From Crambe crambe (Eukaryota; Porifera; Demospongiae; Poecilosclerida; Crambeidae): DNA of 64,000 nt. The stretch is taken from the NCBI GenBank assembly GCA_963924555.1, contig OZ004588.1, forward strand, positions 5,270,001 to 5,334,000. The letters run 5' to 3'. The translations under genes and the position numbers were made by a program. Position 1 is the first letter of the stretch; each line of letters opens with the position of its first letter. Shown piece by piece: positions 1 through 64,000 of this stretch. The notes beneath the pieces are model-generated. The model made no database searches. It was given only the letters and a program-made list of their open reading frames with translations, and was not told the origin of the DNA.

Positions 1-83
1 TCTCTCTCTCTCATCATAATATCAGAATTAATTATAAGGACATGCATTTTCCATATAAGGATGTGTTTTTTTTCACGTAAGGA

Positions 84-145
<62 letters not shown>

Positions 146-216
146 ATCATAATATCAGAATTAATTATAAGGACATGCATTTTCCATATAAGGATGTGTT
201 TTTTTCCACGTAAGGA

Positions 217-253
<37 letters not shown>

Positions 254-560
254 AACATAAGAATTAATTATAAGGACATGCATTTTCCATATAAGGACTA
301 ATCAGGATATGTTTTTTTTTCCACGTAAGGACACCTCTCTCTCTCTCTCTCATCATGACATAAGAATTAATTATAAGGACATGCATTTTCCATATAAGGA
401 CTAATCCACGTAAGGACACCTCTCTCTCTCTCATCATGACATAAGAATTAATTATAAGGACATGCATTTTCCATATAAGGACTAATCAGGATGTGTTTTT
501 TTCCAAGTAAGGACACCTCTCTCTCTCTCTCATCATGACATAAGGATTAAATATAAGGAC
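1..560. repeat. (TC)n microsatellite interspersed with a ~100-bp tandem unit
   Basis: Blocks of TC dinucleotides alternate with five to six copies of a unit containing the motifs AATTAATTATAAGGACATG and TTTTCCATATAAGGA. Later copies differ by small insertions such as ACTAATCAGGA. The minus strand stays open over part of it only because of the repeat. I see no gene here. Confidence 0.9.
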
Positions 561-683
561 ATGTGTTTTCCATATAAGGACAGTCAGGACATGCTTTTCC
601 TATTAATCATGACTTCTTTTGTTTTGTTTTATTTTGTTTTGTTTTTTCCACATAATAACCCCTTTCTCTCCAATTCCACTGAC

Positions 684-1545
684 CTTAGGCTGGAAGAAGA
701 AAAGTGAGGAAGAGGTAGAATGTCCACCTCAGGGATGTCGGTCAGTATGTCGGCCAGGAAGCTTCCTTTGGGGAGAGGACAGGCAGCTGCTGCTTGGTTT
801 GAAATGGTGCTCATCTGTCGCTTCTTCTTGGAAGGGGGAAAGTATTCTTCATCGCGGCTCCGACTTCGTTGTGGTAGGTCACCTACGTACATATATATAT
901 ACAGAGTACAGTGAGTAAAGAGCAATCAATAAGTATCATTTCACTGCTGTTGGCTGCCATACTGGGTATGGGGAAATTATTAAAGGACAAAGTCATTAAT
1001 ACACAGCATAATTAATTTGCTTATGATATGTAATTCGTGTTGTCTAATTTAAAATAGCTTAACAAAATTATGCAATCGCGAAAATCCCCTCCTGGGCCTC
1101 CACTTTTCTGCTATATAATTATTAATAGCTGATTCTCTAGTATACTACATACAACATGATATTATGTGCATGCATCGATCTCCACTTCTCGTACTGTATT
1201 TTGTGACATATGGCAGCTCTGGTGAGCAGATACATGTTAAGACTCATTCTTCCCAGCTCTCCTGTGTCTGCCTCATCCTTTTTTAAACCGTGCATATGTA
1301 CATACAATACATAATATTATGCTCCCACTTTTTGTATATTGTGATACATATGCAGCTCTGGAGACCCATAGTTAAGACTTACAAAGAGGCTTTCTCCCGG
1401 CTCTCTTATGTCCCCTCCGACCTCTCCTCTCAACTTCGAACTCGCTGCCACTAGACTCGCTGGTCTGACTGGAGTCCAGGACATTCTGGTAGCGTCTCTG
1501 ATGCATTCCTCCTCGGTGCTTGCGTGGGATACCCAGTCGCTTCAT
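684..1545 (-). CDS. Partial gene of unknown function, two exons, 3' end beyond the window
   Basis: Two minus-strand exons fit by splice site and phase. The first runs 1545-1383 and starts at an ATG reading MKRLGIPRKHRGGMHQ, ending in phase 1 at a GTAAGT donor. The second runs 882-684, preceded by a TACGTAG acceptor and followed by GTCAGT, ending in phase 2. The product is very basic and Ser/Arg-rich (SKKKRQMS motif in exon 2), suggesting a nuclear protein. Later exons would lie left of the window, beyond the microsatellite. An in-frame acceptor (GATTAG) just upstream of the ATG means this may instead be a downstream part of the gene ending at 1833. I do not recognise the family. Confidence 0.45.
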
Positions 1546-1636
1546 GTGGCTTCCTTGTTTACCCTAATCATCATCACACCAAAAAGATTCATGAAATTAC
1601 TCTTAGCAGCTGCTACATATTTACTGCATTCTAAGC

Positions 1637-1712
1637 AGCATCAGGGGTCTCCCCAGTGAAACTGAATACCACATTAAAGGATTTTGATATTCTTGTGGCT
1701 ATTAAAATACAT
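1637..1712. repeat. Dispersed repeat, inverted copy at 4985-5075
   Basis: The stretch containing CTCCCCAGTGAAACTGA and ATTCTTGTGGCTATTAAAAT recurs in reverse complement at about 4985-5075 with small differences. It looks like an old dispersed element; no coding potential was seen. Confidence 0.6.
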
Positions 1713-1832
1713 TGTTTTAACCACATAATATGTACATGAATGATAGAGCCAAACATACTAATTGTAAGATTAAGATTCTTGGCTAATTGCATATCCCATA
1801 CACAATATTTATCACCATGTTATGAAAAGTCC

Positions 1833-2852
1833 TTAATTCCCCACCACATCCTCCCACCTAATTTTTCTTAGTACAACCTTGGATAAAGTCCTTCTTGATT
1901 GAGAAGCTCTTCCCACTTCTTTGGAACTTGCTCCTCCTCCTCCTGCTTCCCTCAGTCGCATTTTACCACCCTTTCCAATCACCCCTTTCCTGGTACAGAT
2001 CCTCTTGGAACTCCTGGTCACCCTCTTGGACAGTCCAAGGTTCCCGTTGTCGCTGTAGGCTGAGATAGTGCATTCAGAGTCATCATCGCTGTCCAGATTA
2101 GACTCCGAGATGTCGGAGGTGATAGGGCTGGCTGCAAATACAAGAGGAACTGTACTACTGGAAAAAAAAAAACACACGAATCCTAGCCTGAGGAAACTCA
2201 TATTAAGCATATCTTCAAACTGTAGACAATGTATGATTCAATGACTTACTCACAGGGTAAACTATTCACCATGAAGGTTTGTCCAGTATTGTTTTGATGA
2301 GCTAAAGCAGGTCTCTATATAGACCACCAAAAGAACATTATACTAACTATTTATGGTGCTGCAAATCCCTGCATGCATACTTTGCAACTACCAACCTTGC
2401 ATAGAAACTTTTCCAAACATCATCAAGTTAAAATAGTACTGTCTGGATGCCACATGTAGTATACATGTATGTTATAGACATACATATACATTATACATGT
2501 AGTATACATGTGACATTGTATAATAATTCATGCAGACCATTGCGCATGTGCATAATTAGGCAAAAGCTGCATGCAGAAGACGTATATCCAAGGGGCCTGG
2601 CCATGTGCACCCACAACAATAATTACAGCACAGCAACAGGAGCTTGAACAGCCAGCCATGGGACCAGCCCAGCCCAGCCCAGCCCAGCCCAGCCACCACG
2701 ACTAATTACAATTGAAAAATGCAGCAGCTACACTGCAGTGAGGTCCGACAGGTGAGACAAGATCAGATTGGAGAGGTACATAAAATAATAATGTTATTAT
2801 TAAAGCTACACTTACATAGGTAGCAGCTAGCTAGATTCAGTGAAAAGTGGAC

Positions 2853-2920
<68 letters not shown>

Positions 2921-4359
2921 TACATGGGTAGCTACGTAGGAAGTTCAATCTTGTTATTCTGCATGTATTTTCAATAGCAATAACTAAATAATGCATGCTA
3001 ATGCACATCAGAGGAACATCAAGAAAAAATTACGTGACTTGTTTATGCAAAATCTCACCACAAATTTTGTGTATAAATGTAATTTTGTTTGAGTCAATGA
3101 TTAGGGAAATAGCTGAGAGTCACAGGTTTGTATAATCTACAGGTCTTCTCATGGGAAGACTTCAGTGCTGATTAGCTTAGAGATCCCCTAGAAATATGCC
3201 ACCAGAATGGTGATGATAACCAACTTAACAATAACAGGAATTGGCAGGGGCTTCCTTTAATTTGCACATGCTCCTCGAAACTCATCAAGTCTCACCGATG
3301 TACTAGTCTCACGTGTGTAGTCACATGAAAAAGAGAGTTATGCTTGGACTATGATACCTAAAAACTTTTCTACTGAGAGCAGTCTATACATGTCCCTATA
3401 ATTAAGGATACATAGGCCACACCCACTTTAAGACTCCTTAGTAATTAACTTACTGTACAATTACTATGGGCTTAGCTACATAATTGACCCAGTGGAACCC
3501 TTTAATCATTACCATTCTGTGTATTTATCTTGGCTCTTTGGCTTCTGGATCTAGTTTGAATCCTTCGCTGTGAAGCAACCCTCTTCATAGACACTCGATC
3601 TGACGGAGAATCAGCAACACTCAAAACGGATGTGCATCTTTTCACTGGGAACTCGTCCTTGCTTGAGTTCGATGGGACAGAGACGTTGTCAATTGCAGCC
3701 CCTACACTGCAGCCAGATTTGGTTCCTTCAACTGGTAAGGAAGGACTCCAACTGTTTGCTCCTTGGCCAAATTTCTGATTTAAACTGTTTGAGTTTGAAA
3801 CTTGCACGCTGTCCTCAGGGGTAGATTTTGATGTAGATATATTTGACATATCGTTCAATCCTGCCAAATCCTGTCCATGCTTGATAGTCATGCCGGAACA
3901 GTGCTGCAGTTGTGATTCACTTGATACTGGAGGTCCACTCCCTCCCGAGTTAGGCCGAAGCTCAGTCTTCCCTTCAGGAGCATTGGTTTCTTCAGCTAGT
4001 GTGGTTCTGGTATTAGAGGTAGCATCCATAGCTCCCAAGTTAGAGCTAACTAGCATTCTATTACCTGTTGGGGTTACCATAGATCCTGACTCCGCCCCGG
4101 CTAGCGTTCCATTTGCACAATCAGAATTAGACCGAAGATTTTGAGATCTAGTAGATTTTGAGTCTGAGCTCACATCAATGCACTTTCCACCACCATCATT
4201 ACGAGATACTTGGCCTCGATGGTGAGCAACAACATCAGTACTCGAAACTAAAAACTGTGATGGGCTGAAGAATCCACGATTGTTGTCTGTGCTATATCTC
4301 TCCGTATTTCCCAGAGGTGTCTTTCCCCCTTCCTTATCATTTGGTTCTTCACTCGCCAT
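1833..4359 (-). CDS. Two-exon gene, Ser/Asn-rich N-terminus and basic tail, unknown function
   Basis: Exon 1 is 4359-3513 (ATG reading MASEEPNDKEGG, 847 nt, ending in phase 1 at AATG|GTAATG). Exon 2 is 2131-1833 (acceptor TATTTGCAG, 299 nt). Together they give one 381-residue frame ending in WEDVVGN-stop. Without splicing, exon 1 would stop a few codons after the donor. The N-terminal 280 residues are low in hydrophobics and rich in Ser, Asn, Thr and Gly, so probably disordered. The C-terminal part has an acidic stretch (NLDSDDDSE) followed by many Lys/Arg, including RVTRSSKR, which looks like a nuclear localisation region. I recognise no domain. Confidence 0.6.
2855..2917. repeat. (TC)n microsatellite
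   Basis: About 63 bases of uninterrupted TC dinucleotide inside the intron of the neighbouring minus-strand gene. Confidence 0.95.
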
Positions 4360-4559
4360 CTTTAAACTGACTTCTCGGATTGAATGTTCAATGGTAGGCA
4401 GTATACTAACTTAAATATATATGATCAAAAAGAAAGTTAATGAGAGGCTGTAAATGGAGAGATTTGTCAGATGGCAAACATCAAAGGGAAAGTACTAAGG
4501 TAGCAAGTTATAGGGTATGGTAAGGCAGGTGATACACTCCAACTAACTGGCAAAAGATC

Positions 4560-4800
4560 AAAGGAGAAGTGCTGAGGTAGCGAGGTAGAAGGTATGGATG
4601 CTTGAGAGGGCACAAGATCAAAGGGGATGTGCTGCGGTAACGAGTTAGACGGCATGTATGGCAGGGGATGTAGAGTTAGACAGCACGTATGGCAGGGGAT
4701 GTAGAGTTAGACGGCACGTATGGCAGGGGATGTAGAGAGGGCAGGGCAGGGCACGTATGGCAGGGGATGCTAGAGAGGGCAGGGTGGTGGGCTGGCAGCA
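4560..4800. repeat. Minisatellite with GCACGTATGGCAGGGGATG core
   Basis: Degenerate tandem units with the core GCACGTATGGCAGGGGATG, each followed by AGAGTTAGA or AGAGAGGGCAG, occur four to five times. Preceding copies carry AAGATCAAAGG and AGGTAGCGAG. There is no gene between 4360 and 6200; the rest is non-coding with scattered repeats. Confidence 0.7.
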
Positions 4801-5935
4801 TGCAGACATCAAAGAGGGAGCAGGTGATGCAGTCCAGGAATTCCTGCATAAAAATTAATCACATTTTACCTTAGTGGCTATCTTGCATATAGATGTATGC
4901 ATTGATTACAAGGATGGTATCACTAAATACTCAGGGTTCTCCCCAAAGGGTGTTAATACCACTCTGATGGGGGCCCATTTTTTGTATTTTAATAGCCACA
5001 AGAATGTTGAAATCCTTTAGTGTGGTATTCAAGTACTGCTCTGATCAGTTTCACTGGGGAGGTTCCTGATTATTATACTCTTCACAAAGGTGTTTTGATA
5101 AAGGAGTGGACTTACATATGTACTTGTTAGATGAACACATGGAAATCTGTAAAATCAATGGCTTGGAATACCAAGGTGGGAGTCAGCGTGATGCCAATGC
5201 TTGATAAGGGAGTGATACCTACCCACATATGTACTAGAGTGAGTCCTAATCTCATACATAGCTGTTAATCTGACTAGATGAACACAATATCCAGGCCAGC
5301 ACAGCACATAGGACATTGTCACAATGTGGCATGCATAGGAGCTCATGCAGTGCCACATAGCAACATTGCATATGCAAGGCTGTTACGTATTTTGAGCACA
5401 GCTTCAGTGCCACATACATTGCAGCATGTTTAAGTAGGCAAGGTATTTTTGAGCACAGTGCATAGGAACTTTAGTGCACTGTTATCTGAGCACAGTGCAT
5501 AAGAGTACATTGCAGCATGCTTAAGTATGCAAGGCTGTTACGCATTTTGAGCACAGTGCATAGGAGCTTTAGCACAAGTATGCAAGGCTGCTACTTGTGA
5601 GAAGAGTCCTCCCCCCCTGTCCAGATTAATGGTTATTACTGTAGTACATAATTTTGTGGAGAAACTTCAATAAACAAAGGCTATATGGCAATGTTTTTTG
5701 TTTTTGTTTTTGCGCTTCTAAACTTTGAAACATGTGAAGGAATTTTAGCACTGCATGCCGCAAAGTGGCACTATCCTCCTACATACCAAACAAAAAACAA
5801 AAAAAAAACGGGACTACAACATGACAATTCATTAGGATCACTTCCTGTGAATTCAGTCTATACTCTAGGTACTGTAGGCTAATTAAATTAAAAATCTACT
5901 ACGAATGGGGAAAGGTATTTAACACACTCTCTGAT

Positions 5936-6090
5936 ACTGAATACTACGGATAACAGGACAGGTACATGGGTATGGATAACAGGACAGGTACATGGGTATG
6001 GATAACAGGACAGGTACATGGGTATGGATAACAGGACAGGTACAGAGGTATGGATAACAGGACAGGTACATAGGTATGGATATACAAAAG
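5936..6090. repeat. 26-bp minisatellite, about six units
   Basis: The unit ATGGATAACAGGACAGGTAC plus ATGGGT repeats about six times head to tail with few changes. Open frames across it come from the repeat. Confidence 0.9.
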
Positions 6091-7019
6091 TATGGATAAC
6101 AAGATAAGGTAAACAGGACAGAAAAATATGGACTGGTATGATCTTTCTCCCCATGAAAAAAAATCAGTCTGGAAATGAGACTAGATCGGATTAGGCCATG
6201 ATTTACACCCTTGCCTTATTCAAAGCACAGATACATCCACACTGTCATTCATACACTCAGTAGTACTAATCATATTCACAATCCTTCACAAAGTTATCCC
6301 AATATGGGCGGGCCACTGACATGGTTTGGATAGTGATTCTTTGATATGTAATTAGCACAGTGAATCCCTCAGGTGAGGCCATCACTGAAATCAGTTTGTT
6401 TTTGCCCTTGAAGTACACATCATGTACAATAAATCTATTCCTCCTGGTCCCCTCCTGGTCCAGGTCTCAAAATTGAAAGATTCCACTGGGAGTGTTCAGT
6501 GTCCTGGTACGGCCATGGGACATGGCTCAAAGCTAAGTTACTCTAACTCCTACGTACAATATTTAAAATAGTTCTATGATGGACTGAGCAGCCGTTTCTA
6601 TGTGGCCTACTTGTTTCACTTAAAATTATGCTATTAGTGAAAGAATTAAATAATATTCAAGGTGCCGCCAGTCAAAAATGTAACACCAAATAAATCATGT
6701 AATGAAACACAATTCAATAAGATAAAAGTGCTCAGAAACTCATGGTCTTTGGCCTGTGTCTGGGACATAAGGTTTAATTATTGAGACGCTGATGGGTGTG
6801 GTCTTATCTTTAGGCTACATATTATAGCAGGTCAGCTGAGATTGCAAACACTTGGAAAGACATTGTGTGAGTATAATAGATACAATTTGATCTTAGTCTT
6901 CAAACAGATGTTAGGTTCATAGTGGCCATATCCACATTATATTGTCACAGTCACTGCTAGCTGTGGTATAAACACGTAATTGTGTTGGTGGATAGAGAAA
7001 AAAAACATTGGGTACTCAC

Positions 7020-7172
7020 GATAATAGCGTCCCCTAGGCGTGCAATCCCGAGAAAGTCTCTCAAACACCGCCTGGACTGGTCTTTGAACACGCCTTGCTG
7101 CTCAAGTGCAAAGTTCAATATAATTAGTGGGCGTAGCACTTGGCTACCGCTACAAGGTAGGCGGGGCTCCAT
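7020..7172 (-). CDS. First exon of an unrecognised minus-strand gene
   Basis: An ATG at 7172 opens 51 codons (MEPRLPCSGSQVLRP...) ending in phase 0 at ATC|GTGAGT. The start lies 91 bp from the divergent ATG at 7264, in a GC-richer stretch that looks like a shared promoter. A possible last exon is 6315-6266, after an ATGTCAG acceptor, ending in VKDCEYD-stop, but its phase (2) requires at least one middle exon that I could not identify. The family is not recognised. Confidence 0.4.
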
Positions 7173-7263
7173 CGTGCAGCCGCCGCACTTGCTGTTTATT
7201 ATCTGCTAACAAGCTCACAAAGCTCCTTTGATAGGGCGAAGATTATACCGACGCTACATCGGG

Positions 7264-10200
7264 ATGGCGTCTAAAGTCATGCCAGGCCCGCGCCCGGAAG
7301 AATCGAAAGAGTTTCCTCTCTCAAAGACTTATCAGACAACACAGCTGTTTACACCTCGACAGTTGGACAGAATCACCGTTGATAACTCTCAGTAAGCACC
7401 TAGTATAAAAATGTGGCAACCATACATAATAGAGAGCTAGAGGAGAAATTGTAATTAATTGAGGGGATGGGAATTAACTTAGAGTATAACTAGGCAGCTG
7501 CTCAGTGTACAGCTGCCCTCGACTAGCACATTACATATTGATGACCTGATAGTATGGCCAGCCAGACACTGTGCAATACATCTCTACATAATTTTGTCCA
7601 CCACAGCTAGCTACAGGTAACTGGCTGTGCCTATATGTCTGAACCTCCAAATAATAGAGACAATTGGGAGGTTGTCCTCTTTCAGAAGTTATTTTGTATA
7701 GAGTGTGTATGCAAAGGTAGTTCTAGATAGAAGACTGTTGAGAGGTTCATCCAAGCTCCTTTAGAGTGTGTCCTTTATTGGAGGTTCCATGGTCCAGTGT
7801 ATTCTTTCCGTGATCCGACGAATTACATGTATGCTGCATTATTATACACAGAAAAATTCAGCTCCAATACTCTCTTAACAATTTGTACACTACACACCTG
7901 ACCTCACTAGCTGCTCTCTTCTCTAGCCACCATGCCTTACAAGCATCGTACACCACCTGATGTAGCACATTCCCCGGTCATGTTAGTTATCTGGGCATGG
8001 GAGGTCGAGGGTGGGGGGCCTCAGACTGCAGGCCCACATAGAGGATAGGGCTAAGTGGAGGAGGAGGGCTAAGTAACGGGACCTAATACTACTTCAAATG
8101 GCTGATACAGTGAATTGCAAGTTGGTTGTCCAATGTAAGATGCAAAATCTAAAAGAGCTGTGTAAACTTGAGGCTGTTCCTGAATAGATGTGTGGCTTTT
8201 CCTCAATAGATGCAAGTTTTATTGCAGTCAATTTGTGCTTTACATTTGGACAACCAACTTGCAATTCACTGTAATCAGAAGATATGAGTCTAAGAAAATT
8301 GTTATTATTAAAGCATGTTTAGTATTGCCACTGACTATAGTTCTCTAAAGGCCTAGCTATTTGTTAATTGTTTTGTTCAATCTCTGGGTTCTCCTACCTC
8401 CAACATAGCTAGCTAAATTCATGCTGAGTGTGTGTATTCATTATGTACATGTATTTAAATAGCCTTCTTTGTAATATTTATAGGTACCAGTATTTTGTGA
8501 AGAAAAAGTCATCAACCCCTCAAGATGTAGGACAAAGAAGATGTGCTAAAATGGGAGGCACTAACACCTTCGTACAACAGTAAGCAAGAATTGTTGATTA
8601 CTTAAAAATTGAAAAAATTTCTTAATTAAATTATTTTCGTGGTCATGTTCAATAATAGTTATCACTTGAAAATTGGTATGTTATTAGCATGTCATTAGCT
8701 ACTACCAAGCACTCTATTGGGACAAGTGTTCTTTAAAGAGAGGTGGTCTCTGAATAGGGCTGTCTCTTAATACAGATTTTCCTTTAACTCTCCATAATGA
8801 TAGAACAGTGAAATTGGTTATCCTGACACCTTTGGCCAAAAAAATTTTTTTTCACTGTATGGGTAGATATTTTGGAGGAATTAAAATTTTGTGAATATCA
8901 GTACCAAGCTAGATTATAAAAATTTCATTTCGCTTTGCATGCGTTGCAATATATCGCTCACGCGCAGTGTAATGTGGTGATCATGAGCAGCTGGAAGGAT
9001 GACCAGTTTTAGTTACCCTTCAATGGTTAGGGAATTTCACATCTATATCCTAAGCTTCAGATGGCGAAGTTCTGCTGTTCTGAAAGCGAAGTTCTGAAGC
9101 AAAGTTCTGAAATACTTGTAGAGAGCCATCTGGAAAGATCGAGGTCAAAGTAAGGCAAAGCGGAGCTATTTCGAACGGCGGGGCTATCAAATATTTTCAA
9201 AACTCCACAAGCTTACGAGCTCTATTTTGAAAGATATATTCTACTATTATAGTAGATTATATCCTCCAACATTGAGCTCAGAAGTCTCAGTAATTTCAGA
9301 AATATTTGAACCTACGGAATAGCCCCGCCGTCCCACTTTACCTTACTCCGTAATGACTAATGTGCATGTGCTAAAATTAATAGGCTATTGATTTTTTTTT
9401 TGAATGTTAAAAATTCCGTGAAATGCAAAGTGACCACGAAAACCACGAAATTAAAATCCCTCGAAAATATCTACCCATACAGTAAGTGAATTAGCTAGTC
9501 CAGTTAAGTAGTGTTGTGATTATGTTGTTGTTTATAGACTAGATAGTAGAATAAAACAGTGCAGCTGCTAAAAAATATTGTTGTGGCAGTTACTAATAAT
9601 GTGCATTCTGGATAAACAAGGTGTGAGATTCCGATTATGTTTTCATGATAACAATAACTACTAATTAGTCGCATGGCAACCAGTAGCAAAGTGACAGTCC
9701 TGGTTGAGCCTCACTCTTTTTCTTTACTAAATGCTAGTGACATCCCAGGGAACCAGATGTATTCCCTGACAGCACTGAAGCTCAGCGGCACACGCCCATG
9801 GGATCAAATGTGAGTTGATTGGTTTGAGTTCCAAAAGCTGTTTTAATAGACCCTTAGTTAATGAGGACTGTGCTTGTCCAGTGCTGATTTTTTTTCCCCA
9901 AATAAAAAATAATAAACCTACATTTAAGTGAAGGGGAAGGGCTAGCAGCTAAGAACTGTGGATAATATATTGCCTGAATCCATAATTATGGCAGTGCTCA
10001 TGCTAGAAATTTATTTTTTATCTCTCCTCCTGTAGTGTTGACCCACCTTTGAAGTCTGATACAATAATGTGAGTTCAAGAACATCCAGTGTCGTTTATTA
10101 CACACGTTAATGATCATCTTTTTTTCCAGTGAAAAGGAAGTTCATTTGCCATTTTCACGATCACATCCCCTTACCTCCCACACCCCTAACTTTTCTGTCT

Positions 10201-12231
10201 TCCCTGATACCAGCGTACCAGCCGTGCTCGTCCAAAAACCATCCAGTGAAAGTCTAAAGGGTAGGGCAATAATCAGACCCAAGACAGCCAAAGTCCAGGA
10301 AGTGACACAACAAAGCCACAAATTAGTAAAAATCCAAGAACCAGCAAAAGGCCAAGAATCGGGAGTGGACCAAAAGACGTTGAATGCAAACAATGTTTGT
10401 CAAGTCAACTCTGGCACTCAGACATTATCTGATGGTGCTGTTCGCTCGCCACAGCCTTACGAGCCTTACTATGTGATCCAGAAGGCTATGGAAGGCCTGA
10501 GGATTGAGAGGAAGCACGTAGGTTCCAGTCCTGGAATTCCAGTCCTGGTGGAGAATCCAATGCTGTGGGACTATCCGCGATCAAAGCACAAGGTGAATAA
10601 AAGACCAGAAAGCTCTTGTAATCTGTACCTGCTATCATTAACATTTGTACAATATAGTGCATAGTGACATCTGTCTGTATAATAGCGGCCGTCTCTTAAT
10701 GGAGGTGGTCTCAAAATCAATGGTATAAGCACTGTAGGGACATAACTAAGTGGTCTTTATGGTCTCTGAATAGGGTGGTTTCTTGATACAGGTTTCACTG
10801 TACAATTAAACCCGCCTACAGCGACCCGGTCTCTGTATGGAGGTCAAAATCAAGCTTTTGGAGCACAACCAAGTGCAGAGCCTCCAACTATACTGATTCA
10901 TCAGTATTTTTACTGAAATTTGACCAAAAATACTGAGATTTAGATAAACTTACTATACACACATTTTATATTGCCATATTACTTATAAAATGGCTGAAAA
11001 ATACTGAAAATGGGAGCACTTTATACTGAAATCAAAGTTCATAGGTTGGAGGCACTGCAAGTGGTCATTATAGAAGGGTGGTCTCTGAATATTAATAGGG
11101 TGGTCTCTTAAATACAGGTTTTCTCTGTACGTAAAAATTAATTGTTATTTTGACTCACCCTTTTAGAGAACACAAACATATCCTGGACCAAAAGTCCAGT
11201 ATTCTCGCCGCCCTGCTACAAGTCCTCACTACAATACTCTGAGTCCGCACTTCAACTTAACTCCCACTCGCACTCCCTTATCAGCCAGCCCCACCCCCTA
11301 CACCCCCTACACCCCAGGCACACGCACGATAACTCCACACACACAAAAGGCACTGGAATCCATCCAGATGATACTGACACGATCCACAGCCCACAAGGAG
11401 CACTTTCCCCAGTACCACCCGAGTTTCCAACCGACAAATGCACTGGATTACTCTTTTCGTTCTCGGCAAAGCCAGCGACCGTGGACAACCGATTCACGTG
11501 GAAAGTACTCCAGCATACCGCTCTTCTCTCTCATACAAAGTCCCTCGGATGCAAGTGAGGAGAAAGACAACGAAGAAGAAGAAGAGAGTAGTGAAGTTAC
11601 TAACAAAATGGATAACAGTAGAGGAAATAGAGTGAAATATCAGGACAAGTCAATTGGAGAGGAAAAATTGAAAGAAATTTCTACTGATGTGACACAATCA
11701 GAGGAGTATACAGTTATTCGAAAGGAGGGAGTAGAGATGACCGATGTTGGGACACAAACAGAAGACGAGTACTTCCTGGAAGAAAGCAAGATGTTGCCTC
11801 AAGAGATCACTAATACGCCATCGTTTGGACCCATCGATGTCCTCACTGCCAAATTGTACAAGCTGCCTTTGATCGATAAATCGAGTGCCATTCCAAAACA
11901 GAAGGAGTGTTCAGCAAGAATTGGTGAAACTGTGAAAAGTCCGACCTGCTCGTCACCTTCTCGATCAATCAGTCAAAAATTGTACCAACTATCAGCTGAG
12001 AACAACCAAGAAAGCAAACCCAGATCTGGAGCAAGGAGTGAAACGTACACGCCTAGAACTATAGAATCAACTCGGAAGTTCATGAGATTGTACCAGGGCT
12101 TCAGTCGATCAGAGATTTTGAATCGTTTCAACAAACAGTACGAAGAAGTCGTCCCTGATCTGAGGCAGTACAGCATACAGAAAGGTAAAAGACACTTCAT
12201 CCATGGAAGTCACGCCTATTATTATCATTGA
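7264..12231 (+). CDS. Multi-exon gene, possible sperm/axonemal microtubule-associated protein
   Basis: Likely exons: 7264-7391 (MASKVMPGPRPEESKEF...), 8484-8579, about 9749-9809, 10036-10068, 10130-10591 and 11167-12231. Exons 1-2 join in frame, as do 4, 5 and 6. The link 2-3-4 is one base out of phase with the splice sites I chose, so an alternative site (for example acceptor 9757) or a lesion must be involved. The product is hydrophilic. The last exon contains Pro/Thr/Tyr-rich repeats (TPYTPYTPGT), an acidic EEEEESSE stretch, and a C-terminus reading PDLRQYSIQKGKRHFIHG and ending HAYYYH. The PDLR...G-K-R-H...YY pattern recalls C7orf31/SPMIP4-like sperm microtubule proteins, but from memory only and weakly. 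Confidence 0.55.
8108..8271. mobile_element. Tc1/mariner-type MITE, 164 bp
   Basis: Terminal inverted repeats of about 30 bp begin CAGTGAATTGCAAGTTGGTT and end with its complement, and the element is flanked by TA on both sides (8106-8107 and 8272-8273). This fits a non-autonomous mariner-type element inserted in intron 1 of the surrounding gene. Confidence 0.8.
8854..9483. mobile_element. 630-bp MITE with a nested inverted-repeat element
   Basis: The ends are inverted copies of ACTGTATGGGTAGATATTTT continuing for about 40 bp with mismatches. Inside, GGCGGGGCTAT (about 9178) pairs with ATAGCCCCGCC (about 9326), marking a second, nested inverted-repeat element. No transposase frame remains. 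Confidence 0.7.
10690..11120. repeat. Dispersed GGTCTCTGAATAGGGTGGT repeats in an intron
   Basis: Motifs such as GGTCTCTGAATAGGGTGGT followed by TCTTAATACAGGTTT recur at about 10760, 11085 and earlier at 8740. They lie between exons 5 and 6 of the surrounding gene and around its other introns. No coding potential. Confidence 0.55.
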
Positions 12232-12505
12232 AACAGTATTCCTACAAAAAGCAGCACGATAGTTTTAGCTCTGAATTATAATAAGACTATCTTAATATTA
12301 CATAGCGTTATAAGATTGGCATCACTGAGATTATAATAATTTACACTTTATACATGTGTAGTGATAAAAATCATGATTACTCTGACACACAAGAAAATGA
12401 TGCAACTACAATAAATTTAAAAGTGATTGGTGCAATTAAAATTGAATTACTACACACACACTAAGAGTAATAATGCAATTGTGAAATTTCCATCACTGTG
12501 TTGTG

Positions 12506-15500
12506 TTAAACTTTCTTGGGTCGGGATAGGGATAGTTTGTCATGTAGAGCCTGGAGGTTTTGTATAATGCTCCTGAAGTTAAAGCTTCCCTTGTTGAAGC
12601 CAAATGGATCCTGAAAGAGATGCAGTTGTAATATATAAAACTGAGCGAGGAGATAATAATCAGAGAGTACGATATCAGAGAATAGTACTCTCTAAGTAGG
12701 GATGGCATGGATTGCCCCATTGGACTAATACTTAGTATTTTCTTTCATAATGATTATTATAGTAGAACAATGTTTGAAAAGTGCGAGCCCAAAAACCATG
12801 AAATCTAGAGTGATTTTGACTTACGTTCATGACTTGGCCATCCAGTTTGGCTGAGAGGCGTTTGGCAGTTGACAAGTAGTAGTCGTAAAATTCAAGAAAA
12901 GAAGTTTTCTTCATTTCCCTGCAAGTATGTATGATACATAAATAGAATGAAGTCTCTGACGTCATCATGTGATAGAAATTGAACCATTCTTATTCTATCA
13001 AGTATGCTCTGATGAATAGGTTCCAAACTTGTAGGACTATCTCTACACCACATTTCCAGACCATGCATGGCTGCTAATACACGTGTAGCAGTCGTGAATC
13101 ATGGAGAGCCAAAAAGTTCAAAAAATGAATTATTATAATGCATCTCATATTTGTTTTTGGACTATCACATATCCTTTCTGAAAGGTACTGTGTTTTAGGA
13201 TTATCAGCCTTTAGGTAAGTGGTTGTGGCAAACCCTACACCACTTTCAAAAAGAATAACTCACGAGTGGAAACCAGTGACAGAAGCAACAAGAAAACTAC
13301 GTAGTGACGAGAATGAGGGCAACCAGTAATAGAAGAAAACCAATGACAGAAAAAATTAATCCCTATTACCATGGATGGAGATTCTAAAAATTAATACATA
13401 ATGGATGAGGCTTAGTTTGAAGCCAGTAGTCGAAATCATGCTTTAGTTACGTAGCTAACTCACAAGAGCTGTTCTGGTGCCTGGTTGTTCTCAATAGCTC
13501 CACACACGGCCACTCTCAGAGTCTCATGGGTGATAACCTTGTTGTAGTTGTCAGACTCGCCAGCTTTGAATTCCTACAAAAGTTACGAGAGTTGCATTAT
13601 ACTCTCACATTATGTATGCATAAACTAAGCGCATACATAAATATATTCTACTTTATTAGCCCTGTGCAAACACTGTAAATGAATCCAGATTTAACCCACT
13701 TATTGGACCTGGATTGACATGGAAACACTGCTCTACGTACGTATTGCCTCGTATGTGAACTTTCAATCATGGAGGGATAAAAGAGTTGAATCTTTTTGGT
13801 ATCTCTGCTGTAGTGTAAATCCCACTAATCATAACAAATCTTGGTTGATCTGGCATTATGAATTTGCATTCACTTCTATGTAACTTCTTTCTAGTACCAG
13901 ACCACCAGGAAAATGGCCAACCAAAATATCAAGTGCAATTTTGTCCTAGTATGCCCCCTGCCAAGAGTGTATAAAATTAATATAGAGCTGCTCTGGTATC
14001 CATGGCAGTCTCATGGGGTGTGGTAGTTAACACAAGAATCATCACATTCCCATAAGAAGAAAGGGCTTCACTCCACCGAAAAACAAGGCTTGATTCCCAC
14101 ACTTTGATTTTAGCACTCTGTACGCACACCTGATGATAGCCTGGTTTACTGTGGTAGGGTCATGCATGGTTCATTGTGGTAGGTTCATCTGCCTGATCAT
14201 TGTGGTAGGGTCATGCATACCTAATGATGACCTGGTTCATTGTGGTAGGGTCATGCATACCTTATGGCCTGGTAGGGTCATGCATACCTGATGATAACCT
14301 TAGAGTCATGCATACCTGATCATAGCCTGGTTCATTGTGGTACGGTTTCTCATTCAACAGTGTCTGGATTGAGAGCAACACACTCTGGAGACTCTGGACT
14401 TCTGACCACGAAGGACCAGGCCATGTCCTGCAAGAACGCACAATACATTCGTATATGAATTATGTTGTACAGTTAGTAGACTAATCCTACGTACAAAATG
14501 AGATCCAAAGCTTTGGTCTCAACATTTCGAAAATTTGGCTTTTTAAAAAAGCAGGGTTTCATTTAGGAGGGAAGTCAATCACTCTTGCAGCTGGAGAGTA
14601 GATGGTGACCCTCCCGCCCCCCTGCCCCCCTGGACAGTTTTCTAAATGAAATCCTGTAGTATTCAGAACTAAATGTATCAAATGAAATTATTAATTTTTC
14701 TCTATAATTATATTTTTGTAATTTTACACTTATAGTGAAGGATGTTATAAAGATTTGTACAACTGACCCGAGAATACTCAGACAGACTTTGCCATTCTGA
14801 TAGAGGTTTGGGTTGAATCTGACCACACCCCCTCCTGTGGTCATGAACTTGACCCTCGGGGACTGGAGGGGGTAGTTGGGTGGAAAGCGGAGGTAGAAAT
14901 GAAACAGTCCTCCTTCGTAAGGAGTGTCAAACGGACCAGTGATGATGGCATGGAGCTGCAAGGGGGGGAAAAGGAGAAGGAAGGAATGAGTATGCATATT
15001 CCCATGGTTGTCATGGGAATAAACTGCAGGTGACTAAATCTAGATACAATGTAAGCATGATTATGTTGACATTAATGATTAGAATAACTACCCTGAATGT
15101 ACACAGATATTAAAGGTGTTACCAGTGGCCATTCCAATGGGGTAATAGACTTTGGAATTTGAACCTGCCATATGCAATAGCCTAACATCAAGGGTCAGTC
15201 AAAATGCAGTCAGGGCAGTCAGGGGTTACCAGAGTCTCCCCTACGTTGCTGTACTTTCAAACAGGGTGCTTAAGTATATTCATGAGAATATAATTCAATT
15301 AGTGCCATAGACCCAGCCCACTTTCTTTGAAGTTCTATATCCAAACAGGGTGGCACGGCCCACCTCGCATTTAGTACATTGGGGGGAATACTGGGTTACT
15401 GAATTTATGTTACTCAACAGACATCCTGTATACTTAGAATATTGAAACTTGGCCAGTTAAAATGAGCTACAGCTATTTCTATCCCTGAAATCATTCTTAC

Positions 15501-16054
15501 CCTGGTGAGGTCATCTCCGCTTGGCACTACACAGATTCCAGGAGGGGGGTCCATGTAGATGGTCTGTAGGTCCCTGTGTATGTGTGTGCAGCATGTACAT
15601 ACACAAAACTTAGTCACTAACAGATTCCATCTCAAGAGAATGTCACCTTCCTTACTATGTACATGGGATGAATTTAAACTAAAATGTGATCTACTCTCTT
15701 GCTCGCACACCATGCCCACATGCACTTCAATCCAGCCATATCTGAAGATGCAGTGAGGTAGAACACTTTAGCCCCAACTGATACACTTTGACTTTAATTT
15801 CCCAAGTGTTCAGAATTTACCCACTGTATCCTACAAACTTGGTAATGAATCCACCTCTTGATCCTGAGTAAAGCATCTTTGCTATGTGATTCCTTGTCCC
15901 AGTCTGGGGAACTCAGAGGATCCCAAGCAGGAGCAATAACTGCCTTGATTTTCTGCATGATAGAGCTGCCATTTGCTGAACTTTGACCTTGGCTGCTGGA
16001 TGCGCCATCGTTGGCTTGAGAGGTCTCTCCTTCCTTTTGGGGGAAGGAATCCAT
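12506..16054 (-). CDS. UBE2Z: UBE2Z-like ubiquitin-conjugating enzyme E2, paralogue 1
   Basis: Seven exons join in a perfect frame of 293 codons: 16054-15855, 15573-15501, 14955-14768, 14427-14316, 13573-13464, 12918-12825 and 12610-12506. The UBC fold is complete: LLRIKR helix 1, [41 protein letters not shown], then FNPN (the family's form of HPN) and [10 protein letters not shown] with predicted catalytic Cys149. The class-specific tail [12 protein letters not shown] and [11 protein letters not shown] is also present. UBE2Z/Use1 enzymes accept ubiquitin (and FAT10 in vertebrates) from the E1 UBA6 and act in the cytosol/nucleus. It lacks the long Ala/Pro-rich N-terminus of vertebrate UBE2Z. 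It diverges from a paralogue starting at 16447. Confidence 0.93.
14130..14340 (-). repeat. Tandem repeat of the exon 4 / intron 4 junction
   Basis: About five imperfect ~40-bp units lie just downstream of UBE2Z exon 4. On the coding strand each contains the exon end (ACCACAATGAACCAGG, ATCA...AG) followed by the donor GTATGCATGACC. The unit boundaries coincide with the real donor at 14315. Confidence 0.75.
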
Positions 16055-16446
16055 GAACTACTGATCTACTCTGGGTGTCCAGGTGAAACAAAAAATAACC
16101 TCATTGTCGAAAGAGATAATTAAGTAATTGACGATGCGCATTAAACCCATGTTTGTGACGACCCGTACCCACCGCGACAGAGTATTTTATGCTGCAACTT
16201 TGTAATCATAATCAAAATGGCGGTTATAACATAGAAGATCAAGTAATTGGTAAGTGTTTTGCTTATTTACTTGCTGCGTTATGGGTTATCCAATATAGCT
16301 AGCTCTGTTGAGCCCCCACTACTACGATAGATCTCACTCTCATAGCATGTAGACTGTATGATTAATCCCTAGCAGCTGAGAACAAACTGCTGAGCACCAC
16401 AGCACCACTGCAGCAACATTTAGATCCACACTGGTGACTCGTTCCA
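16055..16446. promoter_or_regulatory. Shared promoter of the divergent UBE2Z pair
   Basis: Only 392 bp separate the two start codons. The segment contains CAAAATGGCGG near 16214, resembling a YY1 site, and GC-rich patches (CGACCCGTACCCACCGCG). A donor-like GGTAAGTG near 16250 and an acceptor TCCCTAG near 16372 suggest a 5'-UTR intron in the plus-strand gene. Promoter function is inferred from position. Confidence 0.5.
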
Positions 16447-19400
16447 ATGGATTCCTCCCCCAAAAGGAGTCCTCAAGCCACTAATGACACTGCATCTCCA
16501 TCGAACAGCAATTCAGTGATCAAGGTTGCCCCGCCTACTTGGGATCCCCTCAGCTCCCCTGATTGGGACAAGGAGTCACATACCAAGCATGCTCTACTCA
16601 GAATCAAGAGGTGAATTTGTGGTCAGTTATACAGTGTCTATACCACTACAGCAGGGCCAATTAGGGTTGACCTGCCATTTGAATACAGCAGAACGCAGAA
16701 CCTCCAAGTGATGGGGACCCAGCCTTTTGTCCTTTGTAGAGAGGTTGTCCTCTTTTGGAGGTTATTTTATATAGAGTGTGTGTATATACAAAGGAAGGTA
16801 CTTTTACATAGTCCTTCGTTGAGAGGTTTGTCCTCTTTCGGAATGTCCATTCCACTCTGCCCCCTTCTTTGTAGTAGTATCAGAAAAACAGTGGCAAGAG
16901 ATTGCAGTTTGCCTGGACTATCTTATGTAATTGTCCCTTCTATGGCATACTATGCTTCCAAAATGCCTGCATGGAAAGTGCATGTGGGTATGGATATTTC
17001 CACATTAAACGGAATGATATATATATAAAGGATGAACTCAGAGTTGGATTACATGTACATTCATCCCTTGGTCTATCATTCGGTGTTGGATTTCACCAAA
17101 TTGGGGGCAAGGAAAGACAAGATATTCTCTTGAGATGACTGTGGAATCCACAATAATGTCTCCTCCTGTTGTTATTAGTGTCTGGATGTGTAGGCTTACA
17201 GGTAGCAAGGGTTAATTAATTAATAAATTAATTAAGCCTGGTTTATAGTGGGCCATCCATGCCATCCCAACCTAGAGAATACTATCGTACTATATCATAC
17301 TCTCTGATAGTAGTCCTATTTAAAAATAATCACACACACACACACACACACACCCACACCGCATGTATACACACACAAACAAACACAAATACAGGGACCT
17401 ACAGACCATCTACATGGACCCTCCTCCTGGAATCTGTGTAGTGCCAAGTGGAGATGACCTCACAAAGGTAAGAGAGATAGCCTACGTATATGTATCAGTG
17501 CCCCTGCTGCATTTTAAACTAACTTGTGATGGTTATATATGTGCATACCATTACTATGATAGGCCTTCCACTTTATATTAGTTTTGTTTAGCTTATATCC
17601 CTCATTCTTTGTGGTGGAGTTATATCAAACCAGCTGGAGGCCAGATGATTTATATGACTCTTCTCTTCCCCTTGCAGCTACATGCCATCATCACTGGTCC
17701 GTTTGACACTCCATACGAAGGAGGACTGTTTCATTTCTACCTGCGCTTTCCACCCAACTACCCCCTCCAGTCCCCGAGGATCAAGTTCATGACCACAGGA
17801 GGAGGCATGATCAGATTCAACCCAAACCTCTATAATAATGGCAAAGTCTGTCTGAGTATTCTTGGGTGAGTTGCCATCTCTTTTCATGCCTTCTTATTAA
17901 TGAATTAGTTGAGCTGTGTTACCCGAAATAGTATCAGTGACTCTATTTGATTGGTCAGTATTTAGTTAATGGAGAAACTTTTGTTGTTAGAATTAATGTT
18001 AAATTACTTTCAGTGTTTTAACAACCAGGATCAATCTGTTGCAGTTACATGAAAACTGTATATATAACGCCTAGCCTAGTAGATAAATGTTTCTATGAGT
18101 AAGCTGTAACCACCAAATGAGAGTTATAAAAATGCTAATTGTTGAATTTCCAGTCTGTGGTAGATTAAATTATTCCTTAGTGCTTTTACGAAAGAGTTGG
18201 TTGCCAATGTTTGTTGAAAAAAAAGAGTACAGGATTTTGCAGAATCTTTGCAACAGAACTGCTTCTTTAAAAAATGGGCCTAGGCTACTTCTAGCACATG
18301 TTATGATACAGTTACTATGGTGCTCACCTTATAAGGAACACTCTGAGCTCTATATATGTCTTGTTGGAAAGATATTGCAAAACCCTGTTGTTCCTAGCTT
18401 TGAATCTTGGGACCTTCATAGGATGAGTCTACTGATTGTGTTCAGTATGTGTCTAATGTATGTGTGCATACATAATCTCTCACACATGCAGGACAGCACC
18501 TGGTCCTTCGTGGTCAGCGGTTCAGAGTCTGCAGAGCATTCTGCTCTCAATCCAGTCGGTGCTGAACGATAAGCCTCACCTCAATGTGCCAGGCTACCAA
18601 CCGGTAAAGGGTATGCAAATATCATGGGGGGGGGGGGGGGCTGTTTTTTCCCCTTTTATCTGTCATGAGAGTTTTAGGGTTGTAGCTAGAGAGAAAATTT
18701 CCAATATATGCCCACCCCTTCAACATTCAAGGGATGTAGCGTAATTTAGGTAGGAACCATAACTTTGAACTAGCTAGCTAGTATTAGCTAACTCTCCCCT
18801 CCCCTCCCCTCTCCCCTCCCCCTCCCCTCTCCCCTTCCCCCTCCCCCCTCCCCTCCCTCCATTAAATAATTGTAACCTAAATAAAAGTAACTGAGAGTCA
18901 CATTACCCATACAGCTGGTACTTATTTTATGTATATTGTCATTGATTTGGCAGAAAGCTGGTGAGTTTGAAAACTACCACAAGTTTATCATCCACGAGAC
19001 TCTGAGAGTGGCCGTATGTGGAGCCATAGAGAACAACCAGGCACCACAACAGCTCTTGTGAGTCAGTCAGATAAGGAATAAACGAATAGCCATCCCTGTC
19101 CATTGTGCTAAAAGTGTGCTAAAAGTGTACCAAGGAACCTGCAGTGTGTTTTTACCTATTCCGATAATATTGAGTAACTTGAGCATTCATGAACTGCAGG
19201 TAATCTAAGCAGGTCTTCTCATTTTAGGGATCTTGTTATACAGATATATGTAATGGAAATGGAGCACAGATATCTCCAAGTTCTTGTTGTTGTTGTTTGT
19301 TTGTTTGTTTGTTTGTTTGTTGTTGTTTTTCTGTAACATAGGTTACATCGTTAGGGTTAATTGCCCTTTTTTGGGAGAGGGAATAAATTATTATTTATTG

Positions 19401-19894
19401 TAGGGAATTGAAGAAAACTTCTTTTCTTGAATTTTATGACTACTACTTGTCAACTGCCAAACGCCTCTCAGCTAAACTGGATGGCCAAGTCATGCATGTA
19501 AGCCCTAGCCTAATTTACACTGGAACCAATACAAACGTTCAAAATAAGGATGCAGTTGAAATGACAACCAGATTAGTTCCACCAAAGCTACTCTATTAAT
19601 GTTTTAATGGGTACATTGTATAGTCAACTGAGAACTGTCACATGTTCGGTAATCCATCCCAGACCCAGAAATAGCCAAGTTTTTATGTATGTCAGCATAA
19701 CATACTGTATGTATGTATATTTATGTAGAGTACAGTACCACCTACCATAATAGTTATTCTTGTGAACAGTTGTTATTTTGTACTTTCTTTCTTAGGACCT
19801 ATTTGGCTTCAATAAGGGAATTTTTAACTTCGGGAGCATTGTACAAAACCTCCAAGCACTTCATGACAAACTTTCTCAATCCAAGAAAGCTTAG
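16447..19894 (+). CDS. UBE2Z: UBE2Z-like ubiquitin-conjugating enzyme E2, paralogue 2
   Basis: Seven exons with the same phases as paralogue 1: 16447-16610, 17395-17467, 17678-17865, 18492-18603, 18954-19057, 19404-19497 and 19796-19894, giving 277 residues. FNPN and [10 protein letters not shown] are intact, with the predicted catalytic Cys137. It differs from its neighbour by a shorter N-terminus (starts MDSSPKRSPQATN), two fewer codons at the start of exon 5 and changes in the last exon, which ends LSQSKKA. Exon sequence remains very similar while introns have diverged, so the pair is an inverted duplication that is not brand new. Both copies look functional. Confidence 0.92.
17331..17352. 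repeat. (CA)n microsatellite
   Basis: Short CA tract 40 bp upstream of the acceptor of UBE2Z paralogue 2 exon 2; it may act as part of the intron's weak pyrimidine/CA-rich tract. Confidence 0.9.
18788..18862. repeat. C/T-rich low-complexity tract
   Basis: CCCCTCCCCT-type tract in intron 4 of the plus-strand UBE2Z gene. A run of about 16 G lies nearby at 18627-18642. Both are simple sequence. Confidence 0.9.
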
Positions 19895-19948
19895 GAACAT
19901 CTACTGTCTCCATTGCTGTGTGTTCAATTTGGTAGTAGGCACATCAAG

Positions 19949-19950
<2 letters not shown>

Positions 19951-20019
<69 letters not shown>
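19951..20019. repeat. (TC)n microsatellite
   Basis: About 68 bases of TC repeat in the 3' flank of UBE2Z paralogue 2, just upstream of the myosin light chain promoter. Confidence 0.95.
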
Positions 20020-20020
<1 letters not shown>

Positions 20021-20216
20021 ATTTTTATTAATGTCATGCCAAAAAAATAATTAATGATTGACGAATAACATACGCGCGTGCAAAGTGGAATAGACCGCGC
20101 CTACTCATGTCCACGCCCACGTCACTGCATGCCGAAATTCCTGTGGGACCGAGATCTTTACACCCGAGTCTCGAAAGTGCTGTACCTATCTCCAAGCTTT
20201 ATTACGGATCGACAAG

Positions 20217-23200
20217 ATGGTGGTAAGTTCTCTTTATGATGGAAACGGAAAAGCGGAATTTAGTTATACTTTTTTTCTTTTCCAGGATAAATTAACAGAA
20301 GACCAAATCGCTGGTGAGTGTTTGTTTTCCTTGCTTACTTTCCGTGTGGTTGGCTAGACTTTTGGAGTAGTGCTCTGTTTTATTGTAGTCGATGGGTAGC
20401 TACTGGTAACTAGGCAGTTAGTCAGTCTGACACAGGGACAGGGTCACTCAGGCAAACTGCAATGTGTCCAAGCCATTTCCCTGTTAGTCTGACACAAGTA
20501 CGGTAGAAGGTGTTTGAAGTCAGTGTGCAGTGCTATGCTATCAAATATCAGGTCAACTGTTGATTTTAATAATCGACCTTGGCTTGGAGTTTGTATCTGA
20601 TTATGTACATATGAAATGATGGATTAAAAATGGTGTTTTAATCAATATAAACAGAATCAGTAGGTACACTGTGAGTTTGTGCCTTAAGTAACCGTAAACT
20701 AACTGGGTAGTGCTCACCAGGATTTCATTGTGCACAACAAGTCGACTTACACTACATCTTGGTTCATATTTCTCATATGTTTGTGTCGGTGGATGGTTTC
20801 ATGCATAGGCAGTAGACCAGTCAGGACAGCTAGTTAACATCCAGTGTACTGTGTTTATGCAGTGGCCAAATGTAGCAGTGTTCAAAAACAGTAGGATTAT
20901 CTATTGCTCCATGTAATAGGCCATTAGCTACATATGGAGGAGGTGTGTATAGCGTGTTGTATGCATAAACACTAGATTTCAAGGGTATTTGGATCACCTT
21001 TTTTTTCCTTTTGGAAAGTAGAGCTGCAGTGCACGTCATACAGTTATCAGAGAGTATGATAGTACTCTCTAAGTAAGGATAGGCACGGATTGTAATAATG
21101 CATATGGGTTCTTAAAGGGCTTGATCTCTAAAGCATTCTTGCAAAAGAAAAGAAAAATCCAACAGAGGAGCTATCCCAAGGAGAATAGAATAAAATTCAT
21201 AGTGGGGAGTGTCCCAGGAATGTTCTATTGAAAACAGGAAAGTTCTGTTTGGGTACTTGTATGTGTGTGATGTGATGTGTAGAATTGATGTGTGTGTGTC
21301 ATTCTACAGAGGATTTTACGGTCTTTGCAACGGGAAAGCCAAAAGCGGAAGTAATTGAAACCTACTGATTGGTCAGATTGATCATGTGACTGGCTCTTTG
21401 CAGTTGCAAAGATCATGAAACCCTCTGTACATGCCTATAAGTCACTTTCATTGTGTCTTGATTTTTTTTTTTTCTTTTTCAAATCCTCTAGCAGTTTAGA
21501 ATGGCTGTACATAATTAGAGGTTTTTAAAATTAGACTATTGGATTTCAGATCAATAGTGTCTGGTCCTCTATGGTACCTAAACTCTTTCCTTGCCAAAGG
21601 CAGGGTCTTCTCCACTAGTTTTTTTAATGACAGATTGTCAGAATATCTTGTTACAGCTAATATCAAAACATTCTCACTACTTGAATCTGACCCCAGCATG
21701 TCCTCTTGTGTTGTGGGAGAGTATGTATGAGTCCTGTTAGTCTTGAAGGTGATCGACTCCAAACAAAACTGGTAGATGATGGAGAGGGAAGTCACTTTCT
21801 CAGGTCAACTATCAACTTCCTGTTGTGGTCACTGATTTAAAGTGTGCCTGGATACCAAATCAAACCATAATTCTAGCCCTCTCATTTGTATCCCTGTATA
21901 TTTTGTGTTAGGGATGAAGTTGGTCCCACTTTGCAGTAACATGGCTAGGTTACCTATCTCTCTATGCCAACATGCTTTGTACAGACTATGTACTAATTGA
22001 TCTATTTGTCTCCACTGCTTCCAAGCATTTGTATTGGTGGAATCTAAATCACTTCCTTTAGTCTCAAGATTTCCTTATATGGGTTTGTCGTACTCTAAGC
22101 CATTCAAGTGATGCTTGGAGGAGTGCCAGGCATTCAATAAGATCTTGTTATGCAGCACAATAGGTTATGTCGGTATCTTCTTTTCTCCCAACAACTGTGT
22201 GATCTCTGCTACTGTTAACTCCTCCACAGATGCAGAGTAGAGAACTGAAAGATAGGAACTAGCTATGATCTTTTTCACTAATAATATTCATGAGTGATCA
22301 GAGGTGATTAATGATAAGGGATCACTCATTGTATAAAGTATTCTTGGGACGACTGTAGCCTGCTGGCTTGAGGCTACCCTGTCATAACATGATGTCCTGC
22401 TGATTTGATGATTGTATATATTTTTTCGCAGACTTTCGTGATGCTTTCGCTCTGTTTGACAAACGAGGAGACACCAAGATCGACTCTGGTCAGGTGGGGG
22501 ATGTGTTGAGGGCACTAAATCTGAACCCCACACAAGCTGAGGTCCAGAAGATAATACAGGGAATGGACCCAAATGGTGAGTCAGAGAAACCTAGGGTGAC
22601 CCCCCCCCCCCCCCCCCCCCCCCGATAAGCCTTAGGACAGTGATTACAGGAGTGACCCCTTTTAAATGTCTCATGCTCCCCGGCCCCATGGATTGTCATT
22701 AGATTGTGATGGTTTTCAGAGATCTTGAAAGAGTAACTAACAGTACAGCACGTTTATGCAGTAGCCCAATTCTGTTCAAAGTTGGAATACTGTACAGGCA
22801 CAATGCCAATCCAATGAGTGAGCATCGCTTGATACGAAATAGTTGATTGGTGTACGTAGAGCAACAGGGTGGCAAGGTCTCATGTTTGATTGTTTTCTTT
22901 CTTTCTAATAGGTAATAAGAGAGTCAGCTTTGAGGAATTTCTTCCTATTTACCTGTCGCTTCAGAATAAGACAGATGACGGATCGTTGGAGGACTTCGTC
23001 GAGGGTCTGAGGGTCTTTGATAAGGACGGAAATGGCTTCATCAATTCTGCAGAACTTAGGCATGTCCTCACTTCCTTGGGTAAGTCCCTGTAATAATATA
23101 AGAACTACACTGCTCTCACAAAAGAAGAGGATTTAGTAGCATATTGGGGGCAGGTGTGGTCAATGTGAATAAACTGGATTACGGGTCTGAAGAATGAACT

Positions 23201-23510
23201 AGTGTTATCTATACTAGAGCTAAGCCATTCTAATAATTATGTTTCTTTAGGGGAAAAGCTGACAGATGAAGAAGTTGACACTCTTCTCTCTGGTGCAGAA
23301 GACAACCAAGGCCAAGTCAATTACGAAGGTCAGTGGTATTGCATCACGTGATCATCTCGTATATACTCCCTGGTCCCAACAGTAGCATTAGTAGGCAGTG
23401 TATGGATGACCCATACCTATTTTTTTGTGGGTGGCTTTAATTAGAAATACTCTTATCCAGTAACTATTATTTATTATGCAGAGTTTATCAAGATGGTGAT
23501 GGCAGGATGA
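20217..23510 (+). CDS. MYL6: Myosin essential (alkali) light chain
   Basis: Six exons: 20217-20222 (only ATG GTG), 20286-20313, 22432-22575, 22912-23079, 23251-23328 and 23482-23510, together 150 residues, the usual length for non-muscle essential light chains. The family signature [16 protein letters not shown] is followed by [19 protein letters not shown] and the C-terminus [10 protein letters not shown]. Four EF-hands are recognisable. Loop 2 ([12 protein letters not shown]) and loop 3 ([12 protein letters not shown]) keep acidic or amide residues at most calcium-ligand positions; loops 1 and 4 do not. It would bind the first IQ motif of a myosin II heavy chain neck. AATAAA signals follow at about 23526 and 23585. 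A calmodulin-like protein is the alternative, but GLRVFDK favours the light chain. Confidence 0.9.
20314..22431 (+). other. 2.1-kb intron of the myosin light chain gene
   Basis: No exon or conserved frame was found. It holds a copy of the dispersed AGTACTCTCTAAGTA motif near 21060-21095. Open frames on the minus strand lack splice or family support. Confidence 0.6.
22600..22623. repeat. Poly-C tract
   Basis: Run of about 24 C in intron 3 of the myosin light chain gene. Confidence 0.9.
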
Positions 23511-23740
23511 AGCAACAGTATCAAGAATAAACTATGTTTAGATGCTACAAATGACATTCTAGTTTTTACTGCAACTACTTTCAGCAATAAACTTCCATAC
23601 TTTACTAGGCTATACATGTTTTGTGTCATTAAGTGATGATAGCATTTATTTTTAATTTATTATAATTAGTTTGAATTCAATTTTATAATTGGTCAGTACA
23701 CTCCAGGGCATGCAAGCATTTATTGAACAGAAAGCATGCT

Positions 23741-23842
23741 TGTTAGCCTCGTACCCAGGCCTGCTTTTTTGGCAGGACGGTGGAAAGCAAAGGGCCTGGT
23801 ATCGCCCCATGAAAAAAGCAGGCCTGTGTACGAGGCTAGCTT
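23741..23842. mobile_element. Short palindromic MITE
   Basis: TAGCCTCGTACCCAGGCCTG followed by CTTTTTT pairs with AAAAAAGCAGGCCTGTGTACGAGGCTA at the other end, giving about 27-bp inverted ends around an internal stretch of about 45 bp. It lies 230 bp downstream of the myosin light chain stop codon. Confidence 0.75.
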
Positions 23843-24446
23843 GTTATCAAAGTGGGGCCATTTTAATAACTGCTGCCTTGGCAGCAACTTGCGCCTTCCA
23901 CTCCAGCCTATTGAAAGTGAAAAGAAATTATTCCAAAATTTTAATACAAAAAAATTTAATGCAAAGTACCATGATACTTGAAACAATAATACAACAATCT
24001 GTGTCCTTTGATAGAGTCCAGAGAACAGTGGTAGTGAATGCCACAATGTACATACTATTACCTTTAAATGGGAAGAAACAAAATAAGGAGGAAAAAAAAG
24101 TCGGGAGTATACATATTAAACAGCCAGTATTAAACAAAAAAACAACAAAAAAAAACCCAAAGGCGTGCATTACTTAGGGTAGTGTACATACCATGTTGTC
24201 CAGCCATGAACATGCACTGGTGGTGCAAGCATACACAATATGTATGCACCAAGCATAGGCAAAGGTCCACCACACTAACAAATCTGGTAAAAATACAAAT
24301 ATTACAGAAATTAATCTATTCTAAAATGTAAAAAATGCTTTTAGACCCCCATATACTACCTGAGTTAGAAATTGTCAGTCAAATCGGAATCAGTCTCAGT
24401 CTTGCCATTGGTGTGCATTAAATAGAATCTGATGATTAAGTTGCAA

Positions 24447-25352
24447 CTATGATGACAATGCTTGCTTGCTGCAGTTCTGACAAAATTCCACCGATACCAC
24501 ATCTTTCGCTACATGCAGACACACACCACCTGATAGAGCCTGCCTCTTTATTCCTTTGATCCTAGATGGCCCACTTTCCTGTACTTCAGGGTTCGGTCTT
24601 TTCCGGGATGCAAATGAGCTCGTCAATCTGACACCAGGAACATTTGGGATGTTCTGGATGAGCGTCGCCAGACAACTATCATTGGCCAATACGGTCTTCA
24701 AATACTCCACTTCTGACTGCAATTTCTGACACTTGCTCTGATATTCATGGCACTTTGTTTTAAGGATAACGTTCTCCGTCTTCAATGTCGAGCGTTCCTT
24801 TTCCAATTCTTCCAAATATCTCTTCTTTTTTAAACGGTTTTGACGAGCTGCTTCAGCATTTTTGCGATTCTTTTCGGGGATTGATTCTACCATTGCCACG
24901 GATGGTTTGGTTCTATCAGTTTTTGAGATCGAAGTTGGTTCAGGAACAGAAGACAGTTTTTCCTCTGAGTTGAGGTGGGGACAAGGTAGGGGAAACTTAA
25001 CTGAAGTTGATGTGGAGGTGGGATTGGTTGGCAAAGGTGAGGTTTGAAAAACTGCATCATCTGGACCAAATAAATCAGCCAAGAAATCGGATGACGTGCT
25101 TCCGAGTACCCCCGAGTCCGAACTACAGTCTGAAAAGGGGGAGTGCACAGGAGAAATGTTGGCTATGGATGAATAATCCAACGGATCCAAAATTTTCAAC
25201 CCTTCTTCTAAACTCACACTGTCCGTGTCATAACACCCTTCGACCTCGAGTTCGAGAGAGATTTCGTCAAAGTTCAGTCCTCCTGGGAGACGCTTCTCCT
25301 GAAGTTGGCCTCTGGTATCCCTGGTGGAAGAGCCTGTGGAGAAAAGAGCCAT
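24447..25352 (-). CDS. CREBZF: CREBZF (Zhangfei)-like bZIP transcription factor
   Basis: A single-exon frame of 301 residues. A basic region at about 162-178 (NRKNAEAARQNRLKKKR) runs into a leucine zipper to about 222. The basic motif has Asn where most bZIPs have Cys/Ser (NAEAARQNR), as in atypical CREBZF-type factors. After the zipper, VLANDSCLATLIQNIPNVPG and especially the C-terminus GGVCLHVAKDVVSVEFC match what I recall of the vertebrate CREBZF tail, which identifies the family better than the bZIP itself. The N-terminal half is acidic and Ser/Pro-rich, as in activation domains. A canonical HCF-1 binding tetrapeptide (D/E-H-x-Y) is not present; the nearest is CHEY. The ATG at 25352 is the first in frame. 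Confidence 0.85.
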   Translation of the reverse strand: MALFSTGSSTRDTRGQLQEKRLPGGLNFDEISLELEVEGCYDTDSVSLEEGLKILDPLDYSSIANISPVHSPFSDCSSDSGVLGSTSSDFLADLFGPDDAVFQTSPLPTNPTSTSTSVKFPLPCPHLNSEEKLSSVPEPTSISKTDRTKPSVAMVESIPEKNRKNAEAARQNRLKKKRYLEELEKERSTLKTENVILKTKCHEYQSKCQKLQSEVEYLKTVLANDSCLATLIQNIPNVPGVRLTSSFASRKRPNPEVQESGPSRIKGIKRQALSGGVCLHVAKDVVSVEFCQNCSKQALSS

Positions 25353-25588
25353 ACCCGAGAAAATAAGACTCTCTCTTTTTGAAATGAGGAAACAAAACTA
25401 TAAAGTTACCAAAATGCAGGAGATGAAGACCGTGAGTAGATGAATCAGAATAATCTCCAATGTACTTCTAGAAAGAGTGATACTTTCTTGCTAAACATAG
25501 CTATAAAATGAACATATAACAACGAACGTGAGAAGAACGTTGTCAAAACGTTCGAACAACGTAGAAAATAATCTGCGCATGCTTAAAG

Positions 25589-25642
25589 TGACGTATTTGT
25601 TAATAATGACGTATTTGTTAATGACGTATTTGTTAATGACGT
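25589..25642. promoter_or_regulatory. Four tandem TGACGT (CRE/ATF-type) sites in a divergent promoter
   Basis: TGACGT occurs at 25589, 25607, 25622 and 25637, the last three in a direct 15-bp repeat (TGACGTATTTGTTAA) and the last reading TGACGTAATG. The cluster lies between the CREBZF-like gene (start 25352, minus) and the tetraspanin gene (start 25711, plus). Confidence 0.65.
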
Positions 25643-25710
25643 AATGTACGTAAGCTTAATATTTGAATTTGCTGACTAGACAAAATAATAATTCTTAGAA
25701 GTGATCGGTG

Positions 25711-28700
25711 ATGGCGCCTAGATGCTGTGGATTTGCTGCTGTACGGTGCTTTCTGATTCTTCTTAATTCTATATACATAGTAAGCTAACCTGATACGCCT
25801 GTACATTGTTTATTTAACATTAAGAACTCCATTTTCTTCTAGGCCATTGCTCTCTTTCTTATAGGACTGGTGGTAGCAGCACACATTCTGGCATACAACT
25901 TTACTCATGCGTCTGTCATTATTGGTGTAGCTGTTGTGGCAGTAGTGCTTTTCCTAGTGGCTATTTTGGGACTGGTAGGAACCCTCTGCCACAACCAGAT
26001 AGTCATGTTCTTTGTATCCTAGTCACAAACATGCGGTGGGGATTTTCGGCACTTCCCCTGGTCTTATTAGCATACAATAGTGCTTAGCAATCAGTATTTT
26101 AAGCTGTAGGTGAAATCTCCTTCAAGGTTATTTCATAAACAATTTTGATTTCCATCCAGCTTGATGGTGACCAGTAATTGGTACAGTTAGTTCCTATCCC
26201 CATAGCATTATGAAGACATACTTCAGCTGATTTTCTTAACTGCATTGCAGTATATGATACTACTTGGGTTCTCTGGAATGGCACTCTTTGCAGTGTCTGT
26301 GGGATGTCTTTCTGTACCCCAGAGTTTGCAGGATGATTTTTTTCGCAACACATGGAAGTCTTTCAGTGACAGCCAAAAATCTAACATTCAAGATAATCTC
26401 AATTGCTGTGGATTTGATGATCGCTCTAAGAATTCGTTCAACTGCAGTGAGGGACATCCACCCTGTAATACTCCAACGCTGCTCAAGGTAAAGTGTATGT
26501 ATGTGAGTGCTGCATTTAATTCAGAAAATGGAGTTCGACTGTCTGGAATTAGGGGGAGGGGGCAATGGATTACCATGTACCTAGCTGACACATAGTAAGC
26601 TTGGGGGCGGTACTCTGTTCCAAACGAAATCAAACTAACTTGATAGTAAGGGGGTGGGATCTTCTTGTTTTTGTTTTTTTTTAAATTTTTTTTACAAGAT
26701 TAACAGGCTATAAAGAGTTTACTTCTTATTTATATTTAATGTGTACCTAGCTGCTTTTTGAGTGTCACGTTAGCTAGCCATATGACCTTAGCTATTAATG
26801 TTTATTAAAGCTGACTAGATACTCACCTGAACCACATAGCAGAGTCTCATCTCTGTCTGCTTGTCACTACAGGAGAAAGCTAAAGAACTGCTTACACAGT
26901 GTTCTTAGATTGTATGGTAAAGATCGTCAACATGGAGATGGAAGTATGAATTTCTGACCTGATGCACAGTCTTAAATGAAGCAGAGTTAGGCGCTCTAAG
27001 TTAATAGCATGAAGAAGGACGAAATTGCTGTAGAGATCCGTGATGGCAGCGAAGCACTGGGGTACTCAGGGAAGAAATATGCTTTAGATTATTTACATTA
27101 CGTTGTTTTTTTCTACTTGGTATGTAATTTTTTTCTACTTGGTATGTAACTTCTAACCATGTAAGATGATTTCTGGGCCAGACCATTGAGGCTACAGCCG
27201 GTGAGAAAGTTAGGGGGAATCCCCTTGCCCTCCTCTCTAAATGCAGCCCTATATAATTATGTGTTGTCCCATTTAAATTACCCTGCACATGTACAGCATG
27301 GGGTAGCAATAGGTTTGAGTAAGATTGTCAAGTCAGCACAAACAAACATCTAATCAGGATCATCAGGCTTGTCCCACAATGCCTGGATTTCTCTAGTAAT
27401 ATTGTCATGACTTCAAAACACAGTGTCTTGAATGTCCCTTAGGATTGTCTTTCCTAAGTAGAGTATTCAGGGAACATGCTGCCCTAGAGTCAACTGTCCC
27501 CCTACAGCAGACGATATGCATGTGTATTTTACCAAAGATGTGCATTTAAAAATAAGATGGCCATCTCTGGTGTTTTGATAATAGAAAGATACTTTTTCCA
27601 AATGTGAAAAGGAAGATTGGAGTTTCCTAATACGAGGGATTTATGTGTTAGTCTTGATTGTCTCCTTGTATGGTAAAATTTGTGATGGGTGTGGTTTGGA
27701 GATGAATTGCTGTTATACAATAGCTCCCTTGATGGTTGGCTGGGTAGCAATTGAAGTCGGTAAAGGGTCAGCACACCACAGTTATTGATAGCTACCTGGC
27801 AACTGACTTATATTCTGTTTCATAGATTTCTTAGACAAACGACAAAAGATCACCGAATAGGGAAGCTAGGTTAGCTAGAAGTAAGTTTTGTTTGGCTATA
27901 ATATATATTATTCTAGTTGTTTATGTACTAGCTATTTCACTATGTTGGTTCTGACTTGTAATCCTGAAGTTAGTTTTTAGACTCCATTTTTCCCCCCTGC
28001 TACAACCTGCCCATGCACTGTGCTTTAACTTGCCCATGCAGGTGAGGGTACAGTGCCATGAACATGAATCAAAGAAACTGCTTGAAATTATATCACAAGT
28101 GTGCTACAACCTGCCCCACTGTGCTTTAACTCACCCACACAGGCAAGAGCCATGATCAGGCCCTGACCTAGTTGGGCAACTATGTAGCAGGAGCAAGCTG
28201 GCACTGAAGAAAGCCAGAAAGTTTTGAAACACAAAGCTTGTTGGGTTTGAAATGATACGAATGTTTCATCTGCTCTTCCACTAGTGGTTTCCTGCTGCTC
28301 TTCCATTGGGTTAGGCAGGTGAAAGCTTTATCCCACCCATGCATGGTTGCCAAGGAAGCCAATCTCACAAACTACTAATAATGAGGACTTGAAACTAAGA
28401 CACAACACTACAATCCTTACCCAAGATACAAAAAACTAATGGCAAACACATTATTTCTTACCCGATCAGTGGCTGATTTTTGGTCAACTATTTCTTATCA
28501 TAATTCTCTACTAAGTTACAGAACCCTTTTGTTGATCTCTGGTTTATTTCTCATGACATCCATGATGGCTTGCTATCTGAAATTCTGGGCAAGATATCTT
28601 TTGTGACTGTGCATATATTCGAAGTTACTTCTGTGTTGATGTCTCCAAGACCACCTATACTACTATACAGATTGTGATGAGCATCACAATCTGTACGAAA

Positions 28701-31700
28701 GGAAAAAAATTTATGCTAAATAAAAAGGCCATGTAGGGTTAGCCTGTACTTTTAGAGTTTCTGTCAACAAAAATCAAAATAATGTTGCCTTCAATAATAA
28801 TCCCTACATCACTGCCTCCCACCAAGCTGCTTTAATTGTTCATGTCAGTATGACCTTTGAATATTGTTTTCAAGTAAAAATTAATTAATAGCTGGTTGGC
28901 ACGCGCGTACGTACACGTAATAGTGACAGACGCGCGCGCATGACAAATGAGTCATTTAAAATGGCTGACATAGAAAAGTCGTTCGATATGAGTGATCATT
29001 TTGAAGGGAAACTGTAGATATAACGATGGTAAAAGCACATTGTGTGGTTATAACTGCACAAGTTGATATGAATTTCATTATCGTATGTGAAAGGATCATG
29101 GAGTTACAGCCGTCAAAGAAGATGATGAACGAATCATAAAAATTTTAGATTTAGGCGGCGGCTGGTGCCGATCGTTGACGCTGTTCTGGAGAAGTTTGAG
29201 CGGTCATATCATCTTCTGCATTGTTTTCCACTGTTCTGTTGCTTTTGCTCTTTCTGTGCTAGATTTAACTCGCCTCACTCTCAGAAGTGTTCTGTGCAAG
29301 CTGTTTATGTTTGTGTCGCTACTAACTGGTTAGATGAAAAGAGTCTTCGCTATCAAAGTATTGACCACGAGAGCTGTTCTTTCACTCTATTTCACTGATG
29401 TGAATCAGGTCTGGAGCTAGCTAAAGCTAAGCTGATAGAATATGCACGTGCTACATACATTTTGACAATTACATCATTCACCATGCATAATTTTTTATGT
29501 ATTATTTAATTACCATATTTCCTTGAATAATAGCCCGCCTTGAATAAACACCTGCCTCATATAATCGCCAGGAGACTTCAAGCAACATAAGAAATACACG
29601 CCGGCCTCGAATCAACGCCTGGTCAAAGTTCAAAAGCTGCAAACCGCGCGCGCATGCCAGTTTGCCATGTGCATGAAGCAGCTGCTAAGTATCTATGGTT
29701 TGATCAGATGTAAGAAGTTTAGTTGAGCCTGTACCAAGAATAGAAGAAATACAGAGAGTCTAGTTTGTATTGTTCTAATGAGAGAAGCCACGCCCATTCC
29801 GTACTAACCGCACTCTCTGATAGTAGTCAGTGAACCCCTACAAAAGTTTACCCATGAGAAATTCCAATCTTTACATTCAATTACTCAACTCTTGTTTTCT
29901 CAGGACATAGGTATCTCTCTTTCTAGCTAGCTAGCTACTGTAGCTAAACTCATTATATTTGGAGACATGAATCTGAATCAACTGCCATGGAAGAAAACCT
30001 TTTTTCTCCTGCTCTGTTTCATAAATGTGTTGCTCATCAGCTTTTACTTATACAAACCTTCACCATCAACTGATCCTGTCAAAGAGATTATTTCAGGGAA
30101 GACAACAAGTGTGGAGAAGATAGAGTTTATGTCAAGGTTGACTAGTTCTGTAGTTCCCCTGCAATTGCAAAGTAAGCTTACTAGTATAGGAGGTAAGGAT
30201 GCATGGTCATGGTGATAAGACTACACTATCAATGAATGGAAGTAATATGACGGTCAAAGGTGCTCCAAAACCATATGTGAAGGATGATAAATCCAGTGGT
30301 AAACTTGAGCTCACTAAGCTTCATTGGACTTCACTCTATGGCAAAGGTGAAGATGATAGTTATCACTTTTTTGCTGCTTACTATGATGGTCGAGCATCAG
30401 CTCCTGATAGACCAGCTGTGATTGTGCTTGGTTATGTCAGGAGAAATGTCACTGCTATAAAATTGTATTGTCTCTTCAGATTTACAAATGGAAGTGAAAT
30501 TTATTTAAAGCAACCTGCAGAAGAAAAGATTGTAAACTGCCAAACACATCTGCGAGGCAAGACTTATCATTACTTTTGTAAGATGAGCGCAATTGAAGAG
30601 CCTCCAATTTCCATAAGGGTGAGCACTAAGAGCAGTTGTGAGCTAGTGTCCAATTCAGGGGAGATACCAGTACAGAATCGTCTTAGTGGCACAAATGTCA
30701 AGATGAAGAAATTTGGGGTGTGTGTAGGGGGACCAGTGGTGCAAGAGGATAATACTACTCTCCAAAATCTTGTCCAATTCATTGGAATGAACCGAGTCCT
30801 AGGTGCTGAAGTGATTTACTTCTACATCAATCTGATGCAGATGCGCTCTGATTTTCTGAAGTATGTACTGGAACGTTACTCCTCTGATATAGTCCGTGTG
30901 ATTGAGTGGAAGAAATTTAACAAGTGGGTTCTTTTATATTACTATGGCCAGCTCCTAATAATGAATGACTGCTTGCTCAGTCTACGTTAAGAGCAAGGTA
31001 CAAAGGTTACAACTCGCGGGAAAAAGGTTTGTATTAAGCAATAGGACACGTTTTGCTCATTCAATATGTCTATATATTTTATATCATAACTTTCATTCTA
31101 TCATATTTTATTGTTTCTTATTTCAATAACAATAGTTGATCTATAACCTATGCCGCTTAAATGACGTTTTACTTGAATAGTCCATCGAAAAACGAGGCAG
31201 TTCTAGAGGTGAATTTACTCGAGGGGGGTGACTTGGGTTGACTGTGCAAGATGCAGCAAACGCTTTCCTGATCTTGACTCTTTGCTGAGAGGTAGTCCAT
31301 GCTTTATATTTCAACATACCTTTGAAACTTTTCAGTATCCTACTTTGTGCTTCGAGATACACGGTCACAAATAGTGACAAAAACACCACTTTTTAACCAT
31401 GAACTGGCATACTCAAAACTAACTTCAAATCTTTTATAGCTCCACAGCAGTCTAGATTAGACCCACTAGTATCACTGCATACTATAGTTGGCCCTCTATG
31501 ACTAATGGCTTTAGGCTTATAGCGTCCTTGCTACACGGCCTTCTTCTTCTCCGTCCATTTTCCCAATTTTCAGTAGACTGTGCAACATGCAGCAAAAGGT
31601 CAGTGGCACTTCATTTTTGGATGACATCATCCCTGACCTCAATACTATAGTATTATACTACCATAGTAACTCCTACCTGTCCAGAATTAGAGATATCAAC

Positions 31701-32469
31701 TGGTTTTCTGGCTCATCTCCTCCCAAAACATTGCCTAGAAACGTCATTGGTGGGTGTGGCACTGTGATGACACTTTGCGAATTTCGCGGTGGGCCATAAT
31801 CCTTTGTTGTTCATGTCTCAGATAGAATTTAAAGTTGTAATAGTTGTTCACGTGAATGTTATGAAATGTCATACCATCACGCATGGTTTGTTTTGTGGTT
31901 GCTGATAATGTACATTCCTGAGTACCCAATTATAGTGGGTCTTAGTGTAGACTATGCTGAGAAGTATGTACGAAATTAAGTACTTAGTAATAAATGACCT
32001 CGATGAGATTATCCTGCCTGTAGAGCATGATAATTGGACAGAGATGTTAAATTTCAATGGGAGCTTGAGATATGCTAGTTACACATTTCAAAATGCATTT
32101 TTCTATGAGCGTCACCCTTCCCCACCAGTGAGACAACCTCTACATAATTGTACTATGGATATACGAATCCCAAATTACTTTACAAGTACTGAGAGAGTTC
32201 AATGTTTTCCGGGATTTAAGTATGGGACGAAATTTATTGCAAGACCTAGATTTGCATTGTCGCTGGATATGTCAGATCTTACAACATGCTTGCTGAAGCT
32301 GGCATTAATGCCCACTATAGGTTCAAGTTCCCCAAGAGCACAAAAAAAAAAAAAAAAAACTGCAATGAAGTTTGCCAACATAGTCATAAGAAAAATGTGT
32401 TTACCTGAGACAAAATTGAAATAATAATTTGTGAGCTCTTTGGTTTGTTCTGGATATATGTACCCCCTA

Positions 32470-32502
<33 letters not shown>

Positions 32503-34802
32503 AAACACTTTTGAATTTTTTCTTATTTTACACAGCTACTAATAATTTGTAGGCACTTTAGAGCTTCATTTTGGTCATCTTAGTACTTGTTACCATCATA
32601 GAAATCCAAAAACTCCCCATTACATATAGTTCAGCTAGGCTGCACTGTCCTTATGTATGTACATGTAGAGGTGTTCAATGTTGATGACCTTTACCTAGTT
32701 CCATGATTTTTTTTCTTTACCTATTGATATAGTTCCATGATTTGCTGATCATGGTTCTCACTCATCTGCTTGCAATAAAGCCAGTTGTGTTTGTATCTCC
32801 AGCCCTAATTATGCTCACCAATCAATGCTAGCTAAATGGAAGTGCTAACTCTCAGTGCACACATAAGGCACAGTAGTTAAAAGGTCTGCTGTTACACATA
32901 GCTACATACAATGGTATTAGTATAATTCTGTGTGTTTGTTGGCTAGCGAAGAGAACCACCTACTAGTAGGGTGTTGAATGAGGGGCGTTACTATACACGT
33001 ATGTTCTTCTTGTTCCATCTGGTGCGATATTGTGATGTCATCAGCTAAAGCTTCGCTTGCCATAATGCTTTGTATTTCATCTCTCACAAGAGATCACTGA
33101 TGAACTGGAGGTTTTATTTTGAATGATCTATCAAATTGGCATGTATACACCACAGTTTATTGAGAATAATTCAAGCACACATTTCACATTCTCATTTTGA
33201 ATCCCCAACAATGCCTGCATGTGGACTTTCTGGAGATTGTACACATAATTATACTCTATAAAAGCATGCAGGCAAGACATGTAGCAGCTAGCTAATGGCT
33301 GTATAAGTTTGAGCAATATGCTACACCACAGACACAGCTCATCTTGCATTGGTGTAGTCTTGTGAAGCCATTTAAATCTGGACTAGCACAAGGATGTAGG
33401 GTCTGGACTATCAGATGAGTATATAGACTAGGTAATGGTTGAGACAATGAATGTGAGTTAAAAGCTGCAGATCTTGCCTTCTTTCTCGTTTATCCTAAAA
33501 TCAACTCAAATTAAACACCGGAGAGTGTCATCTAGACATTGTTAAGGCCGAAATTGAAGTGCTCTGATCATTACTGGCTACATAGTCAATGTAGCAGATA
33601 CATAGACACTGAGTACTATAACCCTTGTGCTTGCACTGAGGGTTAACAAGCATACCTTTGGTATCATTGTTATTCAAGGGCAACCACATACCAAGTATAA
33701 TACCTTGTAGTAGAAGAAATGAAGATACTAAACAATGTAGTTGTGCAATTGGAGTATTTTTGGTAAGGGTCATACTACATGTAGTTATTGGGTAAGGGTT
33801 GTCGATATTGACTTATACTGAATAGTGCTGCTTAGAGAAAATGTACCTTCACTGGACTATCTGTTCTTTGTGAGAAATGATTATAATTTTTGGCTCTTCT
33901 AAAATAGGTATAGGAGGAAGAACATTTTTATTTTCTACATACGGTTTGTGTCTTAATCTTAGATCTTTATATTTGCAGGCATGCTGTAAAGATGGTCTTC
34001 ACAACACCAGTCACATTCAATTTGGGGATTGGTGCACACGTTATACTCAATCTTGTCAGAAATGTAATCCTTGTTTCAATGAGTGGAGAGATTCAGTGAA
34101 CTCGGGGTTAAAGGTGGCAGGTGCACTCGGCTTGATTTTCAGCTTCACTCAGGCAAGTGTGTATATATATAGTACTTATATTATTGGAGTGATGGTCACA
34201 TGCAGCAGTGCTCATACATAATTATCACCCTTAGAAAGTGCTCAGACAGGTCATTGATTGCTTCCCCAATAGTTATATGTGACAGTCCCAAGTAGAAATC
34301 GTATTATTTAGAATTAACTATGAATTTGTTCCAAACTTTTGTGTTGATGTTAGACTATCTCTACACCAAAGTTCAAGATTATGGCCACTAATAGCCAAAC
34401 TAATTACTTGTGGGACTGTCACATACGTACCATCCTTTTCTAATGTGTGCGTGCGTGTGTGTGATGTAACAATAATCCACTATACTTTCATTATTATATT
34501 TGTTTAAAAATGCCAAGTTCTGATATTTTCAATATGAATTCCCTGGAATGCAAACCTCCACATCTTGTTTTACTCTTTCCCCAAATGACAACACTTGTAT
34601 ACTCTTTACTGCTGCCAAAAGTCTCCAGATCAAAAGTTACACTGGATAGCATAATTAACAATTTTGAAGTTTATGAGCATGCTTGGTGACATCAAATTTA
34701 CATCTGCATTTTTATTTGTTTCCCTAGATTGCAGGCATCATTCTCACATTCAGACACAGAAATCTCAAGGACCCTAACATCAACCCTGGGGACTATCTTT
34801 AG
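25711..34802 (+). CDS. Tetraspanin, TSPAN13/TSPAN31 type
   Basis: Exons 25711-25779, 25843-26013, 26251-26487, 33979-34152 and 34728-34802 are all in phase 0 and give 241 residues. TM1 begins at FAAVRCFLILLN, TM2 at VIIGVAVVAVVLFLVAI and TM3 at YMILLGFSGMALFAVSVG. The large extracellular loop has the CCG motif (NLNCCGFDDRS) and many Cys, including CQKCNPC. TM4 (VAGALGLIFSFTQ) runs into the cytoplasmic end RHRNLKDPNINPGDYL. The layout, with the short C-terminus ...K-D-P..., matches the TSPAN13/31 subfamily, small membrane-organising proteins. Intron 3 is 7.5 kb and contains a broken glycosyltransferase gene. Intron 4 appears to use a GC donor (CAG|GCAAGT). It converges on the Death-domain gene, 182 bp between stop codons. 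Confidence 0.85.
26488..29514. other. Non-coding part of tetraspanin intron 3
   Basis: About 3 kb without a supported exon. It holds scattered low-complexity stretches (T-rich 26660-26690) and local repeats such as GTGCTACAACCTGCCC near 28010-28140. None of the small frames has splice-site or family support. Confidence 0.5.
29515..29640. mobile_element. MITE-like fragment with CCTCGAAT(C/A)AACGCC motifs
   Basis: Contains ATTTCCTTGAATAATAGCCC, CTTGAATAAACACCTG and CTCGAATCAACGCCTGG. This recalls the short elements beginning ACCGTATTTCCTCGAATAA seen in many invertebrate genomes; the comparison is from memory. Both ends were not resolved. Confidence 0.45.
29967..32424 (+). pseudogene. GT92 (DUF23) family glycosyltransferase, broken copy nested in tetraspanin intron 3
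   Basis: Begins MNLNQLPWKKTFFLLLCF, a short cytoplasmic tail plus signal anchor as in Golgi type II enzymes. The GT92 core follows in pieces: KKFGVCVGGPV, FIGMNRVLGAEVIYFYIN, YYYGQLLIMNDCL, then YLVINDLDEIILPVEHDNW with the DxDE-like metal motif (here NDLDE), and HYRFKFPKST. Frame breaks occur near 30195, near 30977 (the frame resumes as STLRARYKGYNSREK) and near 32258 (resumes as GYVRSYNMLAEAG). About 950 bp of unrelated sequence separates the second break from the NDLDE segment. A run of 19 A at 32341 sits inside the last segment. No functional product is likely. Confidence 0.8.
32425..33978. other. Remainder of tetraspanin intron 3
   Basis: Contains an (AAC)n microsatellite at about 32469-32503 and otherwise nothing I can support. 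Short frames on both strands lack family features. Confidence 0.55.
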
Positions 34803-34984
34803 TTCAGTTTTGATGTGTATAGCTTGTCTGAATTACACTGTAGCTATTGGGGAGAAAACATGTTTCATTGGCTGCATGGTACAACTTAGCACCAAGCATT
34901 ATCAGAAGGGATTGTAAAAAAAATTTATAAAAAAATATTATTTGTACTGAACTTAAAGAAAAACTAATTAGATATCCTGATAAC

Positions 34985-37900
34985 TTAAAGAGTCAATAAA
35001 CTTGCTGTGAGTCCAAATCCTGCCTTATCCACAGCTGACTTGAGACCTGACAAAGTGGCACAAGATGTGCTGCCCCTGGCACCCCCAGGGGCCCATTGCA
35101 GCCAAGATGCAAGCATGTCATTGAGGTGACTCTTTGGTGCTCCAGCAAGGAGTAATGGCTTTGCTTGTATGGCATTCAGCTCTTCGGGGAGAAAGCCAAG
35201 GTGCTGTCCAATGGCTTGCCATTGTGATGCATGGGGATTCAACTGCTCACATATTTTGCCATGGCCCAGTGGTGTGGTGGGACTCAGAGGGGGATCTGCA
35301 TAATCAGTTGTTATAATCATAAATCCAGTAATCTGATGTGTAGGTTAAGTATTCTATTTCTCAGATGGTAGCTACTGACCTTTATTAGGTTTATCCATAA
35401 CCATCATGAAGTAATTGTATGGTTCTTTTGCCCCAATGAGCTTTAGTTCATAATGTAAATCAGATGATTCTTCACTTTGCATCCACTTGAGGTCAAGTTT
35501 GCAGAGAGGTGGCCATCCACCAGTAAATTCATTAACTTTACTTTTCTTTATCTAATAATTGTGTGGAGATAATATCATAAGGCCACTATTTATAGAATAA
35601 TATTAATAGTGGCCTAATGGCAACTTAATAATAATAGATAATCTAATAATGCACATAACATGATTCAGCCATAAACCTACCCCAGGATGTGCTATTGATA
35701 GCAAGGTCCATCCAGGTTGTATTTCTACTCTCTCTTTTTCTGGAAGATCGAGTTTGATCTCTCTGCCAGAGAACTTCACACTCTGGTGAGCAAGAGATAT
35801 AGCTGAAATTCCTTCATCTGAAAAAAATTTCTTCAAATGCTACAAAGAAGAAATCATGTGGCTATAATCTCTTAGCTGGAAAATTTTTTCTTTCGAAGCT
35901 ATACAAAGCAATGGAACTGCAACTGGAGAGACCTCCAGTGGTATATTTTCTACAGTCTAATTGTATTATGCTTAGAATAAAATAATTATTAGATAAAATT
36001 AATTACCATTCTGAAAAGTTCAGAATCTTTTAAGACTGCAAAGTAGATGTTCCAGTTATGCTTGGAAGAAAGTTCACAATTGAGAGAAGCACAGTATCTA
36101 TTTAAAAGACCTAGATTTCTTCTGAGAATAGCAAATATCGAAAAGGACTGCACATTTATTTCCCCAAACTTTTTATCAGCAGGAAAAATACCACCATGTA
36201 TTTCTTGGAAGGTATAAGGAGGTTTGTAATCAGAATTAACAGCGAATATGAGATCATCCATGTGACCATCAGATGAGAAGTGTTCTATTCCCACTGTGAC
36301 GGGTTTCTCAAAGTAAGAAGAAGAGCTCTTGACACTGTAGACTCCGCTCACCAGCTCAGTGGCAGCAGGGAATACAAATTGACCAGAAATAGCAGCTTTG
36401 ACTTGTAAAACACACTCACTCCTGTCCAGAGGTAAAGCATTTCCTGGAAAGCTGATCTTGAAACCATGGTCTTCCCAGACATGTGTGATGGGTTCTTGCT
36501 TGTAAGGAATTGACGTCTCTCCAAGAACATCAAGTCCAGAAAGATCTGTTCTTCCACTAAAATAGTAATTTAAATAGCTATAGTGAGCTTACCATAAGAT
36601 GCAGGTTCTGAGAGTCTTGGTGGCACCTACAGTACATTATGTTGATAATGGTTGGTATATGATAGCATAATCTTAGAAATAAGTAGCCATTGAGTGAAGT
36701 CATAGTTGATAAAAGACATTAGTAGGGCAAAAGGAGAATAATAATGAAATCATATTCCACACATAATAATGCATAAGAGGTTGATGCTGATATGTAAAGA
36801 AACTTACTTCCTGACAATAGGACTGTGCATTAAAGAGGTTTAGTCTAAATATAGGTTAGGAAATTAGAGAACTTACAGGCTAAAGGAATTACATCATAGT
36901 GTTTGTTGGAGTTGAAGTTCATGAGGAAATAATCATAACATAAACAATGATAGATGACAGAGAATAATTTACTTCCTAAAGGAAAAAATATATATTATGC
37001 ATTATAATAAATTATACATAGGTTAATTTAAGTAAGTAACGTACATTCTGAGCCTGAGAAAATACACATTTTGAATATACATGATAGAAGTTGAATTAAA
37101 GTATAAGAGTCAGGTAACTTACTCCCTGAGGAATAACATTCAGCACACATTGAATATGTATAATAGAGGTTTAGTTAAAGTGTATGAGTCAGGAAATGAT
37201 AAACAGAAACTTACTCGCTGAGAAAACCACATTCAACACACATAAAATACACATAATAGAGGTCAAGTTGAAGTGCATGAGTCAGGAAATTAGAATAACT
37301 TACGCGCTGAGGGAATCACATTCAGCACACATTGGATACGCATAATAGAAGTCAAGTTAAGTGTATGAATTAGAATACTTGAGTAACTTACGATTTGAGG
37401 AAATCATAAGTTGAATACATAATAGAGATTAAGTTATATGTATGAGTTAGGAAATTAGAATTACTTACGTGCTGAAGAAATCACGTTCAGCACACATTGA
37501 ATACGCATAATAGAGGTCAAGTTGAAGTGTATGAGTCAGGAAATGATAAACAGAAACTTACGAGCTGAGGAAATCACATTCAGCACACATTGAATATGCA
37601 ATAGAGGTCAAGTTAAAGTGTGTGAGTCAGGAAATGATAAACAGAAACTTACGAACTGAGAGAATCACATTCAGCACATGATGAATACGCATAATAGAGG
37701 TCAAGTTGAAGTGTATGAGTCAGGAAATGATAAACAGAAACTTACAGACTGAGGAAATCACATTCAGCACATATAGAATATGCATAAAGTGTATGAGTCA
37801 GGGAATAATACAGAAACTTACTTCCTGAGGAAATCACATTCAGCACATATAGAATATGCATAAAGTGTATGAGTCAGGGAATATACAGAAACTTACCTTC

Positions 37901-40900
37901 TGAGGAAATCACATTCAGCACATATAGAATATGCATAAAGTGTATGAGTCAGGGAATATACAGAAACTTACTTCCTGAAGAAATCACATTCAGCACATAC
38001 AGAATATGCATAAAGTGTATGAGTCAGGAAATATACAGAAACTTACTTCCTGAGGAAATCACATTCAGCACATATAGAATATGCATAAAGTGTATGAGTC
38101 AGGGAATATACAGAAACTTACTCTCTGAGGAAATCACATTCAGAATACACATAATAGAAGTCAAGTTAAGTGTATGAGTTAGGAAATGATAAACAGAAAC
38201 TTACGAACTGAGGAAATCACATTCAGCACACATTGAATACACATAATAGAGGTCAAGTTGAAGTGCATGAGTCAGGAAATTAGAATAACTTACACGCTGA
38301 GGAAATTACATTCAGCACACATTGAATACACATAATAGAGGTCAAGTTGAAGTGCATGAGTCAGGAAATTAGAATAACTTACACGCTGAGGAAATCACAT
38401 TCAACACACATTGAATACGCATAATAGAGTTCAAGTTAAAATGTATGAGTCAGGAAATGATAAACAGAAACTTACGAGCTGAGGAAATCACATTCAGCAC
38501 ACATTGAATATGCATAATAGAGGTTGAGTTAAAGTGTATGAGTCAGGAAATATAGAGTAACTTACAGCCTGAGGAAATCACATTCAGCACACATTGAATA
38601 TGCATAATAGAGGTTGAGTTAAAGTGTATGAGTCAGGAAATATAGAGTAACTTACAACCTGAGGAAATCACATTCAGCACACATTGAATATGCATAATAG
38701 AGGTTGAGTTAAAATGTATGAATCAGGAAATATAGAGTAACTTACAGACTGAGGAAATCACATTCAACACGCATTGCATAATAGAGGTTGAGTTAAAGTG
38801 TGAGTCTGGAAATATAGAGTAACTTACTTCCTGAGGAAATCACATTCAACATGCATTGCATAATAGAGGTTAAGTTAAAGTGTGAGTCAGGAAATATAGA
38901 GTAACTTACAGACTGAGGAAATCACATTCAACACGCATTGCATGATAGAGGTTGAGTTAAAGTGTGAGTCAGGAAATATAGAGTAACTTACAGATTGAGG
39001 AAATCACATTCAACACGCATTGCATAATAGAGGTTGAGTTAAAATGTGAGTCAGGAAATATAGAGTAACTTACAAGCTGAGGAAATCACATTCAGCACAC
39101 ATAATAGAGGTTGAGTTAAAGTGTGAGTCAGGAAATATAGAGTAACTTACAGGCTGAGGAAATCACATTCAGCACACATAATAGAGGTTGAGTTAAAGTG
39201 TGAGTCAGGAAATATAGAGTAACTTACAGCCTGAGGAAATCACATTCAGCACACATTGAATATGCATAATAGAGGTTGAGTTAAAGTGTGAGTCAGGAAA
39301 TATAGAGTAACTTACAGACTGAGGAAATTACATTCAGCACACATTGAATATGCATAATAGAGGTTGAGTTAAAGTGTATGAGTCAGGAAATATAGAGTAA
39401 CTTACAACCTGAGGAAATCACATTCAGCACACATTGAATATGCATAATAGAGGTTGAGTTAAAATGTATGAATCAGGAAATATAGAGTAACTTACAGACT
39501 GAGGAAATCACATTCAACACGCATTGCATAATAGAGGTTGAGTTAAAGTGTGAGTCTGGAAATATAGAGTAACTTACTTCCTGAGGAAATCACATTCAAC
39601 ACGCATTGCATAATAGAGGTTAAGTTAAAGTGTGAGTCAGGAAATATAGAGTAACTTACAGACTGAGGAAATCACATTCAACACGCATTGCATGATAGAG
39701 GTTGAGTTAAAGTGTGAGTCAGGAAATATAGAGTAACTTACAGACTGAGGAAATCACATTCAACACGCATTGCATAATAGAGGTTGAGTTAAAATGTGAG
39801 TCAGGAAATATAGAGTAACTTACAAGCTGAGGAAATCACATTCAGCACACATAATAGAGGTTGAGTTAAAGTGTGAGTCAGGAAATATAGAGTAACTTAC
39901 AGGCTGAGGAAATCACATTCAGCACACATAATAGAGGTTGAGTTAAAGTGTGAGTCAGGAAATATAGAGTAACTTACAGCCTGAGGAAATCACATTCAGC
40001 ACACATTGAATATGCATAATAGAGGTTGAGTTAAAGTGTGAGTCAGGAAATATAGAGTAACTTACAGACTGAGGAAATTACATTCAGCACACATTGAATA
40101 TGCATAATAGAGGTTGAGTTAAAGTGTGAGTCAGGAAATATAGAGTAACTTACAGCCTGAGGAAATTACATTCAGCAGACATTGAATATGCATAATAGAG
40201 GTTGAGTTAAAGTGTGAGTCTGGAAATATAGAGTAACTTACATGCTGAGGAAATCACATTCAGCACACATTGAATATGCATAATAGAGGTTGAGTTAAAG
40301 TGTGTGAGTCAGGAAATATAGAGTAACTTACCATCTGAGGAAATAGCATTCAGCACACATTGAATATGCATAATAGAGGTTGAGTTAAAGTGTGTGAATC
40401 AGGAAATATAGAGTAACTTACCATCTGAGGAAATAGCATTCAGCACACATTGAATATGCATAATAGAGGTTGAGTTAAAGTGTGTGAGTCAGGAAATATA
40501 GAGTAACTTACATGCTGAGGAAATCACATTCAGCACACATTGAATATGCATAATAGAGGTTGAGTTAAAGTGTATGAATCAGGAAATATAGAGTAACTTA
40601 CCATCTGAGGAAATAGCATTCAGCACACATTGAATATGCATAATAGAGGTTGAGTTAAAGTGTATGAGTCAGGAAATATAGAGTAACTTACAGCCTGAGG
40701 AAATCACATTCAGCACACATTGAATACACATAATAGAGGTCAAGTTGAAGTGCATGAGTCAGGAAATTAGAATAACTTACACGCTGAGGAAATCACATTC
40801 AGCACACATTGAATACACATAATAGAGGTCAAGTTGAAGTGCATGCGTCAGGAAATTAGAATAACTTACATGCTGAGGAAATCACATTTAGCACACATTG

Positions 40901-43900
40901 AATACACATAATAGAGGTCAAGTTGAATTGCATGAGTCAGGAAATTAGAATAACTTACATACTTAGGAAATCACATTCAGCACACATTGAATATGCATAA
41001 TAGAGGTTAAGTTAAAGTGTGAGTCAGGAAATGTATAGAAACTTACAGACTGAGGAAAACACATTCAGCACACATTGAATACGCATAATATAGAAGTCAA
41101 GTTAAAGTGTATGAGTCATGAAATTTGAGTAACTTACATACTTAGGAAATCACATTCAGCACACATTGAATATATGCATTATAAAGGTTGTTTGAAGTAT
41201 ATGATCTCATGTAGCTAACAGAATAACTTACATCCTGAAAAAATAGTAATATACATGTACATAATTAAAGTTGTTGTGAAGTAACATAGAGTAATGGCTT
41301 TATTATTTTAGCATTGTCATTGAATAAGTTGGCTAGACTAGTGCCTCAACTTCATTTAGATTCAATATTAGAAAGAATGCCCCATAGGAATAATACATAA
41401 TTAATCTTCTTCAACAACTCTTATCTTCAAGCCAGAACACCTTCAATGTGATAGGACTCGAGTATGAATAAAGTAGTGTCATTTTTAAACTCTTTCTTAG
41501 AATCTGTGTCATTAAGGTTGTGACAGACTCCAGGAGCCCCATGGACCTTCACAAGATTGGGCATACGTGACCCTACAATTCCATTAACACATCTGTGATT
41601 TAATCATCACACACTTGGCAGTGTGTCTATAAGCTGCCCTAGTACAGTTTTATCTTCCTATAGCTAGCTGATCAAAATTAATTCCACCAAATAGTCAGAT
41701 ACGTCTTCACTCGCAATTAGAGTGGTAAACCTGCTAACTCATGCATGAGGGTTAGTTCAAGTCAAGTGTCTGAAACATGATAGTGCATATGATGTACATG
41801 TGAAGTTGATACATGAATGTATGTACATGTATGTGGTTATAGTATAACTATCCCTGTGTCGAGACTGAATTGTAGTGGATAAAAGCTGTACTTCTGCTGG
41901 TGCATGCATATTCAGATGCCTCTGACTCGGCTGCTGCTAACAAATCAGGAATTTATCATGGTGTGTGGAGTTGAATCCTCTCTGATTTTTCAACTTAAGG
42001 TTAAACAATTTCAGGGTAGAGAAATACAGACTAGACTGAACCTATATTTCCACAAAAAAGTTCCTGACACCATATTATCTGGAGATGTAGTTTTTTTTTG
42101 AGTTTTAATACATCATTTTTGCCAAGTACAAGCTAGCTCACAACCAACAATTCACTGCTAGTACATTATAATCTTTGATGTATCAATTCCTTTCATTGTG
42201 AATGCATTAATTTCCAGCTGTGCTGCTCCTTGTGCAGGCTTGAGCATTTGGCTTGACAGATAGATTTATGGGTGGTGCCATAATAGGAGGTTGCCATGTG
42301 AACTACTTGGTAGCTACAGTCAGTGAAGTAAAGAAGTCACTCATAAATATAGATACTTAATCTCAACATACAGTAGCTTTCACTAAACAGTATAGCTATT
42401 AGCTAATGAATAGTTCTGGAGGTTTTTCAAAAGTGAAGATGGATCTGAAGGTCCAGGTAGTGTGTAGTATTGACTTCACAAATTTCATTTGTTGAATGCA
42501 TGCAGCCAGAACGTTATATAGGTAGTAGCTGAGTCACACTGCCATTTAATTAATCTAAAACTATACTGACAAGCTGATTTTTTCCAGGCATTACATATAG
42601 CTAATTACTGATTTGCTGGATGATATAGCGAAGTCCAAATTGGTTGCTAACATAGAATGCAAGGTTTTGTTGATTTACCACATGGAGGTGGGAAAGAAGG
42701 CAGATGTTAACTTATAGGCAAGAAGCCGTATAGAGTCTGTACATAGTGGTCATCTTGAAAATTCAGGAACAGTTTAAAGAAAACAGGACGATTATATATA
42801 AAGTCCACAAAATAGAGGTATAGCTAGACGCAGGCATGGAGCTACCTTCATGCATGCCTTCTTGAACCGGTAGCAACTGGCTCTCTGCAGAATTGCAGAG
42901 TAGACGGAAGCTCCAGTGGGGCACTGGGCCTCTTTGGTTTCCGATATATAATATTGATGTCAGCTGCCCTTTTATTAACGTTTACCACCACTAGATATTT
43001 ATCTATCAGGTAGCCATGATGGTTTGTTGCACTTATTCTAGTTTCCAACTAATTTTCTTGCCAGCATCAACTTAGGACAAAGTTCATTTTATAGATAATT
43101 TATCTGGCTACTAATATTTATCTCCATAGGCCAAGTGGACTTGAAGTTAAATAGAGCTCTCTACAATCTAAAGTTGGCACTTTTTGTTTTCAAGTGCAAC
43201 AATTTCAGCAGTCACACTTTGACTGCTGCTTCTAGCATCACTGCTAATTATAAGCTACAACATTAGGCATCTCAAAGTGAACAAGAACAGAACAGCTTCC
43301 GACTCAGTAAAATTAATGGTAAATGCCCACATACGTTGCTTATAATAGATAGCCAAAATAAAATTAAACGCAACTTTGTTTATACAAAATCAAGTAGTGC
43401 AGCTATATATATATATATATATAAGGTATTATTACTATATAATATAATATGATTGTATTATATTATATTACATTACTGCAATATATACATATAAGGCAAA
43501 GTATAGCTACGTAGCCGGAGAGCAGATGTACAAAAACTCGCAGATAATATACTTTCAAGCCAGGTCAGAGTTTATTGTTGAATACACACGTCATGGGGGA
43601 AAGATCGAAGAAAAACCTGTGGAATTCATTTCTAGCCTTGAAAATGTGAAGAAATAAATGAAGGTCCCTGATTTCCTTGTGCAAGGGGAAATCGATAGCG
43701 TCAATTGCTGCATCACACAGCCCTTTTCTGGAGACAGATTGGAATATATAGCTACCCTTGCATATGCAGCACTGTATGCATTGGTTGACTTAGGGTTTCT
43801 GCATAACTGGCATTACTCAATGCTCATAGCCACGTTCCCGATCCCAGGCCTTCCTCTCTCACTGGTATAGTCTCTCACGAAGAAGAGGTATACCTTTTCT

Positions 43901-45277
43901 TTATGAGAGAGGAACGAGGCTAAATGCTCACTGGAAAAGTGTACTTTAGGCAGTTTTATGACTTGATAGTAGCTATCGCTACTAGGGTAATGTACAACAT
44001 TTAACAGCAAGCGAGCGAGCAAGTATTTAGAGCTGATAGCATGTGCATTATGCACATGCATGCACTAGTCTACTACGTATGAGACAGACCTCGATGAATC
44101 ATGACCAAGAGCACTCGCTCACTGAATTAGGTTCAAACCATTTTGATAGTGGTTTGACTTGAATAGGGCACAAGAAAGATCCATGACTGTTTGACTTACT
44201 CAGTTTTTCATCAAATTTATTCTGAGCAAAGTGAGGCTATGGTTGCATTCATTAATAACAACTATATATGGACACCTCCATTATGATCTGAATACCTTGA
44301 AACTAAACCACATTATGCTTCTGCCACCATAATGGTGTACTTGTCTCTATGACTGTATGTCTACCTATAGCTAGCTATAATTTCAGAAACTAGTAGCCCA
44401 TCAACAACAGCAACAGTATATTATACCCCAGGTGGTGGTGTGCCTTAATCACTGGATCACTCCATCCTTTGTGATCTGATAGATAGAGTGACTGTGGTCA
44501 TGGGGAAGCACAGCTTAGAAGCTAAGGGTTCATATAGTTTGGAAGACTCTTTACATGTTTCTTATACATGGCAATTATCGTTATTGACTCTTTGTACTAT
44601 AGTGTGCATGCAGAGTTCAATGTTCAAAGTTAATTAGGATAATACCATGCAATAGAACTTTATGGATGGACTGACACACTAGCTAACACAATAGCTACTA
44701 GCTACTAGTGTTTTATTTATCTGCTAATTCATCATCATCTCAGCTGGTCCATACACACATGCAAAGTTCTCTATAGTCATTGCAGACACACAGCATGCAA
44801 TCTCTCGCATGCACATTTGGCACTGTGGTGACCCTGTACCAACTAAAGGGGTCAAGGATATCACTTTGGAATGTTATGATTACACCATGCACTTCCATGC
44901 ATACGGTACATGATTCCAAAAATCAGATCAAAAGAGCTGAGTAGTAACTTGGGTATCCAGCTTTAAATTGCAGAGATGTATTTTCAAGTACTTCCAACTC
45001 AGAAAAGTTTTATGTTAAGCCTGTCTTCCTTTGCAATATTATGAACTGATGAGGTAGCATAATGAGTCTGACAATACAGCTGATTATACACCCAAGATGG
45101 TAGGTGGGTCAATTAGACATGCATGTTGCATATTTCCTAAAGTTCACTCACTATCCCACATGAAGATAATATCTTTATCTTGTTAGCTACCCACATTAGC
45201 TATAAATTGTGTGTTTTTTGGCTGCTTAAAAAAAAATTAAGAGAGATGCTTACCCTGCGTCCACAACAGTTCCCCAT
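34985..45277 (-). CDS. Membrane-anchored ZU5-UPA-Death protein gene with a bank of candidate one-codon microexons
   Basis: Exon 1 (45277-45254) encodes MGNCCGRR, a predicted N-myristoylation signal with adjacent palmitoylatable Cys, ending in phase 0 at GTAAGC. Constant exons follow at 36626-36593 (VPPRLSEPASY, 34 nt), 36545-36007 (ZU5: VWEDHGFKISFPGNALPLD, then FVFPAATELVSGVYSV), 35839-35681 (UPA-like: LPEKERVEIQPGWTLLSIAH), 35551-35380 and 35295-34985 (Death domain: LNPHASQWQAIGQHLGF, LASWLQWAPGG). These total 1239 nt, exactly 413 codons with stop, all junctions in phase. Between exon 1 and the 34-nt exon lies the 53-unit array described separately. ZU5-UPA-Death is the intracellular module of UNC5 and PIDD-type proteins, used in apoptosis or innate signalling. 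No NACHT, TIR or transmembrane segment was found. The exon 1 link rests on splice sites and phase only. Confidence 0.75.
36808..41234 (-). repeat. Tandem array of 53 units, each a candidate 3-nt microexon with its own splice sites
   Basis: Units are 75-90 bp. On the coding (minus) strand each reads TTTCCTCAG, three variable bases, then GTAAGTTACT, then an intron-like stretch with TTTAACTCAACCTCTATTAT and GTGCTGAATGTGA, which could supply a branch site. I count 53 units, from the triplet at 41232-41234 (first transcribed) to 36808-36810 (last). All keep the GT; 51 keep the AG (lost at about 37395 and 38995, where CAG became CAA). The triplet takes 21 values in 53 units. A block of nine units (triplets 38656-39318) is repeated 750 bp further on with the same triplet order (39406-40068). 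Ends are more diverged than the centre. Confidence 0.9.
41235..45253 (-). other. 4-kb intron between the MGNCC exon and the first microexon candidate
   Basis: Mostly non-coding, with a (TA)n tract at about 43402-43423. One possible coding remnant is listed at 43826-43941. No other splice-flanked frame was recognised. Confidence 0.5.
43826..43941 (-). pseudogene. Possible Sema-domain-like exon fragment
   Basis: After a CTTTTCCAG acceptor the minus strand reads EHLASFLSHKEKVYLFFVRD, continuing YTSERGRPGIGN. The order K-V-Y-x-F-F-x-R-(D/E) followed by a Gly-rich turn resembles the core of semaphorin/plexin Sema domains. There is no convincing donor in phase, and it lies alone in a large intron of the ZU5-Death gene. 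It may be a relic or chance. Confidence 0.25.
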
Positions 45278-46041
45278 TGGTGCTGTGCAGTCCGCTTCTG
45301 TCTTGATGGTACTCTAGCTATTGTCCGCCTCCGCAAATCCTATCCTTTGCGCAGACTGCGCGCGCAGCGCCTTGCTCACGCCCACTTTTAATTTGAGCTC
45401 AACTGCCTACGTGGCTGAAATGCTATTGATATGAGGCTGCACCAGCCCATCTAGCTAGATTTTACACGTAAACCTTTTAGCAAAAACAATAGTTGTGCTC
45501 ACTTGTTTGTTTCCATGCATAGCCATGCCATAGCTAACTAACTATGGGAATCATTTATTTACAAACCCAGTTTCCTGGATCAGTGGGGTGTGCCTGGCTA
45601 GAAGAATGACAATAGCTACACCTTGAAGTCACACATGGTGCAGTCTTCCATGCATTAAGTATGTAAGCTTACCTCTGTGAATCCTGATATGAAGCCATCA
45701 ATTATCCGGAATCCACTTGGAATGTACCCCAGACCCCCTAGATGGTGTGCTTTGCACACTGTATAGCTTGTCACAAATCTTACACAAAAACATCCCCCCC
45801 ATAATTAATAAGTTAATTGTCTATGGTACTGTGAAACCATGGTCTTTGTGTTGCATGCACCAATAGTAAATCCATTAATATATAACATTAATTCCTAAAG
45901 CTCTATATACAGTCTCATGAGGTCTCTAACTGGGTCTCAGTTGGTCTCTTTCAGTCTCTCAAAGTGTCCTGAGGTCTCTAAGAGTCTCAGTTGGTCTCTT
46001 GTCTCATGAGGTCTCTAAGGGTAATGTTGGTCTTACAGATA
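45278..46041. other. Upstream region of the ZU5-Death gene, and spacer
   Basis: 45280-45400 is GC-richer (TGCGCAGACTGCGCGCGCAG) and is the likely promoter of the minus-strand gene. A small direct repeat of GGTCTCTAA and GTCTCAGTTGGTCTCT occupies 45910-46020, next to the transposon end. No gene seen. Confidence 0.45.
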
Positions 46042-46059
46042 TGTACTGTCATGCCAAAA

Positions 46060-47425
46060 GTGGACCGGGAAAAAAGTGGACCGGGGGGCAGAAAAAAATG
46101 GACCGGGGGGTCCACTTTTTTCTGCCAAAAGTGGACCTGCCTTGCCAAAAGTGGACCTGGTCCATTTTGTCAAGAAAAAAGTGGACCCGGTCCAGTTTTG
46201 GCAGGGGAAAAAAGTGGACCTGGTCCAGTTTCGCCGTCAAAATCTAAACAGGTCCGTTTTTGGCAGGGGAAAAAAGTGGACCCGGTCCAGTTTCCTGCCG
46301 AAATCCAGGCAGGTCCATTTTTGGCAGGGGGAAAAAGTGGACCCGGTTCAGTTTCCTGCCGAAATCCAGGCAGGTCCATTTTTGGCAGTGGACCCGGTCC
46401 AGTTTCCTGCAGAAATCCAGGCAGGTCCATTTTTGGCAGGGGAAAAAAGTGGACCCGGTCCAGTTTCCTGCCGAAATCTAGGCCGGTCCATTTTTGGCAG
46501 GGGAAAAAAGTGGACCCGGTCCAGTTTCCTGCCGAAATCCAGGCAGGTCCATTTTTGGCAGGGGAAAAAAGTGGACCCGGTCCAGTTTCGCTGTTGAAAT
46601 CCAGGCAGGTCCATTTTTGGCAGGGGAAAAAAGTGGACCCGGTCCAGTTTCCTGCCGAAATCCAGGCCGGTCCATTTTTGGCAGGGGAAAAAAGTGGACC
46701 CGGTCCAGTTTCCTGCCGAAATCCAGGCAGGTCCATTTTTGGCAGGGGAAAAAAGTGGACCCGGTCCAGTTTCGCTGTTGAAATCCAGGCAGGTCCATGT
46801 TTGGCAGGGGAAAAAAGTGGACCCGGTCCAGTTTCCTGCCGAAATCCAAGCAGGTCAATTTTTGGCAGGGAAAAAAAGTGGACCAGGTCCAGTTTCGTTG
46901 TTGAAATCCAGGCAGGTCCATTTTTGGCAGGGGAAAAAAGTGGACCCGGTCCAGTTTCCTGCAGAAATCCAGGCAGGTCCATTTTTGGCAGGGGAAAAAA
47001 GTGGACCCGGTCCAGTTTCCTGCAGAAATCCAGGCAGGTCCATTTTTGGCAGGGGAAAAAAGTGGACCCGGTCCAGTTTCGCTGTTGAAATCCAGGCAGG
47101 TCCATTTTTGGCAGGGGAAAAAAGTGGACCCGGTCCAGTTTCCTGCCGAAATCCAGGCAGGTCAATTTTTGGCAGGGAAAAAAAGTGGACCAGGTCCAGT
47201 TTCGCTGTTGAAATCCAGGCAGGTCCATTTTTGGCAGGGGAAAAAAGTGGACCCGGTCCAGTTTCGCTGTTGAAATCCAGGCAGGTCCATTTTTGGCAGG
47301 GGAAAAAAGTGGACCCGGTTCCAGTTTCGCTGTCGAAATCCAAGCAGGTCCATTTTTGGCAGGGGAAAACAGTGGACCTGGTCCATTTTTGCTGCTGAAA
47401 TTTAGGCAGGTCCAGTGGACCTGGC
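46060..47425. repeat. ~60-bp minisatellite derived from the transposon end
   Basis: About 20 units of roughly 60 bp: AAAAAAGTGGACCCGGTCCA, GTTTCCTGCCGAAATCCAGG, CAGGTCCATTTTTGGCAGGG. Two main variants differ in the middle (CCTGCCGAAATC or CGCTGTTGAAATC). The TGGACC(C)GG core equals the motif at the element's ends. Because most units are a multiple of three and lack stops, both strands show long open frames; they are artefacts. Confidence 0.9.
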
Positions 47426-47729
47426 TTTGACCTTGAAAGGATACCTATGTAGGAATATAACTGCATGCTATATAAAATTCACTTGTTGACTATCTGGTTA
47501 TTATTTACATGTAGGACAAGACTACTTTATATCAGATATGTTATTCATGTAATGTCACTAGGCAGCATCTCAAGTGATATTAGACTTTACTCAAGGGTCA
47601 CAAATCAAGGAGTGAACATGTGATACAAGATTACGTCATAAGTGAAATCACAATGATGATTACATAACAGTTAGTAATGATAAAAGTAATAATTAATGTT
47701 ACTGTCACACACCCCCTCCTCCAGTTAGA

Positions 47730-48440
47730 GCTTGCCCCGAGCTTACTTTCTTCCATAGTAGAGGGATGGTCAGATAACTAGGGTAACTCAGATTTAAGTG
47801 TACATGAATAATATCATCTTTTGAAGTGTAGACACATTTTCCTGCAATGCCGGTTGGAGTCACCTCAAAAACTCAATATAATTATAGGGTCCATGCCACA
47901 GACGAGATAACTTCTGAAACTTCCCGGACTCTTCTTGAGGAAATCGAAATAGCACTAGACCGCCAATCTTGAACTGCATAGGAGAACATTTATTCACCTT
48001 ATTATAGTACTTTTTGCAATGCTTCTGGGTTTTCTGGATTGACTGAGTATCTCAGTGAGTTCCTGTCGCATCGGTAGCCTGTCAGGTCAGCCCCTTCTAC
48101 CTCATTAGCAATGCAGCTTCAATAGGATAGCTACCATAAAGAAGGTAAGATGGCTTCTCGCCTGTTGCCTCATAGGCATCCCATGTAAATACTTGTCCCA
48201 CTGCTTCCCATAGACATCAACATGCTTGCATATCAGCGTCTTTAGAGTACGAGAGTACGATTAAACCTCTCGGTGAGGCCATCACACTGAAGATGGTATG
48301 CTGTAGTATTCAATTTCGTAATTCCAAGAAGACTGCATACATCGGTCATCAGGTAGGATAGCTGATTGGGTCCCTTCTCCGATAGTAGACTTTCTGGAAC
48401 ACCACACACATGATCTCAGCATCAGTATGTCCACTATTAA
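47730..48440 (-). pseudogene. Ty3/gypsy-like integrase remnant
   Basis: Reading the minus strand across several frames gives LLSEKGPNQLSYLMTDVC, LGITKLNTTAYHLQCDG and LTERFNRTL, the D...E part of a Ty3/gypsy integrase core, followed by LLYGSYPIEAAL and a C-terminal FPQEESGKFQKLSRLWHGPY. Stops and frameshifts interrupt it throughout. It sits between the outer and inner left terminal repeats of the large element, so it is probably a later insertion. Confidence 0.7.
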
Positions 48441-48945
48441 ACCATACAGCCTTTTGGTCAGGGATAGGGAAAACCCAAGGTCATCAGAATGATATTTGAT
48501 TTGATTATTTATTTGAAGAGAATAGCTGGGTAACTTGGTACATAGCTAGCTACAGCTACAGGCAAATTTCATGAGCTTCTTTTACAGAGGCCAAAAATCT
48601 GGTACAGATACCATAATTATACTGTGCAGTAGATATATAGTATCTATGCTGGTAGCCAGTAAGGCCATAATTAAGTAGAATCACCATGATTGCATCTAGA
48701 CTCAACTTCATGCGTAGCTAGCTAAGCTAGCTAGCTATCTACAAGCATAATAAGCACCTATGAAAAATCAGGTCTTACCATGCTCTTCTTTTTCTTCTTG
48801 ATGAAAAGAACTCCCTTTCTTACATTGAACATAGCTGCTTTCTCTCCAATAGCTCTCTTTTTGTCTTGACTACAGTCTGGTGGGTAGCGCTGCTCAGTTA
48901 TGTATAAGCTGATATGCCCGGATAACTTTTGGTAAAGGCGGTGTT

Positions 48946-49012
48946 GCAGTGATTTCTGTTTCCCCGGGTTGCGTGTTTCCCCGCACATATAACCCTAGGG
49001 AGGAATGTTTCC
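48946..49012. repeat. Inner terminal inverted repeat, left copy
   Basis: GGTGTTGCAGTGATTTCTGT through TATAACCCTAGGGAGGAATG and TTTCCCC matches the reverse complement of 63345-63413 with about two mismatches. Confidence 0.85.
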
Positions 49013-50300
49013 CCGCACATTGAGCACTGAACTGCGAAGATTCATTGCCGGCAGTGGTAAGTGTTTCCCCGGGTAGAATGTTTCCATCGCGAATAGCTAG
49101 CTATAGCTACGATCTGTATTATCTGCTAGTCTCTTGCAACGTAGCTAGTCAGTCGTTCCGTGTTGTAAGGGACATGACATGATAAACTAGCTAATTAACC
49201 AGCTAATAATAAGTATGAGCCACCCAACATGTGAAAGAACCAGCAGAGGAACATATTCACTTCCCTGATAAGGCCACACAAACACAAGACTTTCAGATTT
49301 CCATGAGGGAGGGAACCTGGTCACCATTCAATATTGTACTTTGGATAATCAAATGAATAAAATGTACCAATTTTTCAAATTTTTGTCTGAAATGCCTCAC
49401 TAAAAATTCAATATTTTGATGATGAGGGAGGTGACGATAAACTCTGCTCGGCCTAAGCGACATGTCCTGAATACTAAAGAAATTAGGGAACACCAAGTTC
49501 CCTCTACATCATAGCTAATAATTATCTCAACTGTGTTTCATTTAGTTTATGTATGTATGTCCAGCAATAAGTATCATCAGTCAGGGTTAGCTATGTCCTT
49601 TCTTTATGCAACCCAATTTTATTTTTTTCCCATATCAGTGCAGTATAATATTGGGGTGCCATTTGTATGTATCAAAACAAAGAAATAATAGGTGTCATTT
49701 AGCTAGTGCAGAAACCATTTTAATCGCTATAATGAGTTCAATAATCAGTGAAAAGCATAATAAGCTTGACTTTGAAGGAATTAATATAGCTATCCCTTTT
49801 CATACCTAAAATACTATAGGGACAGGGGCTACTAATTCGGGGTGGTGGTATATACTAACTCAGGACATGTACATACGTATCTTATGGGGAATTTTGGAGT
49901 CTATCTACAATTTCATAACCTGAGAGTCAACTCACTCGCTCTGCTCGCTCGTATACGTAGCTATACAGATTATAGTGAGAAATAACACTGAAATTACATA
50001 AAACAAAATTTTAGCTAAAGGTGCTTAAACAAATTTGATTTTTGTATATTCTGTCCGCTTCAGTTCTTTTGATTTCAAATCGTTCTTTAATGAGCTGGAT
50101 CATTGCCTATACAACAGTTAGTAACTAATACTATACTATACATCAATTTCATAGTTATCACCTCTGGCCATAGTATGAATTGTGCTATATGAAGACCCGT
50201 GATATTGTTTATCTGCTGCACATCGCATCACATCACATCGTCCATGAAGTGCTTTAAGATAATGTTCCACTTCAAATCCCTAAAAAAATTAGAGATAGTA
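49013..50300. other. Non-coding stretch inside the large element
   Basis: No exon with splice or family support was seen. Small frames (for example 49293-49496 minus, 49606-49809 plus) have no recognisable features. Confidence 0.5.
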
Positions 50301-50329
50301 GAATAATTATTAGCTAGCTATAATTATTA

Positions 50330-50800
50330 TGTACCAAGTCCACCAGCTCTATAGGCCACTGAGATGCTATTTTTTTTCTCTGTGCACGTGTAGGATATGT
50401 AGTGTATGAACTTGAAACTCTTCCTTCTATGATTCCTCTCCACAATTCCTGTCAATTAGCACCATTATAGTTTTGTATTAAATTTTAAATCAAATAGCTA
50501 CCTCATTTTCTTTGATCACCCTTCTCACAAATTCCCTTTTGAAGATACAGTGACTAATATTAATGAAAATATCAATGCTTTGCATATTACCATAAGATTA
50601 CTCCCCCTATTATACATACCTGTCTGAAGCAATAGGACCTTTTTTATCACGATAATACATTTTTGCTATATCCAGCCACCTGTCTTTTATGCTTCTTTTA
50701 TCAAAAGTGAAAATATCATCACTATCATAATTTGTTTGGTCTTCTTGGAAGGATGGGAATAGGAAGTTTGCTGGCAATACTGAATCACTTAAATCTAATG
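50330..50800 (-). CDS. Unrecognised exons, probably the 3' part of a transposon gene
   Basis: Minus-strand segments flanked by splice-like signals read FPSFQEDQTNYDSDD and KRSIKDRWLDIAKMYY (about 50800-50620, donor GTATGT), FKREFVRRVIKENE (about 50545-50500) and ELWRGIIEGRVSSSYTTYP (about 50450-50330). They follow the Ulp1-like exons in the same direction and may belong to the same gene or to a second element-encoded protein. I do not recognise a domain. Confidence 0.35.
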
Positions 50801-50994
50801 ATCAAAAGAGCTGAAAATCAGACTGATTATCATGATTTAAGTTCATTTTTTTGCAAAGACAGATACATGTAGTCTATTGACTATGCTGAAATTACCATTA
50901 GCTTTTGATCCTGACTCCTTGTTGGATTCACTTTGATTATCTGATTCACTTCTTTTGGACTCTGCTTATAATTATGATAGTTTATTGCCTTATT

Positions 50995-51622
50995 TTAATT
51001 ACATACAGAATCTACACCATTTTCCTTGAATTTGATGGGCATCAATTTCCCCTGTCTTAGCTCATTCTTCATCACCCTCCTTAAGTGAGGTATGTCGGCC
51101 TATTAGCTACAACAATAAAAAATATTAGTAGCAAATTTTGACCATACCATACCTGGCTGAAGGAAGGAACTTCATCTATTACTATGAAGCGAGCAGCCTG
51201 TAAGTAAGATATTATTCAGTACAGGGGGAAGATTATAGGGAGAGGGGGGAGGGGGACGTATGAATACAAAGTACATGGGTTGTTGTCTGAATCTGTGCAG
51301 GAATATGGTTTTGCACAACATTGCACTATTTTGTGTCAATCATTCAACTTACCATGCATATAAATACTCTACAGTCAGATGTATTAGTCTGTAATGGCAT
51401 ACATCCCATCTGTGCATGGTGAAACTCAATACTAGAATTGGAAAGCTCTAGAGAAGAGTCCATGTAGATCATTTTTCTTTCCTTTGGTTTTACAACCTGT
51501 GTAATAATGATGATTAATGTTGTATAATGAATTTTATTACTTACCACTAATATCCAGTGAGAACTGTGTATATTCCATGGAATTAAAATAATGTTGTTGT
51601 CAAAGCAATTTTTCTGGAAATT
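50995..51622 (-). pseudogene. Ulp1/C48-type cysteine protease exons of the transposon
   Basis: Exons about 51622-51545 and 51496-51353, separated by a 48-nt intron, then about 51196-51152 and 51105-51000. Together they give IILIPWNIHSSHWILV (catalytic His), ERKMIYMDSSL (Asp), QTNTSDCRVFICM (Gln and Cys), FSQ and ADIPHLRRVMKNELRQGK. This order is that of Ulp1/SENP-type proteases, which cleave ubiquitin-like proteins and occur in several eukaryotic transposon groups. The Gly that normally follows the catalytic Cys is Arg here (DCR instead of DCG). Exon starts are approximate. It may be inactive. Confidence 0.65.
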
Positions 51623-52486
51623 ATAATATCTGACATCAGAATTCAAATTCAAAGAATAAGAGCAGTAGAGAGCTGCAGCTAGTCATCTCACCTTAGCATC
51701 AGAAGCACTCTCATCAACAATAAGTGAAAAATATTTGTTGATAATCTACGAGCAAACGAGCCCTTTTATCATCATGCATGCATTTGATAATGCATTCACA
51801 TTATTTACCACATCATCCAGCCATTCACTATCATTTAATCTCCATAAGCTTGATTCTAACAGCGAGTCACTGAAAGATGAAACAATCTACAAAGATAACG
51901 AAAGCACTCAGTTCTCCTGCGAAATGTGTTATCATTATTCAGAAACTTAGCTATCATTATGATCACTAGCTATACCTTCATTTCCTCCTCAATGCTGAAG
52001 TCCTATTAAATGATACGCAATGATGACAAGTATAACTGTTATGTATACATTATGATTTACCTTTAATTCCATTTGTAAATTACTGACATCAGTTTTCAAA
52101 ATATGTACCTGAATGTATGTTGTGTAGGTTGTAGAAAGTATTAAATCGTGGTAGCTATAGAGAGGTAATTCTTACTGATATTTGAGGAGTAGAGTAGAGA
52201 ATGATTACAACATTCCTCTGCATAGAATTAATACTCATTATTGATTCATGAAATTAATGTGATTCTAGTGTATACCTGAATATAAGTAGACTCAATAACA
52301 CTACTTTCTACTTCTGAAACTTGTACATCATTGAAGTGGATTAAAGTATCTTGCTGAGTCAGAGTGTAAGCAGTGAGAAATGAAAACTATCATAGTCTAT
52401 AGGTAGCTTATTTGGTGAAAACTTACAATGTCCACTTTTTGTTGTGGTACCATGATGCAACTAAAAAAAACAACTATTTTCATAAT

Positions 52487-52689
<203 letters not shown>

Positions 52690-53639
52690 CACTATAAAAC
52701 CTTGTAGGTCATATTGAATCTCATGACCATTATCAAGCTTCACATTCATTTTCCTGGAATGCAGAAGAATAATAGCTGGTGGCAATACTATAATGGCATA
52801 GAGTTTCACCTTTGGATGGTGACTGGCCTGTTTGATCTTTTTGGGGGGCCTGACCTCTTTCTGCCAAACAGTGTCCTTTTACAAGTGATAAAAATGTACT
52901 TAGGGGCATTTTTAAGTTTTGAGGTCACATATATTCCTCCTGGCTTGAAACAGTTCGTGCACCTTCTTTATCCAGAATATTATTACAGCCATAGTAGTTA
53001 TAATTATAGATATTAATACCTGTCATTAGGTCCTTTGGTGACTCTTTCAAGGTCATAATTTGTGGTAATCAGATCCTTTACTGCAATATCTTCACGAGAT
53101 TTACCAAGAGAGCAATATAAAATATTATGTTCTTCCACTCCAACATCACTGAACTGATAAGAAATAAACATGTATCATATGTAGCTAGGGCAAGAAATGA
53201 CTTAGAATAGGTGAAACAGTCACAGTCATTATGAGTATACCTTTTTGGTTCCTCCATTATGGCAAGAAGTGCAATATGACTGACTTAAATATGAGAAGGT
53301 AAGGAGTGCATCTTCCTGCATAAAAATGAAATTGAGAGCTCCATAGTTTCATTATTAATCTAGATAGTATCAGTGTGTTAAACTACTTACGTTAATACAT
53401 TCTGTCAATTTGTTTATTAAGCACTGCAAACCTTCAGCAGCATCCTGTTGTGCAGAACCAACTAGGCTACTCTTGAGCATGGACTAGAAGAAAAATTGTT
53501 TAAGTAATAATGTAGAAAATTAATAACGATTTCAGATTTTGTACCTTTAAGCATAGAATATTCACTGATTGATGCATGTCCAATGACTTACAGATATCAC
53601 AATACTCAACCTGGACTTCATTGGTGCTTCTCATACCTT

Positions 53640-54070
53640 TTGGTATCATATTTTATAGCTAGTTACATCATGGTATTTGCAGAACGTACCATGGAGGAAG
53701 TGATGAATATTTGTTCCATTTATTAATAACTGTATGCATGATATCAACCAACAACTGTTCTCTTTGTTGGTAATTCCACAGTATTTTTTCTGGTTGAGTT
53801 GGGAGTGAAGGTGGAGGAAGTTTATTAGTTAACCTTCACTTACCACATTGCTTAACGTAAGTTTTTCTTCAGAGATGGCACAGAATTTCTTTGCAGGAGG
53901 GGGAAGTTCATAAACTTCCTCTTTAGTAGCAATAGTAGTAGCTGCAGCAACAGCAGGGGGAGGAGGAGGAGGAGGAGGAGGAGGAATTTCAGATTTTGGA
54001 CATGAAGGAATGCCTTCAATTTTAATAAGAAAGCTATGACCCCATGGAACTGTTGTATCATACATAACAC
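53640..54070 (-). CDS. Proline-rich exon candidate, unknown function
   Basis: A minus-strand frame read from 54065 contains HSFLIKIEGIPSCPKSE, then a run of prolines and EEVYELPPPAKKFCAISEEK before a stop at 53829. A GGA/GGC-rich microsatellite creates the proline run. It lies between the integrase and Ulp1 exons on the same strand and may be a linker region of the transposon protein. Support is weak. Confidence 0.3.
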
Positions 54071-54173
54071 TTTAGCTTTTGATATGGGTCCAACTATAAA
54101 TTATTTAACACCCTTGTATTATTAGCTAGTGAAATTAACTGTAGTAAGATATGCTCTATGGCATCATTATTAC

Positions 54174-55850
<1,677 letters not shown>

Positions 55851-56569
55851 TCATGGCCCTATCCCTACATCTACACAGAAGACAGGACAATGTATAATAA
55901 TCTAAAATTCATTCTATAACATCAACAAAAAATAATTTCAAAAATTGACTTTTGTTCTAGTTTTTCAACATAATAATAATCAGATCGGCGTACTGACTAA
56001 CTGGCTATAGTTGTCACAATTATAACATGGCGATTAGATGGAGCGGTACTTAGAGGCTGATCTTTTGCTATTCGTTTTCACTAAGGTTATACTTCACAAT
56101 TCAGTGGTATCTTACAGATAGAGTATCTATATTATCTATGGTGGTATAGATGCACTAGCTACTTTTCATCCGCCATTTTGAAGCCTGTGGTGCGTATTAC
56201 GTAGTATTACGTAAAATGCAATGCGCGCGCGTTGCACGCGCACGTGCTAGCTTCTTTTGAAGTGCAGCTGCTTTTAAAGTGCAATCCTTCTACCTCTGAA
56301 TCAAAAAATTAAGTAACAGTCACTCTTCTGAGACACAAGGTCAAGGTCTTCTGCTGTTTGTTCAACAAGGTATGTTATACTCACTCTTTCCTTTGTTTGA
56401 CTCCTGAGTCCAGTGCTTCTTTTCATTTTATAATCAGCTGCTTGCAACTTTGGAACTGTTTCCTTACAATTCTAGTGCTCTGCAGCTATTTGTACAAAAA
56501 ATGTGTTCAGTGTCAACCATATTCACTCTTTCATAAGTGTTTCTTTCTCTGACTACGTAGCACTATCAG

Positions 56570-57480
56570 TTTGGAACTACTCCACTGATCTCAACCAGTG
56601 CCACCTCCAGCTGCACACCCCCTCCCAAAAGGTAAGCAACTAACTAGCTATACATAACACATATCACGATCTTACAATTACATCATCCAGTGCCACCTCC
56701 CTTTGCACACCCCCTCCCAGAAGGTAAGTAACTATTTCATTACTCATACAATTACATCATCCAGTGCCACCTCCAGCTGTGCGCCCCACCTCCCATTGCA
56801 CACCCCCTCCCAGAAGGTAAGTAAGTAACGATAACAATTTCATTACTCATACAATTACATCATCCAGTGCCACCTCCAGCTGTGCGCCCCCTCCCAGAAG
56901 GTAAAGAATTATACATAGATAACATATTTCATTACTCTTATATCCAGTGCCACCTCCAGCTGCGCACCCCCTCCCAGAAGGTAAGCAGCTATAGATAACA
57001 CATTTCATTACTCTTACAATTACGTCATCCAGTACCACCTACTGCACGCCCCCTCGGCCTCCCAGAAGGTAAGCAACTATAAATAAAACATTTCATGATC
57101 TTACGATTACATCATCCAGTGCCACCTCCAGCTGCGCACCCCCTCCCAGAAGGTAAGCAACTAACTATAGATAGCATCTTACAATTACTTCATCCAGTGC
57201 CACTTCCAACTGCACACCCTCACCCAGGGTGGAGGGCTAGGGCCAGGGCCAGGCGCAGAGGGAGGGGTGTTCGATTCTGCCCGTTCCCATGTGAGTACAT
57301 ACTTAACCATTTTCCACCAACACATTATATAACATGTATCACCATAATCTTTAATTCCAGACCCTAATATGTATCGAGGAAACTGTAAGTAATATAAAAC
57401 ATTACAAAATCACTTAGCTATATATAGCTACTTGTCTTTTCCAGTGCATTTCCACTATCATCAAAAATAAAAAGTAAGTC
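56570..57480 (+). CDS. Tandem array of proline-rich exons, unknown product
   Basis: Seven near-identical segments start after CATCCAG or AACCAG and end at AGAAG|GTAAG: 56599-56631 (probably the end of an exon from 56573), 56691-56723, about 56764-56815, 56868-56900, 56948-56980, 57033-57068 and 57120-57152. Most are 33 nt (one 36, one about 52). In phase 1 each encodes PPPAAHPLPE or a variant. A longer last relative, 57198-57290, continues as GWRARARRRGRGVRFCPFP, then 57361-57384 reads YPNMYRGN, and the next exon (about 57445) soon stops. Introns are 40-70 nt. No ATG-bearing first exon was identified; GTATGT near 56370 may be the donor of an upstream exon. Confidence 0.55.
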
Positions 57481-58440
57481 ACGCACTCAAACACTATAAA
57501 ACATTTCATTTGTATCTAAATACTTGCAGAAATTCTCTAACTCAAGGCAAGCATAAAGCTGCTATAGCTTGGCTCTATTGCTTTATAGATATATATCTCG
57601 CGATCACGTACACAAACAGCAGATCTCTATACTAAGCTTCTGCACAAAATCCTGCTACATCAAATGTGCATGCGCATCACAAATTGCTACTCTCATTTGC
57701 TCATTCCCCATATCCTTCCTCGTGCAAGACAACCAAACCTCAACACTCATTTGCACTCCACATGCTCATCCCTCATACCCTCCTCCCTCATATGCAAGAC
57801 AACAAAAGCTCAACAACTATTATTGATTCATTTCCTTCTGCTCCTCCACTCTAATGTTTTCACTCCTCAGTACTGTATTCACTACAGATACTCCTCCTTC
57901 ATGTCAGTCATACTCTCCTCCCTCAAGACAACAAAACATTCTTCACTCCTACGTATGCTTGCAAACAATAAACCCTCAGCACACATGCATGAGAGGGTAC
58001 TCTCAATAAAAAAACTGCCCAACCACTCCTTATTGCACATGCCCCCACATATTAGTTGAAAAAAAAAACAAAAAAAAAACAACAAAAACACCAATAGCTA
58101 ATTAGCTAAGTGTCCAGCCATTCATTTCTTCCAGGTTCTTCACTACTGCACCTTCTCGTTCTGAAACCTCCTCATCAGTCAATCATCCCTGAGGAATATA
58201 ACATTCAAAATTAATCATTCAGCTTTTCTTAGCAAGGGAATGCATATAATTAGCTATTTGCAAACCATAGGTGCAGGGTATGAAGGAATAACCACTTCTT
58301 ATGAATATGAATAATACACAAATATTGTTAATAATCTTCCATATCCAGTGCTATGTACTTACCAAATTAAGAACATTTCAGAAAATATATTTTTAAATAT
58401 TATCAATTTATAATAGCAAATTACAAAGAAAAAGAATGGA
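57481..58440. other. Non-coding stretch inside the large element
   Basis: C/T-rich on the plus strand (repeated CTCATTTGC, CTCCTCC), with an A-rich run at 58050-58090. The overlapping frames are low-complexity and have no family features. Confidence 0.5.
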
Positions 58441-58442
58441 AA

Positions 58443-58960
58443 CAAGTGCAAAAAATTTCTTCTAAATAAAAAGTGAAGTAGGGATAGCCATAAAATTTAG
58501 CTGCATTCCTATCACTCCTACCCCTCCTAATTTCAATATCCATGCCCATATATATACCCAACTTATGTAAATCCCTACTCTTCACTCCCCCTTCAGCAAT
58601 AAGTGAGTCAAGTAATCCCTTACCCATACCCATCACCAAACTCAAGAATCACAGCAATCATATTATTACAAAACTACTACTCCTACTTCACTCCTAAGGA
58701 GGCCTAGGAGTGAAGTAGGAGTAGTAGTTTTGTAATAATATGATTGCTGTGATTCTTGAGTTTGGTGATGGGTATGGGTAAGGGATTACTTGACTCACTT
58801 ATTGCTGAAGGGGGAGTGAAGAGTAGGGATTTACATAAGTTGGGTATATATATGGGCATGGATATTGAAATTAGGAGGGGTAGGAGTGATAGGAATGCAG
58901 CTAAATTTTATGGCTATCCCTACTTCACTTTTTATTTAGAAGAAATTTTTTGCACTTACT
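58443..58960. repeat. Near-perfect ~500-bp palindrome
   Basis: Left arm from AAGTGCAAAAAATTTCTTC to the centre CTCCTAAGGAGGCCTAGGAG at about 58698, and right arm its complement ending GAAGAAATTTTTTGCACTT. Arms are about 250 bp each with only a few bases of spacer and no mismatch that I can see. The same 60-codon frame (MSLVMGMGKGLLDS...) therefore appears on both strands; there is no evidence that it is a protein. Confidence 0.9.
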
Positions 58961-59519
58961 TGTTAATATAAAGGTACAGAGCTTCATATTGTTTATCATC
59001 CATGTTTGAAGGATAGATGAAAGCCAAATCAGAAGATAGATTTTTTCGTCCCACTAGCTATAGAACTTTACAATAAACTGACTACAACTAGATTGCTCCT
59101 ATTTATATAAAAATCACCAAGACAAGAAAAAACATGCACCGAGTGTAAAGACAAGAAAAGACATGCACAAAACCAAAACCACTACAAGGATTACATAGTG
59201 CACAAACAGCACAAATCAAGAAACAAGAAAAAACTTGTCCAAAGCTGGCCACACAGCAACTGTTGTTGTTGTTGTTGCTGTTGTTTTACTCAGTGGTGGG
59301 TGTGGTCACACAAGTAGGCGTGGTCGACCTTGCATATGGATTGAAACTGAGCATGCTCAGTCATAGTTACTCATGCATGCATGAGAGGGCCCTAGGGAAG
59401 AATGCTTATATGGGATGGTTGCGGACACTTAAGAAATTAAAATTGAGAAAAATTAGACCTTATAATATACTTTTGCTTCAACATCAATTTCGTTCACTTC
59501 ACCTTAGGTTTCTTTTAGT

Positions 59520-61575
59520 GAAGGAATAAGCAGGGGAAACACATATCCCTGATCAGTGATATGTGTTCCCCTGACATGAAATTTGCAGCAAAGATACAGA
59601 TACCCTGATATTATAGCTTATACCTCTTAGAAATAAGCAGGAAAATATATCCCTGATCAGAGCAAAGGGATTATACATCAGTATGTCAGGGGAACACATA
59701 TCACTCCCTTCATGAAACCTCGGGTAAGATTTACCTCATGTCAGGCAAGGGTATACACTGATCAGGAATGTACGTATAATGTCAGGGGAATGCATATGTT
59801 TCCCTTGCTAATTCCTTCACTAAATTCAAGTGAGGTATTTATTGCACATTCATGCTTTGAATAATATTATCATGACTTATTACATGGTGGCAATATTTCA
59901 AGAGGCCATAGGCTGAGTGGAATATTATGCCCAACCAAGGGTAAGTAATAAATCTGATATTCAGCAAAATAATGATCAGGAATATAACTATGATCTCTTT
60001 GCTGCCAACTTCGTGTCAAGGGAACGCATATATCACTGATCAGGGATATGTGTTTCCCCTGCTTATTTCTTCACAAAAGAAACCTCTGGTGAATATTACC
60101 TTACATATGTCAGGGTAATCCCTTTGCTGCAAATTTCATGTCATGGGAACGCATATCGATAATAATTGTGTTTCCCCTGCTTATTCCTTCACTAAAAGAA
60201 ACCTCTGGTGAGGAATAATTGATTTTACCTTATGTCAGGAAAGGGTACACTGATCAGGGATGTGTATTTCCTTTGCTGCAAATTTCATGTCAGGGGAACG
60301 CATATCACTGATCAGGGATATATGTTTCCCCTGCTTATTTCTTCACTAAAAGAAACCTCAGGTGAAGTATAATTGATTTTACCTTATGTCAGGCAAAGGT
60401 ACACTGATCAGGAATGTGTATTCCCTTTGCTGTAAATTTCATATCAGGGGAACGCATATCACTGATCAGGGATATGTGTTTCCCGCCCTGCTTATTTCTT
60501 CACTAAAAGAAACCTCAGGTGAAGTATAATTGATTTTACCTTATGTCAGGCAAGGGTACACTGATCAGGAATGTGTATTCCCTTTGCTGCAAATTTCATA
60601 TCAGGGGAACACATATCACTGATCAGGGATATCTGTTTCCCCTGCTTATTTCTTCACTAAAAGAAACCTCAGGTGAAGTATAATTGATTTTACCTTATGT
60701 CAGGCAAGGGTACACTGATCAGGAATGTGTATTCCCTTTGCTGCAAATTTCATATCAGGGGAACGCATATCACTGATCAGGGATATCTGTTTCCCCTGCT
60801 TATTTCTTCACTAAAAGTAACCTCTGGTGAGGAATAATTTTTTACCTTACATGTCAGGGTATACTGATCAGGAATGTATAGTATATTCCCTTCACTGCAA
60901 ATTTCATGTCAGGGGAACAAATATCACTGATCAGGGATATGTGTTCCCCCTGCTTATTCCTTCACTAAACGAAACCTTTGGTGAGGAATACGTAATTGAT
61001 TTTTTACCTTACATATGTCGGGGTATACTGATCAGGAATGTATAATCCCTTTGCTGTATCATGGCCACATATCACTGATCAGGGATATGTGTTTCCCCCG
61101 CTTATTCCTTCACTAAAAGAAAGCTCTGGTGAGGAATATTGCCTTACGTATGTCAGGGTATATTAATCAGGAATGTATAATCCTTTCGCTGGAAATTTCA
61201 TGTCAGGGGAACGCATATCACTGATCAGGGATATGTGTTTCCCCTGCTTATTCCTTCACTAAAAGAACCTCAGGTAAGGTATAGAGTCTAATTGATTTTA
61301 CCTTGTGTCAGGCAAGGGTACACTGATCAGGAATATGTATTCCCTTTGCTGCAACTTTCATATCAGGGGAACACATATCACTGATCAGGGATATGTGTTT
61401 CCCCTGCTTATTTCTTCACTAAAAGAAACCTCAGGTTAGGTATAATTGATGTCAGGCAAGGGTACGGAATGTGTATTCCCTTTGCTGCAAATTTCATATC
61501 AGGGGAACGCATATCACTGATCGGGGATATCTTTCCCCTGCTTATTTCTTCACTAAAAGTAACCTCTGGTGAGGT
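59520..61575. repeat. ~160-bp satellite array, first block
   Basis: About twelve units containing CACTGATCAGGGATATGTGT, TTCCCCTGCTTATT, CTTCACTAAAAGAAACCTC, TTACCTTATGTCAGGCAAGG and TTTGCTGCAAATTTCATGTC. Units vary from about 120 to 190 bp by indels. TGATCA palindromes recur twice per unit. No coding potential. Confidence 0.9.
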
Positions 61576-61675
61576 TTTTTCTTCTTTTTTTTTTAAACAG
61601 GTGTAAATTCAACTTCAGGATCAGAAGTTTTTTTTCTAGAACAAACAAATACCAAGAAGAAAGCTAGTGGAAAAC

Positions 61676-61699
61676 AAAAACAAAAACGATAACATGACT

Positions 61700-61731
<32 letters not shown>

Positions 61732-61735
61732 GAGT
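61676..61735. repeat. (AAT)n microsatellite with flanking A-rich sequence
   Basis: Short AAT tract within the segment interrupting the satellite, next to T-rich and A-rich runs. Confidence 0.85.
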
Positions 61736-61930
61736 TCTAGATACAAAAATGAGATGGGAATCCGGAAACGGAGAATCAATAATGAAATGCCAACAAAAAA
61801 ACAAAAAAATAAACAAACGAACAAACAAAAAAACTATAATATGGTTAAAGTTAATAAGTCCCCAGCACAGCAGAAACATTGCCTCTTTGTATCTCTATGG
61901 ACAATCTCTGCACTAAATAAAAGTAAGACT

Positions 61931-62457
61931 TTATCTCCCCAGTGTTTTCCCTAATCCTTCTCCAAAGAATGACATGGCAGCTGAACCAAAGGATCCTGAT
62001 GTCTCCACTGCCAACGGGACAAAGAGGTACTGATCTCCTAAGTTTGAATATTTGACCTTCTTCTTGTGTTCCGCTTCATTAGCCACATTTCGTGCTTCAA
62101 GCAGCCAGGCTGACGTGCAATATAGAAAAAGTGAAGTCCCATACCAAAGGCAAAGGGTGACTCCATCAGGTCTCTTTCCGTCACTTCTACTGATTCCACT
62201 TGGTTCTAATTTAGATGGGATTTTTGCAGATGATAAAGATCTTTTTATCAAGGCATTGATGGAACTATGCCTCAAATGTCTCCCCTAACTCTTTCTGCAG
62301 TGGCAAGGACATCTACAGGGGAACCACAGTGACTACAGAGATGAGGTAACAGGCCAACAGCAATTCTAATGGTGTCATCATCAAGTCTCAGTCCAAGACA
62401 CGATACTGGCAACGCATGTAGCCATGCCCCAGACTCCTTTTTAGTAGCAGCTAGCAA
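61931..62457 (-). pseudogene. Retrotransposon C-terminal zinc finger/endonuclease-like fragment
   Basis: The minus strand reads [45 protein letters not shown], then in a shifted frame INALIKRSLSSAKIPSKLEP, SGISRSDGKRPDGVTLCLW and DQYLFVPLAVETSGSFG. Proteins with this series occur at the C-terminus of reverse-transcriptase elements in sponges and cnidarians. The CxxC finger followed by RPDG suggests a restriction-like endonuclease module. A frameshift near 62275 and internal deletions make it a relic. It interrupts the ~160-bp satellite. Confidence 0.6.
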
Positions 62458-62499
62458 GCGAGCCCTGAATCACATGTCCAAAAAGGTGGTTTAGGAATA

Positions 62500-62942
62500 A
62501 TTGATTTTTTACCTTACATAATATATCAGGGTATACTGATCAGGAATGTATGATCCCTTTGCTGCAAATTTCATGTCAGGGGAACACATATCACTGATCA
62601 GGGGTATGTGTTTCCCCTGCTTATTTCTTCACAAAAAGAAATATCAGGTCATTATAGCTAATTGATTTTATCCTATGTCAGGCAAGGGTATACACTGATC
62701 AGGAATGTGTATTCCCTTTGCTGAAAATTTTATGTAAGGGGAACAATGTCACTGATCAGGGATATATGTTTCCCCTGCTTATTCCTTCAATAAAAGAAAC
62801 CTCTAGTGAGGAATATTACCTTACATATATCAGGGTATATTGATCAGGAATGTATAATCCCTTTGCTGCAAATTTCATGTCAGGGGAACGCATATCACTG
62901 ATCAGGGATATGTGTTTCCCCTGCTTATTCCTTCACTAAAAT
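62500..62942. repeat. ~160-bp satellite array, second block
   Basis: Two to three further units with the same motifs as the first block. The two blocks are separated by about 925 bp that includes the retrotransposon relic, so the relic or a larger segment was inserted into one array. Confidence 0.85.
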
Positions 62943-63344
62943 CTTATAATCAACAATTACTATAGCTAGTTATGATCTCTGGCCACAGTAGGAACTGTGC
63001 TGTAAGAAGACTGGTTATTTTAGTCTCCATCACTTCAAGTACGTTGCATTTCTTATTTGGAGACCAATTGCTCTTGAGTGCCTGGTTCTATAATCCTGCA
63101 TTATCACTCCTTGATAAAAAATTAATGTGTCTGGACTAGATGCAGCTATAGATACCTGAGATGACAGCAGTCATAGGCCAATTGCTATGGACAACAATCG
63201 CAGGACCAAATATTAAACATGACTGGTTACATGATACCTGTCAGAGAGAAAACTGCAACTAAAAAGCTGGCTAGGAGCTCTGATGCAGCGCTGCAAGCAA
63301 GAACCAAGGAAACATCCAGCCTGTGATGACCTTTGACCCCCCGT

Positions 63345-63495
63345 TGGGAAACATTCCTCCCTAGGGTTATATGTGCGGGGAAACACACAACCCGGGGAAA
63401 CAGAAATCACTGCAACAGCGGTCCACTTTTTTCATGGAAAAAACTGGACCCCTGGTCCAGTTTTTTCCCCGGTCCAAATTTTTCGTGACAGTACA
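63345..63495. repeat. Right terminal inverted repeat of the large element
   Basis: Contains, contiguously, the complement of the left inner repeat (GGGAAACATTCCTCCC through CTGCAACAG) and of the left outer end (GGTCC...TGACAGTACA). Followed by TATAATGG outside the element. Confidence 0.75.
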
Positions 63496-64000
63496 TATAA
63501 TGGGTTCTTGCACATAGTGAAATTACTTTGGAGCCTTAAATAGCAGGAACCAAAGACAGTAGGAAAGTTAACAGTCATAAGAAAGCAGAAAGATAGCTGA
63601 GAGCAGATGCAGTAGGTAAGGTAAATTAACAATCGTACTGGGAGCAAGAAAACCAACATGAGGGTACAAAGCTTGAGATTTATGATCAGCAGCAAGAGAG
63701 CCAAAAGCTACAAAGTCACAAGTAGTCCTGAGAAAGCATGTGTCAAGTATGTGGTTGCCTTATGGTTCATCAAGTGTGTGTATACTTATAGAACTTCTTT
63801 TGATTGGTGTGGTTATGTAGAGCATCAGCTAATAATTGTTGAATTAAGAGGAATTAAAGAATGGATTAAGAGATCCAGACATTATCGTCTATCTTCGTTC
63901 AATAATAGCAGTGGCACATTTTCTGGAAGGAGTGAGTGTGAACCTTATTAACTGCAAGTGTCAGCATGGGAATGCTACATTACAGTCTACAGAATCTTTT
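63496..64000. other. Right flank, nothing firmly identified
   Basis: A 97-codon plus-strand frame at 63658-63951 (MRVQSLRFMISS...) has no recognisable domain and no clear splice context; it could be an exon of a gene continuing past the window. Confidence 0.3.

Follow-up and report, generated by a model that had tools for sequence, protein, structure and literature searches.

Genes of the ZU5-Death type in a sponge with an N-terminal region probably coded one codon per exon

The closest known kind of gene to the one described here is the micro-exon gene (MEG) of flatworms. As reported for Schistosoma, Echinococcus and Hymenolepis, MEGs contain consecutive runs of micro-exons with lengths divisible by three, and skipping preserves the frame (PMC7653826, PMC10526429). 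They are described as having 10 to 20 short exons of 6 to 81 bp (3 to 81 according to the abstract), introns of 0.1 to 5 kb and secreted products (PMC10526429), and are defined operationally as having at least seven exons and, in at least half of these, a length under 70 nt that is a multiple of three (PMC7653826). Isolated microexons are also on record: PMC8042270 cites spliced 3-nt exons in Ncam and fly TnT, and PMC8831610 describes 1-nt exons in APC11 and VPS55. Small exons are noted as hard to annotate or align in both the flatworm (PMC7653826) and the plant (PMC8831610) reports. At fly ratchet points, a donor lies directly after an acceptor and one long intron is removed stepwise (PMC8605326, PMC6110457). 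Introners are many near-identical introns found in many genes genome-wide, often with target-site duplications (PMC9860276).

In the window (the whole 64,000-nucleotide stretch of Crambe crambe DNA that was analysed), a gene model on the minus strand combines a long array of predicted one-codon exons with ZU5-like and Death-like exons:

45254..45277, minus strand: putative exon 1, MGNCCGRR, phase 0, donor GTAAGC, provisionally assigned to the gene
36808..41234, minus strand: array of 53 one-codon exon units, 51 of which retain both AG and GT; introns of about 66-93 nt
38992..38994, minus strand: decayed unit TCT with AA in place of the acceptor AG, expected to be skipped; leaves a 161-nt gap
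37392..37394, minus strand: decayed unit ATC with AA in place of the acceptor AG; leaves a 162-nt gap
36593..36626, minus strand: 34-nt exon VPPRLSEPASY(D), the first ordinary exon 3' of the array
36007..36545, minus strand: ZU5-like exon (Pfam ZU5, PF00791, 15.8 bits; cut-off 21)
35681..35839, minus strand: conserved exon after ZU5 (HLKKFFSDEG..HPG), no Pfam match near cut-off
35380..35551, minus strand: conserved exon (IKKSKVNEF..PNK), no Pfam match
34985..35295, minus strand: last coding exon, Death-like, ending in TAA (Pfam Death, PF00531, 19.0 bits; cut-off 22.6)

With more than 50 predicted exons, this model falls within the exon number that defines a MEG, and the same is true of exon length: 50 of the 51 exons in the window array are 3 nt long, and across seven genes 483 of 490 are divisible by three. 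It differs from flatworm MEGs in its uniform single-codon exons, its short and near-identical introns, and codons that are more variable than the introns around them. Each gene on C11 has 23 to 138 exons of exactly 3 nt before ZU5-Death, and the array introns are mostly about 70-112 nt, as against 0.1-5 kb in MEGs; the introns upstream of the arrays are longer. Moreover, members of the Schistosoma MEG family proper carry an N-terminal signal peptide, whereas the N-termini predicted here (MGNCCGRR, MSEPR and MTEPR, with charged residues after MSEPR and MTEPR) showed nothing signal-like when read by eye. The isolated microexons in the reports above occur singly or in pairs between ordinary exons, and not in long arrays; ratchet points have zero coding bases between the two sites, where the arrays have 3 nt; and, unlike introners, the units are in tandem and lie, among the matches listed, in two gene clusters. 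A literature search by title and abstract opening, with subscription journals and bioRxiv mostly outside its scope, found no report of one-codon exon arrays among the papers listed.

The 53 units of acceptor, 3 nt and donor described in the original prediction were confirmed at 41234..36808 on the minus strand, as was its count of 51 units retaining both AG and GT; the other two have decayed acceptors. A strict script demanding a GTAAGT donor called 49 intact units plus the two with AG changed to AA, and the peptide of those 49 units is DYSYHRAMHMMHASAPLSSESVSAPLSESVALRRFREEKESFLHRRGPE. A splice-chain search on which neither phase nor stops were imposed also placed 51 exons in the array; 50 have 3 nt, and the remaining one was scored as 9 nt (GCTCAG/AAT). 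Apart from places with a decayed or weak unit, the introns measure 66-93 nt. When the pattern pyrimidine-AG-N{l}-GTAAGT was matched in the array for l = 0 to 30, 47 of 48 matches fell at l = 3, one at l = 15 and none at l = 0, which would be a zero-length exon. In 500 dinucleotide shuffles the l = 3 matches averaged 0.016 with a maximum of 1.

The spliced model forms a single open frame of 462 residues. Exon 1, read as ATGGGGAACTGTTGTGGACGCAGG followed by GTAAGC at 45277-45254, was assigned to the gene because of its phase, its donor and an upstream GC-rich stretch resembling one in the C11 genes B, C, D, F and G. Counting against its membership, no second copy within three mismatches was found in the genome, and the 5' region of the window gene gives only short matches to its paralogues. 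A segment like VPPRLSEP, [V/M][P/L]PRV[S/P]E, comes after the array in genes B to G. As to the ZU5-Death label given earlier to the window gene, both of its domains score under the Pfam cut-offs, and an array gene on C1 passes both (ZU5 28.4 bits, Death 26.6 bits). Single-sequence structure prediction of the window ZU5 exon had a mean pLDDT of 28.7, a PDB profile search returned a chance-level hit only, and no known RNA family was found in 34000-46000. ZU5-UPA-Death proteins such as UNC5, PIDD and ankyrins are arranged as ZU5, middle region, Death, and the order here is the same, although no Pfam match near cut-off was obtained for the exons in between. We know of no one-codon exon arrays in UNC5, PIDD or ankyrins.

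The arrays are not, as first supposed, a feature of a single gene, but occur in at least two gene clusters. With about 0.27 Mb of sequence read outside the window, the analysis covered eight genes on two contigs, the window gene among them. Six paralogous genes near the window gene carry further arrays (23-138 one-codon exons), and the first exon is in phase 0 in all seven C11 gene models. A gene on C1, from a second ZU5 cluster, has the same array design, with 120 units in the 13.5 kb that was read; over 19 kb of C1, the spacing of acceptor and donor is 3 nt in 102 pairs and some other value, up to 39, in nine. Identical unit lists were obtained from two loci on C1 that lie 148 kb from each other. 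The C1 array introns have no detectable similarity to those of C11. When the C-terminus of the C1 gene was compared by profile with those of the C11 genes, no similarity emerged either (probability 0.2 out of 100), so a shared ancestry of the C11 and C1 families is not supported by sequence. Genome-wide, TTYCYTCAG-NNN-GTAAGTT has 3341 matches and its reversed-pattern control 0, whereas the same splice-site ends set 4-20 nt apart give 13 matches in total and their control 13. Two complete motif searches with rarer codons placed 29 of 29 matches on C1 or C11. One isolated motif match lies on C5.

The 3-nt length, phase 0 and the near-absence of stops make the array triplets look translated. Among the 3341 genome-wide triplets, TAA or TGA occurs once and TAG not at all, compared with 28 for TTA or CTA, the units being copies of one another and the effective sample for this test far below 3341. 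The seven C11 arrays contain no stop among 455 triplets where 17 are expected from per-array composition, a depletion reached in 0 of 20000 permutations (P 0.018 with codon types counted once per array). The splice-chain search, which knew no phase or stop rules, returned 522 exons for these seven genes, 490 of them inside array regions; the 32 upstream of the arrays, mostly not multiples of 3, were excluded from the count as spurious. Within the arrays 455 of 490 exons are 3 nt long, and the only seven not divisible by 3 are in B (three), C (two) and G (two). A loose-donor count had suggested 18 stop triplets in C1, all TAA; these were overlaps between neighbouring units and vanish after merging. 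One apparent stop each in B and G reflected similar call overlaps, no stop being present among the 455 chain triplets.

Codon order carries structure in some of the arrays. In the C1 gene it spells leucine heptads, in the first 25 residues (P 0.0024) and in a related segment (P 0.0021), both segments having been picked by eye and the second being a near copy of the first; a Fourier test of a 59-residue C1 stretch found no helical peak (P 0.89). Helical periodicity is weak in array E (P 0.01 to 0.2, depending on the test) and was not detected in arrays F, G and A. Arrays C, D, F and G carry repeats, in constant order, of a (PPKD)(E)(K/E) module that spans three exons, and array E has one PPKD exon. 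Protein database searches with the predicted G protein and with the predicted C1 protein returned no relative at E 0.01 or better, and a search of the same genome for a spliced copy of the F peptide, run without a positive control, gave no candidate.

Within a unit, the triplet is the part that varies most: between adjacent C11 units, 56% of codon sites differ, against 16-19% of nearby intron sites and 1% of donor sites; one 72-nt intron is present in 33 exact copies beside eight different codons, and duplications of blocks of several units are visible. Between paralogues F and G the coding sites are the slower, with 3 of 64 changed against 120 of 845 intron sites, and C and D (0 of 90 coding, 10 of 1291 intron sites) have changed too little for a test.

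These observations suggest that the N-terminal region of these ZU5-Death-type genes is probably coded one codon per exon. How the codons would be used is a separate matter. The original prediction took the array for a selectable bank, each transcript including a chosen subset of one-codon exons and thereby yielding many peptide variants. Its premise stands, in that the triplets behave as coding; and behind a phase-0 exon any combination of 3-nt exons could be skipped with the frame kept, the array peptides do differ among paralogues, and flatworm micro-exon genes are reported to vary via exon skipping (PMC7653826). However, the splice sites are not graded but for the most part close to consensus, array donors being nearer GTAAGT than those of the window gene's ordinary exons (GTAAGC, GTAATT, GTAGGT, GTCAGT), and free skipping would break the heptads and PPKDEK modules. 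Regulatory hairpins in the array introns were rejected as well: the folding of two introns, one of them a hand-made approximation, was not unusual (z -1.45 and -0.61). We therefore consider free selection unlikely. The near-consensus donors of nearly all units, the PPKDEK module order and the C1 leucine heptads favour instead ordered, mostly complete inclusion of the array, giving a contiguous N-terminal peptide before ZU5-Death, and some alternative splicing is compatible with this evidence.

Tandem, near-identical units with adjoining acceptor and donor could be expected of a satellite inside an intron, with splice-like sites that act as decoys or ratchet-like recursive-splicing points and triplets that never enter mRNA; yet a single stop in 3341 and a fixed length of 3 are hard to explain without translation, and ratchet points have no exon between the sites, a spacing with no match here. 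On the stop and length counts we judge this very improbable. That near-identical introns separate different codons would also fit a mobile, introner-like intron inserted repeatedly between the codons of an ordinary exon, but insertion at each codon boundary is improbable, neighbouring codons mostly differ with no evident flanking duplication, multi-unit block duplications are visible, and the rarer-codon searches lead to C1 and C11 throughout, the isolated C5 match notwithstanding; such an origin seems quite doubtful. Highly repetitive regions are open to mis-assembly, and the identical unit lists at the two C1 loci could point that way. However, codons vary while splice sites hardly do across eight genes on two contigs, and the introns of C1 and C11 lack detectable similarity, making an assembly or reading artefact extremely unlikely.

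Under ordered inclusion, the array introns would be removed by intron definition, and because each acceptor is only 3 nt from the next donor, removal would be stepwise, each step adding one residue. The product would be a contiguous peptide between a short N-terminus (MGNCCGRR, MSEPR or MTEPR) and ZU5-Death, perhaps a coiled coil or charged helix in some genes and probably disordered in others. Splicing out 50-140 introns that flank 3-nt exons would put heavy demands on the spliceosome. Unequal exchange through near-identical introns would let arrays grow, shrink and reshuffle, such that single residues would be gained, lost or moved without frameshift through intron recombination; loss of an acceptor, AG to AA, would delete one residue. 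More speculatively, thousands of one-codon exons may serve as single-residue blocks from which intron recombination and diversifying selection, perhaps with cell-specific splicing, build highly variable N-termini in a large Death-domain family, diversifying it at the level of residues, possibly for recognition or immunity; we put this forward only tentatively.

One-codon exons are likely to escape standard gene finders and read aligners, and the proteins of such clusters may therefore be misannotated, also in related genomes. If RNA confirms the arrays, they would be a near-limiting case of the split gene, with runs of up to more than 100 consecutive one-codon exons. They would also provide a test of the order in which the spliceosome takes introns with only three bases between one acceptor and the next donor, and would give proteins in a family with a cell-death signalling fold an unusual evolutionary route, residue by residue through intron recombination.

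The window's ZU5-Death-type gene (A), on the minus strand, does carry the array that the original prediction placed at 36808-41234: it comprises 53 units, each an acceptor, 3 nt and a donor, that is, a candidate one-codon exon predicted from genomic sequence. Acceptor AG and donor GT are both kept in 51 units, and in two the acceptor AG has changed to AA. The claimed length of 3 nt held as well. With l the number of nucleotides between acceptor AG and donor, matches to pyrimidine-AG-N{l}-GTAAGT number 47 at l = 3 and one at l = 15, with none at any other l from 0 to 30; shuffled array sequence gives on average 0.016 matches, compared with the 47 observed at l = 3.

Such an array had been described for a single gene. 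Its presence in the window's gene stands, but the same make recurs in six further genes on the same contig (C11, OZ004588.1) and in one on contig C1, the latter reached by a looser genome scan:

C11:5334439-5496718, six further array genes, B to G, of the same make as A
C1:8866789, ZU5 match of the C1 array gene, with one-codon exons upstream on the same strand

In a scan of the 143-Mb genome, the C11 unit motif TTTCCTCAG-NNN-GTAAGTT had 312 matches and its control, the same motif with the pattern reversed, had none. Five of the seven C11 genes (A, D, E, F and G) have exons for a [V/M][P/L]PRV[S/P]E segment, a ZU5-like region, two conserved exons and a Death-like region, and the C-terminal parts of D, E, F and G are 80, 85, 77 and 73% identical, respectively, to that of the window's gene. 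Gene C was read as far as ZU5, its later exons lying outside this tally; gene B, with a partial ZU5 and nothing matching Death, appears decayed. A 6-nt exon candidate at C11:5423893, with the splice sites of the family, suggests that the C11 family has an eighth gene.

Exon 1 of B to G, identified by conservation, encodes MSEPR (C, D and F), MSKPR (G), MSEPTR (B) or MTEPR (E), with a phase-0 end and a GTAAGT donor in every case. It is followed by 12-nt exons, CCACCTAA[A/G]GAT, encoding PPKD or, once each in C and D, PPED. One-codon exons come next after the PPKD exons, and in C and D the PPED exon precedes a 12-nt exon; a repeated PPKDE[E/K] therefore opens C, D, F and G, and E has a single PPKD exon. 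No 12-nt exon of this type was called in the window's gene. There, MGNCCGRR is the probable exon 1, less firmly placed than those of B to G because the genome holds no second copy and only a GC-rich upstream stretch is common to five of the six other C11 genes. The MGNCC N-terminus would fit lipid anchoring, a guess based on its motif.

Exon length was also read from a chain search, in which exon 1 was joined to the post-array exon by splice-site scores alone, with exon lengths of 1 to 45 nt and with phase and stops ignored. Over the seven C11 genes this returned 522 exons; we excluded 32 located in the long first intron ahead of the arrays, the majority with lengths not divisible by 3. A length of exactly 3 nt was called for 455 of the remaining 490 (A 50, B 23, C 24, D 52, E 138, F 99, G 69); in all, 483 have lengths divisible by 3, and the seven that do not are found in B (3), C (2) and G (2). 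Across these 455 triplets 39 different codons occur, none of them a stop, where 17 stops are expected from the position-specific base composition of each array (stop-free permutations, 0 of 20,000). Since the units are copies of each other, the safer, if weaker, figure comes from counting codon types once per array (119 types; 3.4 stops expected, P = 0.018).

Genome-wide, TTYCYTCAG-NNN-GTAAGTT, which covers the C11 and C1 families, has 3341 matches and its control none; widening the gap between the two motifs to 4-20 nt leaves 13 matches, as many as in the control. Counts of this kind in repeats are possible lower bounds. The 3341 triplets include one TGA and no TAA or TAG, and the reverse-complement triplets TTA and CTA, these two alone counted, total 28. 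The anatomy of the arrays, their phase, the fixed length and the near absence of stops are established from sequence, and the last two would be hard to explain unless the triplets were translated in that phase.

The C1 gene, array gene of a second ZU5 cluster, passes the Pfam cut-offs for ZU5 (28.4 bits, cut-off 21) and Death (26.6, cut-off 22.6). Its introns are often 112 nt, with the unit TTAATTTCATTCCTTCAG|NNN|GTAAGTTATTC (bars mark exon edges), and ATTCCTTCAG-NNN-GTAAGTTATTC alone has 2101 genomic matches, control 0. Acceptor-donor pairs 0 to 39 nt apart in the first 10 kb are separated by 3 nt in 60 of 60 cases, one outside the array; over the full 19 kb, the spacing is 3 nt in 102 pairs and differs in 9. 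Within the 13.5 kb of array that was read there are 120 units, no stops and four gaps of more than 150 nt, and the one gap inspected contains a unit whose acceptor has changed to AA. Similarity is clear among the C11 introns, whereas the C1 intron consensus, without its ends, resembles those of arrays A, E, F and G no more than shuffled sequence does; the C11 arrays thus share an ancestral unit, relative to which the C1 arrays may be independent or very old. Elsewhere on C1, 8228301-8231319 and 8376092-8379110, 148 kb apart, have identical one-codon exon lists with many W, F and L codons, pointing to a large duplication of recent date and an array peptide of hydrophobic character; on the opposite (+) strand of both, a repeated CAG-CAT-GTAAG-like motif has the look of a one-codon exon. 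On a third contig, ZU5 matches form a large cluster at C3:7485116-7825440, and the 8.5 kb read at one of its genes, about 7.5 kb of it upstream, has no one-codon array.

The C1 array peptide includes ...EEELQELEKRKLELEKRLEELEKELQELEKRKLELEKRLEELEKELEEELRFL..., its hydrophobic residues keeping to a 7-residue register. In segments picked by eye, hydrophobic residues occupy 6 of 7 heptad positions within the initial 25 residues (P = 0.0024), 5 of 5 in a near copy of that segment (P = 0.0021) and 12 of 16 over a 53-residue stretch that contains a duplicated part (P = 5e-5). A Fourier test over all 120 residues peaks at period 3.53 (P = 0.022), with nothing prominent in a 20-residue block (P = 0.28) or a 59-residue part (P = 0.89). 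Array E (138 one-codon exons) is rich in E, R, M and K, helix-like in composition and weakly periodic (P = 0.01-0.2); F, G and A have no helical periodicity. Because codon order is structured in at least one gene, contiguous inclusion of the array codons is favoured over a selectable string of single amino acids. Variable coiled coils would fit oligomerisation or recognition, again a guess based on motif.

Between adjacent C11 units, codon sites differ at 56%, nearby intron sites at 16-19% and donor sites at 1%. The disparity is strongest in E (52% versus 4-6%), A (58% versus 10-18%) and F (48% versus 9-14%), and less marked in B, C, D and G (59-72% versus 25-42%); in C1 it is 57% versus 9% and 29%, with donors at 7.5%. 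The fewest changes per site, codon versus intron, are 3.3 versus 0.46 in E, 3.0 versus 1.2 in F, 2.0 versus 0.9 in G and 1.3 versus 0.08 in A. Either diversifying selection on codons or homogenisation of introns by recombination would produce this pattern. Array E contains 104 introns of 72 nt with 98.5% identity to their own consensus; in the same array one intron recurs in 33 exact copies after eight different codons, and a block of about 38 units is duplicated with codons mostly unchanged. Evidence against fast codon change comes from the F/G PPKD region, where differences are seen at 3 of 64 coding sites and 120 of 845 intron sites, the coding part changing more slowly.

Other features of the window include tandem units of about 84 nt at 56693-57227 (+), with CTCCCAGAAG|GTAAG or close to it in five places, resembling a short array of small tandem exons that would belong to another gene; two further tandem arrays, at 46189-47414 (61-nt units) and 60115-61572 (about 154 nt); and a long open frame at 30190-30990 (+), possibly glycosyltransferase-like.

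Micro-exon genes have been defined operationally as having seven exons or more, of which at least half are divisible by three and shorter than 70 nt, with runs of at least four (PMC7653826); with exons as predicted, the C11 and C1 array genes would qualify. They differ from flatworm MEGs, as described in PMC10526429, in exon size, exon number, intron length and product, and no arrays of one-codon exons were described among the matches listed in literature searches. We therefore place the array genes as the micro-exon gene kind at its extreme. Their introns would be removed stepwise by intron definition, with near-complete inclusion of the array codons; single residues may be gained or lost through recombination or acceptor loss, and the array peptide would form an N-terminal extension of the ZU5-Death protein.
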